This document shows positions 1-47,545 of a DNA stretch of 47,545 nt, one piece after another; positions within the stretch are counted from its first letter, which is position 1, and each line of letters begins with the position of its first letter. Source of the stretch: Prevotella sp. (GTDB taxonomy: Bacteria; Bacteroidota; Bacteroidia; Bacteroidales; Bacteroidaceae). The stretch spans positions 1 to 47,545 of the forward strand of contig JAGBJJ010000010.1 of NCBI GenBank assembly GCA_017934525.1. Reading direction: 5' to 3'. Position numbers and translations under genes: made by a program. The notes under the pieces were generated by a model, which was given only the letters and a program-made list of their open reading frames with translations, searched no databases and was not told the DNA's origin.

Positions 1-260
1 ATGATAATATAATCGCATATATCCTGTCTATAATATGCATAATGTTACTACTAATAGAGTTTTTTATTAGTCACAAAAATGGGGTAATAAACACTATTGC
101 GTTTGTCGTTTATTCATGCCCTCTGTACACCTTAATGACCTATAGGGGGGCGGGCGGAGCCGCTTTTACATGGTGGTTCTATTTAGTATTGTTCACATCT
201 ATTCATGTGATAATATTGCTGCTTAGATTTTTACGATTCTTTTTTAAGAGATATTTATGA
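1..260 (+). CDS. C-terminal part of a small membrane protein, cut by the left edge
   Basis: The frame ending at the TGA at 258-260 stays open to the left edge, so the ATG at 42 need not be the true start and the gene is probably truncated by the window. The visible 86 codons are very hydrophobic and give about three membrane-spanning segments: residues coded near 15-60, 90-130 and 170-240. The tail is basic and aromatic (RFFFKRYL), as expected for a cytoplasmic end by the positive-inside rule. I do not recognise a family and no catalytic motif is visible. Base composition is more AT-rich than in the housekeeping genes further on, which fits an accessory gene. It could be the end of a transporter or an O-antigen or polysaccharide membrane protein, but nothing here decides this. 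Confidence 0.5.
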   Translation, partial: DNIIAYILSIICIMLLLIEFFISHKNGVINTIAFVVYSCPLYTLMTYRGAGGAAFTWWFYLVLFTSIHVIILLLRFLRFFFKRYL

Positions 261-296
261 GAGGTGACACACTGTATAAATTAATAAAATTTCAAT

Positions 297-446
297 TTAT
301 CGGACAACTATCAGATAGCAGCTGCAGTCCTGAATGGCCTTGATGCAGCGCTCGGCTTTGTCGCTTTGCAAAGCAAAGAACATCGGGTCTTGTCAGTTAT
401 CACGCTCCTTGATGGTGAAGAATTCATGGACCATTCGTGGATATTA
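297..446 (-). pseudogene. Decayed minus-strand gene fragment with an internal stop
   Basis: Read on the minus strand, an ATG near 434 opens a frame beginning MVHEFFTIKERDN. It meets a TGA near 395 and continues in the same frame with protein-like sequence (QDPMFFALQSDKAERC and onward) to a TAA at 297-299. The TGA could be a mutated TGG codon. No family is recognised. The short length, the internal stop and the lack of an obvious promoter suggest the remnant of a longer gene. The rest of 261-566 holds no other gene; its right end carries the promoter of the carbonic anhydrase gene. Confidence 0.35.
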
Positions 447-528
447 CATGTAGCGCCGCTGGCATATAATGTTCATGAAAGGTCCATGTAATGAATCAAA
501 AATATTTCGCAGTGTCAGAAATAATTAG

Positions 529-536
529 TACCTTTG
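529..536 (+). promoter_or_regulatory. -7 promoter box of the gamma-carbonic anhydrase gene
   Basis: TACCTTTG matches the Bacteroidota sigma-ABfr -7 consensus TAnnTTTG and lies 30 bp before the ATG at 567. A TTG at 534 that could otherwise serve as an in-frame start lies inside this box, so the ATG is the better start. Confidence 0.75.
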
Positions 537-566
537 CACCCGCAAAAATACTTAAATCTTAAGACC

Positions 567-1079
567 ATGGCTTTGATCAAATCCTACAAGGGAATGAGCC
601 CCAAATGGGGACGTGAGTGTTATTTCAGTGAGAACGCCACAATAGTAGGCGACGTGACGATGGGCGACGAGTGCTCGATATGGTTCGGAGCAGTGGTGCG
701 CGGCGACGTGGCACCCATCACCATCGGCGACCGCTCGAACGTGCAGGACAACTCGGTGGTGCACGTGACGCACGACACGGGCCCCACGCACATCGGCTCC
801 GACGTCACCATCGGCCACAACGTGACCGTCCATGCCTGCACCATCCACGACGGCGCCCTGATAGGCATGGGGGCCGTGCTGCTCGACGGCTGCGAGATTG
901 GCGAGGGGGCCATCGTGGCTGCCGGCGCACTGGTGCTGCAGAATACGAAGATAGGACCTCATGAGATATGGGGCGGCGTGCCGGCCAAATACATCAAGCC
1001 CACGCGTCCCGGCCAGACCGACAACGCCAAGCACTACGTGGCCTACTCAAAAGAATATTTGCATGAAGACAAAGAGTGA
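567..1079 (+). CDS. Gamma-class carbonic anhydrase family protein
   Basis: This 170-residue protein is a left-handed beta-helix made of hexapeptide repeats, of the gamma-carbonic anhydrase / YrdA-PaaY family. Family members are trimers that bind zinc between subunits; many hydrate CO2, but some have other or unknown roles. The three histidines expected to hold the metal are visible: H66 in SVVHVTHD, H84 in TIGHN and H89 in TVHACTIHD. The conserved RGDV and QDNS motifs are also present, as is the typical GGVPAKYIK near the C terminus. Length is normal for the family. No signal peptide is seen, so it should be cytoplasmic. It is alone in its transcript, convergent with the porin gene, and separated from it by a repeat-rich block. 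Activity on CO2 is inferred from the metal ligands only. Confidence 0.9.
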   Translation: MALIKSYKGMSPKWGRECYFSENATIVGDVTMGDECSIWFGAVVRGDVAPITIGDRSNVQDNSVVHVTHDTGPTHIGSDVTIGHNVTVHACTIHDGALIGMGAVLLDGCEIGEGAIVAAGALVLQNTKIGPHEIWGGVPAKYIKPTRPGQTDNAKHYVAYSKEYLHEDKE

Positions 1080-1169
1080 AAGATAGGCGAGAGATGAGAA
1101 ATGAGATTACACATTTCTCACTTCTTATTCTTCATTTCTCATTTCTCACTTCTCACTTTAAACTTCTCA
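1080..1169. repeat. Purine-rich intergenic inverted repeat, block 1
   Basis: The block lies between the convergent carbonic anhydrase and porin genes. It starts with GAGAGATGAGAAATGAG-type units and then repeats TTCTCATTTCTCACTTCTC-type units, so the two halves pair as an inverted repeat (for example 1094-1102 with 1112-1120). The stop codon of the porin gene is embedded in the last unit. It is one of five related blocks in the window and may act as a bidirectional transcription stop. Confidence 0.6.
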
Positions 1170-2414
1170 CATAGAGAAAGTCACCTGTGCCCATCCCCAG
1201 TCTTGCCAGCGCTTATGGTCGCCACCTTTGAGGATGTCGAGCGTGTGTTTGCCGAGCATGAAGCTGTAGCCAGCAGAGAGACTGACGCCCTTTGTCACGT
1301 TGTAGCTCAGCTGATAGTCCAGCTCATGGCCCAGACCCAGGATGGCATCCTGCATCTTGGCCGCCGTAGCGAAGTAGTGGTAGGTGAGCTGCATGGGGAC
1401 AAGAGGTAGAATCTTCGACTGCACGCCCACTTGGATGTCCTGCAGGCCATAGTTGTAGCTGGCCCTTCTGAAAGGTGAGGCATAGAAATAGTCCATCGCA
1501 CCATAGAACTTATGATGCGTGCCATAGAGAGGAGTGAAGGCATTATTTTTCCCTTCGCCCATGCCGTCGTCGCCGCTGACGTAGTCGTAGGCAGCGTGCA
1601 CACTCCACGTGTCGTCAATCTTGTAGGCAGCCTTCGCGCTGCCCAGCCAGGCCGACGTATTGTTGCCCATCTGATAGTAGAACGTGCCCGTCAGCTTCAG
1701 TCCGTCTACAGGCGGCACCACATTGAAGTGGGTGCCGATGGTCTGCATCGTTTTTACGTCGGAGGTGCCCCACACCTTGTTTCCTTTCTCAAAGCCGAGG
1801 TTCATGAAGAGTACCGACACATCAAACGGCAGCTCCCACTCGTGGCCGTCATAGTGATACCACACGGTCTGCATCGACTTATAGGGCTGTCCCTTTGTGG
1901 CGTCGTAGTAGGTCTGCTTTGTTGTCTCGTCGTTGGCATTGACGGCCACGACGGCATGCACCTCATGACGGCCCTCGCTGTAGCCGACCCTCAGGGCGTC
2001 GTGCGAACGGCCCGCCACATTCCAGTCGAGGGCACCCAGCAGGCGCTCGTCGTCGTAGACCAGCGGCTGGCGTCCCAGCTGCACGAAGAGGCCTTTGCCG
2101 AAGGTAAGCCGAGCCCACGCCTCGTTGACGGCCACGCGCCCCTGCTTGTCCACCTGCGGGTCCTGCCCCCATACCCCGGTGTGCTGCGCCGCCATGCGCA
2201 GCGTCAGGTTACTGCGCTCAAACTGCAGGCCCAGCCGAGCCCGCTCGTTGACGAACGTGGCCGGCTTATCGCCCTCATAGCGGGGCGTGACAGCCCCGTT
2301 GCGATACTCGGCGCGGGTGCGCAGTTGGGCATCCACGGTCAGCGTCTTCTCCTGCGCCGTCGCCGTCATGGCGCCCAGCAACAGGCAGGCAGAGATTAGT
2401 GCTTTCTTCATCAT
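1167..2414 (-). CDS. Alginate-export-like outer-membrane beta-barrel porin
   Basis: The 415-residue product starts with a clear signal peptide (MMKKALISACLLLGAMTATAQ) and then shows alternating polar and aromatic strands typical of an outer-membrane barrel, ending in QVTFSM with the usual aromatic near the C terminus. Motifs such as LRTRAEYRNG, NEAWARLTFGKGLFVQLGRQPLVYDDERLLG and the following tryptophan resemble the alginate-export (AlgE-like) porin family that is common in Bacteroidota, where substrates are mostly unknown. It lies downstream of the FMN-binding gene on the same strand, with 129 bp between them filled by a long inverted repeat, so co-transcription is uncertain. The name rests on sequence style; alginate itself should not be assumed as substrate. 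Confidence 0.75.
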   Translation of the reverse strand: MMKKALISACLLLGAMTATAQEKTLTVDAQLRTRAEYRNGAVTPRYEGDKPATFVNERARLGLQFERSNLTLRMAAQHTGVWGQDPQVDKQGRVAVNEAWARLTFGKGLFVQLGRQPLVYDDERLLGALDWNVAGRSHDALRVGYSEGRHEVHAVVAVNANDETTKQTYYDATKGQPYKSMQTVWYHYDGHEWELPFDVSVLFMNLGFEKGNKVWGTSDVKTMQTIGTHFNVVPPVDGLKLTGTFYYQMGNNTSAWLGSAKAAYKIDDTWSVHAAYDYVSGDDGMGEGKNNAFTPLYGTHHKFYGAMDYFYASPFRRASYNYGLQDIQVGVQSKILPLVPMQLTYHYFATAAKMQDAILGLGHELDYQLSYNVTKGVSLSAGYSFMLGKHTLDILKGGDHKRWQDWGWAQVTFSM

Positions 2415-2424
2415 AGTCTTTTTA

Positions 2425-2543
2425 AATGAGAAATGAAAAGAGATGGGAAGTGAAAGATGAAAAAAAATGAAAGATATGATTAGCCTTGCAGATGGGATTT
2501 AGCAAATGCAACCATATCTTTCATTTTTTTCATCTTTCACTTT
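2425..2543. repeat. Purine-rich intergenic inverted repeat, block 2, with long arms
   Basis: Left arm 2450-2478 and right arm 2513-2540 pair over about 28 bp with a single one-base bulge in an A/T run (8 A against 7 T). The spacer is about 34 bp. Further AAATGAGAAATGAAAAGAG-type units lie to the left. The right arm ends just after the stop codon of the FMN-binding gene, so on the minus strand it would form a strong hairpin in the transcript before the porin gene. Confidence 0.75.
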
Positions 2544-2942
2544 TCACTTATTTTTCTCGTAGTAGTCCAAGGCGCGCTTCACGTTCTCTTTGATAGCATC
2601 GCTTGAGAAGGTAGCCCCCGTGCGGCCGTCCACCTTCATCGCCTTAGCCTCCTTCACGGTTTTGCCGTCCCAGGCATGCAGCAGATGCTTCTTGGCGGCA
2701 GCCCAGTACTTAGGCGTCTCACTGCTCTGCAGGAACTCAATCTTCTCCACTTTGTTCTTGCGGATGTATACCTTCAGTGGCGTAGGGCTCTGGTAGCCCA
2801 CCACATCCTTGGCAATCTCGGTAGTGTTCACCACATAGGCGCCATTCTCCTTCACCATTGCCTTCTTCACCTTAGCAGCGCTCATCAGCACCACTGACGC
2901 CAGCAGGACCAGGCCTGCCATCATAGTCTTCTTCATAGTCAT
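2544..2942 (-). CDS. Exported FMN-binding domain protein
   Basis: The product is 132 residues from the ATG at 2942; the longer frame starting at 2966 is less likely because the signal peptide begins at MTMKKTMMAG. After the signal peptide comes one FMN-binding domain of the kind found in RnfG/NqrC. The segment DGRTGATFSSDAIKENV carries the D-x-x-(S/T)-G-A-T-x-S pattern at which ApbE-type transferases attach FMN to a threonine. A covalently flavinylated, exported electron carrier is therefore likely, probably held in the periplasm; no lipobox cysteine is seen. The gene sits between a membrane phosphoesterase and a porin on the same strand. Its redox partners are not visible here. Confidence 0.8.
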   Translation of the reverse strand: MTMKKTMMAGLVLLASVVLMSAAKVKKAMVKENGAYVVNTTEIAKDVVGYQSPTPLKVYIRKNKVEKIEFLQSSETPKYWAAAKKHLLHAWDGKTVKEAKAMKVDGRTGATFSSDAIKENVKRALDYYEKNK

Positions 2943-2980
2943 TTCTAATTTATAATCATTAATCACTTATCGCTGTCTTT

Positions 2981-2999
2981 CGGAGTGTCTGACACTCTC
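2981..2999. promoter_or_regulatory. Hairpin between the phosphoesterase and FMN-binding genes
   Basis: GAGTGTC at 2983-2989 and GACACTC at 2991-2997 form a compact palindrome. It lies after the phosphoesterase stop and before the FMN-binding start on the minus strand. It could be a weak terminator or an operator; no T-run follows. Confidence 0.3.
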
Positions 3000-3019
3000 T
3001 CCAAGCAGCAGCAAATCAT

Positions 3020-4117
3020 TCATTTTTCATTTTCAATAGTTACCACCACGTATTCCGATCGCGTACCGATGCGGTATTTGCCGCCCCAGATGCCTATGCC
3101 CGATGAAACGTAGTAGCGCGTCTGCCCACGCTGGTACTCGCCGAAGGCACACTCATAGACAGCATCCGTAATCCACGAGATGGGCCACACTTGTCCGTGG
3201 TGCGTGTGCCCGCTCAGCTGGAAGTCGATGCCAGCGCGCTCAGCCTGCTCCAAGCGATAGGGCTGATGGTCCATCACGATGGTATACTTCGTGTGGTCGG
3301 CCATGCGGGCCAACTCAGCCATCGAACGGCGGTGCGGGTTCGTGCGGTCGTCGCGGCCTATCAGACAGAGGTCGCCCACCACCTCGCAGGTGTCACGCAA
3401 CAGATGGATGTGAGCGTCGTGATAGAACTGCTGTGCCTCAGCGGAGCCGCTATAGTATTCGTGGTTGCCCAGACAGGCATAGACGGGCGCCTTGATGCGG
3501 CGAAACTCCTCGGCCATGTTCTCCTCAGCCAACGGCCGCATGCTCATGTCGATGATATCGCCGGCAATGAGCACCAGATCGGGTTGCTCAGCATTGACCA
3601 TATCTACCCAGCGGCTCAGCTCCCGGCGCGGGTTGTGGTAGCCCAGGTGCAGGTCGCTCATCATCACGATGCGCAGGGGATGCTGCAGCACCTTGGTCGT
3701 GGTGAGCGTCAGCGGCTGGCGCACCTTGTGGCGATAGTGCAGGTTGCCCAGCACAAAGACGGCGAAGAGGCCGAAGGCTATGGCCGCCGCCACGTAGACA
3801 TTGTCGTGGAGCCAGCTGCGCGGAATAACCCGGAATAGCCGCAGCGCGTCGAGCACAAGGAAGGTCATCACCACATAGAGCAGCACGAAGACCGATGAGT
3901 TGCCGATGTCGTAGCACCAGCGGGCCAGCCACAGGGGCAGTCGGTCAATGGTGTGGTGCAGGTTGAGGAACATCAGCAGAAACGCTGCTACACCTATACC
4001 CACCGTCGCCCAGCGCCATACATTGCCCACGGGCAGCAACGTCCACACATGCCATCCCGCATAGACGATGCCGAGCAGCGGCAGCAGCAGAAAGATGATC
4101 ATCCACATAAGTTGCAT
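3020..4117 (-). CDS. Membrane-anchored metallophosphoesterase (YaeI/YkuE type)
   Basis: The N-terminal third contains about four membrane segments. It is followed by a calcineurin-like phosphoesterase domain with the metal-binding blocks in order: SDLHLGYHN, AGDIIDM, CLGNHEYYSG and, near the C terminus, SGHTHHGQVWPI. These supply the Asp, His and Asn ligands of a two-metal centre. Relatives of this layout include the UDP-diacylglucosamine-type and lipid-linked phosphoesterases, but the substrate cannot be told here. The start at 4117 is preferred over 4135: it follows an A-rich AGAAAAGGA leader and leaves about 19 nt after the predicted transcription start. The gene heads a minus-strand group with the FMN-binding protein and perhaps the porin. 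Confidence 0.85.
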   Translation of the reverse strand: MQLMWMIIFLLLPLLGIVYAGWHVWTLLPVGNVWRWATVGIGVAAFLLMFLNLHHTIDRLPLWLARWCYDIGNSSVFVLLYVVMTFLVLDALRLFRVIPRSWLHDNVYVAAAIAFGLFAVFVLGNLHYRHKVRQPLTLTTTKVLQHPLRIVMMSDLHLGYHNPRRELSRWVDMVNAEQPDLVLIAGDIIDMSMRPLAEENMAEEFRRIKAPVYACLGNHEYYSGSAEAQQFYHDAHIHLLRDTCEVVGDLCLIGRDDRTNPHRRSMAELARMADHTKYTIVMDHQPYRLEQAERAGIDFQLSGHTHHGQVWPISWITDAVYECAFGEYQRGQTRYYVSSGIGIWGGKYRIGTRSEYVVVTIENEK

Positions 4118-4142
4118 TCCTTTTCTGATCAACATTCGGCTG

Positions 4143-4150
4143 CAAAGATA
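4143..4150 (-). promoter_or_regulatory. -7 promoter box of the metallophosphoesterase gene
   Basis: On the minus strand this reads TATCTTTG followed by C, a full match to TAnnTTTG, 25 bp before the ATG at 4117. The stretch 4151-4390 to its right holds no gene that I can support. Confidence 0.7.
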
Positions 4151-4390
4151 CGACTTTTTCCCGATTAACCCTCGCCCGTTTAATAAATTTTACTCATTTC
4201 TGCCTCTTTTCCCGCTCCGTTTTCAGTTTTTTGGCAGATCAGGTGTAATAATGATGCACGAAAAAACGTATGCCGGGTCTTTATAGACGGCCCCTGCAAT
4301 GAGTAGACGTTGGTTCGTCGCTATTTCTTCCACGTTAGTCATTCGTGACGTCATCCTGCACGACCGCGGTAGGGGAAGAAGCCAGACACA

Positions 4391-4426
4391 CAAGCCCCTG
4401 CCACACGAAAATGCGGCAGGGGCTTG
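4391..4426 (-). terminator. Terminator hairpin after enolase
   Basis: A perfect 12-bp inverted repeat, CAAGCCCCTGCC at 4391-4402 and its complement at 4415-4426, encloses a 12-nt loop. It lies 34 bp beyond the enolase stop codon. The stem is GC-rich; on the minus strand the bases that follow include scattered T residues but no long run. Confidence 0.8.
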
Positions 4427-4459
4427 CTAATGGGGCGATTGCCCGCAGAGGGCAAAAGA

Positions 4460-5791
<1,332 letters not shown>

Positions 5792-5808
5792 TTAATCAAA
5801 TTCGCGCG

Positions 5809-5816
5809 CAAAGTTA
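5809..5816 (-). promoter_or_regulatory. -7 promoter box of eno
   Basis: The minus strand reads TAACTTTG, a full TAnnTTTG match, 41 bp before the enolase ATG; the leader between them is AT-rich. Confidence 0.75.
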
Positions 5817-5879
5817 CTAAAAAAAAACTACAATGCCAATTTTTCTGACGAGTTTTTTATTTTCAGGCGCATTGTATGA

Positions 5880-5990
5880 CAAAAGTCAAGAGAAAAGAGA
5901 TGGGAGAGATGAGAGATGAGAGTTGAGAGATAAAAAATGAGAAGTGAGCGGTTTATGTCTCACTTCTCATTTTTCATTTATCATTTATCA
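5880..5990. repeat. Purine-rich intergenic inverted repeat, block 3
   Basis: Units such as GAGAGATGAGAGATGAGAG run from 5888 and end in a perfect 16-bp inverted repeat (5933-5948 with 5959-5974, 10-nt loop), followed by TTTATCATTTATCA. The stop codon of the small MKKTYITP protein lies at the right end of the block. On the minus strand it would act as a terminator-like hairpin for that gene, and it sits just upstream of the enolase promoter. Confidence 0.7.
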
Positions 5991-6191
5991 GAGTTCTTCT
6001 TCCTCGTCGTCGCCCCAGACGCCGTTGTTGCGGCGACGCGACATGAAGTCGTCGTTGTACTCATCGTCGACGGGCTTAATCCACTGGTCGTCTTTGGTGG
6101 GGTCGAGCACGGTCTGCGCGGAGCCGACCATGAGCTGCTGCCCCTCGAAGGCGAGCACAGCCGTGGCGGGCGTGATATATGTCTTTTTCAT
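5988..6191 (-). CDS. Small MKKTYITP-type protein with acidic C terminus
   Basis: This 67-residue protein begins MKKTYITPATAVLAFEGQ and contains MVGSAQTV. From memory this resembles a group of short proteins in Prevotella and relatives that share a K-x-Y-x-x-P start followed by a hydrophobic stretch and a small-residue site; their function is unknown to me. The second half is highly charged and ends in a GDDEEEEL tail, preceded by an RRRNNG basic patch. It follows the 842-residue adhesin-like gene by 22 bp on the same strand, so the two are probably co-transcribed. No standard signal peptide is seen. It may be a partner, precursor or regulator for the exported protein, but that is inference from position only. 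Confidence 0.65.
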   Translation of the reverse strand: MKKTYITPATAVLAFEGQQLMVGSAQTVLDPTKDDQWIKPVDDEYNDDFMSRRRNNGVWGDDEEEEL

Positions 6192-6213
6192 TTTGTCAGT
6201 TCCTTTCCTTTTT

Positions 6214-8742
6214 TTATTTCACATACACTTTCTTTCCATTCACGATGTAGAGACCGCCACGGGCGTTGCTCACCTTCTGGCCGTTCAGGTTGTAGACGCT
6301 CTGCTTCAGCTTCAGCTCCACCTCCTTGACAGCCTCGATGCCCTGGGCCTCTTCCTCGCTGATGACGAGACGGGCGTTGGTGACCGATGCAGGCAGGTTG
6401 AAGTAAGCACGGAAGGCAGCCATCTTGGCGCCGGCACCACCCTTAGCGATGGTGGCCTGGCGGGTTACGCCATACTTGCCTTCGAGCTCGCCGGCAAGCA
6501 TGCGCGAATAGGTGCCCTGGAAGGTGGCCTCGCCCTGCTTCACGGCACACTGGGCTTCGTCGGCTACAGAGGCATAGATGGTGACATCCTTGAAGACCAC
6601 CTTGCCCTCTACTGGTGTCTCAACATAGAACACATAGGGTGTAGCCATCTTGGGCTGCGACACCTTGGTGAAGCGCAGGTTGCCATTGTCGTAGCCGCTG
6701 AACTCGTAGGCCTTGGCACCCTCGCCGAAGACGCTGAAGTCACTGATGGTGAAGGGCAGTGCAATGGTGTTCCAACCGGCATTGACGGTGTAGTCGAGTT
6801 TCACGCGGTCGTACTTCTCGGTCTGCTCCGAGTTGAAGGTATAGCCGGTGAGCTCGCTGAGCTTCAGAATGCTGACCTTCACGATGTTAACGGTCACCTC
6901 GTCGGTCTTCTTGTCGAAGTCGCGCTGAGTGTTGTACACCTCGATGTAAGCCTTCTTATATTCGTAGGCCTGCGTGGGGATGAACTTCAGTTCGAAGGTC
7001 TCCTCGGCACCGGCGGCCACGAGCTTGTTGGCCTGGGCCACCTCTCGGCCGTCGATGAAGAGCTTAGCCCAGACGGGCTCCTCAGAGCCAGCCTTCTCCT
7101 GCACGGTGACGGTGGCCACATAGTCTTCCTCGGTGGCGCCCGTGGTGGGGATGTCGAAGCTGACGATGTCCATGTCGTGCTCCAGTGCGGCAAGCTTCAG
7201 GCCCTGGAAGTTGTCGAGGTCGTAGGCATCGTTGACAAAGCGGAACTTATACGTGCCGGGCTCCAGTCCGTCGATGGTGTAGGTCTCGAAGGCGTCCATC
7301 TTGTCTACGCTGAACGACGTCAGGTCCTTGAAGTCGCCGCCGTCTTTTGAGGCCTGTATCTTCACGTCGGTGTAGTTGGCCGTGCCCTTATACTGGAAGT
7401 CGAGCGTCTCGCCCTGCGCCACCTCGAGGGCGGGCGTGGTGAGGTAGTCGGTGGTGCCATAGATATACTTGCCGTGAGCCACGCCGTCGGCGATGGTCCA
7501 TCCTTTCTCGCCGGCCTCCCAGCCTTCGGGCAGTCCGGCACCCTCGAAGTTCTCCGACCACACATCGGGATCGGCCACATTGGCCGTAGCGGTGAACGCG
7601 AGCACGGCGACATGCTTCGTGTCGGCGGGCGTGATGGTTATCTTACCGTTGCGGGCACCCACGTTGGCTGCGTCGTACTTGAAGGTGACGGTGAAGTCAG
7701 CCGTCTCACCGGGAGCCACCTCGAGAGCCGTGGGAGCCACCACAAACTCGGCGTTGTCAGAGCCGACGGTGGCACTGAGGGCTGCCGTGCCTTGGTTGGC
7801 CACGGTGAAGGTGTGGACGGCATCGGCGCTGACCTTTCCGAACTTGTCGGCGAAGCCATTCTCCACGACCGTCTCACCCATGGTGACGCTCATTACGGGA
7901 ATAATCTGACCCGAGACGTGGAGTGTGAACGTCTCCACGCTGGCGTCGGCCGGACGGATGACGATGCTGCCATCGGCATCAGCAACGTCGGGCATGGCGA
8001 CCACGATGTCCTGGCGGCTGCCGGCAGCGATGGTCACTGCCTCCTTGTCGAGGGTGAAGCCGCCGTCGGCAGTCAGCGTCACGTCGAGGCTGGCCGTGCC
8101 GGGATTCTTCAGGGTGAACGTCTTGGTGGCACCGGCGGTGGTCACGCCGAAGTCGATGTTGTAGTTGTAGGCTACCTTCGTCATGCCGTCGTATACCTCG
8201 AGGGCGGCACCCTCCACCACCTCAGGCGCAGTGTAGGTGAAGTCGTCCATATAGGCGCACGACAGGAGCAGCGCCACGCGCACGGCGCTCTGCGTAGAAA
8301 AGTTCACCTGCTCCCATGCGGGTGTGCCGCTGGCCGTCTTGGCGAGCGTCTTGGTGCCAATCTGCCGGCCCAGCGTCAGGGTGCCGTCGGCATAGGTGCA
8401 CTCATAGGCTGTCACCTTGGCCTGGTAGTTCTTCGTCTGATTGCGCATCCAGAAGCTGAAGTCGCCCTGCAGCTCGGGGGTGATGAGATAGGTGTCGGTG
8501 TTAGTTGCGCTCACAGCCACCGAGGGAGCCTTAGTCTTGTAGAAGTCAGTGTTGGCATCAAATGTGTTGGCCGTGCCACTGTAGTTCCACCCCTCAGGAA
8601 GATTCAGTTCCCAGACCGTCCATTCCGAGTTCCATTTTGCCGTGAAGCCGTCGAAGCCCTCAGTGACAGGGTCGGCAGCCCACGCCGTCGTTGCCACCAT
8701 CATGGCAGCGGCAACAGTAAAACATTTCGTCAGTTTCTTCAT
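6214..8742 (-). CDS. Large secreted adhesin-like protein with Ig-like repeats and T9SS-like tail
   Basis: The 842-residue product starts with a signal peptide (MKKLTKCFTVAAAMMVATTAWA). From about residue 25 comes a cleaved-adhesin/choice-of-anchor type jelly-roll module (EGFDGFTAKW onward to a TYLITPEL-like strand). Next are two Ig-like modules with FTLKNPGTASLDVTLTAD- and FTVANQGTAALSA-type strands, resembling ASH/DUF1573-like repeats. A second choice-of-anchor module follows (ENFEGAGLPEGWEAGEKGW to TTDYLTTPAL), then a further beta-rich region. The C terminus has VYNLNGQKVSNARGGLYIVN and GKKVYVK, the form of the short T9SS-associated tail common in Prevotella. It is therefore likely exported across the outer membrane by the T9SS coded at 21-27 kb. 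Its ligand is unknown; calling it an adhesin is a family-based guess. Confidence 0.8.
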   Translation of the reverse strand: MKKLTKCFTVAAAMMVATTAWAADPVTEGFDGFTAKWNSEWTVWELNLPEGWNYSGTANTFDANTDFYKTKAPSVAVSATNTDTYLITPELQGDFSFWMRNQTKNYQAKVTAYECTYADGTLTLGRQIGTKTLAKTASGTPAWEQVNFSTQSAVRVALLLSCAYMDDFTYTAPEVVEGAALEVYDGMTKVAYNYNIDFGVTTAGATKTFTLKNPGTASLDVTLTADGGFTLDKEAVTIAAGSRQDIVVAMPDVADADGSIVIRPADASVETFTLHVSGQIIPVMSVTMGETVVENGFADKFGKVSADAVHTFTVANQGTAALSATVGSDNAEFVVAPTALEVAPGETADFTVTFKYDAANVGARNGKITITPADTKHVAVLAFTATANVADPDVWSENFEGAGLPEGWEAGEKGWTIADGVAHGKYIYGTTDYLTTPALEVAQGETLDFQYKGTANYTDVKIQASKDGGDFKDLTSFSVDKMDAFETYTIDGLEPGTYKFRFVNDAYDLDNFQGLKLAALEHDMDIVSFDIPTTGATEEDYVATVTVQEKAGSEEPVWAKLFIDGREVAQANKLVAAGAEETFELKFIPTQAYEYKKAYIEVYNTQRDFDKKTDEVTVNIVKVSILKLSELTGYTFNSEQTEKYDRVKLDYTVNAGWNTIALPFTISDFSVFGEGAKAYEFSGYDNGNLRFTKVSQPKMATPYVFYVETPVEGKVVFKDVTIYASVADEAQCAVKQGEATFQGTYSRMLAGELEGKYGVTRQATIAKGGAGAKMAAFRAYFNLPASVTNARLVISEEEAQGIEAVKEVELKLKQSVYNLNGQKVSNARGGLYIVNGKKVYVK

Positions 8743-8845
8743 CTTTGCTATTGTAATTTAAGTAAACATATTTTTTTCGCATCCATACCTTTGCTGGCGC
8801 TGTGCTGCTTTCTTTCTAATCGCAGCAGAAGTGTGATTCAAAATG

Positions 8846-8853
8846 CAAAAGTA
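8846..8853 (-). promoter_or_regulatory. -7 promoter box of the adhesin-like gene
   Basis: The minus strand reads TACTTTTG, a match to TAnnTTTG, with a TTG-containing candidate -33 element about 20 bp upstream near 8872-8876. The leader to the ATG at 8742 is about 100 nt and AT-rich. Confidence 0.65.
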
Positions 8854-8989
8854 CTCCTTTTTTTCCGACTTAGTCAATCGAAGCCTCTGTCAACTTCGTT
8901 TTTTACATCTTCTTAACCATTTTAACATTCCCGACAAAAAACACTTCATAAAAAAAGGCTTTCCTTTTGGCGTTCTGCCCGTTATTTCG

Positions 8990-8997
8990 TAACTTTG
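8990..8997 (+). promoter_or_regulatory. -7 promoter box of bcp
   Basis: TAACTTTG matches TAnnTTTG and lies 18 bp before the preferred ATG at 9015. It excludes the longer frame that would begin with a TTG at 8967. Confidence 0.75.
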
Positions 8998-9014
8998 CAC
9001 GCAAAACCAAAAAC

Positions 9015-9473
9015 ATGACTATGAACATAGGAGACAAAGCGCCCGAGATTCTGGGCAAGGACGAAGAAGGAAGGGAAATCCTGCTGAGCGATTTCCGCGG
9101 TAAGAAACTGGTGCTCTACTTCTATCCGAAAGACCTGACGAGCGGCTGCACGGCCGAGGCCTGCAGCTTCCGCGACCATCTCAGCGAGCTGCAGGAGGCT
9201 GGCTACGAAGTGGTAGGCGTCAGCGTAGACGAGGAAAAGCAGCACCGCAAGTTCAAGGAGAAGCACGAGCTGAACTTCCCCCTGATAGCCGACGTAGACA
9301 AACGGCTGGTGGAGACGTTTGGCGTGTGGCAGGAGAAGTCGATGTACGGCCGCAAGTATATGGGCACCGTGCGCACCACCTTCATCATCGACGAAGAGGG
9401 TGTGGTGGAACAAATCATAGGCCCCAAGCAGATTAAGACGAAGATGCATGCCGAACAGATTCTGAAGGCATAG
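9015..9473 (+). CDS. bcp: Thiol peroxidase of the Bcp/PrxQ family
   Basis: This 152-residue thioredoxin-fold protein reduces hydrogen peroxide and organic peroxides in the cytoplasm, using thioredoxin as electron donor in known relatives. The active-site block reads YPKDLTSGCTAEACSFRD. Cys45 is the expected peroxidatic residue and Cys50 the resolving residue, the C-x4-C layout of the atypical two-cysteine class. The downstream VGVSVDEEKQHRKF and the arginine of VRTTFIIDEEG are also typical. Starts at 9015 and 9021 (MTMNIG or MNIG) are both possible; a longer reading from 8967 would include promoter sequence. It is a single-gene transcript converging on waaA. Confidence 0.93.
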   Translation: MTMNIGDKAPEILGKDEEGREILLSDFRGKKLVLYFYPKDLTSGCTAEACSFRDHLSELQEAGYEVVGVSVDEEKQHRKFKEKHELNFPLIADVDKRLVETFGVWQEKSMYGRKYMGTVRTTFIIDEEGVVEQIIGPKQIKTKMHAEQILKA

Positions 9474-9534
9474 GAGTGCGAAAGGGCCACTGGAGGGTTT
9501 TCTGCCGTCTTTGCCGCAGGTCTACAAAAAATTT

Positions 9535-9582
9535 TGGCCAGAATCGTTTCAATTTCGGCCATAATTGAAACGATTCTGGCCA
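9535..9582. repeat. GGCC-centred 21-bp array, locus 1
   Basis: GGCC occurs at 9536, 9557 and 9578, exactly 21 bp apart, each flanked by A/T-rich half-sites of the form ATTYY-GGCC-RNWAT. The whole array is also a perfect inverted repeat with 20-bp arms (9535-9554 and 9563-9582). It lies between the convergent bcp and waaA genes. It may be a terminator, a protein-binding array or both. Confidence 0.75.
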
Positions 9583-9671
9583 TTATTCTGTCGTAATAGT
9601 GCTGCGATGCGGGCCGATGCCCAGCCGATGGCGATGCTACGGCCGGCTGACGGCAAGACCAATGAGTCCCG

Positions 9672-10904
9672 TCAGAGCTCCACGTCGTGCAAGATGAGGT
9701 GCGTGGCACCGGCATTGTCGGCTACGAAGCTGCCGGCCTTGCGCCCAGCCTCGCTGATTACGGCACCATCGGCACGGAAGCGGTCCATGAGCACAGCAAA
9801 GTCGCCGCCGCACTGTATGTCGAATCCGCCGCCGCAGCGCTTCAGTTCCTGCGCCTCCTGGAAACGCTCGTTGTTGGGCCCGAAGATGACGGGCTTGCCC
9901 CAGACGGCCGCCTCCAGCACATTGTGGATGCCCACGCCGAAGCCGCCACCGACGTAGGTGACGTCGGCATAGCGATAAATAGACGAGAGGAGTCCGTAGC
10001 AGTCGATGAGAAGCACGTCGTAGTCAGCTGGCCTGACATCCGCTTGGCCTGCCTGGCTATAGCGCAGCACGCGTTTACCCTGCGCCTCGAAGCGCTTCTG
10101 CAGGGCTTGCATACGCTGCTCACTGACCACATGCGTGGCCACCACGAGGCGCCAGTCTTTGTCGGCAAAATAGGGTATGTAGACATCCTCGTCGGGCTCC
10201 CAGCTGCTGCCTGCGATGAAGACGGGCCGGTCGCCGGCAGCGAAATCACCTACCACCTCAGACTGACGGGCGGCGTCGCGTATCTGCAGCACGCGGTCGA
10301 AACGGGTGTCGCCGACCACGGTGACGCAGTCGATGCCGATGCTCTGCAGCAGTTCGCGGCTCTTCTCGTTCTGCACGTAGAAGCGGGTGAAGCACTTCAG
10401 CACGCGGCCGTACTGCCGCCCGTACCAGCGGAAGAATATCTGCCCGTCGCGGAAGATGCTCGACACGCTGTAGGTGGGCACGCCGCGGTGCTTCAGTATG
10501 TGCAGGTAGTTGTACCAGAACTCATACTTGATGAAGAAGGCGGCCTCAGGACGCACCAGCCGCAGGAAACGGCGGGCATTGCGGATGGTGTCGAGCGGCA
10601 GGTAGCAGACGATGTCGGCACCCTCGTAGTTCTTGCGCACCTCATAGCCCGAAGGCGAGAAAAACGTGAGCAGTATCTTCAGTTCGGGATGGTCGTGACG
10701 CAGCTGCTCCAGGAGCGGGCGCCCCTGCTCAAACTCGCCGAGCGAGGCGGCGTGAAACCAGACGTAGCGTGCCGCTGGGTCTACCTGCTCGCGCAGCACG
10801 CGAAAGGCGTCGCGCTCGCCGCGCCACATCTTTTGCACTTTATCATTGAAGCGGCTGTAGACAGCCACGCCCAGCAGGTAGAGGTAAATAATCAGGTTAT
10901 ACAT
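9672..10904 (-). CDS. waaA: 3-deoxy-D-manno-octulosonic acid (Kdo) transferase
   Basis: This 410-residue inner-membrane-associated glycosyltransferase adds Kdo to the lipid A precursor in lipopolysaccharide synthesis. An N-terminal membrane anchor (MYNLIIYLYLLGVAVYSRF) is followed by the WFHAASLGEFEQGRPLLE motif typical of WaaA, the LLTFFSPSGYEVRKNY block, KYEFWYNYL, and the GT-B donor half with GSSWEPDED, DVTYVGGGFGVGIHNVLEAAVWGKPVIFGP. Length is normal. It lies downstream of gltX on the same strand with 94 bp between, a gap filled by tandem and inverted repeats, so it may be read from the gltX promoter. Confidence 0.93.
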   Translation of the reverse strand: MYNLIIYLYLLGVAVYSRFNDKVQKMWRGERDAFRVLREQVDPAARYVWFHAASLGEFEQGRPLLEQLRHDHPELKILLTFFSPSGYEVRKNYEGADIVCYLPLDTIRNARRFLRLVRPEAAFFIKYEFWYNYLHILKHRGVPTYSVSSIFRDGQIFFRWYGRQYGRVLKCFTRFYVQNEKSRELLQSIGIDCVTVVGDTRFDRVLQIRDAARQSEVVGDFAAGDRPVFIAGSSWEPDEDVYIPYFADKDWRLVVATHVVSEQRMQALQKRFEAQGKRVLRYSQAGQADVRPADYDVLLIDCYGLLSSIYRYADVTYVGGGFGVGIHNVLEAAVWGKPVIFGPNNERFQEAQELKRCGGGFDIQCGGDFAVLMDRFRADGAVISEAGRKAGSFVADNAGATHLILHDVEL

Positions 10905-10998
10905 CTTTCAAATGAGGTATGAGAAATGAGGTATGAGAAATGAAAAGCAGGAAATGAGGAATGTGCTTTTACATTTCTCATCTCCCGCTCTCTCCTTT
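10905..10998. repeat. Purine-rich intergenic repeat, block 4, with 14-bp tandem units
   Basis: Two adjacent copies of AATGAGGTATGAGA lie at 10911-10924 and 10925-10938, followed by related GAAATGAGGAATG units. ATGAGAAATG at 10933-10942 pairs perfectly with CATTTCTCAT at 10972-10981. The block lies between the gltX stop and the waaA start, with both genes on the minus strand. Confidence 0.7.
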
Positions 10999-12549
10999 CT
11001 ACTTCAGTATCTCGCAGGCTCTGCGAGTGCGGCGCAGCGTCTCTTCCTTGCCCAGGAAGGCCGAGATATCGAACATGCCGGGACCTTTGCCCTCGCCTAC
11101 AAGCGCCAGGCGCCAGGCGTTCATCACGCTGCCCAGCTTGTAGCCCTTCTGCTCAATCCACGCATGAACCACCGTCTCCTGATGTTCCAGCGAGAAGTCG
11201 TCGAGATGCTGCAGCACCTCGTCGCAGAGTGCTGTCAACACTTCTGCAGAGCCTGGCTCACCGCCTTCGGCGGGGTTGGGCGAGGGCTTCCAGCGCTTCT
11301 TCGCCGTCTTCTCGTCGTAGCTTGTGGGAGCCTCGAAGAAGAACGAGCACAGCGGCCACAGCTCCTTGACGAACGACACACGGTCTTTCATCATGGCCAC
11401 CACCTGCTCAATGCGCTCAAACGGCTCCTCTACGCCGTGCTCACGGCAGATGGGCTCGAAGAGGCGGGCAATCTCGGCAGCCGACTTGCGCAGAATATAT
11501 TCGTGGTTGAACCAGATGCCCTTCTCGTAGGCAAACTTCGCACCGGCCTTCGAGCACTTCGTGATGTCGAACAGCGGCACCAGCTCGTCGAGCGAGAACA
11601 GCTCCTGCTCGCCGCCGGGGTTCCAGCCCAGGAGGGCCAGGAAGTTGACCACGGCCTCGGGGAAGTAGCCCTGTTCGCGGTAGCCGCTGGCCGTGACGTT
11701 GCCCTCGTCGTCCTTCCAGTCGAGCGGGAAGACGGGGAATCCCAGACGGTCGCCGTCGCGCTTTGAGAGCTTGCCCTTGCCGTCGGGCTTCAGCAGCAGC
11801 GGCAGGTGGGCAAAGCGGGGCATCGTGTCCTGCCAGCCGAAGGCCTTATAGAGCAGCACATGGAGGGGGGCCGACGGCAGCCACTCCTCGCCGCGTATGA
11901 CGTGGGTTATCTCCATCAGGTGGTCGTCGACGATGTTGGCCAGATGGTAGGTGGGCAGCTGGTCGGCACTCTTGAAGAGCACCTTGTCGTCGAGCGTGTC
12001 GCTCTTCACGTGCACCTCGCCGCGAATCATGTCGTCTACGAGCACCTCCTCGCCGGCGTCGATGCGGAAGCGCACCACATACTGGTGGCCCTCACTGATA
12101 AGGCGCTCCACCTCGTCGGCGGGCAGCGTCAGCGAGTTGCGCATCATCTGGCGCGTATGGTTGTCGTACTGGAAATTCTGAATCTCCTTGCGCTTCTGCT
12201 CCAGCTCCTCGGGCGTGTCGAAGGCGATGTAGGCCTTGCCCTCCGTGAGCAGCTGGTCAACATACTGCCTGTAGATGTCGCGGCGCTCACTCTGGCGGTA
12301 GGGGCCATAGTTGCCGCCGAAGGACACACCCTCGTCAAACTGGATGCCCAGCCACCGGAAGGCCTCGATGATGTAGGCCTCAGCGCCGGGTACGAAGCGC
12401 GTGGAGTCGGTGTCCTCGATGCGAAACACCAGGTCGCCGCCATGCTGGCGGGCAAAGAGATAGTTATACAGGGCGGTACGCACTCCACCGATGTGGAGGG
12501 GTCCCGTGGGACTGGGTGCAAAGCGCACCCTCACTCTTCTTTCGGTCAT
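10999..12549 (-). CDS. gltX: Glutamyl-tRNA synthetase
   Basis: This 516-residue class I aminoacyl-tRNA synthetase charges tRNA-Glu with glutamate. The HIGH-type motif is in [20 protein letters not shown] and the KMSKS-type motif is [20 protein letters not shown], a form from memory typical of Bacteroidota. [10 protein letters not shown] and the [15 protein letters not shown] block are also present. The C-terminal half is the anticodon-binding region, of normal length. It begins with ATG 32 bp after its promoter box and probably leads a transcript that includes waaA. Confidence 0.97.
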
Positions 12550-12580
12550 TATTTGCTTTATTTATGTAATATTCTGGCTG

Positions 12581-12588
12581 CAAAGTTA
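12581..12588 (-). promoter_or_regulatory. -7 promoter box of gltX
   Basis: The minus strand reads TAACTTTG then C, a full TAnnTTTG match, 31 bp before the gltX ATG. Confidence 0.75.
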
Positions 12589-12716
12589 CGAAAAATAAAT
12601 CAGAGACGTGTCTCTATCTTCATATTTTTTGCTACCACATGCCCAAAACAAGTGTGGCAGACCATGAAATGCGCTTTTTTCACCTGCTTTTGTTTGGCCG
12701 TCTGCAAAATAATGGC

Positions 12717-12724
12717 TAATTTTG
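12717..12724 (+). promoter_or_regulatory. -7 promoter box of the 7TM-HD phosphohydrolase gene
   Basis: TAATTTTG matches TAnnTTTG and lies 26 bp before the ATG at 12751. It shows that the long upstream open frame from 11806, antisense to gltX, is not part of the gene. Confidence 0.75.
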
Positions 12725-12750
12725 CAGGCATCATCAAAACATATATTGAA

Positions 12751-14805
12751 ATGAAACGAATCAATCTCTCTATAGACATGACGTGGCGCGACGTGCTCAC
12801 CCGCATACTGCTCGTGCTGGCCACGGCTGCGCTCATCGTGTGGTTTATGCCACGCGACAACCGGCCGACGTTTAAATTCGATGTCGACAAGGTGTGGAAC
12901 TACAACGACCTGACGGCCATGTTCGACTTCCCCGTGCTGAAGAGCGACTCGACCGTCAAGGCCGAACAGGCTTTGGCCATGCGCGACTGGGAGCCTTACT
13001 ACGTGCTCGACACGGAGCGCGGCCTCGACATGGTGAGACATTTCATGCAGCAGTTCGGCCACGACAAGCACTCGCTGAGCACCGACTATAAGCGCATCAT
13101 TGCCAACCGCCTGAACGCCTTCTATGCTGAGGGAATCATTGACACCAGAGAACCGGCCCTCACGGGGCGCGACTCCGTGTCGACGCTGCTGCGCGTCGAC
13201 GGCAAGGACGCCAAGAGCCTGCCGCTGTCGCAGTTTCTGACGGCCAAGGAGGTCTACGACAGTCTGATGCACGACCCTATGCTGCACAACAAGCTGGCCG
13301 ACGTGCAGGAGCTGGACCTGAACGACTATATCGTGCCTAACCTGATATACGACGAGGAGCTGAGCGACCACCGCCGACTGGAACTGAAGAACAGCGTGCC
13401 GCTGGCTATAGGCGTGGTGAAGCGCGGACAGAAAATCATAGACCGCGGCGAGGTGGTGACGCAGAAGAAAGCGCAGGAGCTGCGCTCTTTCCTGCACGAG
13501 ATAGACAAGCGCCACGAGACGAAGCAAGGGCCAAGCATCACGCTGCTGGGCGAGATTCTCTATGTGCTGCTCGCCATCACGGTGTTCACCGTCTACCTCA
13601 GCATCTACCGCAAAGACTATTTCGCCGACATGCGCTCGGTGGGCATGCTCTACTCTCTGCTGGCCGGCTTCTGCATGGTGTGCTCGCTGCTCATCAGCCA
13701 TTCGCTGCTGCATGTCTACCTGCTGCCGTTTGCCATCGTGCCTATCTTCGTGCGCGTCTTCATGGACTCACGCACGGCCTCCATGGCCCTGCTCACCGTG
13801 GTGCTCATCTGCGCCTGCATGCTGCAGAAGCCCATGGAGTTTATTGCCGTGGAGATGGCCGCCGGCCTGGCTGCCATCTTCTCGCTGCGCGAGCTGACCA
13901 GCCGCTCGCAGCTCTTCTGGACGGCCACCCTCACCACCCTCGCTGCCATGACTGCCCACCTGGCCATCTCGCTCATACGCTCGAACAACCTGGCTCACAT
14001 CGATATGTCGGAATACAAATACCTGCTCGTGTGCGGCGTGATTATCTTCTGCTGCTACCCGCTGCTCTATATCATCGAGAAGACGTTCGGTTTCATCAGC
14101 GCCATCACGCTCATCGAGCTGAGCGACATGAACAAGGAGGCGCTGCGGCGCATGAGCGAGGTGGCGCCAGGCACCTTCCAGCACTCTATACAGGTGGGCA
14201 ACCTGGCTGCCGAGATTGCACGCAAGATAGGGGCCGATGCCCAGCTGGTGCGCACCGGCGCGCTCTACCACGACATTGGCAAGACGGTGAATCCCATCTA
14301 TTTCACTGAGAACCAGTCGGGCGGCATCAACCCCCACGACCGTCTGGACTACGTGGAGAGTGCACAGATGATTGTGAGCCACGTCACCGAGGGTCTTAAG
14401 CTGGCCGACAAATACAACCTGCCACAGCAAATCAGCGACTTCATTGCTACACACCACGGACTGGGCAAGGCAAAATACTTCTACATCAAGCATAAGAACG
14501 AACATCCCGACGAGCCTGTCGACGAGCTGCTGTTCACATATCCCGGCCCCAACCCGTTTACCAAGGAGCAGGCCATCCTAATGATGGCTGATGCCGTGGA
14601 GGCCGCTTCGCGCTCGCTGCCCGACTACACCGAGCAGTCCATCCGTCAACTCGTAGGCCGCATCATCGACGGACAAGTGAGCGAGGGCTACTTCCGCGAA
14701 TGCCCCATCACCTTCCGCGACATTGCCTATGCCAAGACGGTGCTCATCGAGAAACTGAAGACTATCTATCACACTCGCATCTCCTACCCCAGCGAGAAAG
14801 CCTGA
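12751..14805 (+). CDS. 7TM-HD family phosphohydrolase, PgpH-like (likely c-di-AMP phosphodiesterase)
   Basis: The 684-residue protein has the layout of PgpH/YqfF. It starts with an N-terminal membrane segment (residues about 16-35) and a large extracytoplasmic 7TMR-HDED region, followed by a cluster of about seven membrane segments between residues 266 and 447. The cytoplasmic HD domain begins near residue 475 with PGTFQHSIQVGNLAAEIA. The metal-binding HD pair is in ALYHDIGKTVNP near residue 505, with further ligands in IVSHVTEG and ATHHGLGKAKYF. Characterised members degrade c-di-AMP. The start at 12751 follows a promoter and an A-rich leader. A strong hairpin ends the transcript. The substrate is inferred from family. 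Confidence 0.9.
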   Translation: MKRINLSIDMTWRDVLTRILLVLATAALIVWFMPRDNRPTFKFDVDKVWNYNDLTAMFDFPVLKSDSTVKAEQALAMRDWEPYYVLDTERGLDMVRHFMQQFGHDKHSLSTDYKRIIANRLNAFYAEGIIDTREPALTGRDSVSTLLRVDGKDAKSLPLSQFLTAKEVYDSLMHDPMLHNKLADVQELDLNDYIVPNLIYDEELSDHRRLELKNSVPLAIGVVKRGQKIIDRGEVVTQKKAQELRSFLHEIDKRHETKQGPSITLLGEILYVLLAITVFTVYLSIYRKDYFADMRSVGMLYSLLAGFCMVCSLLISHSLLHVYLLPFAIVPIFVRVFMDSRTASMALLTVVLICACMLQKPMEFIAVEMAAGLAAIFSLRELTSRSQLFWTATLTTLAAMTAHLAISLIRSNNLAHIDMSEYKYLLVCGVIIFCCYPLLYIIEKTFGFISAITLIELSDMNKEALRRMSEVAPGTFQHSIQVGNLAAEIARKIGADAQLVRTGALYHDIGKTVNPIYFTENQSGGINPHDRLDYVESAQMIVSHVTEGLKLADKYNLPQQISDFIATHHGLGKAKYFYIKHKNEHPDEPVDELLFTYPGPNPFTKEQAILMMADAVEAASRSLPDYTEQSIRQLVGRIIDGQVSEGYFRECPITFRDIAYAKTVLIEKLKTIYHTRISYPSEKA

Positions 14806-14850
14806 AACAGGGCCTGGCTGCACACTGTGGGAGCACACGCCATCTGCTGA

Positions 14851-14886
14851 CGAGGATTATCCGCCCCTGGATAATCCTCGTTTCTT
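14851..14886 (+). terminator. Terminator after the 7TM-HD gene
   Basis: CGAGGATTATCC at 14851-14862 and its perfect complement at 14869-14880 form a 12-bp stem with a 6-nt loop, followed directly by TTTCTT. This is the clearest intrinsic terminator in the window. Confidence 0.85.
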
Positions 14887-14976
14887 GATGTATCCTGCCA
14901 ATAAATATCGCAGAGAAAAGTAGTTAATAATACTTAATTATTGCACACTTTCAGCTCAGGTGTGCGATAATATGCG

Positions 14977-14984
14977 TACCTTTG
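14977..14984 (+). promoter_or_regulatory. -7 promoter box of the first FadL-like gene
   Basis: TACCTTTG matches TAnnTTTG and lies 35 bp before the ATG at 15020, inside the longer open frame that starts at 14960. Confidence 0.75.
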
Positions 14985-15019
14985 CGGCCAAAATTTCCAA
15001 AGAATTGTTCGAAAAGGAT

Positions 15020-16516
15020 ATGAAAAGCTTAAAAACACTGATGGTCGGCCTACTGCTGGCCGCCACCTCTACCTCGGCCCTGGCCGGTGGTATTCTGACC
15101 AACACAAACCAAAGCATTGACTTTCTTCGCAACCCTGCCCGCGACGCCGCCATCGGCCTCGACGGTGTCTACTCGAATCCTGCCGGCGTGGCCTTTCTGC
15201 CCGAAGGCTTCCACTTAGGCCTGAACTGGCAGTATGCTCACCAGACGCGCACCATCACCTCGACAAACCCCGTCTTCGCATTAGGACGCAAGAACAACGG
15301 CGCCACGGTGAAAGAGTTTGAGGGCGTGGCCGACGCGCCGGTCATCCCGTCGATACAGGCCGCCTGGAACAAAGGCGACTGGAGCCTGCAGTTCAACTTC
15401 TCTGTGCCTGGCGGCGGAGGCAAGTGCGAGTTTGCCGACGGACTGGGTTCGTTTGAGAGTGTCGTGGGCAGCATAGCCAGCCAGCTCAGACCCCTCGGCG
15501 CCACCGGCTACGACATGGACGGCTATATGCAGGGGCGACAGTACTACTTCGGATTCCAAGTGGGATCGGCCTACAAAATAAATAAAGACCTGAGCGTATA
15601 CGGCGGTCTGCGACTGCTGTGGGGCTCGGCTACGTATAAGGCCAAAATAAGCAACATACAGGTGAAGATTGAGGGCGACGGCTACATGGACTTCGGCAGC
15701 TTCCTGAGCTCATCGACGGCCACCGTCGACGGCGCACTCGCAAGGGTCAGCGCCGGCATGGCGCAGATGGAGGCTGCAGGTGCCACGGCGCTGCCACAGT
15801 ATGCCGAGCTGCAGGCGCAGAAGGCGCAGCTCGAAGGCACACGCTCCAGCCTGGATGCGCTGCAGAAATACTCACAAGGTGTCAATCTGCTGTGCAACCA
15901 GTCGAGCGTGGGTGTGGCTCCCGTCGTGGGCATCGACTACCGCACGGGGCGCTTCAACCTGGCTGCTAAATACGAGTTTAAGACGCAAATCAGGATGAAA
16001 AACGAGTCGAGCGTCAACGAGGCCAGCGAGATACAGGCCGTCAATAAATTCCGCGACGGCGAAGAGGTCAACGAAGACCAGCCCGCCCTGCTGAGCCTTG
16101 GTGTGCAGTATTCGCCCATCGACGCCGTGCGCGTCAACCTGGGCTTCCACCACTACTTCGACAAGAATGCCGACTGGTACGGCAACTCACAGCGAATGCT
16201 CGACCACGACACCAACGAGTATCTGGCTGGCGTGGAATGGGACATCAACGACCGCCTCACGGCCTCGTGCGGCGGACAACTGACGCGCTACGGACTGACC
16301 GACCAGTATATGAACGACATGTCGTTTGTGGTAAACTCCTACAGTCTGGGCTTCGGTGCTAACTACAAGCTGTCTGACAAAGTGACGCTGAAGGCAGCCT
16401 ATTTCCAGACTAACTACGGCACATACCGCCGCACCGACTATCCTGCGGCTGGCGTGAGCGACTCGTTCACCCGCTCCAACCGCGTCATCGGCATCGGCTG
16501 CGACCTCACGCTCTGA
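15020..16516 (+). CDS. OmpP1/FadL-type outer-membrane transport protein (copy 1)
   Basis: The 498-residue product has a signal peptide (MKSLKTLMVGLLLAATSTSALA) followed by GGILTNTNQSIDFLRNPARDA and YSNPAGVAFLPEGFHL. The NPAG motif and N-terminal plug segment are characteristic of the FadL/TodX family of outer-membrane channels for hydrophobic compounds. The remainder is a beta-barrel with many D-x-L-S/T strands and ends in GIGCDLTL. A central insertion (near 15700-15870) is rich in Ala and Gln and looks helical, unlike the rest. It converges on a second, clearly related gene (about 0.1 kb apart), so the pair arose by duplication. The true start is 15020. Substrate is unknown. Confidence 0.85.
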   Translation: MKSLKTLMVGLLLAATSTSALAGGILTNTNQSIDFLRNPARDAAIGLDGVYSNPAGVAFLPEGFHLGLNWQYAHQTRTITSTNPVFALGRKNNGATVKEFEGVADAPVIPSIQAAWNKGDWSLQFNFSVPGGGGKCEFADGLGSFESVVGSIASQLRPLGATGYDMDGYMQGRQYYFGFQVGSAYKINKDLSVYGGLRLLWGSATYKAKISNIQVKIEGDGYMDFGSFLSSSTATVDGALARVSAGMAQMEAAGATALPQYAELQAQKAQLEGTRSSLDALQKYSQGVNLLCNQSSVGVAPVVGIDYRTGRFNLAAKYEFKTQIRMKNESSVNEASEIQAVNKFRDGEEVNEDQPALLSLGVQYSPIDAVRVNLGFHHYFDKNADWYGNSQRMLDHDTNEYLAGVEWDINDRLTASCGGQLTRYGLTDQYMNDMSFVVNSYSLGFGANYKLSDKVTLKAAYFQTNYGTYRRTDYPAAGVSDSFTRSNRVIGIGCDLTL

Positions 16517-16574
16517 AGTAAGAAGGGGCTTTGGTCTTCATGCTCCACGCTCTGCGGAATGAGGTGAGCTGCAA

Positions 16575-16620
16575 AAAGTGAAAGGGAAGTTATGTGTCTG
16601 TATAACTTCCCTTTCACTTT
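16575..16620. terminator. Bidirectional terminator hairpin between the two FadL-like genes
   Basis: A perfect 19-bp inverted repeat (16575-16593 with 16602-16620) encloses an 8-nt loop, with A-rich and T-rich ends on both strands. It can stop transcription from both convergent genes. Its purine-rich arm resembles the intergenic repeat blocks elsewhere in the window. Confidence 0.8.
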
Positions 16621-16629
16621 GCCATAAAC

Positions 16630-18003
16630 TCAGAACTTATAGTCAAGGCCGATGCCGACCACATGGTTGGTGCGACTGTAGACGTCGGTGCCCTGCAGCC
16701 TTGTGTTCTGATAGTTGGCCGTCTCCACCGTATAGTTACTGTAGAGCGAACAGAAGTAGCTCACGTTCAGACGCATCTTTTCAGTCAGTTTGACGGCGGC
16801 ACCAAGGCCCACAGAGTAACTGTCGCAGGCAAACGAAGTATTCTGCTGATACGTATCGCTCAAGCCATAGTCGGTGCGCTGCCCGCCACATGAGAGGGTG
16901 AGACGGTCGTTGACATCGTATTCTGCACCAATGAGCACCTCATGCGTGCCGTGCTTAAGCTCCTTCTGCCGGTCGGCAGCCATCTTGGCGTGAGTGTCGT
17001 CGAAGAAATGATACTCCACGGCAGCCCGCAGACGCGGGGTGAACTCGTAGCCCACGGCCACAGTCAGCAGCGACGGCATGTCGTAACGTGTCTTCACGCC
17101 ATCCTGGTAGGGTGCCATCTTCGGACCGAGCATCTCGCCGACTCGCTGCAGCGCAGCAGGGTTTGTCACGCTCAGCAACTCCTTCACGCCCTGACCCAAG
17201 TCAGCCGCCAGCAGATTGGTCTCGTTCTCGGTCTCCACCTTTGTGCGGAACTCATAGCGGGCGGCCACGGTAAGCGGCCCCTGATGGAAGTCGACGCTCA
17301 CAAGCGGTGTGAAGCCCCAGCCACGCTGATCTACATCGAGGCGCAGCGCTGCCAGCTCGCCCAGCACCGCATGCTGACCAGCCACCACATGTCCGCGATA
17401 GTAGCCGTCGTAGTAGTTGGCCCGCAGACCCACTGCTGCCGACAGGCAGTCGGTCAGCCGATAGGTGAAGTTAAGCTGCCCGCCATATATATATTGCTTG
17501 CCCTTCATCTCGGAGTCGAGCTGATATTGCTCGGGGGTGATGCCATTTGCCGCCAGCATCGAGCCAAGCATCACGTTGAACATGGGTACTCCTTCGTCAT
17601 ACTTCACGAAGCCGCCAGAGCCTACAATGCCTATCATGGCAGACAAAGCCCAGCGATTCTGCTTATACGAGGCGAACAAGGCGGGCACAATAGGAGCCGA
17701 TGCTTTGCCCTCGAACTTATGAGTCTGGCTGCCATACATCGGCTGCAGCAGCGGATGAGTGGTCTCGATGTTGCGCATCTGCCAGGGTTTCTGGAAGTTG
17801 AGCGACAGCTGCAGGCCCTCGTGTCCCCAGGCCAGTCCGGCAGGATTTGAATAGGCTGCGTCGATGTCGAACGTGGCACCACGGGCAAACATGCGGTCGA
17901 AAGCAATGTGATAGTTGGTGTTGGTCATCAGACCACCGGCATGCACACCAGTACAGGCCAGCGCAAGCAATAATGCGGAAGCGAGTCTCTTCACTGTTTT
18001 CAT
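16630..18003 (-). CDS. OmpP1/FadL-type outer-membrane transport protein (copy 2)
   Basis: The 457-residue product is a paralogue of the protein coded at 15020-16516: signal peptide MKTVKRLASALLLALACTGVHA, then GGLMTNTNYHIAFDRMFARGA and YSNPAGLAWGHEGLQLSLNF, matching the plug and NPAG positions of copy 1. The barrel portion has the shared segments YDVNDRLTLSCGGQRTDYGL (copy 1: WDINDRLTASCGGQLTRYGL) and a matching C-terminal NHVVGIGLDYKF. It lacks the Ala/Gln-rich central insertion of copy 1. It is transcribed alone toward copy 1. It probably transports a different hydrophobic compound, but nothing in the sequence identifies it. Confidence 0.85.
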   Translation of the reverse strand: MKTVKRLASALLLALACTGVHAGGLMTNTNYHIAFDRMFARGATFDIDAAYSNPAGLAWGHEGLQLSLNFQKPWQMRNIETTHPLLQPMYGSQTHKFEGKASAPIVPALFASYKQNRWALSAMIGIVGSGGFVKYDEGVPMFNVMLGSMLAANGITPEQYQLDSEMKGKQYIYGGQLNFTYRLTDCLSAAVGLRANYYDGYYRGHVVAGQHAVLGELAALRLDVDQRGWGFTPLVSVDFHQGPLTVAARYEFRTKVETENETNLLAADLGQGVKELLSVTNPAALQRVGEMLGPKMAPYQDGVKTRYDMPSLLTVAVGYEFTPRLRAAVEYHFFDDTHAKMAADRQKELKHGTHEVLIGAEYDVNDRLTLSCGGQRTDYGLSDTYQQNTSFACDSYSVGLGAAVKLTEKMRLNVSYFCSLYSNYTVETANYQNTRLQGTDVYSRTNHVVGIGLDYKF

Positions 18004-18038
18004 AAGTCTTTATTCTTTTGGGTTAGTTGTTTTGCGCA

Positions 18039-18046
18039 CAAAGATA
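18039..18046 (-). promoter_or_regulatory. -7 promoter box of the second FadL-like gene
   Basis: The minus strand reads TATCTTTG, a full TAnnTTTG match, 35 bp before the ATG at 18003. Downstream of priA (18047-18201) no other gene is seen. Confidence 0.75.
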
Positions 18047-18201
18047 CGAAAAACAAACCAAATTAACAAACTTTCCGACCAAAAACAATGAAATAACTTC
18101 CATTTCACTGCTCATTTCTTGCTGACATCCTGCAAAAAACTCGACAGTGCGGATGAGCGTTGACGTCCGTTGCTTTCGATGGCAGTTTGTGCTGCCAGGG
18201 C

Positions 18202-20481
18202 TCAGAGAGGGTCTACATCGAAATATACCTGCAGCGCATTGTAGCGTTTGTCCTGCATCATCTGCTGCTCGGCCAGCCGCAGATACTGGCGCACACGGGG
18301 CATGTCTATCCCCGGTTCCAGCTTCAGCACCAGCTTACGTATGCAGAGCGCTTTCACCCGGGCCACGGCAGGCTTGTCGGGCCCCAGCACACGACCGCCA
18401 AACCACTGTCGCAGACGCGAGCCCATCTCAATGGCTGCCGTGCTGACCGTGTTGTCACTCTTATGCTTCAGGAAGACGTATATAAGTCTGTAGTAGGGGG
18501 GATAGCGGAACAGCTGCCGCTCTGCGATAAGGTCTTTGTAGAACGCGGCGAAGTCGCCGCATGCCACCTGCCGTATGACCGGCGCGTCAGGCTGGTGCGT
18601 CTGCAGGATGACCAAGCCGCGCTTGCCCTTGCGGCCGGCCCGCCCGCTGACCTGCGACATCATCATGAAGGCATGCTCGTAGGCCCGGAAGTCGGGCACA
18701 TTGAGCATGGCATCGGCATTGAGAATGCCCACCACGCTCACCCTGTCGAAGTCGAGACCCTTTGAAATCATCTGCGTACCGATGAGCAGGTTGGTGCGGC
18801 CGGCACCGAAGTCGCTGATGATGCGCTCATAGGCATTGCGGGTGCGGGTCGTGTCGAGGTCCATGCGACTGATGCGGGCCTCGGGCAGCACATCGCGTAT
18901 CAGGTCTTCTATCTTCTCCGTACCGTAGCCTCGCCCCTGCAAGTCATGGCCGCCACAGGCAGGGCACTCAGCCGGCACGCGGTAGGTATGGCCGCAGTAG
19001 TGGCATGTGAGCTGTCCGATAGCACGGTGGAAGGTGAGCGCCACATCGCAGTGCTCGCACCGCGGCACCCAGCCGCACTGACGGCACTCTATCATAGGCA
19101 CCCATCCGCGGCGGTTCTGGAAGAGGATGGCCTGCTCCCCGCGCTCCAATGCCTCGCGCACACGCGATAACAAAAGAGGAGAAAAGGGCCCGCGCATCAT
19201 CTTACGCCGCTGCAGGTCTTTCACGTCGACCACCTGCACCTCGGGCAGTTCGATATCTTGATAGCGCTGCTTCAGTTCCACCAGCCCATACTTGCCCGTC
19301 TTCGCATTGTGGTAAGTCTCGGCGCAGGGGGTGGCGGTGCCGAGAAGAACCTTCGGTTCATTCCCATTCCTCATTTGCGCCAGCATGATGGCTGTGTTGC
19401 GCGCATGATACCGGGGCATGGGGTCCTGCTGCTTATAGCTCATCTCATGTTCCTCGTCGACAATAACGAGTCCGAGGCGCTGGAAAGGAAGAAATACGGC
19501 CGAACGTGCACCGAGGATGACGTCGTAGGGATTGTGTGAAAGCTGCTTCTGCCATATCTCCACGCGCTCGGCATCACTATACTTAGAGTGGTATATGCCA
19601 AGCCTGTTGCCGAAGACGCGGCGCAGGCGGTCCATCATCTGAACGGTCAGCGCTATCTCAGGCAAGAGATAGAGCACCTGCCGGCCTTGCTCTATTTCGC
19701 GTTGAATAAGATGAATGTAAATCTCAGTCTTTCCGCTCGATGTGACGCCATGCAACAGCGTGACGCGCTTCTTGAGGAACGAAAAAAGAATCTGATTGTA
19801 GGCTTCCTGCTGTGCCGGGTTCAGCCGTTTGATGTTCTCCGGATGCGGCTCTCCACCATGGTTCAGCCGCCCCACCTCCACCTCGTAGGTCTCAAGAAAT
19901 CCCTTCTGCTGCAGGGCCTTGATGGTAGGGAGCGTAGCTCCCGAGGCATTCATCAGTTCCTCGCGCGTCACCTCAATGATTGAGTGGTGATGAGCGCCGC
20001 TCCCCACCAAGTCCCACTGCGAGAGCGCCAGATAACTGATGAATGCTTCCTGCTGCTTAGGCGCACGGGCCAGCATATTGAGCGCCGCATGGAGCGAGGG
20101 CTCATTGCGAAAAGGCTCCGTCAGGCGAATGAAAGTCTCGGTGCGGGGCCGATAGCCCTCTTCAGCCTTCAGCCCCGCAGGAAGAGCAGCCTTATACACC
20201 TCGCCGATAGGCGACATATAGTAGTCGCTGATCCACTGCCACAACTGCAGTTGAGCCGGCAGCAGAACCGGCGTGCTGTCCATCAGCTGCGCGATAGGCT
20301 TCACCTGATAACCCTCCGGCTTCTGTCCGTGTAGGCGTGAGATGACGCCCACATAGCTCTTCGACCGGCCAAAAGACACAAGCACACGCTGACCGACCAT
20401 TGCCCGGGCCTCCAGATTGCTGGGAACCTCGTAGGTAAAACAGCCATCGAGCGGCACGGGCAATATAATGTCAGCGTACAT
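18202..20481 (-). CDS. priA: Primosomal protein N' (replication restart helicase)
   Basis: This 759-residue DNA helicase recognises stalled forks and reloads the replisome. The N-terminal DNA-binding domain starts MYADIILPVPLDGCFTYEVP. The helicase core has Walker A in HGVTSSGKTEIY near residue 245 and the DEEH box in VIVDEEHEMSYKQ near residue 340. The zinc-binding insertion near residues 460-510 carries paired cysteines in CRQCGW, CEHCDV, CHYCGH and CPACGG. The motif V/VI region includes IGTQMISKGLDFDRVSVV and SGRAGRKGKRG. Eight cysteines for two zinc ions are all present. It follows the beta-barrel gene by 12 bp on the same strand, at the end of the T9SS operon, and is probably partly co-transcribed with it. 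Confidence 0.95.
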   Translation of the reverse strand: MYADIILPVPLDGCFTYEVPSNLEARAMVGQRVLVSFGRSKSYVGVISRLHGQKPEGYQVKPIAQLMDSTPVLLPAQLQLWQWISDYYMSPIGEVYKAALPAGLKAEEGYRPRTETFIRLTEPFRNEPSLHAALNMLARAPKQQEAFISYLALSQWDLVGSGAHHHSIIEVTREELMNASGATLPTIKALQQKGFLETYEVEVGRLNHGGEPHPENIKRLNPAQQEAYNQILFSFLKKRVTLLHGVTSSGKTEIYIHLIQREIEQGRQVLYLLPEIALTVQMMDRLRRVFGNRLGIYHSKYSDAERVEIWQKQLSHNPYDVILGARSAVFLPFQRLGLVIVDEEHEMSYKQQDPMPRYHARNTAIMLAQMRNGNEPKVLLGTATPCAETYHNAKTGKYGLVELKQRYQDIELPEVQVVDVKDLQRRKMMRGPFSPLLLSRVREALERGEQAILFQNRRGWVPMIECRQCGWVPRCEHCDVALTFHRAIGQLTCHYCGHTYRVPAECPACGGHDLQGRGYGTEKIEDLIRDVLPEARISRMDLDTTRTRNAYERIISDFGAGRTNLLIGTQMISKGLDFDRVSVVGILNADAMLNVPDFRAYEHAFMMMSQVSGRAGRKGKRGLVILQTHQPDAPVIRQVACGDFAAFYKDLIAERQLFRYPPYYRLIYVFLKHKSDNTVSTAAIEMGSRLRQWFGGRVLGPDKPAVARVKALCIRKLVLKLEPGIDMPRVRQYLRLAEQQMMQDKRYNALQVYFDVDPL

Positions 20482-20493
20482 AGATCAGTGTAT

Positions 20494-21165
20494 TCAGAAG
20501 TAATAAGCCAAGCTTACGCGCCAGGCATTCTTTTTCGAGCGGGCACGGTGCATGGTCTGCTCCTCCAGTCCGTCGACAAGGGTATCCCATGTAAAATCAG
20601 CCGTATTCCCGAGAGGTACCGTATAGTAGACAGCTGCTTCCAGATGGCTCCCCAGTTTGACACCGCCGCCCAGGTTCAGTCCGAGGGTGGTATCCTTCAA
20701 CTTGAAGTTCTTACGTGAGCCCGATATATCCCCCCAGTCAAAGGTAGTGCTGCCCACGTTGAAGTTGAACTGCGGACCGGCGCACAGGAATACCCCTGCC
20801 ATATCACCAAGGTCGACGCCAAGACGAGCGTGGGCAGGCACCTGGATAGTCTTCTGCGTGACAGTCTCGTCGTCTACACGCAGTTTGCACTGGTCGTAGA
20901 GAGCCGCCACATCGACAGAGAGAAAAGCAATGGGCATTTTGATATTCAGTACGGGCCCTATAAAGAAACCGGCCCTGTTAGAAGACTTAAGCACCTCGCT
21001 GTTGAAGTCCATCTCAGTGACGTCTACACCGCCTTTAACCCCCAGCTGTATAGTCTGGGAAGAGGCGTTTGTCAGCGGCAAAAGGCAGGAGAGCAACGTG
21101 ACACCTGCCACCAGCGCGCTTCGCATGCGAAGACAGCGCCCGGAAAGTTCTTTTCTCTTTTTCAT
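20494..21165 (-). CDS. Outer-membrane beta-barrel protein (PorT-like fold)
   Basis: The 223-residue product has a long N-terminal signal region (basic MKKRKELSGRCLRMR, then ALVAGVTLLSCLLPLTNASSQ) and an eight- to ten-stranded barrel ending in SLAYYF. The strand pattern LGVKGGVDVTEM...AGFFIGPVLNIKMP...VDVAALYDQ is that of the Bacteroidota barrel family to which PorT belongs. It lies 36 bp after gldN and 12 bp before priA on the same strand. PorT is required for T9SS function in Porphyromonas gingivalis, so a T9SS role is plausible by position, but this barrel family is large and the assignment to PorT itself is not proved by the sequence. Confidence 0.7.
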   Translation of the reverse strand: MKKRKELSGRCLRMRSALVAGVTLLSCLLPLTNASSQTIQLGVKGGVDVTEMDFNSEVLKSSNRAGFFIGPVLNIKMPIAFLSVDVAALYDQCKLRVDDETVTQKTIQVPAHARLGVDLGDMAGVFLCAGPQFNFNVGSTTFDWGDISGSRKNFKLKDTTLGLNLGGGVKLGSHLEAAVYYTVPLGNTADFTWDTLVDGLEEQTMHRARSKKNAWRVSLAYYF

Positions 21166-21201
21166 CTTGTCTGTAGTTTTTGTTTGGGGTGCATACAGCC
21201 A

Positions 21202-22296
21202 TCAGTGGCGCTGGCGGCGCACACTGACACGGGCTGATCCTGACGACACAGAAGACGACTTCTGCTTCACCGTCCCGCTCTTCGCCTTTGGCTGGCGGCC
21301 AGAACGAGGCAGACGTGCGGTACGATGGCGCTTGCCGTCGGATGCGTTTGCAATGCTGTCGAGCGAGTCTTTCTTCTCCGGATTGCCGAAGATGTTCTTG
21401 CGGAAAGCCTCCAGCTCAGCCTCAATGCGACGCTGTTCCTTGGCCATGGCCGAGTCTGTCTTGCAGTAGTCGGCCAGGTTGCGACCCAACATGTTGGTTG
21501 TTTTGTAAATGTTACCGTTATATTTATTGAGAGTGAAGAAATCCTCCATTGTCACCGTAGCCGCAATGTTGTTATCGTCGATGATGATTGACTGCCGGTT
21601 GAGAAACGGCTCCAGGTCGCTATACTTCACCCAGAACATCGGGCGCGGCGGCTCGTCGCCGAAAGAACCACCAAACGAGAAGTCGTCGTCATCCTGGGCA
21701 GTCTCACCACCCTTGGCAGGAAACGCGCTCATGCGCACGGGGCACAGTGCAATGACCTTGCGATGAAACGTAGAGTTGGCCTGGTCGTAGTAGGCGCTCT
21801 CCTTCAGGAAGTAGCGGCGCACCTCCTCCGACGGGATGTCGCTGTTGTCGATGACCAGCCTGCCGTCCTTCTCCTCATAGTAGATGCCCTGGTCCTCAAG
21901 CATGTCCTTAAACGAGCGTTTGGCCGACTCCTCAAAGCGCTCCTCGCTCTCCGTAGGACTATACTCATAGATGGGGATATAGCCGTTTTGCGCCAGCTTG
22001 AAGATATAGGTGAACAGGTTCATCTGCCTGCCTTTTGGCAGAATGGGATAGTAGAGGCCGGCGTTAGACCCCTGGTTGAGGTCCACCTCGCGATAGATAT
22101 CACGCCGCCACACTACATCTTCAGGCATGTCGACAGCTGTGGGAAACTGGATGCGTGCACGCTGCGTCAGTCCGCTCTGCTGGTTGCGCTGCTGTGCTTG
22201 TGTGGCAGCAGCCTGCTGGTTGCGTCGCTGTTTGGGCTGCGCCTGAGCAGTGCTTACGGCGCAAAGCAGGGTCATTATCAAAAGGAAGTGTTTCAT
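21202..22296 (-). CDS. gldN: T9SS ring-associated protein GldN/PorN
   Basis: The 364-residue periplasmic protein has a signal peptide (MKHFLLIMTLLCAVSTAQAQ), a Gln/Arg-rich linker, then the GldN domain: DMPEDVVWRRDIYREVDL, YYPILPKGRQMNLFTYIFKL, PIYEYSPTESEERF, and FWVKYSDLEPFLNRQ. In the T9SS, GldN/PorN binds GldK/PorK to form the large periplasmic ring under the outer membrane. The ATG at 22296 is preferred; a TTG at 22314 directly after the gldM stop also exists. The C-terminal 60 residues are very basic (KRHRTARLPRSGRQPKAKSG), an extension that may be strain- or genus-specific. It is the fifth gene of the porP-gldKLMN series. Confidence 0.92.
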   Translation of the reverse strand: MKHFLLIMTLLCAVSTAQAQPKQRRNQQAAATQAQQRNQQSGLTQRARIQFPTAVDMPEDVVWRRDIYREVDLNQGSNAGLYYPILPKGRQMNLFTYIFKLAQNGYIPIYEYSPTESEERFEESAKRSFKDMLEDQGIYYEEKDGRLVIDNSDIPSEEVRRYFLKESAYYDQANSTFHRKVIALCPVRMSAFPAKGGETAQDDDDFSFGGSFGDEPPRPMFWVKYSDLEPFLNRQSIIIDDNNIAATVTMEDFFTLNKYNGNIYKTTNMLGRNLADYCKTDSAMAKEQRRIEAELEAFRKNIFGNPEKKDSLDSIANASDGKRHRTARLPRSGRQPKAKSGTVKQKSSSVSSGSARVSVRRQRH

Positions 22297-22316
22297 ATCT
22301 CGTCTTTTGTTCAATA

Positions 22317-23876
22317 TTATTTCACAATTACTTCAAGCGTATTATTCAGCTGGCGCTGAATGCCGTCGGGGCCGATGGCCACCACGCGCGACACGTAGAA
22401 GCGGCGACCACGGGTGAGCTTGCGGAAGGTCTCTTTCTGCCGGGAAGAGAAGTTGGAACCCTCGCCCGCCAGCGGCACGGCATTACCACGGCTGTCGTAG
22501 AAGACGGTCTCGAACGAGAGCACCTTGAAGCCAATGTCGAGAATACCGTCGTCGATGGCGGCACCGATGCCGTCGGCCGACATGAGCTGCTGCTTCGACA
22601 TATTGCCCCCGCGGAAGCGGTCGCCATTACCCTGCGCATCTTTGAAGGGAATGTAGGGCGAAGGATCGGGCAGCTTGCGCACGCGGAAGGTGAACTGGCC
22701 CATCTGCTGCGGCTTCCCGGTGTTGGTAGAGATGACGCTGATGACGGCGTCCTTACCCACGGCTGCCGGTTTGGCAATATACCTGCCGGGGCCTGTCGGC
22801 GTGAGCGTGCCGCCTGTCATGGTGGCCTGTATCTTGTTGACGGGCACTCCCGGCACCGATATGCTGATGGGGTTGTTGTAGCCGGCATAGAGCATGTTCA
22901 TCAAGTCGGCCGAGACAGTGGCCGAGGGGTCCACCACGGTATACTTCTGCTGGAAGTCGCGGCGTATCCTGTCTCCGTTGCCGTTGACGGTCTCGATGAA
23001 TCCGGCGAGTGTAAAGTCGCCCGTCTTTCCGCAGACCGTCTCGTATAGGTTATTCTTCAGGTTCACCTTCGTATTGCCGATGTAGATGTCGGGCACCTGG
23101 GTAGTGTCTACGGCCGCCATGACGATATGGGCCGAGAACTTGTCGCCCCGCACGATGGTCTGCGAGTTGGGTATGACAAACGCCTCGAGGGCATTCACGC
23201 GGATATCCTTCACGTCGATGTTCTGCACCAGCGTGTGGAGCACCTCACCCTCGGCATGGCGCACGTCGCTCTGCAGCTTCGAGAGCAGCGTGACGGCAGC
23301 GGCAGCCGGCATGGCCTCAAACATATACTCCTGCCAGTTCTTGCCCAGCACGTGAGAGGGCACCTGGGTGGTGAGGCTGCTTGCAATGAGCTTCTTCTGC
23401 ACCGAGTCGGGTATCATCTTCAGTATGTTCTCCCGATAGGTGTCGATAGCCTTCTTCAGCTCGGCGCCCCTGCCGCGGCCGGGAGCCAGCATCACCTGGT
23501 TGGCAGCCTCCAGGTCTTCCTTACCCCGCAGATTACGCGGGTCGCCGTCAGCGCCATCAGCCTCGCGGGCAATGGCCAGCTTCAGCGCATCAGCCAGGTT
23601 GTAGAGCGAGTCGCTGGCGGCCCTCACCTGCTGCGACTTTTCAAACCACTCCTTCACCTTCTGCGGATTGGCCTTCATCTGCTGCTCGAAATCATCGTAT
23701 ATAGCCCTGTTCTCCTTTGTTGCGTTCTCAGTAGTGCGATTGAGACTCTCCTCCACAATGGAGAAGCCGTTGAGCACCTCATTCGACACGTTAAGCGCAA
23801 GCATAGCCATGAGGACGACATACATCAGGTTGATCATCTTCTGGCGCGGAGATACTGGTCTTTTCTTTATAGCCAT
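22317..23876 (-). CDS. gldM: T9SS motor component GldM/PorM
   Basis: The 519-residue protein has one N-terminal membrane helix (residues about 14-31, INLMYVVLMAMLALNV) after a short basic cytoplasmic tail MAIKKRPVSPRQK. The rest is a long periplasmic part: a helical region followed by several beta domains ending in RQLNNTLEVIVK. GldM and GldL form the proton-driven rotary motor that powers T9SS secretion and gliding; GldM spans the periplasm and touches the GldK-GldN ring. Length matches the family. It follows gldL by 123 bp, a gap filled with repeats and small hairpins, and precedes gldN by 20 bp. Confidence 0.94.
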   Translation of the reverse strand: MAIKKRPVSPRQKMINLMYVVLMAMLALNVSNEVLNGFSIVEESLNRTTENATKENRAIYDDFEQQMKANPQKVKEWFEKSQQVRAASDSLYNLADALKLAIAREADGADGDPRNLRGKEDLEAANQVMLAPGRGRGAELKKAIDTYRENILKMIPDSVQKKLIASSLTTQVPSHVLGKNWQEYMFEAMPAAAAVTLLSKLQSDVRHAEGEVLHTLVQNIDVKDIRVNALEAFVIPNSQTIVRGDKFSAHIVMAAVDTTQVPDIYIGNTKVNLKNNLYETVCGKTGDFTLAGFIETVNGNGDRIRRDFQQKYTVVDPSATVSADLMNMLYAGYNNPISISVPGVPVNKIQATMTGGTLTPTGPGRYIAKPAAVGKDAVISVISTNTGKPQQMGQFTFRVRKLPDPSPYIPFKDAQGNGDRFRGGNMSKQQLMSADGIGAAIDDGILDIGFKVLSFETVFYDSRGNAVPLAGEGSNFSSRQKETFRKLTRGRRFYVSRVVAIGPDGIQRQLNNTLEVIVK

Positions 23877-23999
23877 TCTTCTGAGTTTTGAGTTTTGATG
23901 GTTGACGATTGAGTTTTGATGGCTGATGGTTGAACTTCAACGCACAGCCAACTCACAACTCCTAATTCATCGTCGCCAAAGGCGACAACTCAACATTCA
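23877..23999. repeat. Repeat-rich spacer between gldL and gldM, block 5
   Basis: Units of the form GAGTTTTGATGGTTGA occur twice near 23883-23930, with inverted counterparts (CAACTCA, CATTCATCATTCAACATTC) toward 24000. A tight hairpin is formed by GTCGCC at 23972-23977 and GGCGAC at 23981-23986. The block lies inside the T9SS operon, so its hairpins would be in the mRNA between gldL and gldM. Confidence 0.6.
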
Positions 24000-24812
24000 T
24001 CATTCAACATTCTTCATGTTCACTGTCATTGCCTCAATCATACGGGCATAGATGCGGTTGAGCTCAGCAATCTGGTTCGACATCTTGCGCGTCTGCTCGT
24101 TGATTTCGTCGATAGTACCAATCTGCTGACTGGCACCCTTAAGCTGCATCTCGTAGACCTTGCAGATGCCAGTGAGCGTGCGGTTGAGGTTTTCCATCTC
24201 CTCCGAGTCGCGCGTCAGGCGCTGACTCTGCTCCGACACCTTCTTCAGCATCTCCGTGAGGTTCTTCAGTTCCTCCACGTAGTTCTGCGTGGCATTCTCC
24301 ATCTCCTCGGGGTCGATGTCGGGCAGCTCAGGCTGCACGATGCCGCCCACGATGGTGGCACCGCCCATGGCCGCGTTACCCGCCAGCGGCTCACCCTCAG
24401 AGGCACCGGCAGCACCGGCACTGGCTGCTGCGCCACCACCGATGATGACCGTGCCGCCATAGCCCATGCCGCCAGCGACGGCAGCCACAGCCGGCTGCTC
24501 TCCTTCTTCCTGAGCCTCGGCTGCCTCGTCGCCTACATCGTCTCTGACGACGTGTGTGGGCAGGTCCTTACCATCTTCTGTCTTGTCGAAGGGACGGTCG
24601 AAACCGGCGATGAAGAACACTAATACCTCGGTGCCCATGCCGAGGAACAGCATGAAGTTGGCTCCCGGCAGGTGGGTGAGTTTAAAGAGTGCACCCAGAA
24701 TCACAATCGAGGCGCCCCAGCTGTAGGCGTAGTTCATGAACGTCTGTCCAGGAACGCTATCCAGCCACTTCTGCAGGCGGTAGATAGGATTGAATTTGCT
24801 ATACTTTGTCAT
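24000..24812 (-). CDS. gldL: T9SS motor component GldL/PorL
   Basis: The 270-residue inner-membrane protein has two membrane helices (residues about 25-45 and 51-71) starting after MTKYSKFNPIYRLQKWLDSV. Family members carry a conserved glutamate in the membrane region that is thought to take part in proton flow; here an acidic residue is visible in GMGTEVLVFF. The middle part is Gly/Ala-rich and low in complexity (residues about 108-150). The C-terminal 80 residues form a coiled-coil (NLTEMLKKVSEQSQRL, MSNQIAELNRIYARM). With GldM it makes the T9SS motor. The Gly/Ala-rich linker is longer than needed to join the two parts and looks lineage-specific. Confidence 0.92.
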   Translation of the reverse strand: MTKYSKFNPIYRLQKWLDSVPGQTFMNYAYSWGASIVILGALFKLTHLPGANFMLFLGMGTEVLVFFIAGFDRPFDKTEDGKDLPTHVVRDDVGDEAAEAQEEGEQPAVAAVAGGMGYGGTVIIGGGAAASAGAAGASEGEPLAGNAAMGGATIVGGIVQPELPDIDPEEMENATQNYVEELKNLTEMLKKVSEQSQRLTRDSEEMENLNRTLTGICKVYEMQLKGASQQIGTIDEINEQTRKMSNQIAELNRIYARMIEAMTVNMKNVE

Positions 24813-24919
24813 CTTGGATTATCTGCTTTACAAGATTTACTGTGTTTACAATTATCTATTTATTCCCTGTTAGTGTATGGTGGTGCCGCCAAAGTTCTGG
24901 CGTGCTCCCCGCCTCTCAC

Positions 24920-26437
24920 CTATTTTTTTTTTCGCGTCGAAGCCTTGGGTTGCTTCTGCGGCTTGGCCTTTTCGCTGCTGGTGTTGGCCAGCGAGCGCAC
25001 GCAGCGGAAGCCTATGTAGGAGCGCGGCTGATTCTGATACTCGCTTGAGCGCCATGCCGAGCGTATGTAGCTCTCGGGGTCTTTCCACGAGCCGCCGCGC
25101 ACGCTCTTCTTCTTCATGCGGTAGGGGTCTTCCTTTGCCGCATTGTACTTCAGCTGCGGGTTGATGTCGTTCATGGCATCCACGCCGGCCTCAGTGTAGA
25201 TGGTTGATGTCCATTCAGCCACGTTGCCCGCCATGTCGTAGAGCCCGTTGGTGTTAGCCGAATAGATGCCAGCCTTCGATGTGATGAGGTTGCCGTCTTT
25301 GGTGTAGTTGCCGTTGTCGGGTTTGAAGTTGGCAAAGAAGCATCCCTTTCCGCTGGCCACATCCTGGTTCTCCCAAGGAAACTCATTGCCGTCGCGGCCG
25401 CGCGCGGCATATTCCCACTCAGCCTCCGTAGGCAGACGGTAGCGCTGCACGTAGCGGGCAGCCGGTCCGAGGCCCTTCAGCAGGAAGTCGGTGCGCCAGG
25501 CACAGAAGGCGTTGGCCTGCTCCCACGTGACGCCCACCACGGGATAGTCGTTGTAAGCGGGATTTGAGAAATAGTTGCGCATATACACCTCGTTGTCTGA
25601 GTTGGGGAAGTCGTTCACCCAGCACGTCGTGTCGGGGTAGATGTTCACTATATACGTATTGAGGAAGTCCCACGGCCCTGTGAGCGGTCTGTTGATGGTT
25701 TCGCGCACGATGCGGCCCTCGTCGTCGATATAGGCCGTGTCTTTCGATATCCACACCTGCTCGTCGGGGTTCACCTGCACGTCGGTGTTCAGGTTGCGCT
25801 CTGCGGGGTTGATGCGGTTGCGGCGCAAGGCGGCCTCGGTATAGTCGTATATCTCGTAGCGGTAGTTCATCTGTGCGGCATCGAGCATCTTCTCGCCCGT
25901 GACGGGGTTGGTGACGTAGACGCTCTCGATGGCGCGCAACTCATCTTCGTTGGGCTTTCGCGGCAGCGCCTTCTTCCAGTTGAGGTAAGGTGTCACGGGG
26001 TCGCCGTTCTTGTCTTCCTCAATCTTGTAGCTCTCGTCGCCCCCGTAGTTGGGGTCGGCCAGCCGCTCGCGGATGATGGAGTCGCGCACGTAGTTTACAA
26101 ACTGCTTATACTCCGAGTTGGTAATCTCTGTGTCGTCCATCCAGAAGCCTTCCACCGAGATGTCGCGCGAAGGCGTCTGCTTGCCCCAAAGCGAGTCGGT
26201 GTTCTCAATACCCATGCGCAGGTGGCCTCGTTTGACGAGCACCATGCCATAGGGGGCCGGTTCCGAGAAGCCTTTGCCGCTCGACCCCGTCAGTTCGCCG
26301 CCCGAGGCCGTCGTCTCCTTGCCTCCGAAGCAAGAAGTGAGAAAAAGGATGAGGAACAACCCGCCCCCTACCCCTCTCCATAGGAGAGGCGACTGGTTAC
26401 TTCTGCGTCTGAATATCATTTGAATCATGTTCATCAT
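24920..26437 (-). CDS. gldK: T9SS ring lipoprotein GldK/PorK
   Basis: The product is a lipoprotein with lipobox LFLTSC at Cys36, so it is anchored to the outer membrane facing the periplasm. The mature part is a formylglycine-generating-enzyme-like (sulfatase-modifying factor) fold: FWMDDTEITNSEYKQFV, VVGVTWEQANAFCAWR, YRLPTEAEWEYAARG, GLYDMAGNVAEWTS, and RGGSWKDPESYIRSA near the end. GldK builds the periplasmic ring with GldN. Three in-frame ATGs (26437, 26428, 26419) could serve as starts. The n-region of the signal peptide is unusual: residues 16-26, SPLLWRGVGGG, are the translation of a G-rich palindromic repeat. It follows porP by 83 bp. Confidence 0.93.
   Translation of the reverse strand: MMNMIQMIFRRRSNQSPLLWRGVGGGLFLILFLTSCFGGKETTASGGELTGSSGKGFSEPAPYGMVLVKRGHLRMGIENTDSLWGKQTPSRDISVEGFWMDDTEITNSEYKQFVNYVRDSIIRERLADPNYGGDESYKIEEDKNGDPVTPYLNWKKALPRKPNEDELRAIESVYVTNPVTGEKMLDAAQMNYRYEIYDYTEAALRRNRINPAERNLNTDVQVNPDEQVWISKDTAYIDDEGRIVRETINRPLTGPWDFLNTYIVNIYPDTTCWVNDFPNSDNEVYMRNYFSNPAYNDYPVVGVTWEQANAFCAWRTDFLLKGLGPAARYVQRYRLPTEAEWEYAARGRDGNEFPWENQDVASGKGCFFANFKPDNGNYTKDGNLITSKAGIYSANTNGLYDMAGNVAEWTSTIYTEAGVDAMNDINPQLKYNAAKEDPYRMKKKSVRGGSWKDPESYIRSAWRSSEYQNQPRSYIGFRCVRSLANTSSEKAKPQKQPKASTRKKK
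26358..26393 (-). repeat. G-rich palindromic repeat inside the gldK signal region
   Basis: On the minus strand this reads a short stem CCTCTCC-TAT-GGAGAGG followed by GGTAGGGGGCGGG. The stem arms are at 26373-26379 and 26383-26389. It is read in frame as SPLLWRGVGGG in gldK. It resembles small G-rich repeats that I recall from many Bacteroidota genomes, usually between genes; that memory was not checked. Confidence 0.65.
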
Positions 26438-26470
26438 ACATCTATATATTATATTATTATTCTCGAAATC

Positions 26471-26516
26471 TCATGCCGCCCCTCCCTTGCCGAGGGGCCA
26501 GGGATGGGGTGGGCTC
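26471..26516 (+). repeat. G-rich palindromic repeat upstream of gldK
   Basis: CCCCTC at 26479-26484 pairs with GAGGGG at 26492-26497, and is followed by CCAGGGATGGGGTGGGC. The layout (small stem, then G-rich tail) matches the repeat inside gldK but in the opposite direction. It fills most of the porP-gldK gap. Confidence 0.6.
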
Positions 26517-26520
26517 CCCT

Positions 26521-27459
26521 CTACAGTATCCTCACGCTCTGATGGCGGCCGCGCCCTTTCTTGAAGAGGTTCAGGTTCATCTGATAGCCCACGCAGAGCT
26601 CGTGGCTGCCACTGCCCACACTGACGCCGTTGGTGTACACCTCGTAGCAGTAGCCCAAACTGATGCCATGGACCACACCTCCGAGCAGCAGCGACACCGA
26701 GTTAGTGGGGCTGCACCCCAAGCCCACATACATCACGCGCTGTTCGTGGGTGTACTTCAGCCGGGTGGTCACGTCGACGCGGTAGCCCACGCCGTCAGAG
26801 CGTCCCAGCACAGAGGGGTGCAATGTAAAGAACGGATTTCTGAGCCGAATATTGCATCCGGCGGTGAAATAATATGAGCGCGCCACATTGAGTTCGTTGG
26901 TCTCTCCCAGCTCTATCTTTGGTGCCAGCGCGTGCCTCACCGAGGCGCCCGCATACCAGTGTTTATGCTGATAGTAGAGGCCAGCCCCCAGGTCGAAGGC
27001 CGTGCCCGTCACCTCGCTGGTGGCAAAGGCCGGGTCGCCGGGCTCGTCGAGGTTAAGCCCGCTGCCGTCGAAGGTCTCGCTCATCATGGCCCCCTCCACG
27101 CCTATGCTCAGCGTGCCGCCGAAGAGGCGCTGTTTCATGGCATACTGCACGGCCAGGTTGCGGTGGGAGAAGAGTCCGATGGCGTCGTTGACAAAACGCA
27201 GTCCCACGCCGTGATAGGCCCCGACGAGGTAGAACGGCATGTCGCCCGAGGCATACATCGTGCGGGGATTGTGGCGGAAGCCCGTCATGGTCATGTTGTA
27301 GGCTCCCACAATGTTTATCTTCTCCTGTTTGCCCACGGCGCCGGGGTTAAACGAAGGCTCCATCGCCCAGTAGTGACTGAACGACGGGTCGTATTGTGCC
27401 GACGCCTCTACCGAGGCCATCAGCAGCAGGGCCAATATCAGATGAATTCGCCTAAACAC
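26521..27459 (-). CDS. porP: T9SS outer-membrane protein of the PorP/SprF family
   Basis: The 312-residue barrel protein has a signal peptide (MFRRIHLILALLLMASVEASAQ) followed by YDPSFSHYWAMEPSFNPGAVG, the N-terminal block typical of PorP/SprF. Later strands such as GAGLYYQHKHWYAGASVRHA and the FTAGCNIRLRNPFFTLHPS segment are also typical. PorP binds the peptidoglycan-linked PorE and is encoded first in the porPKLMN operon of Bacteroidales, as here. The start codon is GTG at 27459; no in-frame ATG is found upstream before a stop. A candidate promoter lies 44 bp upstream, with a GGCC array just beyond it. Confidence 0.9.
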   Translation of the reverse strand: MFRRIHLILALLLMASVEASAQYDPSFSHYWAMEPSFNPGAVGKQEKINIVGAYNMTMTGFRHNPRTMYASGDMPFYLVGAYHGVGLRFVNDAIGLFSHRNLAVQYAMKQRLFGGTLSIGVEGAMMSETFDGSGLNLDEPGDPAFATSEVTGTAFDLGAGLYYQHKHWYAGASVRHALAPKIELGETNELNVARSYYFTAGCNIRLRNPFFTLHPSVLGRSDGVGYRVDVTTRLKYTHEQRVMYVGLGCSPTNSVSLLLGGVVHGISLGYCYEVYTNGVSVGSGSHELCVGYQMNLNLFKKGRGRHQSVRIL

Positions 27460-27502
27460 GTTTATTATAACGCGCTTGCCTGCCTTTTATTATGTCATCA
27501 TG

Positions 27503-27510
27503 CAATTTTA
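27503..27510 (-). promoter_or_regulatory. Candidate -7 box of the porP-gldKLMN operon
   Basis: The minus strand reads TAAAATTG, one mismatch from TAnnTTTG, 43 bp before the GTG of porP. No better match lies between the upstream gene and porP. The GGCC array starts about 24 bp upstream of it. Confidence 0.4.
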
Positions 27511-27530
27511 TTAATGAACGGGCAGAAAAT

Positions 27531-27600
27531 TCTGGCCGATATTCATATAATTTTGGCCGAAATCTCATCGATTCCGGCCAAAATTCATGCGTGTGCGGCA
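27531..27600. repeat. GGCC-centred 21-bp array, locus 2, upstream of the T9SS operon
   Basis: GGCC occurs at 27534, 27555 and 27576, exactly 21 bp apart, with a GGCA at 27597 at the next 21-bp step. The flanks follow ATTYY-GGCC-RNWAT as at locus 1 (9535-9582). The array lies between the 3' end of the mannosidase gene and the candidate promoter of porP, all on the minus strand. Confidence 0.75.
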
Positions 27601-27604
27601 GTCC

Positions 27605-29107
27605 TCAGCGTGCCTCATAGCGCTTGCAGCTGTTCAGCAGCGGCGCCTTGCCATCGGCAATGAGCTTCAGTATGAGCTCGCCGAAGAGTGTGTTCTGCCA
27701 TGCAAACCAGGGGCGCGTGTAGCGCGAGGCGTCATCTTTGTGGAACGACTCGTGGATGAAGCCCGTGCCGGCATCGGTAGACATGAGCATCTCTATGCAG
27801 CGCTTTATCTCCTCGTCGCTCTGACTGGTGAAGGCATACATCATGATTGACATGGGCCAGGGCATGTCGTAGCCTATGTGCGGTCCGCCAATGCCCTCGC
27901 CGGCCTTGCCGCGGAAGAAAGAGGGGTTGTCGTCAGACCACACGAAGCGGCGCGTATTCTGATAGATGGGGTCGCTGAGGGGCACGTCGCCCAGATAGGC
28001 CATGCCGAGCAGCGACGGCACATTGGCATCGTCGGTGAGCAGGCGGCTGCCGAAGCCGTCTACCTCGAAAGCATATATCTTGCCATACTTCGGGTGTTCC
28101 ACCACGGCATACTGTCTGAGTGCCTGCTCCACCTCGTCGGCCAGGTCGGTGCACTGGCGGGCACGAGTCTCATCGCCGTTGACGGCAGTGAGTATCTCTG
28201 CGGCCTTGCGCAGCGAGCTCACGGCCATAAAGTTTGACGGCACGAGGAAGGGTAGCACCGTGGCATCGTCGCTCGGGCGGAAGACCGAGGCAATGAGCCC
28301 CACAGGCTTTACGGGAGCGCCGCGCCCGTCCCATCCCACGGTATCAAACTGGCGGTCGGTGGTGCGGGTGAAGGTGTAAGGGCCGGTGCCGTCTTTACGC
28401 TGCTGCTGGCGGAAGGTGAGCAGCACGTTGTCTACGGCCTGCAGCCACACGTCGCCGAAGACGGTGGTGTCGCCCGTCACTTGCCAGTAGTGGTAGGCCA
28501 GACGTATGGGGTAGCACTCCGAGTCAATCTCATACTTGCGCTCGTGCAGGCCGGGCTTCATGTCGGTGTGGTCGCTGGCCCACTCGCCCACCTCGTCGGG
28601 CGTGTCATAGAAGGCGTTGGCATAGGGGTCGATGTTGATGCTCTTCAGCTGGCGCATGATGACACCACGAATGAGGCGCTGCAGCGCGGGGTCGTCATTG
28701 CAGAACTGCACGTAGGGCCACACCTGCGCCCCCGAGTCGCGCAGCCACATGGCGGCAATGTCGCCGGTGTAGACGAAAGTGTCGTCGTCGCCGTCGGGCA
28801 GCTGGCGGTAGTGGGCTGTGGTCTCCAGCGTGTTGGGGAAGCAGTTTTCAAACATCCAGGCCAGATAGGGGTTGCCACTGAGCAGCTGCTTCACCTCGTC
28901 GATTTTGCGGTCGATGACCTCCGAGCGGAACAGGCGGTCTTCGGGCGCCGGGCGCTTCGACTGTCCCACCCCGATGGTGGTGTCGGCCGTCATGGCAATA
29001 TATTCTTTACCGAAAGCCAATGCCTTTTCTTCTGGTTGGCTCTGTCTGGTTCCGCAGGCGGTCATGGCCAGTGCCACGGCTGCCACATAAAGGTGTCTCC
29101 TTTTCAT
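27605..29107 (-). CDS. GH125 family exo-alpha-1,6-mannosidase lipoprotein
   Basis: The 500-residue protein has a lipoprotein signal (MKRRHLYVAAVALAMTAC, Cys18), so it is membrane-anchored in the envelope. The rest matches glycoside hydrolase family 125 (former DUF1237): LAWMFENCFPNTLETTAHY, TFVYTGDIAAMWLRDSGAQVWPY, ANAFYDTPDEVGEWASDHTDMKPG, YEIDSECYPIRLAYHYW, and GGPHIGYDMPWPMSIMMYAF. Family members are inverting exo-alpha-1,6-mannosidases with an (alpha/alpha)6 barrel, acting on mannoproteins or N-glycans. It is transcribed alone from its own promoter. No SusC/SusD pair is near, so this is not a typical polysaccharide utilisation locus. Confidence 0.9.
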   Translation of the reverse strand: MKRRHLYVAAVALAMTACGTRQSQPEEKALAFGKEYIAMTADTTIGVGQSKRPAPEDRLFRSEVIDRKIDEVKQLLSGNPYLAWMFENCFPNTLETTAHYRQLPDGDDDTFVYTGDIAAMWLRDSGAQVWPYVQFCNDDPALQRLIRGVIMRQLKSINIDPYANAFYDTPDEVGEWASDHTDMKPGLHERKYEIDSECYPIRLAYHYWQVTGDTTVFGDVWLQAVDNVLLTFRQQQRKDGTGPYTFTRTTDRQFDTVGWDGRGAPVKPVGLIASVFRPSDDATVLPFLVPSNFMAVSSLRKAAEILTAVNGDETRARQCTDLADEVEQALRQYAVVEHPKYGKIYAFEVDGFGSRLLTDDANVPSLLGMAYLGDVPLSDPIYQNTRRFVWSDDNPSFFRGKAGEGIGGPHIGYDMPWPMSIMMYAFTSQSDEEIKRCIEMLMSTDAGTGFIHESFHKDDASRYTRPWFAWQNTLFGELILKLIADGKAPLLNSCKRYEAR

Positions 29108-29147
29108 TTTTCTTTGATTTGTATGAGTTATTGGTAAATGGTGAGTG

Positions 29148-29155
29148 CAAATATA
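29148..29155 (-). promoter_or_regulatory. -7 promoter box of the GH125 gene
   Basis: The minus strand reads TATATTTG then C, a TAnnTTTG match, 40 bp before the ATG at 29107. Confidence 0.7.
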
Positions 29156-29299
29156 CGAAGTTTTCGTGACTCGGCCAATATTTTTTTGAAGATATTTTTC
29201 TTTTACACAAAAAACTTAAACAATGTTCTTTTCTGTGAAAAGCCGATAAAATAAGCGGTCAGAGCGCTGCGTTTCGTGCGTAGTATGAAGAATAATCTG

Positions 29300-29307
29300 T
29301 AATTTTG
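29300..29307 (+). promoter_or_regulatory. -7 promoter box of greA
   Basis: TAATTTTG followed by C matches TAnnTTTG and lies 25 bp before the greA ATG; the leader is a run of A residues. Confidence 0.75.
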
Positions 29308-29332
29308 CAGCACGAAAAAAAACGATACTCCT

Positions 29333-29797
29333 ATGGAATATATGTCACAAGAAGGCTACGACAAGCTCGTGGCCGAGCTCCACCAGCTGGAGAGTGTTGA
29401 GCTGCCTCAGGTGCGCGAGGCCATCAGCGAGGCCCGCGACAAGGGTGACCTGAGCGAGAATTTTGAGTATCATGCCGCCAAGCGCGAGCAGGCACGCCTG
29501 CTGGGCAGGATACGCTTCAAGCAGCGTGTGCTGGCCGGAGCGCGCGTCATCGACATGTCGAAGCTGGGCAGTGACAGCGTGCAGCTGCTCAGCAAGGTGG
29601 AGATGACCAACCTGGCCACTGCCAACCGCATGACCTACACCATTGCCAGCCCCCACGAGGCTAACCTGCGCGAGGGTAAAATCTCAGTAAAGTCGCCCAT
29701 TGCAAAGGCTCTGCTGGGCAAGCGGGCGGGCGACGTGGTGGAGGTGAGCGTGCCGGCCGGCACGCTGCGCCTGCGCATCGAGCGCATCACGCTCTGA
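29333..29797 (+). CDS. greA: Transcription elongation factor GreA
   Basis: This 154-residue factor binds the secondary channel of RNA polymerase and stimulates cleavage of backtracked RNA. The N-terminal coiled coil carries the conserved tip residues in EARDKGDLSENFEYHAAKR; the C-terminal FKBP-like domain contains YTIASPHEAN, ISVKSPIAKALLGKRAGD and VEVSVPAG. Length is normal. It stands alone between two divergent or convergent minus-strand genes. The 96-bp gap to the convergent hydrolase gene has no clear terminator. Confidence 0.96.
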   Translation: MEYMSQEGYDKLVAELHQLESVELPQVREAISEARDKGDLSENFEYHAAKREQARLLGRIRFKQRVLAGARVIDMSKLGSDSVQLLSKVEMTNLATANRMTYTIASPHEANLREGKISVKSPIAKALLGKRAGDVVEVSVPAGTLRLRIERITL

Positions 29798-29893
29798 CTG
29801 CGGAGGGAGCATTGTCAGCAAAGTGGCACTATAGAGAGTTGTTCTTACCGTGAAAGACACTTGTCGTCCTTCCGGCATCCATCAAAAAAAAGA

Positions 29894-31168
29894 CTACAGC
29901 CCGCTGATCCACTCTACGATATCGCCCAGCACCTCGGGCGAGAAGGTCTCTTCTATCCGACTGTACTCCATGGGGAGCCCCGTCTGACAGTGCTGGAAGA
30001 GGTGGTTGAGCATGGGATATTCCTTGACTACATTTTTATCCGATGGCGGCAGCAGTTGTTGGATGGCAGACAGGTTCTGCGACGCAATGACCTGACAGTC
30101 GCGGTCGCCGCCCAGAGCAAACACGGGGCAGCGGGTCTGGCGGATGTCGGCCGACGGGTCGTAATCTACAAACCAGGCCAGCCAGGGCATCTCGCTGACG
30201 ACGGTCTGCTGGCGGTATTTCTCCACCGTCATGTCGGCAGGCAGCCCCGACAGCGACCGGATGCGGTTGCTCTGCGCAACCAGCACTGTGTCGCCCTTCA
30301 CCCCAGGCCCTGCCAGCGAGATGATGAAGTCGGGCTTGCCCTGCGCACCGAGCATGAAGGCGATGGTGCCGCCTTCGCTATGGCCAAGCACACCTACCTT
30401 GGCAAAGGTGCCGCGGGCACGCAGGAAGTCGAGACCGGCAGCCGCGTCGCGCATAAAGTCGGCGGTGGTGGCTTTCTTCACCTCGCCTCCCACCGAGGCC
30501 CCCGTGGCACGGTCGTCGTAGCGCAGCGTGGCAATGCCCTGACGGGCCAGATAGTCGGCAATGACGAGAAACGGCTTGTGGTCGAACACTTCTTCATCAC
30601 GATTCTGCTGGCCGCTGCCCGACACGAGCAGCACGACTGCTGGTTTCTGACTGCCGTCATAACCCACGGGCCAGATCAGCGTAGCAGCCAGGGTGGCGCC
30701 GTCGGCCTCGTTGCTGAAGGTCACCTCCTCTGCAGTGTAGGGATAGGGCGGCTGCGGTGTCTGCGGGCGCTTCACCTCGGGTACGCCCTTTGTCAGCACA
30801 AGCGGCGCAGCAAAACCATTCTGTTCGAACGTGCCGTCGAGCTTGCCGTCGTTCAGCCGTGCGCGATAGGACATGCCGATGGACTGCACCTTCACGGCCA
30901 GCGAGTCGTCGCTCAAGAAGTCTAAATATGCCGCAATGCCCTTGGCACCCTGGTCAGGGCTGTCGAGCACTGCCTTCACCTGGCCGTCGGTCTGCTCCAG
31001 ATGCAGCACCAGGGTGAGCGCCATGGAGCCTACGTTCAGTTTGCCCGACCACGAGCCGAGCAGAGCCGGTGCAGGCTGTGCTGCTGCAGCCACCGCCACG
31101 GCGGCAAGCATGAAGGTCAGTACCATTTTTTTCAAGTCGGTTGCTACCAGTCTTGTTCTCTTCTTCAT
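29894..31168 (-). CDS. Exported alpha/beta hydrolase (serine esterase/peptidase-like)
   Basis: The 424-residue protein has a signal peptide (cleavage likely after AVAAAAAQP, near residue 33; a shorter start at the internal ATG near 31126 is possible). Residues up to about 150 form a beta-rich N-terminal module (LGSWSGKLNVGSMALTLVLH). The C-terminal part is an alpha/beta hydrolase: LLVSGSGQQNRDEE gives the oxyanion region, the nucleophile serine lies in GVLGHSEGGTIAF, and a late Asp (GGDRDCQV) and His (EYPMLNHLFQH) complete a triad. Relatives are annotated as S9-type or dienelactone-type hydrolases of unknown substrate. It is a single-gene transcript. Confidence 0.85.
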   Translation of the reverse strand: MKKRTRLVATDLKKMVLTFMLAAVAVAAAAQPAPALLGSWSGKLNVGSMALTLVLHLEQTDGQVKAVLDSPDQGAKGIAAYLDFLSDDSLAVKVQSIGMSYRARLNDGKLDGTFEQNGFAAPLVLTKGVPEVKRPQTPQPPYPYTAEEVTFSNEADGATLAATLIWPVGYDGSQKPAVVLLVSGSGQQNRDEEVFDHKPFLVIADYLARQGIATLRYDDRATGASVGGEVKKATTADFMRDAAAGLDFLRARGTFAKVGVLGHSEGGTIAFMLGAQGKPDFIISLAGPGVKGDTVLVAQSNRIRSLSGLPADMTVEKYRQQTVVSEMPWLAWFVDYDPSADIRQTRCPVFALGGDRDCQVIASQNLSAIQQLLPPSDKNVVKEYPMLNHLFQHCQTGLPMEYSRIEETFSPEVLGDIVEWISGL

Positions 31169-31197
31169 ATGCGTTACTATATGTTATAAATGTCATG

Positions 31198-31205
31198 CAA
31201 AGATA
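31198..31205 (-). promoter_or_regulatory. -7 promoter box of the alpha/beta hydrolase gene
   Basis: The minus strand reads TATCTTTG then C, a full TAnnTTTG match, 29 bp before the ATG at 31168. Confidence 0.75.
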
Positions 31206-31274
31206 AACATTTTGTCTGATACAGCCAAATATAATAAGCACAAATATTCTGCAGGCCCACCTGCTGCCTCACAC

Positions 31275-32363
31275 TCAGCTGTTTTTCTTGTAGCTCTTCA
31301 CGGCCCACACGGCCATGAACGAGCCAATGACACAGAGGGCAGACACTTGATGAGATATGGCCGAGAAGCCACCGCCACGCACGAAGACGGTGCGGATGGC
31401 ATCGATAAAGTAGTGCATGGGGTTGACGTAGGTGGTGAGATAGGCCCAGTGGGGCATGGAGCGCGTGGGGGTGAAGAGCCCGCTGAGGAGCAGGATGCAG
31501 ACCACAAAGAACCACATGACGAAGATGGCCTGCTGCATGGTGTCAGAGTAGTTGGAGACGATGAGCCCGAAAGACGAGAAGAACAGGGCAAGCAGCATGG
31601 CCAGCACGTAGATGAGCCAGAGCGGTCCCTGGCTGGTGATGCCATAGACGGCCCACGCCAGCACCAGACTGACGGTGATGACGAAGAGGGCGATGAGCCA
31701 GTAAGGGATGAGCTTAGCCAGGATAAACACCCACTTCGGGACGGGCGTGACGTTGATTTGCTCGATGGTGCCGTTCTCCTTCTCGCCCACAATGTTGAGT
31801 GTGGGCAGAAAGCCCGTCATCAGCATCATCACAATGGCAAAGAGGGCGGGAATCATGAAGAGCTTGTAGTTCTGGTGCTTGTTGTAGAGTAGCAGCGAGC
31901 GGATGGCGCCGTCGCTCCCACTGGCTATCTGCGTAAGATATGCACTGCCCATCGCGGCCTTGGTGCCGCCCACGGCATTGGCCGCGATGAGGAGTCTGCC
32001 CTCTCTGCTTGTCAGCGGAAGAGGCTGTCTGGCAGCAGCCATGTCGAGCATCTTGCCGTAGTCTTCTCCGATGACCAGCACCATGTCTGCCTGGCCGTGC
32101 TCCACCTCGTCGAGAGCAGCCTGATAGGAGGGTTTCTGCCCGTGGAAGATGAAGTAGCGGCTGGCCTCGATGTCGTGCACCAGCCGCTGACTGGCGGCCG
32201 AACGGTCGTTGTCGACCACGTCTACCACAATGTTTTTCACCTCCATGCTCATCACCCATGGCGTGACGCACATGATGACGATGGGAAACACGATGATGAG
32301 TCTGGGCAGGAAGGCATTGCGCCGTATCTGCAGGAACTCCTTCTGTATGAGATACCGTAACAT
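31275..32363 (-). CDS. ABC-2 type permease, second of the export operon
   Basis: The 362-residue protein has the ABC-2 permease layout: one membrane helix near the N terminus (MLRYLIQKEFLQIRRNAFLPRLIIVFPIVIM region), a large extracytoplasmic loop, then five helices in the C-terminal half. The motif GEKENGTIEQINVTPVPKWVFI is the conserved coupling segment of the YhhJ/YbhR-type permeases (ERGT-like). It is the last gene of the TolC-HlyD-ATPase-permease-permease series, 60 bp after the other permease. With the neighbours it should form a tripartite exporter for small toxic molecules or for an unknown substrate. Confidence 0.88.
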   Translation of the reverse strand: MLRYLIQKEFLQIRRNAFLPRLIIVFPIVIMCVTPWVMSMEVKNIVVDVVDNDRSAASQRLVHDIEASRYFIFHGQKPSYQAALDEVEHGQADMVLVIGEDYGKMLDMAAARQPLPLTSREGRLLIAANAVGGTKAAMGSAYLTQIASGSDGAIRSLLLYNKHQNYKLFMIPALFAIVMMLMTGFLPTLNIVGEKENGTIEQINVTPVPKWVFILAKLIPYWLIALFVITVSLVLAWAVYGITSQGPLWLIYVLAMLLALFFSSFGLIVSNYSDTMQQAIFVMWFFVVCILLLSGLFTPTRSMPHWAYLTTYVNPMHYFIDAIRTVFVRGGGFSAISHQVSALCVIGSFMAVWAVKSYKKNS

Positions 32364-32423
32364 CTGAATCTACACTTTTTCTGTTTTATTTTCACGCTCA
32401 CTCAACTTCACCTTCTCAGCTCC

Positions 32424-33482
32424 CTACTCCAGACGGTTGTTGAATTTAGCCAAAGCCACCCATAGCAACACGACGGTCATGCCGCTGAGCACACCCACCT
32501 CACGCGCCACCTCGCCGATGCCTACGCCCATAATCATCAGCTTGCGCATGGCCTCGATGTAGTAGCGCGGCGGAACGACGGCTGACACCCACTGCAGCAC
32601 CGTCGGCATTGACTCCACGGGAAACATCATGCCCGAGAGCATCACCACGGGCATAAGCAGCACCATGGCCGAAAGGAGCAGGGCCGCAAGCTGCGTGCGG
32701 GCAACATCGGAGATGAGCAGCCCCAGCGAAAGGGCCAGCAGGATGTATATGACCGAGACCACGAGAATCCACAGCAGCGAGCCTGCCAGCGGCACGCCGA
32801 GCACATAGCGGGCCATGAGCAGTATGACGACAAGGATGAGAAAAGCCATCGCCAGATAAGGCACGGCCTTGGCTACAATCACCATCAGCGGACGCACGGG
32901 CGACACCAGCAGCACCTCCATCGTGCCTCGCTCCTTCTCGCGCACAATAGATACTGACGTCATCATGGCGCAGACAAGCATGAGCAGCATGCCCATGATG
33001 GCGGGCACGAAGTTGTAGGCCGACCGCATCTGGGGGTTATACAGCATCTTGAGACTGACGGGCGCCACCTGCGTGTCGGCAATGACTTGCCTGGCATAGT
33101 TGCTCCACTGCTGGGCCATGTTCGGGTCGGCACCGTCAACGATGAACTGGACGTCATTGTGGTGCGTGGCGTAGTCTTTGCCAAACACCACGGCCAGGTC
33201 GGCCTTCTGACGGCGAATGAGAAGCTCTGCCTCACGTGGCGTGCCCACCGTAGCCGTCATGTTGAAATATTCTGAAGCCCGGAGCCTGTCGACGGCAGTC
33301 TGCGTCTGCACGTCCATCTGCGAAGTGACCACCACCGTCCGCACATTCTTCACGTCGGTGCTTATGGCAAAGCCGAAGATGAGCATCATCACGGTCGGCA
33401 TGCCGAACAAGATGAGCATCGTCCGCTTGTCGCGCAGGATGTGGCGGGCTTCCTTGATGACAAAAGATATAAACTGCTTCAT
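32424..33482 (-). CDS. ABC-2 type permease, first of the export operon
   Basis: The 352-residue protein is related to the following permease and has the same layout: N-terminal helix in DKRTMLILFGMPTVMMLIFGF, an extracytoplasmic domain of about 130 residues, then helices from about residue 165. The coupling segment reads SIVREKERGTMEVLLVSPVRP. It starts 5 bp after the ATPase gene, so translation is probably coupled. The two permeases likely form a heterodimer driven by the double ATPase, as in the YbhFSR exporter. Confidence 0.88.
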   Translation of the reverse strand: MKQFISFVIKEARHILRDKRTMLILFGMPTVMMLIFGFAISTDVKNVRTVVVTSQMDVQTQTAVDRLRASEYFNMTATVGTPREAELLIRRQKADLAVVFGKDYATHHNDVQFIVDGADPNMAQQWSNYARQVIADTQVAPVSLKMLYNPQMRSAYNFVPAIMGMLLMLVCAMMTSVSIVREKERGTMEVLLVSPVRPLMVIVAKAVPYLAMAFLILVVILLMARYVLGVPLAGSLLWILVVSVIYILLALSLGLLISDVARTQLAALLLSAMVLLMPVVMLSGMMFPVESMPTVLQWVSAVVPPRYYIEAMRKLMIMGVGIGEVAREVGVLSGMTVVLLWVALAKFNNRLE

Positions 33483-33487
33483 ATTCC

Positions 33488-34969
33488 CTAATCTGCTGAT
33501 CTGGTGGCCTGACGGGCCAGATAGGTGAACACATGGTCTATGTCAGGCTGGTTGTAGCGGCGTTTCAGTTCGTCAGGCGAGCCAAGTGCACTGATTTTCC
33601 CATCGACCATGATACTGATGCGGTCACAATACTCAGCCTCGTCCATATAGTGAGTAGTCACGAAGACGGTGATGCCGCGGGCGGCAGCGTCGTAGATGAG
33701 CTCCCAAAACTGTCGCCGGGTGGCCGAGTCGACACCGCCCGTAGGCTCGTCGAGAAACACCACGCCGGGTTCATGGAAAATCGACACGGAGAATGCCAGC
33801 TTCTGTTTCCAGCCCAGAGGCAGCGACGACACCAAATCGTTTTTGTGCTCCGTAAACTTCAGCCGTTCCAACAGCTCGTCGGTCTTGCGCCTAATCTCAT
33901 CATCCTTCATGCCGTAGATGCCGGCAAAGAGACGTATGTTCTCGGCAACCGTCAAGTCCTCATAGAGCGAGAACTTCTGGCTCATATAGCCTATGTGTTT
34001 CTTGATTTGCTCATGCTGCGTACGGATGTCGTAACCCACGACGGTGCCTATGCCGCTGGTCGGCTGGCTCAGGCCCGTCAGCATGTGCATCGCCGTGGTC
34101 TTGCCAGCGCCATTGGCTCCGAGGAAGCCGAATATCTCGCCCCGCTTCACGGTGAACGAGATGTCGTCGACGGCACGAAACGAGCCGAACGCCTTCACCA
34201 GATGTTCAACCTCGATGACGTCACTGCCCTCGTCACGCGTCTCTCCCCCGCATGGCTGGGGAACGGCTGCGCGTATTATTGGCGGCGGACTGAAGACGTC
34301 GGCAAATTCTGTGAGGATGACGTCGGGCTCACCGATGCCCTGAATGCGGCCTTCACTGAGGAATGCCACTCGCTCGCAGCAGCGCACCTCGTCGAGATAA
34401 GGTGTAGAGGCCACGATGGTGATGCCCCGTTCCTTCAGCATCAGGAGCATCTGCCAGAACTCCCTGCGGCTGACGGGGTCGACACCCGTGGTAGGCTCGT
34501 CGAGAAAGAGCACGCTGGGGCTATGCACCAGTGCGCAGCTCAGGGCCAGTTTCTGCTTCATGCCACCCGACAAGGCCCCCGCCCTGCGGTCTTTGAAGCG
34601 CTCTATCTGCGCGTAGATGGCCTTGATGGAGTCGTAGCCCGCCTCGACGGTCGTGCCGAAGAGCGTGGCAAAGAAGTTCAGATTCTCCGCCACCGTCAGG
34701 TCTTGGTAGAGCGAGAAACGTCCGGGCATATAACCCACCCTGCTGCGTATCTGCTTCATCTGCCTGACGGTGTCGAAACCGTCCACCTGCGCAGTGCCCG
34801 CATCAGGCAGCAACAGGGTGCAGATGATGCGATAGAGCGACGTCTTGCCCGCCCCGTCAGGACCTATCAGCCCAAACACCTCGCCCTTCCCTACCGTGAG
34901 CGACACGTCGCTGAGGGCCTGCACCTTGCCATATTTTTTTGAAATATGATTTACGATTATACTATCCAT
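33488..34969 (-). CDS. Double ABC transporter ATPase (YbhF-like)
   Basis: The 493-residue cytoplasmic protein carries two complete ATP-binding domains in one chain. Domain 1 has Walker A GPDGAGKTS, signature LSGGMKQKLAL and Walker B VLFLDEPTTGVD. Domain 2 has Walker A GANGAGKTT, Walker B VVFLDEPTGGVD, and a changed signature LPLGWKQKLAF in place of LSGGxxQ. From memory, the same kind of change occurs in YbhF-type proteins. The ATG at 34969 gives MDSIIVNHISKKYGKVQALS and is preferred over a TTG at 35020. It lies 56 bp after the HlyD gene and 5 bp before the first permease. Confidence 0.9.
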   Translation of the reverse strand: MDSIIVNHISKKYGKVQALSDVSLTVGKGEVFGLIGPDGAGKTSLYRIICTLLLPDAGTAQVDGFDTVRQMKQIRSRVGYMPGRFSLYQDLTVAENLNFFATLFGTTVEAGYDSIKAIYAQIERFKDRRAGALSGGMKQKLALSCALVHSPSVLFLDEPTTGVDPVSRREFWQMLLMLKERGITIVASTPYLDEVRCCERVAFLSEGRIQGIGEPDVILTEFADVFSPPPIIRAAVPQPCGGETRDEGSDVIEVEHLVKAFGSFRAVDDISFTVKRGEIFGFLGANGAGKTTAMHMLTGLSQPTSGIGTVVGYDIRTQHEQIKKHIGYMSQKFSLYEDLTVAENIRLFAGIYGMKDDEIRRKTDELLERLKFTEHKNDLVSSLPLGWKQKLAFSVSIFHEPGVVFLDEPTGGVDSATRRQFWELIYDAAARGITVFVTTHYMDEAEYCDRISIMVDGKISALGSPDELKRRYNQPDIDHVFTYLARQATRSAD

Positions 34970-35025
34970 ACAACAGCTGAGCCAACAGACCTTGGCCGAT
35001 TGTACCGAAGGTCTCAACAATTTCT

Positions 35026-35988
35026 TTACTCTTCACTTAAACGCACTTCTCCGTACATTCCAATCTTCACAAACCCGTCGTTCTTGATGCGAACCTTCAC
35101 GGCATACACCAGGTCGGCCCGCTCGTCGTCGGTGAGGATGGTCTTGGGGGTAAACTCCGAGCGCGAGGATATCCACGAGACAGTGCCGCCATACTCCTTT
35201 CTCTGGTTGCCGCCATAGTCGGCATACACCTTCACCTTCTGCCCGAGCTTAACGCCCTGAAGCTGCGCCGAAGTGATGTAGGCCCGCATGTACATATTCT
35301 GTGTGTCGGCCATCTTGAACAGCGGTTTGCCTACGCTCACGAACTCGCCGCGCTCCACGTATTTCTCCATGACGGTGCCCTTCGTGGGCGCCACAATGTG
35401 GCACTTGCGCAGCATGTCCTGCAACTGGCTCACCTGCACATCGGCAGCAGCCGTCTGCTTGTCAAGGGCACGGGTGCTGGCAGATAGTGAGCTGACCTGC
35501 GCGTCGAGCTGTCGCTGCAGCACCTTCACCTGATTCGTGGCATCATCAAGCATCTTCGAGGGCGCAGCCCCATCGGCCACCAACTCCCTGTATCGCTGCT
35601 CGTCCTGCTGCGCCTTGGCCAGCTGCTGACGTGTGGCTGCAATCTGTCGCTCCATGTCGGGCTTCTGGCTCTGATACACCTCTTTCGTTGCCCCCAACTG
35701 CAGTATCTTCAGCCATATCTGCGTGGTGTCCACAAGTCCCACCTCACGGCCCATGGCCAGTTCGTCACCCTCGTTCACATCGAATGTCAACAGGGTGCCG
35801 CTCTGCTCAGCATACACCGTCGTTTCCGTGGCCTCAAACGTGCCGGTGGCATCGTATGCCTTCTCTCTGTTTCCGCATGCGGCCATCACCAAGGGTATGC
35901 CTGCCACAAGACAACAAGTAAGACTGACGTTTGAACTCCAGCGGCAGAAAGATGCAAAAACTCCAAAACTTCTTAACTTCTTTGTCAT
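35026..35988 (-). CDS. HlyD-type membrane fusion lipoprotein
   Basis: The 320-residue protein is the periplasmic adaptor of the exporter. It has a lipobox-like VMAACG at about Cys38, a biotinyl-lipoyl half (VYAEQSGTLLTFDVNEGDEL), a coiled-coil hairpin (MERQIAATRQQLAKAQQDEQ and VKVLQRQLDAQVSSL) and the second lipoyl half (IVAPTKGTVMEKYVERGEFV). It should link the inner-membrane permeases to the TolC protein encoded just upstream (14 bp gap). The region before the lipobox is long, about 37 residues, and contains RSFGVFASFCRWSS, which reads from a purine-rich repeat-like stretch; no ATG nearer to the hydrophobic segment is present. Confidence 0.88.
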   Translation of the reverse strand: MTKKLRSFGVFASFCRWSSNVSLTCCLVAGIPLVMAACGNREKAYDATGTFEATETTVYAEQSGTLLTFDVNEGDELAMGREVGLVDTTQIWLKILQLGATKEVYQSQKPDMERQIAATRQQLAKAQQDEQRYRELVADGAAPSKMLDDATNQVKVLQRQLDAQVSSLSASTRALDKQTAAADVQVSQLQDMLRKCHIVAPTKGTVMEKYVERGEFVSVGKPLFKMADTQNMYMRAYITSAQLQGVKLGQKVKVYADYGGNQRKEYGGTVSWISSRSEFTPKTILTDDERADLVYAVKVRIKNDGFVKIGMYGEVRLSEE

Positions 35989-36002
35989 CGTAACTTGAAA
36001 AT

Positions 36003-37265
36003 TTAATTGTTCGTTGTTATCTTGTTATCGTAGATTTCTTTCAGCATCTCAATCTCATGCATCGACTGCTGCACACGGGCGGCTTGCTCCTGATTGATTT
36101 CACGCACCAGGTCGTTCACGTCAATGATGCCATGCGCCAGCTTCGACTCGGCCGCCTTGCGCACGGCCGAGCGCAGCGCGATGATTTCCTCGTCGTCGGC
36201 CATCAGCCTCTTATAGCGGGCTATCTCCTCGTTCTGCTGAATCTGCTCAAGGCTGCTATTGAAGAGGAACACCGCGCGGTTTGTCTCCGTCAGACTGCGT
36301 TGCAGCTCTATCTTCGCCTTATCGTTTTTGCGGGTATAGAGTGCCCCTATGTTCCATGTGAGACGTGCCCCGATAAGGCCGTTCAGGCTCCAGTCGTGCG
36401 ACATCATGTCTTCAAACATGTTAAGCCCCGGATAGCCGTAGTAGCCCTGTGCAAACACGCTGAGCCGTGGCATCAGTACGGCCCTGAGCGCCTTTTCCTG
36501 TGCATCAGCAAGGCTCAGCTGCGCGTTGAAGAGCTGTATCTCCGGGCGATTATTCACACCGCCGACTTCAGTCATGGCAGGTTTCTGCACGTTCTTCACC
36601 TCCATGCCACAGAATGCGCTTAGCATCGACAGCAGCATCCGCTTCTGCGACTCCAGGTTGGCAGCTTGCTGCCCGACGTTCAGGCGTTCTGCCTTCACAT
36701 TCTGCCAGTCGCTCTCCGCCGCAGTTCCGCCCTTTACCATCGACATCAGCTTCCGCTCGTTGCCGGCAAGCAGTTCTTGCAAGTCGTGGTTCAGCAGCAT
36801 CTGCTCGTCGAGCATCAGCAGGGCGAAGTACATCTCGTTCACACGCTTGCGTATCTGATACATCGCCACCTCCGTCTGGGCCTCCTCCACCCTGCCCTGC
36901 CGACGGGCTATCTCTGCCGCCTGACGAATGGCACCACCGTCGAAGACCGTCTGCTGGACGTCGATGCCTACCCTGTACTGGTCTTTCGTCAGCCCCTTCA
37001 TGTCAATGCCCATTTGCCGGTAGGCTGCCATCATCTGGTCAGCAAAAGCCACCACGTTGCTCTGATAGGTGGCTTGCGCCGAGGCCGACACCTGCGGCAG
37101 CCATCCCTTGCGGATGTTGCTCACCGTCAGGTCGGTCGTCTTCTCTATGAGCCCGTACTGCCTGATGAGCGGATAGTTACGCTCTGCTGCCTGCTGACAT
37201 TCCTCCAACGTCTGTGCACCAGCCATTATAGGCAGCAGCATCATGATTGCTAATAGTTTCTTCAT
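36003..37265 (-). CDS. TolC-family outer-membrane efflux protein
   Basis: The 420-residue protein has a signal peptide (MKKLLAIMMLLPIMAGAQ) followed by TLEECQQAAERNYPLIRQYG, the first helix of the TolC repeat. Long helical segments (EIARRQGRVEEAQTEVAMYQ, AEIKLQRSLTE-like stretches) and short barrel strands follow, with the second repeat beginning near residue 200. It is the outer-membrane channel of the tripartite exporter. The ATG at 37265 is preferred over 37343 since the promoter box lies between them. It heads the operon and is divergent from the AraC-type gene. Confidence 0.9.
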   Translation of the reverse strand: MKKLLAIMMLLPIMAGAQTLEECQQAAERNYPLIRQYGLIEKTTDLTVSNIRKGWLPQVSASAQATYQSNVVAFADQMMAAYRQMGIDMKGLTKDQYRVGIDVQQTVFDGGAIRQAAEIARRQGRVEEAQTEVAMYQIRKRVNEMYFALLMLDEQMLLNHDLQELLAGNERKLMSMVKGGTAAESDWQNVKAERLNVGQQAANLESQKRMLLSMLSAFCGMEVKNVQKPAMTEVGGVNNRPEIQLFNAQLSLADAQEKALRAVLMPRLSVFAQGYYGYPGLNMFEDMMSHDWSLNGLIGARLTWNIGALYTRKNDKAKIELQRSLTETNRAVFLFNSSLEQIQQNEEIARYKRLMADDEEIIALRSAVRKAAESKLAHGIIDVNDLVREINQEQAARVQQSMHEIEMLKEIYDNKITTNN

Positions 37266-37293
37266 TGTGTCGCATTGCTTGGTTTCGATGGTG

Positions 37294-37301
37294 CAAAGAT
37301 A
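37294..37301 (-). promoter_or_regulatory. -7 promoter box of the TolC-HlyD-ABC operon
   Basis: The minus strand reads TATCTTTG then C, a full TAnnTTTG match, 29 bp before the ATG at 37265. The divergent AraC promoter box lies 99 bp away, so the regulator may act on both. Confidence 0.75.
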
Positions 37302-37399
37302 CAATATTTTTTCCGTGCCTCCATTATCTTTTAAACGGGACAAATGGTCTTTTTGTTCGATTTACACACAAAAAAGGGGGGCGTTTCCCTATTTTTTAT

Positions 37400-37407
37400 T
37401 ATCTTTG
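37400..37407 (+). promoter_or_regulatory. -7 promoter box of the AraC-type regulator gene
   Basis: TATCTTTG then C, a full match to TAnnTTTG, lies 27 bp before the ATG at 37434. Confidence 0.75.
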
Positions 37408-37433
37408 CATCCAGTGATTCCATCATCAGCATT

Positions 37434-38333
37434 ATGAACAGACAACCAAAACTCATGAACTCGTCGCTGATGCGCGACATTCTGAGCCCTCACATTGAGC
37501 AGTTGCGCCAGCAAATCTTCTTCAGCGACGAGCTGGGCATCATCCACGGCAACAGCCAGCTGTTTCAGCATGCCATACGGCTGGACCCGCCCTTCGCCAT
37601 CGACGACTACCGCTTGGGCATGGTCGTCAAGGGCCAGGCTACCATCAATCTTAATCTGGTTGAGAAACGCCTCGAAGCCGGCACGTTCGTATTCTTCGGG
37701 CCAGGCACCATCGTCAACCCCATTGATTTCTCTGCCGACTTCGAGGTGTATGGCGTTGTGCTTTTTGCCGATTTCCCCATGCCCTTCCTTCCAAGCCAGA
37801 TGCCCTCTGCCTTCAACGGCCCCATGCGCGACTTTCAGCTGCAGGTCGGCAAGGCCGACTTCGAGACGGCCGTCAACATCATCGACACGCTGTGGCTCAT
37901 CGTCCACCAGCCCGGCTACAGCCGTCCTACCGCCAGCAGTCTCGTGGCCGCGCTAATGCACCACTACGACGGGCTATACCACCGCCAGTCTGACGCACTG
38001 CGAGCATCGCGCACCCACGAGCAGAGCATCTTCGACCGTTTCATCTATCTGGTCAACCTTCACGCCGCTCGTGAGCACCATATCGGCTTCTATGCCGCGA
38101 AACTGTGCCTCACCGAACGCTATCTCGGCACTATCATCCGCCAGGCCAGCGGCGTCACGGCCAAAGAGTGGATTGACCGCGCACTCGTCACCCGCATCAA
38201 GGTGGAGCTGCGCCATACCGACAAGACCATCGGCCGAATTTCTGACGAGATGCACTTCGCAAACCCCTCGTTCTTCTGCAAATACTTCACGCGACTGACG
38301 TCGAAGACACCAACGGAATACAGGCTTGAGTAG
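37434..38333 (+). CDS. AraC-family transcriptional regulator next to the export operon
   Basis: The 299-residue cytoplasmic regulator has an N-terminal sensing domain with cupin-like strands (GMVVKGQATINLNLVEKRLE, GTFVFFGPGTIVNPIDF). The C-terminal double helix-turn-helix domain spans about residues 200-299: FYAAKLCLTERYLGTIIRQA for the first HTH and IGRISDEMHFANPSFFCKYF for the second, ending in SKTPTEYRLE. AraC proteins of this type bind direct repeats near promoters and respond to small molecules. Its promoter faces that of the TolC-HlyD-ABC operon across 99 bp, so it is probably the operon's regulator; that is inferred from position. Confidence 0.9.
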   Translation: MNRQPKLMNSSLMRDILSPHIEQLRQQIFFSDELGIIHGNSQLFQHAIRLDPPFAIDDYRLGMVVKGQATINLNLVEKRLEAGTFVFFGPGTIVNPIDFSADFEVYGVVLFADFPMPFLPSQMPSAFNGPMRDFQLQVGKADFETAVNIIDTLWLIVHQPGYSRPTASSLVAALMHHYDGLYHRQSDALRASRTHEQSIFDRFIYLVNLHAAREHHIGFYAAKLCLTERYLGTIIRQASGVTAKEWIDRALVTRIKVELRHTDKTIGRISDEMHFANPSFFCKYFTRLTSKTPTEYRLE

Positions 38334-38548
38334 ACTGACGGCATCCGACTGCCCCCCCGTAAGGATGCTCAAAACACTGAGAGCACACATACTTTATTAA
38401 AAAAGCACATAAATACCTTTCACTTTTGTAAGGTAAAAATCAGCAGATAACAACCTGAATCATACCCATTTCCCCTTGCTAAATGTTAAAAAACGAACTT
38501 AAACGCAAAATATTTACGAAATAATTTGGTTTATATCATAAACTTATT
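38334..38548. other. Intergenic region before the membrane-protein/winged-helix pair
   Basis: This AT-rich stretch, with the leader that follows, separates the AraC gene from the next start at 38660. I see a weak hairpin (TACCTT at 38414-38419 with AAGGTA at 38430-38435) that may end the AraC transcript, and the promoter at its right end. I see no gene here. Confidence 0.4.
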
Positions 38549-38556
38549 TATCTTTG
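38549..38556 (+). promoter_or_regulatory. -7 promoter box of the membrane-protein/winged-helix pair
   Basis: TATCTTTG is a full TAnnTTTG match, with TTGG about 20 bp upstream (38526-38529) as a candidate -33 element. The leader to the ATG at 38660 is about 100 nt. Confidence 0.7.
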
Positions 38557-38659
38557 TCCCGTAGTTCGAACACAAGAGGCAGAGTCTTGGCTTTCTGCAG
38601 GAGCCGGGACGAAGCCGGAGAACAAGTAAATGAAGTGTGTAATATCAAAAACAAGAACA

Positions 38660-39286
38660 ATGGAAGAAAAAAGCAACCTGACTGCCGAGCGCAGTTTGGA
38701 GATAATCAGAGAATCAATAGAGCGCAGCCAGCGCACCATCAACAAAAATTCGGCCATACCACTCATTTGGTGGGGACTCTGCGTGGTCGTATTCTCGTTG
38801 TTCATCGCCTACCTATGGAAGAATCATGGCGGACCAGCATGGAATATGCTCTGGGCCGTGTTATGGTTGGTAGGCTACGCAGGCAACAGGATAATTGACA
38901 AACGAAGGGAGAGCGTGCCGACAACCTTTGTCGGGAAGACCATCGGTCATGTGTGGGCAACGTTTGGCGTGTTCTGCTGTGGTGTTGGCATGATACTTGG
39001 TTTTATCGGCAGCGGAATGCTGCCCATGGAACTGATTATGGCCAAGGCATATGTGTTTGGCTGCATCACCAGCATCATCTCGCTCTGTTTCGGGATGGGT
39101 ACGACAATCACAGGACTCGTCATCCGAAACCGCATCATTCAGGTGTGCGGTCTTATCGCAGGCATCGGCGGATTCTTCGCTGCATTGCATTTCCCCGGTC
39201 ACACACAGCTCTATGTGATGGCAGTCGTGGCCTTGATTGGTCTGATTGTGCCAGGTGTGGCGATTTTCATGCAAAACCAGAAATAA
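38660..39286 (+). CDS. Multi-pass membrane protein of unknown function
   Basis: The 208-residue protein starts MEEKSNLTAERSLEIIRESI, an amphipathic cytoplasmic helix, followed by about six membrane segments (for example IPLIWWGLCVVVFSLFIAYL and LYVMAVVALIGLIVPGVAIF). No catalytic residues are recognised. It is followed after 12 bp by a small winged-helix regulator on the same strand. Pairs of this kind, a short MarR/HTH_34-type regulator with a membrane protein, recur in Bacteroidota; the role is not known to me. The ATG at 38660 is preferred over 38630 because of the A-rich leader AAAAACAAGAACA. Confidence 0.75.
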   Translation: MEEKSNLTAERSLEIIRESIERSQRTINKNSAIPLIWWGLCVVVFSLFIAYLWKNHGGPAWNMLWAVLWLVGYAGNRIIDKRRESVPTTFVGKTIGHVWATFGVFCCGVGMILGFIGSGMLPMELIMAKAYVFGCITSIISLCFGMGTTITGLVIRNRIIQVCGLIAGIGGFFAALHFPGHTQLYVMAVVALIGLIVPGVAIFMQNQK

Positions 39287-39294
39287 GGAGGTGA
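39284..39294 (+). promoter_or_regulatory. Canonical Shine-Dalgarno site before the winged-helix gene
   Basis: TAAGGAGGTGA lies four bases before the ATG at 39299 and overlaps the TAA of the preceding gene. It is complementary over its whole length to the conserved 3' end of 16S rRNA. Other starts in this window lack such a site, as is usual in Bacteroidota. Confidence 0.7.
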
Positions 39295-39298
39295 AAAC

Positions 39299-39592
39299 AT
39301 GTTTAAGCCATTAGACCCACTGCTGCACTCTGAGTTGCGCCTGGCCGTCATGTCGCTGCTCATCAGCGCCGACGATGCCGAGTTCCCATACATCAAGGAG
39401 CAGACGGGAGCCACGGCGGGCAATCTGAGTGTGCAGATAGACAAACTGTCGGCGGCGGGCTACATTGAGGTGGAAAAGACTTTCAAGGGCAAGCGTCCAT
39501 GCACACTCTGCCGCATCACAAAGAAAGGCCAACAGGCATTCGAAGAATACGTCGATGCGCTGAAAGGCTATCTCGATGTTAGTCATAAGTAG
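39299..39592 (+). CDS. Small winged-helix transcriptional regulator (MarR/HTH_34 type)
   Basis: The 97-residue protein is a single winged-helix domain: FKPLDPLLHSELRLAVMSLL, then FPYIKEQTGATAGNLSVQID as the recognition-helix region, then a wing with VEKTFKGKRPCTLCRITKKG and a final dimerisation helix EEYVDALKGYL. This is the HTH_34 type seen in many stand-alone regulators that pair with membrane proteins. It lies 12 bp after the membrane-protein gene and is probably translated from a strong Shine-Dalgarno site. It is followed by a hairpin. It may regulate its own operon. Confidence 0.88.
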   Translation: MFKPLDPLLHSELRLAVMSLLISADDAEFPYIKEQTGATAGNLSVQIDKLSAAGYIEVEKTFKGKRPCTLCRITKKGQQAFEEYVDALKGYLDVSHK

Positions 39593-39604
39593 AATGATTC
39601 TTAA

Positions 39605-39646
39605 TTAAGGGAGCATAGTGATAAACATCATTTTATGCTCCCTTAA
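39605..39646 (+). terminator. Terminator-like hairpin after the winged-helix gene
   Basis: TTAAGGGAGCATA at 39605-39617 pairs perfectly with its complement at 39634-39646 over 13 bp, with a 16-nt loop. It starts 12 bp after the stop codon; no long T-run follows. Confidence 0.7.
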
Positions 39647-39662
39647 TATCCCCTCTTAAATC

Positions 39663-39945
39663 CTAATCCCTCGTTTCTTTGTCCCATCCCAATTGTTCTA
39701 TCGGCATTTCCATTACTGCCGCACCGTAATGGCAATCATCTTTTAAACACCAATCGGGTAAGAAGGCATATCCTCTGTTCGCGCGTGCTGATATTATAGT
39801 TACGTAGTATCACGTAACAATTCGGGGAAAGGGTTGACGCTGCCATCAACTATGCTGTCGATGAGATTAAGTATTTTTTCCCAAACAAAACGCACTACCA
39901 GAGGCGACGTAGGGCGATTATTTGGCAGATGGGACAAACTTAATT
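39663..39945 (-). pseudogene. Frameshifted minus-strand gene remnant
   Basis: Two protein-like frames meet on the minus strand. One reads PTSPLVVRFVWEKILNLIDS and onward through DGSVNPFPELLRDTT to a TAA at 39800-39802. The other is open from 39809 (YYVTIISARANRGYAFLPDW through GAAVMEMPIEQLGWDKETRD) to a TAG at 39663-39665. They overlap by a few codons, so one frameshift near 39800-39815 would join them into about 95 codons. The right part overlaps the element shared with 46057-46133. No family is recognised. The upstream end has no clear start. Confidence 0.4.
39866..39939. repeat. Shared upstream element, copy A
   Basis: This segment aligns with 46057-46133 over about 75 bp with few gaps. 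Both begin ATTAAGTATTTTTT, contain AAACAAAACGCA, and end in GGACAAAC. It lies about 53 bp upstream of the promoter box of the membrane-anchored AraC-type gene. The remainder of 39647-40077 holds only the remnant and this promoter. Confidence 0.6.
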
Positions 39946-39991
39946 CGATAATAACAATAACCATAATTCGAAATATATCAATAATTTTTAG

Positions 39992-39999
39992 TACATTTG
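39992..39999 (+). promoter_or_regulatory. -7 promoter box of the membrane-anchored regulator
   Basis: TACATTTG then C matches TAnnTTTG and lies 78 bp before the ATG at 40078. Confidence 0.65.
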
Positions 40000-40077
40000 C
40001 AAACTGAAATTTGTAACACCAAACACAAAGCCAAAAAGTTTCCATAATTCACAGTGCGCTCATATACAACAATAACG

Positions 40078-41157
40078 ATGACAGACGAACTATACTTCCA
40101 AGTGATATTGGCTGCCTCCAGCTGTATGGTGGCAACGGGTCTTCTTATGGCTGCAGTAAAGACACCGACCGACGAACGGACAACCAAGTTCACTGACGTC
40201 AAGCATGGACTAACCATAGCCATGCTGCTCATAGGATTCCTCAACATGCTGCAGATAGGTTTCGATCCCCATGGCGGCTCCCGCTATCTGGGCAGTTGCA
40301 TCGCCTTAGCCGCCAGTTACATGCAAGCTATGATTTTCACCAATGCTGTCATCGTGCTCATCAGTCCTACCGAGGTTACACTGCGCCGGGTGATTCAGCA
40401 ACTTGGAGCGATTGCCGTGGTCAACACCCTGCTCGTCGGGGCTTATATCCTGCTACCCCTGCAGCATTTTTTCTACGTCTATGTGCTCTGCATTGTGCTC
40501 TACATAGCACAACTCATAGTCTACACACGCTGGTATATGCGATGCTACCGCCAGTTTGTATTCCAGATTTCAGCCTATTACGAAGAGGATGAAATCGAGC
40601 GCAGCCTACGCTGGTTAGGCATACTGTTCTGGGTGGCACTGGCCGTAGGCGTGCTGTCGCTGCTGATACCCATCATAGGCAGCCGCACGGTCGATGCCTG
40701 CCTCACGGCCCTGTTTGCCCTCTTCTACGTCTTTCTTGCCGCCTGTTTCATCAACTACCAACTCAGTTCGCCCATCATCCTTCCCGCACTGACCACTGTG
40801 CCCGGTGGGGAGACTGCCGACAATCCGCCCGTAGGCGAGCACCCCGACAAGCTGATGGCATGGATAGAGCGCAAGGGCTACTTGGAGACGAACCTGGCCG
40901 TAGAGGAGATTGCCAAGGAGCTGGACATGAGTCTCAGGCAGTTTCACCAGCATTTCGACAAGGTCGTGGGAGAGAACTTCCGCACGTGGCGCATCCGCAA
41001 ACGCATCGAACACGCCCGCCAGCTGCTGGCCGACCGTCCCGACTGGCCAGTGACACGCATCGCCCGCGAAAGCGGCTTCAACGACCGCAGCAACTTCTAC
41101 CAGCAGTTCAAACGTTTCACGGGTATCAAGGTGGCAGATTACAAGAAAGGCCGTTGA
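40078..41157 (+). CDS. Membrane-anchored AraC-type regulator
   Basis: The 359-residue protein has an N-terminal membrane part of about six or seven helices (residues about 5-235), with YFQVILAASSCMVATGLLMA first and TALFALFYVFLAACFINYQL last. It then has a Pro-rich linker and a C-terminal AraC-type HTH domain (residues about 262-359): LAVEEIAKELDMSLRQFHQH, the IRKRIEHARQLL linker helix and VTRIARESGFNDRSNFYQQF, ending in GIKVADYKKGR. This puts a DNA-binding domain on a membrane sensor without a kinase. The ATG at 40078 is preferred over a GTG at 40054. No target gene is shown by the sequence; the convergent 1372-residue gene and the MACPF gene are nearby candidates. Confidence 0.85.
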   Translation: MTDELYFQVILAASSCMVATGLLMAAVKTPTDERTTKFTDVKHGLTIAMLLIGFLNMLQIGFDPHGGSRYLGSCIALAASYMQAMIFTNAVIVLISPTEVTLRRVIQQLGAIAVVNTLLVGAYILLPLQHFFYVYVLCIVLYIAQLIVYTRWYMRCYRQFVFQISAYYEEDEIERSLRWLGILFWVALAVGVLSLLIPIIGSRTVDACLTALFALFYVFLAACFINYQLSSPIILPALTTVPGGETADNPPVGEHPDKLMAWIERKGYLETNLAVEEIAKELDMSLRQFHQHFDKVVGENFRTWRIRKRIEHARQLLADRPDWPVTRIARESGFNDRSNFYQQFKRFTGIKVADYKKGR

Positions 41158-41410
41158 ACCTTGGCTATTGCACAAGTGCAATGAAGGCGTGGATAATATT
41201 TGTCGAAATGCCCCGATACGACATCGCTAACTGCATTTTTACCGTTACCGATGTGCTATCAATTTTTGCAGACGAAATAAACGTAAATAGCAATGGATTC
41301 AGAGGTGGTGCAACGCGCGGTAACGACCGACGATTTGTTCCGTGGCAGAATATTATAAGAAGCCTGCCACTTGAGCCAAAGTACCGGGACACAGAAATAA
41401 TTGAAAAATA
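41158..41410. other. Intergenic region after the membrane-anchored regulator
   Basis: A small palindrome, ATTGCAC-AA-GTGCAAT, lies at 41167-41182. From the ATG at 41181 a 76-codon plus-strand frame runs to a TAG at 41409-41411 (begins MKAWIIFVEMPRYDIANC). It has no promoter or recognisable domain. I list it as a possibility only; the stretch may be decayed sequence. Confidence 0.25.
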
Positions 41411-41462
41411 GAGGTTGTGCCAAGTCCATCCCAACATGCGAATGGAATCTTGGCACAACCTC
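41411..41462. terminator. Bidirectional terminator hairpin before the 1372-residue gene
   Basis: GAGGTTGTGCCAAG at 41411-41424 pairs perfectly with its complement at 41449-41462, and the inner TCCAT/ATGGA can extend the stem after a small bulge. It lies 26 bp after the stop codon of the minus-strand gene and downstream of the plus-strand regulator. Confidence 0.75.
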
Positions 41463-41488
41463 AGCTGTTCTGGGCGTACAGAGACTAC

Positions 41489-44400
41489 CTAATTGGCAGA
41501 CCTCACGTTCTTCACGATGTAGTTAACGACAGGGAACTCCTGCCCTCCAACCTTGACAGTGTAACGGCACATGTTCCAATCGAACATCGGCACGTCGGCA
41601 AGGCGTTTCGGCAGTGGCACAGTTCCTGTGACGGTAGTGCCGAAGCCGGTGGTATAGGTGCTCGACCACGAGTGGTTGTAACCTGCGCCGAACCCCGCCT
41701 TAACAGTGTGGTTGAAGGCACCGATAAAGCCGACAAGCGACATGTCGAGACTAAAGGTATTGGTTGTGGTCGTAGAATTTTCGCGACTAACCTCTATGGA
41801 AAACGACTTTGTTCCGTCAGAACCGGTTGTCGAGAACTGGTCTTTATTATTGTTGCTCCAAATGATGTTGCTCGTGCTTTCCACCTTGTTCGGATTATCC
41901 AAGTAAGTGAGAGGATCGCCAGGTGTGTGGGTGAAGATGATGCTCACGTTTGGGATGTCATCACGATCACCACGTAGCAACATGTAATCGGATTCTGAGA
42001 GTTCCAGATCTCGTGGGTAAGAGGGGGCACCGCAAACAATCGTCATGCCGATGTTGTCGGGATCGTTGCTCTCGATACACTCGTAGGTGTAGAGCCATAC
42101 AGGCGTCATCGTCAGCCCCACCTTGTTGTCGCGTCCGGCAGTACAACCCGACTCAAAGGCATAGGTAGTGCCTTCAGAGACGCTCTTCTGCCAGTCGTAG
42201 CCGATATTCGTTTCAAACTCGAAACCGTATTTTCCTATCTCAACACCGAAGACGGACACCTTGTTCTCCTGCTCGTAACCAAAGATGACCTTGGCCGACG
42301 TGCCATTGGAGTTCTCCGTCACCTCGGTAGAACTGCTGCTCGTAGCCCATTCCGTAGAGGGCCCGACATCACCATAGTCGTAGTCCTCACCTGCATTGCT
42401 GTATCCCTGTGGCACCTTGGCCCAGTAGGGGGCTGCCGCCAAGGCGAACTTGATGCGCGGCTCGCTCATCGTGGCCTGGCACGAGACGAACTTATAGCGG
42501 CGCGTGTCGATGTTGGTGTAGGAGGTGGCGCTGAATGCAGGCAGCACGGCACCAAAGTGATAGTCGCCGTCCTTCGACCACCAGCATACCGAACCTATCT
42601 GGCCGCTATACAGCTCCTTGCGCGTCATCTTCGTGGTGCTGCCTGCTACCGTCGGGGTCAGCAATTCCACGTAGCCTCGGATTCCCCTGCTGAGAACGTC
42701 GCCGGCAGAGTTGGTCCATTTCTTAGAGTAGGTACCCCACATCGTAGTGCCGAAGTAAGCCAGCTGCTCGCGGCCTTCCTCCAGGTCGTCCGTGAACCGG
42801 CCTACTGCCACACAGTCGCTCAGAATGGCAGCATCGAGGAGTGTTCCCTCTTCCTTGTGACCTCCTATGTCGACAGGTTCCAAACCGTTGCTGTCGTTAA
42901 AGCGGTAGAGACCATTGCGCAGCAACACGTCAGGACGCGAACCCATGCCTTGCGTATGCACCACGGCAATCGTGCTGTTCGTATTGGTGCTTGAGTAGTC
43001 GCCGCCCCATTCGTGTCCACCGTTGCGGAGTGGGAATTTCGGTTCCTCTTCAAACTTATAGGCCTGCTGCAGCGTTTTGCCATTGGCTCTTCTCAATACA
43101 TAGAAGGCCGACTTCGCTTTATTATTAATGTGGCGGTTAGGCACCGTTAAGCAAAGCACCGACTTGCCCGTGTTCGTAATGTCGGCGAACTTGATGTCAA
43201 GGAAGGGCGTAACGCCATTGACACCTACATGCTCAAGCGACTTCGAGTAGTCTGCCACATAGTCTATTTCCGTGTTCTGACGGGCATCAAACTTCTTGAT
43301 GTCGTTGAGCAGCACGCGCACCTGAATAAGATTCTCGCCCTCAATCTCATAGATAAGTCCTAAGTCTGAATAGCCGTTTTCGTCGAGGTCGCCCACGCAA
43401 GCACGCACACAACTGGTCGGGAACGAACGTTCAGCCAGTAGCGTCGTGTAGTTCTTGCCGTCGAACACCTTCCATTCGCCGCAGAAACCCACTACCACGT
43501 CGTCAACACCATCGTTGTTGAAGTCGGCACACAGCAGGTTCAGTCGCTTCATGTAGTACTCGCTGACGCGGAGGTCTTCCGACCAATTCGCTTCGTCATT
43601 AGTTTTGTTGCCGTCGAATTTCGACATGACATATGTGCCGGGCAGCGTGATGGTCTTCTGCAGTGCGAAGTCGGTGTCAGCGTTGCCGAATACTTCCAGC
43701 GTGAGTGTACCTTCTCTGTCCTCCAGGTCACGGGCCATCCATTGCGTATTGGTCGAGCCGTCGTTTTGATAGTCGCGAATGGTTACGTCGTAGGTAACCT
43801 TCAGCGTGTTGTATGTTCCGTCTTCCACCTTCTGCTGACTGAACTTCTTCAGTCGTGTACGGTTCTTTCGCTCTCCTTGTGCATTGTAAATCCAGTCGCC
43901 TTCAGGCTGTTTCTGCGTAATGGTGCCTTCCTTCGAGTCTACGAAGACGGTTCCGAAATAGTTCTTGTCCAGTTCCCAAGGTACATAAGAGTTGCCGTCG
44001 CCGGCCCATCCCATACATTTCTGTCCCGTCACGTCCATCACAATCTGCTTGGTCGACTGGTCTACGATGTAGTAGTCGCCGCAGGGAGTGCCGGTGTAGG
44101 GGTTCACCTCGCCCGTGTAGGGGTTCTCATCTTCCGCACTCTCTACGCGGCGCGGGCCATTCAGCTTGCCCTGCTGAGCGTTGTAGAGCTTGCTCATTAT
44201 GTCGGTGTAAGCACTGGGAGCAGGACGGACTCCACGCACATGCACGGCGGCATAGCTGGCCAGTCCGTTCTCTGGCTTGGCACTACCCGGTGCATCGCCG
44301 TTGATGGTGGCTGCTGTGGTGCCGTTGCTGATTTTTAAGAAGATGGCTTTCTGCTTTTCGCGGGTAGCGGTGAGGATAAAGCCGCCATTGGTATCGGTGA

Positions 44401-45607
44401 TGATGCCGTTTTCGCCGACATAACCTTTCGGTCTGATGCCCAACTGCAGCGAGTCGGGGTTGGCGTTACGTTTGTCGCGGAAAGCATCGCTGTCACCTTT
44501 GCCGGCGCGTTTCATCTTGTCGCCTGCGATATCGTAACCACCCAGATTGCGAACCACTTGCTCTACTTCGGTCAGAGTCGGTAGTGACCAGCCTTCTGGC
44601 AGTGCTTGACGAGCTGCGTTGTAGGTATAGTAGACATCGTTATCAGCAACCACCATAGCCATATTGGACGACTCCTTGTTCTGCTTGGCACTTGCCCATT
44701 CATTTGTTTCATCGGCATAGAAAATAGTTACTCCACGCTGGCACTTCAGGTCTTCTGCCATCCAAAGCAAGCCACCTGCCTCAATGATAGGATAGCTATT
44801 TCCTGATGCATCTATGCAGGGATAGAAATAGAATGGAATGCTATGGCTTCGCTCTGGCGCGTTTACTACGATAGTGCGCATCTGTCCGCTCCGGCCCTCG
44901 AAGCGCAGGATGTCGCCATCGTGGAAGGTCATCGTCACCACATTAATCTCAGCCGAGGCTAACGCTGTGGCTGGCGCCTTCATGCGTTGGAACTGGGAAG
45001 CACCAAAGCTGCTACGTGTCGTAGGTTGGAAAGTCTGTACACCGGCATCCCAAACACTGCCCCATTGCGCAGCACCACCAAGACGAATGTGACCGCCGGA
45101 ACGTGTACCTCCGCATATCCAGCGTGTGCTTGCCTTGATGCCATTGCCTGCCACATGAACGATATAGATGCCTGGCGACTGCGAAGGAATGAGAGCCGTG
45201 TTGCGCCCTTTCGATGCCTGCAACATGGCTGATTCAATCAATTTCCCATCGGTCGTGTAGATACTCACACGTACAGCACCACTCACCTTTGCATCGAAAA
45301 TCAGCGTGCCATCGCCTTGCGAAGGATTGGGTGTCAGGATAGGTCTTGACACCGCCTCAATCCACTCAACATTCTCGATGCCTTCAGGGTCGATCGAAGA
45401 ATCCACCAACCGCAGAATGTCTGTGCCGCTGAGCGTAACGGGTTCGATGTCCGGGTCGGATAGGTTTGTTACTGTCACACTCTCCACCGTAGTGGCTTCA
45501 CCACGGCCTGCGAATGTGATGTCAATAGGGGTTTTTACCCCACCCCACATAATTTGTGGAAAAAGCATCGCCAAAAGGGCGAAAGTCATCATGTAAATTT
45601 TTCTCAT
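41489..45607 (-). CDS. Large secreted multidomain protein with N-terminal sorting-like domain and amphipathic C terminus
   Basis: The 1372-residue product has a signal peptide (MRKIYMMTFALLAMLFPQIM). Residues about 36-70 are a beta segment with TVTNLS and LSGTDILRLV. Residues 89-163 resemble a T9SS type A sorting domain (ILTPNPSQGDG, VSIYTTDGKLIES, SPGIYIVHVAGN), but near the N terminus instead of the end. From about 262 comes a Fibrobacter-succinogenes-major-type domain (GGLLWMAEDLKCQRG, LPEGWSLPTLTEVEQVVRNL). Near 695 and 742 lie FG-GAP/VCBS-like acidic motifs (ADFNNDGVDDVVVG, VGDLDENGYSDLGL). Residues 1090-1372 are rich in Ser, Thr and Gly with alternating strands, suggesting an amphipathic beta region. 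Function is not known. It is divergent from the MACPF gene across 844 bp. Confidence 0.7.
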   Translation of the reverse strand: MRKIYMMTFALLAMLFPQIMWGGVKTPIDITFAGRGEATTVESVTVTNLSDPDIEPVTLSGTDILRLVDSSIDPEGIENVEWIEAVSRPILTPNPSQGDGTLIFDAKVSGAVRVSIYTTDGKLIESAMLQASKGRNTALIPSQSPGIYIVHVAGNGIKASTRWICGGTRSGGHIRLGGAAQWGSVWDAGVQTFQPTTRSSFGASQFQRMKAPATALASAEINVVTMTFHDGDILRFEGRSGQMRTIVVNAPERSHSIPFYFYPCIDASGNSYPIIEAGGLLWMAEDLKCQRGVTIFYADETNEWASAKQNKESSNMAMVVADNDVYYTYNAARQALPEGWSLPTLTEVEQVVRNLGGYDIAGDKMKRAGKGDSDAFRDKRNANPDSLQLGIRPKGYVGENGIITDTNGGFILTATREKQKAIFLKISNGTTAATINGDAPGSAKPENGLASYAAVHVRGVRPAPSAYTDIMSKLYNAQQGKLNGPRRVESAEDENPYTGEVNPYTGTPCGDYYIVDQSTKQIVMDVTGQKCMGWAGDGNSYVPWELDKNYFGTVFVDSKEGTITQKQPEGDWIYNAQGERKNRTRLKKFSQQKVEDGTYNTLKVTYDVTIRDYQNDGSTNTQWMARDLEDREGTLTLEVFGNADTDFALQKTITLPGTYVMSKFDGNKTNDEANWSEDLRVSEYYMKRLNLLCADFNNDGVDDVVVGFCGEWKVFDGKNYTTLLAERSFPTSCVRACVGDLDENGYSDLGLIYEIEGENLIQVRVLLNDIKKFDARQNTEIDYVADYSKSLEHVGVNGVTPFLDIKFADITNTGKSVLCLTVPNRHINNKAKSAFYVLRRANGKTLQQAYKFEEEPKFPLRNGGHEWGGDYSSTNTNSTIAVVHTQGMGSRPDVLLRNGLYRFNDSNGLEPVDIGGHKEEGTLLDAAILSDCVAVGRFTDDLEEGREQLAYFGTTMWGTYSKKWTNSAGDVLSRGIRGYVELLTPTVAGSTTKMTRKELYSGQIGSVCWWSKDGDYHFGAVLPAFSATSYTNIDTRRYKFVSCQATMSEPRIKFALAAAPYWAKVPQGYSNAGEDYDYGDVGPSTEWATSSSSTEVTENSNGTSAKVIFGYEQENKVSVFGVEIGKYGFEFETNIGYDWQKSVSEGTTYAFESGCTAGRDNKVGLTMTPVWLYTYECIESNDPDNIGMTIVCGAPSYPRDLELSESDYMLLRGDRDDIPNVSIIFTHTPGDPLTYLDNPNKVESTSNIIWSNNNKDQFSTTGSDGTKSFSIEVSRENSTTTTNTFSLDMSLVGFIGAFNHTVKAGFGAGYNHSWSSTYTTGFGTTVTGTVPLPKRLADVPMFDWNMCRYTVKVGGQEFPVVNYIVKNVRSAN

Positions 45608-45674
45608 CGCGAATGGATTATTTAAATGAAATAATAAGGTGTCTGACCTTCGTCGTGCTATTATTTATGCGCAA

Positions 45675-45682
45675 CAAAATTA
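45675..45682 (-). promoter_or_regulatory. -7 promoter box of the 1372-residue protein gene
   Basis: The minus strand reads TAATTTTG, a TAnnTTTG match, 67 bp before the ATG at 45607. The leader contains AAATAATA/TATTATTT half-sites that could pair. Confidence 0.65.
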
Positions 45683-45804
45683 CAAAACATATTGATGAGC
45701 ATATAATACACAAGGTGTGGTATTTTATGCAAACAACGAAAATACAACACCTTACAAACGAAAACTCCACACTTTTATGACATAAACCTACACCCTCCCA
45801 TAAG

Positions 45805-46035
45805 GCAATATCACTCAACTATACTCTTCTGCCCCTTTTGGAACCCGCCAGTCATTGCTTCTATATGCTCCTGGATGGCTTGACCATTCTTTGCGTTACA
45901 TCACCTTCCCCAACATTTATTCTTCTTCGTTCCGTCCTGCCTGGTCAGTTCTTCGGTAGAACCGCCATCGCCTCTGCCCCATATGAGGCTGCTAAGCACA
46001 AAACAGTTCTCGCTAAAGGCTTCGCCTCTCGCTGA
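45805..46035 (-). pseudogene. Possible decayed minus-strand coding remnant in the long intergenic region
   Basis: On the minus strand the frame from 46035 reads SARGEAFSENCFVLSS and onward through GGSTEELTRQDGTKKNKC to a TGA at 45901-45903. The same frame then continues open for about 29 codons (CNAKNGQAIQEHIEAMTGG...). It has no start codon in a sensible place and the shared element lies directly upstream. It could be a recurring non-coding repeat and not a gene. No family is recognised. Confidence 0.25.
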
Positions 46036-46056
46036 TTATCAATCATTTACACAAAC

Positions 46057-46133
46057 ATTAAGTATTTTTTTTGCGAAACAAAACGCATTATCAGAAGCGA
46101 TGAAATGCGATAGGACAGGTTGGTTGGACAAAC
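46057..46133. repeat. Shared upstream element, copy B
   Basis: This segment aligns with 39866-39939, with the same ATTAAGTATTTTTT start, AAACAAAACGCA core and GGACAAAC end. It lies about 70 bp upstream of the promoter box of the MACPF gene, in the same relative position as copy A before the membrane-anchored regulator. Confidence 0.6.
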
Positions 46134-46202
46134 AAATCGCTGTTTATCCTAATAATATATAAAAAGTGATGTGGCTATGTACAGTTTATCACTATTTAGT
46201 TG

Positions 46203-46210
46203 TATCTTTG
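46203..46210 (+). promoter_or_regulatory. -7 promoter box of the MACPF lipoprotein gene
   Basis: TATCTTTG then C is a full TAnnTTTG match, about 240 bp before the coding start. The intervening leader is unusually long for this window. Confidence 0.65.
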
Positions 46211-46215
46211 CATAT

Positions 46216-46451
46216 GGAGTTCGCAAACAAAGCGGTTTCCAACAACATTGTGGGTTAAAAAGAAATAGCGTTTGCTATTTATTCAACATTCAAGAATGTA
46301 GGAGTTTGAGAATGAACAATAGGTTTGAATAGATAATGGATGTTCACGCTTCTTTATGCCCTATTGTTTAAGAGCATTTAACGCCTGGCAGTGCAGAATT
46401 TTCCACTTCACGGCGTTTATAATAAATTGGAGCATTAACAACAAAAATGAA
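46216..46451 (+). promoter_or_regulatory. Long structured 5' leader of the MACPF gene
   Basis: About 236 nt separate the predicted transcription start from the coding start. Visible pairings are AAATAGC-GTTT-GCTATTT near 46264-46281, AACAATAGG at 46315-46323 with CCTATTGTT at 46360-46368, and AACGCC with GGCGTT around 46380-46420. This could be a regulatory leader; no known riboswitch class is recognised. Confidence 0.4.
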
Positions 46452-47545
46452 ATGACAAAAATGAAAACGATGAAATTTTGGAGAGTCGTCTTTGCGATTC
46501 TTGCTGCCTTTTGCCTCGCCTCTTGCAGCAGCGATAATGACGAAGAAGGACAAAAATACCAACCAGCACACCGGTCGGCCATATTCAACGGAGTGAAATT
46601 GGTGTTGACAGATACAGATGGCAACGACCTTGGCGGTCTGACCGACATGTTCAGCTCACTGAAAATCTATGGCAACCTGTCGAAGCAATACGTTTCGACA
46701 GAAAGACTGACAGAGGACGGGATAACGTATTTTAAGTTCAATGCTGATTTACCCGACGAGCGGGATATAAGGTATAACGAAGATAAGCACCTCGGCACAG
46801 GAACATCCACGATGACTATTACTGTCGATGGGAAAACTGCACATCTGACATTCGCTTTTGAAACTACCGACAATGGGGAGCAGATGATGGGGGGTAATGC
46901 TATCCACGTCATCAGTGCAAAGCTTGGCAACGAGGTCATCACTAATGAAGAGGACGGCGATATGGTTGTCGTACTGGTTGTAAACGAAGACAGGCTAACT
47001 CTCTCTGACGAAGTGCCCATACCAGAAGAAGAGGCAGCAACCAGCCTTATAGCCGACGCCCCACTGAAGGACAAGACCTATCTGGGGTCGGGCTATGACG
47101 TGACGGGAGCCTATCTCAGCAACGATTGCCTGCGTGAGAACGTGATAGACCTGAGCAAGTTCGACGAGAGCAACCAACCGAAGATGGCTGTTTTCAGTGG
47201 CGCGGGCGCTATGGTTAGTGGAGTTGACAATGTCTGGGGATTCCTCGATGGACTGCGCAAGGGATTGGGATTCGCGCTGGAGGGTGAACCTGGCGATGTC
47301 TATTTTGCTGGAACATTTACGAACAATCTGCTGTTTAAAGATGCCTCGGAGCGTGGCGATAACTATTCGTTCTTGATGTATATGGACCGCTACATCGTCT
47401 ACAGCCACCGTCTTAACATGCCCATAAGTCCATCCAATGCCCAGTTGGAGCGGATGCTGACCGACGAGTTCAAAAGGGCACTGGCTGAGGAGAGTGCTGA
47501 GCGCATCGTGGAACGTTTCGGCACCCACGTGCTGAAGAAGGCTGA
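46452..47545 (+). CDS. MACPF-domain lipoprotein, cut by the right edge
   Basis: The frame is open from the ATG at 46452 (alternatives 46461 and 46470) to the right edge, 364 codons, without a stop. The signal peptide ends in the lipobox LASC at Cys25, followed by SSDNDEEG, so the protein is a surface or periplasmic lipoprotein. Residues about 40-190 form an N-terminal region of unknown fold (FNGVKLVLTDTDGN). The MACPF domain appears to begin near residue 200 (KDKTYLGSGYDVTGAYLSND). The family signature (aromatic-GTH) is visible at the end as ERIVERFGTHVLKKA. MACPF proteins of gut Bacteroidales such as BSAP-1 kill related strains by forming pores; others act on eukaryotic membranes. The rest of the domain and any C-terminal targeting part lie beyond the window. 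Confidence 0.78.
   Translation, partial: MTKMKTMKFWRVVFAILAAFCLASCSSDNDEEGQKYQPAHRSAIFNGVKLVLTDTDGNDLGGLTDMFSSLKIYGNLSKQYVSTERLTEDGITYFKFNADLPDERDIRYNEDKHLGTGTSTMTITVDGKTAHLTFAFETTDNGEQMMGGNAIHVISAKLGNEVITNEEDGDMVVVLVVNEDRLTLSDEVPIPEEEAATSLIADAPLKDKTYLGSGYDVTGAYLSNDCLRENVIDLSKFDESNQPKMAVFSGAGAMVSGVDNVWGFLDGLRKGLGFALEGEPGDVYFAGTFTNNLLFKDASERGDNYSFLMYMDRYIVYSHRLNMPISPSNAQLERMLTDEFKRALAEESAERIVERFGTHVLKKA

Follow-up and report, generated by a model that had tools for sequence, protein, structure and literature searches.

Phased triple-palindrome arrays dispersed over a Prevotella genome as candidate chromosomal landmarks

Results

Palindromes at an exact 21-bp step beside a T9SS gene run

The window, by which we mean the whole 47,545-nucleotide stretch of DNA that was analyzed, contains two short arrays of one palindrome family. 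The first occupies part of the 145 bp that separate the end of a GH125 gene from the called porP start; both genes are on the minus strand, and the array's end lies 70 bp from the porP start. Downstream, porP is followed by a porK-like gene (FGE-sulfatase fold) and then by gldL/porL-, gldM/porM-, and gldN/porN-like genes. The second array, whose spacers are mirror-complementary, lies between a Kdo-transferase-like gene and a short ORF.

27529 to 27542, no strand assigned: array unit 1, ATTCTGGCCGATAT, an exact match to ATTYYGGCCRNWAT
27550 to 27563, no strand assigned: array unit 2, ATTTTGGCCGAAAT, an exact match to ATTYYGGCCRNWAT, 21 bp past unit 1
27571 to 27584, no strand assigned: array unit 3, ATTCCGGCCAAAAT, an exact match to ATTYYGGCCRNWAT, 21 bp past unit 2
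26521 to 27459, minus strand: porP/sprF, with which the T9SS run downstream of the array begins (Pfam PF11751, E = 1.5e-51; context only)
27605 to 29107, minus strand: GH125 alpha-mannosidase gene, its end 20 bp from the array (Pfam PF06824, E = 1.1e-165; context only)
9531 to 9586, no strand assigned: second three-unit array of the same family, units at 9531, 9552, and 9573
9672 to 10904, minus strand: Kdo-transferase-like gene, its 3' end bordering the second array
8982 to 9449, minus strand: 155-amino-acid ORF without a Pfam match, on the other border of the second array

A sequence-only reading of this DNA had pointed out GGCC centers at 27534, 27555, and 27576, each the middle of a palindrome, at an exact 21-bp step. 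Both observations are borne out: each center falls within an exact match to ATTYYGGCCRNWAT, and the units start at 27529, 27550, and 27571. The GGCA that it had added to the series at 27597 is present as letters but lacks the ATT/AAT half-sites (GTGTGCGGCAGTCC) and is no unit, so the array has three units and not four. At up to two mismatches, ATTYYGGCCRNWAT matches the window 19 times against 9.15 expected, a number reached by 0 of 100 shuffles, and all zero-mismatch matches fall in one or the other array.

An estimated 75 to 80 arrays in the host assembly

The host assembly comprises 2.6 Mb in 101 contigs and is 76.5% complete. A search with the three-unit TNNGGCCNNA pattern at a 21-bp step and up to three mismatches gave 99 matches per strand, against 6 for the reversed control. 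A stricter pattern gave 66, and the pattern mis-spaced at 20 bp gave 3. The 21-bp spacing, which the earlier reading had proposed to check elsewhere in the genome, is maintained there. Matches outnumber arrays, either by chance or where the same array is matched twice with a 21-bp shift. In 1.47 Mb of host DNA, 57 matches correspond to 45 arrays, with two matches at no array (chance), from which we estimate by scaling up that the assembly holds about 75 to 80. With the array region as BLAST query, 76 matches, the self-match among them, came from the two strands, and they fall on or close to the part of the query that holds the array. Two host arrays, on contigs C70 and C90, are identical; the context, flank, and hairpin analyses counted identical arrays once. 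A 21-bp direct tandem repeat of at least five units, GGCTTTTGACTATAGACTTCA, at about 38.1 kb of contig C40 of G000 (L290:18101), is unlike the palindromic arrays.

Perfect units occur in triplets with mostly free spacers

The 16-mer RATTNYGGCCRNAATY has 110 perfect matches in 231 kb of array-selected host DNA, and every one of them (110/110) has a partner at 21 or 42 bp. The distances between perfect matches are 21 bp (107 cases), 42 bp (55), 63 bp (1), 117 bp (1), and 120 bp (1). Isolated matches in the same DNA are imperfect: 1 with one mismatch and 10 with two, where chance predicts 9.3 with two. Three contiguous host stretches, of 258, 767, and 397 kb and partly shared with the array-selected set, hold 1, 37, and 37 perfect units, none isolated; their odd unit distances are 43, 63, 106, and 117 bp, one each. 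Isolated units with one mismatch number 0, 5, and 1 in these stretches, and those with two number 12, 20, and 15. Among 54 host arrays in fetched loci, 51 have three units, two were called with four, and one two-unit call within a gene looks like chance. In G374, a congener whose chromosome is a single 3.73-Mb contig, 61 of 64 arrays have three units; two two-unit calls look like chance and one array carries a spurious fourth unit.

Conservation within the units was followed in 48 host arrays, the set being 48 of 50 places listed from 99 pattern matches. A/T positions outside the pattern selection are conserved in 46 to 48 of the 48, the base beside GGCC is nearly always a pyrimidine on the left and a purine on the right, and there is little information in the inner spacer. 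Spacer pairs alike at 8 or more of 10 positions number 27 against 3.1 and 26 against 9.4 in shuffles for G374, and 17 against 4.8 for the host genome, where mean similarity is nonetheless below that of shuffles. Beyond the arrays, a comparison of the flanks of 53 host arrays gave six weak matches between different arrays; among 62 G374 arrays there were 102 matches, many of them neighboring arrays with a common stretch.

The sequence-only reading had taken the spacing as that expected of a cooperatively binding protein, with all sites facing the same side of the helix. The step kept across varying spacers and the absence of lone perfect units are what such a protein would be expected to leave in the DNA, and this part of the proposal is supported; the binding itself stays putative.

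An action of the array as RNA, as a bidirectional terminator or hairpin, is highly improbable. The units are palindromic and mostly intergenic, the array in the window begins 20 bp past the GH125 gene end, mirror complementarity of host spacers slightly exceeds shuffles (151 versus 124.7, P = 0.0025), and 5 of 52 host arrays are near-perfect palindromes. Set against this, complementarity lies below shuffles in the AGCT arrays of G374 (94 versus 119.5) and is not higher in its GGCC arrays (94 versus 101.4), there is no preference for convergent gaps, and Rfam gave no match in the window and, in 14 loci, a sole match to ribosomal RNA. Dinucleotide complementarity shows a weak excess in outer positions in the host (P = 0.046) and in inner positions in the G374 GGCC arrays (P = 0.019).

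Arrays of one family keep a minimum distance

The 45 host arrays in 1.47 Mb define 25 spacings, the smallest being 11.0 kb. None of the 25 is below 10.5 kb, against a mean of 9.3 under random intergenic placement, with never fewer than 3 in 2,000 simulations. The 10.5-kb threshold was set after an earlier analysis of 42 hand-listed arrays, in which the smallest spacing was also 11.0 kb and was reached in 0 of 5,000 uniform simulations. The scanned contigs were mostly array-selected, and the simulation preserves the number of arrays per contig. A further host pair on contig C70 is 10.6 kb apart. The host assembly is fragmented; G374, as one contig, agrees with it: the smallest spacing is 17.5 kb for its AGCT arrays (0 of 20,000 simulations) and 14.5 kb for its GGCC arrays (P = 0.006).

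Neighboring genes differ and gene starts are not preferred

The array had been proposed to control the T9SS operon. On a circular chromosome, convergent gaps are as many as divergent ones, and a preference for promoters or 3' ends would therefore appear as an imbalance. With a simple ORF caller, the raw counts for 54 host arrays are 25 in tandem gaps, 9 convergent, 6 divergent, 11 in called ORFs, and 3 undetermined. For 64 G374 arrays, close AGCT-GGCC pairs being entered twice, they are 34 tandem, 13 convergent, 14 divergent, 2 in ORFs, and 1 undetermined. Nine of the 11 in-ORF host arrays were rechecked; in seven, the enclosing ORF does not show the codon-position G+C pattern that neighboring genes have. 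The other two (L178 and L182) look like genes as a whole, though not near the array, so that their starts may have been called too early.

Pfam searches of 98 host neighbors and 103 G374 neighbors gave no dominating function in the families listed (25 of 142 and 25 of 172, respectively), and few neighbors recur from one species to another. Neither a gene-start preference nor a common neighbor function, as expected of one regulon's operator array, was found. Confinement to 3' ends had been named beforehand as speaking against regulation; the arrays are not so confined, and no enrichment at promoters was seen. Control of the T9SS operon specifically is not supported: the array is one of about 75 to 80 that adjoin functionally unrelated genes, and divergent gaps are not preferred over convergent ones. 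Regulation of T9SS alone was rejected because of that number of arrays.

Arrays in other Prevotella genomes carry lineage-specific cores

The GGCC pattern at up to two mismatches was found in none of 59 relatives. An exact scan of 84,980 species genomes returned seven stretches in four Prevotella or Prevotellaceae MAGs, which at up to three mismatches have 14, 1, 11, and 7 matches. A pattern with an RGCY core matched 19 of 398 congeners including the host (18 of 397 others), against 4 of 398, with up to 6 matches, for the reversed control; at least two of the 18 (G125 and G264) look like chance. One pair of arrays, G023:C1:37506 and G183:C215:18292, has identical spacers and three differences, all in the cores (AGCC/GGCT/AGCT versus GGCC/GGCC/GGCT). 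The two are perhaps orthologous, and the core-only changes look as if the cores tracked a changing binder.

The G374 contig carries two families, AGCT and GGCC. Of the 30 GGCC arrays, 11 have an AGCT array no more than 450 bp away, where 0.28 would be expected, and eight of these are at exactly 151 bp (L088, L090, L123, L124, L127, L128, L130, and L139), with middles of a constant 95 bp that are 44 to 97% identical. Some G374 arrays are embedded in longer repeats. Further along L088 there is a 16S rRNA match.

We also examined where the G374 arrays lie relative to GC skew, which, in 20 samples, is mostly positive before and mostly negative after a switch at 1.8 to 1.9 Mb. The 39 AGCT arrays among the matches listed leave 1.294 to 2.337 Mb empty, 1.04 Mb around the terminus (P = 1e-4 for such a gap anywhere), with up to seven further three-mismatch matches outside the 39, possibly inside the gap. 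The 521 kb on each side of 1.85 Mb contain one AGCT array where 10.9 would be expected and two GGCC arrays where 8.4 would be. For the GGCC family, the widest gap has P = 0.011. Samples from the terminus are somewhat AT-richer, and this region may be younger DNA.

A second genus and a possible wider class

In G583, from another genus of the same family, 47 matches merge into 33 ATTSRYSAAT arrays at 21 bp, 13 of them with at least four units. The distance rule is weak there (smallest spacing, 10.1 kb; P = 0.09). There is no terminus gap (P = 0.74), 15 of the 33 arrays lying at 2.56 to 3.65 Mb around the skew switch near 2.75 to 3.0 Mb; G583 does not confirm the gap as a general rule. A core-free search for the architecture matched 10 of 399 genomes of the family, one of them the host, with the reversed control matching in 8 genomes and up to 26 times each. 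The matches are array-like in G543, G556, G583, and G770; by eye, those in G024, G083, G604, G704, and G752 are simple repeats or chance.

A scan with no prescribed motif, looking for any three equally spaced palindromes, returned from 200 kb of G583 four CACCCGGGTG arrays at 23 bp, one TTTTGTACAAAA-like array at 22 bp, and one GATATACATC-like array at 23 bp. In 240 kb of G374 it returned five arrays, of both known families, and in Markov controls zero. It gave no array in the window, so its threshold misses the less perfect arrays of the host type.

L205:1550-1655, L211:3525-3610, L212:6030-6120, and L218:4515-4605 (G583): CACCCGGGTG arrays between called ORFs, four units by eye at 23-bp steps
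L215:7660-7740 and L210:5245-5330 (G583): TTTTGTACAAAA-like (22 bp) and GATATACATC-like (23 bp) arrays, respectively, four units by eye

Candidate binders

A ParB_N profile run against 14 genomes with or without arrays gave one match above the cutoff in 13 of them and no Noc-like paralog. The exceptions to a single match are G023 (56% complete), with none, and G003, with a second match below the cutoff. A ParB/Noc paralog as the binder is rejected for these 14 genomes.

In three genomes, a gene for an HU-HIG protein of 128 to 129 amino acids (PF18291, E = 2.7e-20 for the G374 copy) lies 29 to 74 bp downstream of an array, and the other genes of the three loci are unrelated.

L140:2072-2461, L058:2596-2982, and L073:1581-1967: HU-HIG genes downstream of arrays

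This protein is a candidate binder, or else array and gene form a cassette that moves together. As the binder of the host it was set aside: it stands beside arrays in three other species, yet a profile built from three close sequences did not find its gene in 1.42 Mb of host stretches.

Discussion

The array beside porP belongs to a dispersed family, mostly intergenic, without a common function among its neighbors. Cooperative dimeric docking platforms fit this family best, because its phase is exact, its spacers are mostly free, its triplets are obligatory, its cores are lineage-specific, its neighbors share no function, and its members keep a minimum distance. We therefore read the array, with a probability of roughly one half, as one of about 75 to 80 docking sites of a dedicated homodimeric DNA-binding protein, spaced landmarks of the chromosome rather than switches of neighboring genes. 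One dimer would occupy each 14- to 16-bp palindrome (RATTNYGGCCRNAATY in the host species), and with units two helical turns apart, three dimers would line up along the same side of the double helix. The sites would function only as three-site assemblies and would mark positions more than about 10 kb apart, serving nucleoid organization, segregation, or division control. The empty stretch around the G374 terminus and the little sign of a hairpin at the arrays also speak for this reading. Against the landmark reading stand that no binder was found, that the arrays are patchy among congeners, that there are signs of copying, and that G583 has no terminus gap and a weak distance rule.

Several families could together form an undescribed class of Bacteroidaceae landmarks, though as a whole this extension is rather doubtful. 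Its members would act as a chromosomal ruler, with a set number of units (three in Prevotella, often four in the second genus) at about two helical turns. Each family would have its own core (GGCC, AGCT, ATTSRYSAAT, CACCCGGGTG, or TTTTGTACAAAA), be recognized by a rapidly evolving nucleoid protein specific to it, perhaps an HU-HIG protein, and keep a minimum distance of about 10 to 17 kb.

The main rival, unlikely but to be taken seriously, is that the arrays are REP/MITE-like nonautonomous mobile elements whose palindromes are read by a transposase and whose copies are spaced by target immunity. Such elements would be multicopy, mostly intergenic, and patchy among species, as the arrays are, and the minimum distance fits target immunity equally well. 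The longer repeats that embed arrays in G374, the 151-bp pairs with related middles, and the leftover similarity of spacers, clear in G374 and less so in the host genome, likewise point to copying. In the host, however, flanks are unrelated, and palindromes and phase are intact between arrays whose spacers mostly differ. Decaying copies would be expected to leave lone perfect units, and there are none; the families listed for the 98 host neighbors (25 of 142) include no transposase. An origin from phages or plasmids was rejected: viral contigs gave no exact match of three patterns, BLAST of two arrays (from G583 and G374) against plasmids gave no match, and BLAST with the 3.2-kb array region matched only in the GH125 gene. 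BLAST has little power with short degenerate queries.

It is improbable that the arrays are transcription factor operators for adjacent operons, here T9SS, within a large regulon. Phased palindromes are typical of operators, and the called porP start lies 70 bp downstream of this array. In three species, the same HU-HIG gene also follows an array at loci whose other genes are unrelated, and a 67%-identical neighbor (MurF-Alr-like, named by eye) adjoins an array in both the host and G374. But convergent and divergent gaps are used equally, neighbors are functionally mixed and mostly different between species, and the sites of a regulon would not be expected to stay more than 10 kb apart.

As a special case of the landmark reading, the arrays might be a nucleoid occlusion system proper, a Noc/SlmA-like system of Bacteroidetes, which we think quite improbable. 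Tens of palindromic sites missing around the G374 terminus are what it would predict. That support comes from a single complete chromosome, whose terminus window still holds three arrays (one AGCT and two GGCC) and is somewhat AT-richer and perhaps younger, while nearly half of the G583 arrays (15 of 33) lie around the skew switch and no ParB paralog was found.

The chromosomal landmark reading bears on a subject, the organization and segregation of Bacteroidetes chromosomes, that to our knowledge is poorly known; this phylum is not known to have a site system like matS or those of Noc and SlmA. In titles and abstract openings, we found no description of such arrays and, for Bacteroidetes and nucleoid occlusion, no such site system. 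Sites that come in strict triplets, in exact helical phase, and at a minimum mutual distance offer a direct handle, as array DNA can serve as bait for the protein.

Known systems share parts of this architecture. The ends of Tn7 and Mu each carry several 22-bp transposase sites and confer target immunity; like the arrays they have several sites, but theirs are directional whereas array units are palindromic, and no transposon body lies beside host arrays among the 25 of 142 Pfam families listed. REP sequences are dispersed, mostly intergenic, and palindromic, with lineage-specific sequence. The arrays share all of this with REP, BIME, and REPIN elements, yet they have a fixed unit number, an exact phase, mostly unconserved spacers, unrelated flanks in the host, and same-family copies more than 10 kb apart. 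The BrickBuilt MITE of Porphyromonas gingivalis is an intergenic, multicopy element in which 23-nt tandem repeats without spacers stand between a leader and a tail with inverted ends. The arrays are likewise from Bacteroidales, mostly intergenic, multicopy, and in some families repeated at 23-bp steps, but they consist of palindromes with variable spacers and have no common flank in the host genome, which sets them apart from a MITE of the BrickBuilt type.

Noc and SlmA bind single sites, and the array unit presumably resembles the Noc site in sequence. About 70 chromosomal sites with a 14-bp palindrome are reported for Noc (PMC4726725) and, for both proteins, palindromic sites that are scarce around the terminus (PMC4726725, PMC4331003). 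Like the sites of Noc in Bacillus subtilis and SlmA in Escherichia coli, the arrays are scattered in the tens and have units of about 14 palindromic bp; the listed AGCT arrays of G374 leave a terminus gap. The arrays differ in being triplets at 21 bp, in that no ParB paralog was found in the 14 genomes searched, and in showing no terminus gap in the second genus. Judged from the DNA, spaced triple-palindrome arrays look like docking sites for a protein that would serve the whole chromosome and not one operon.
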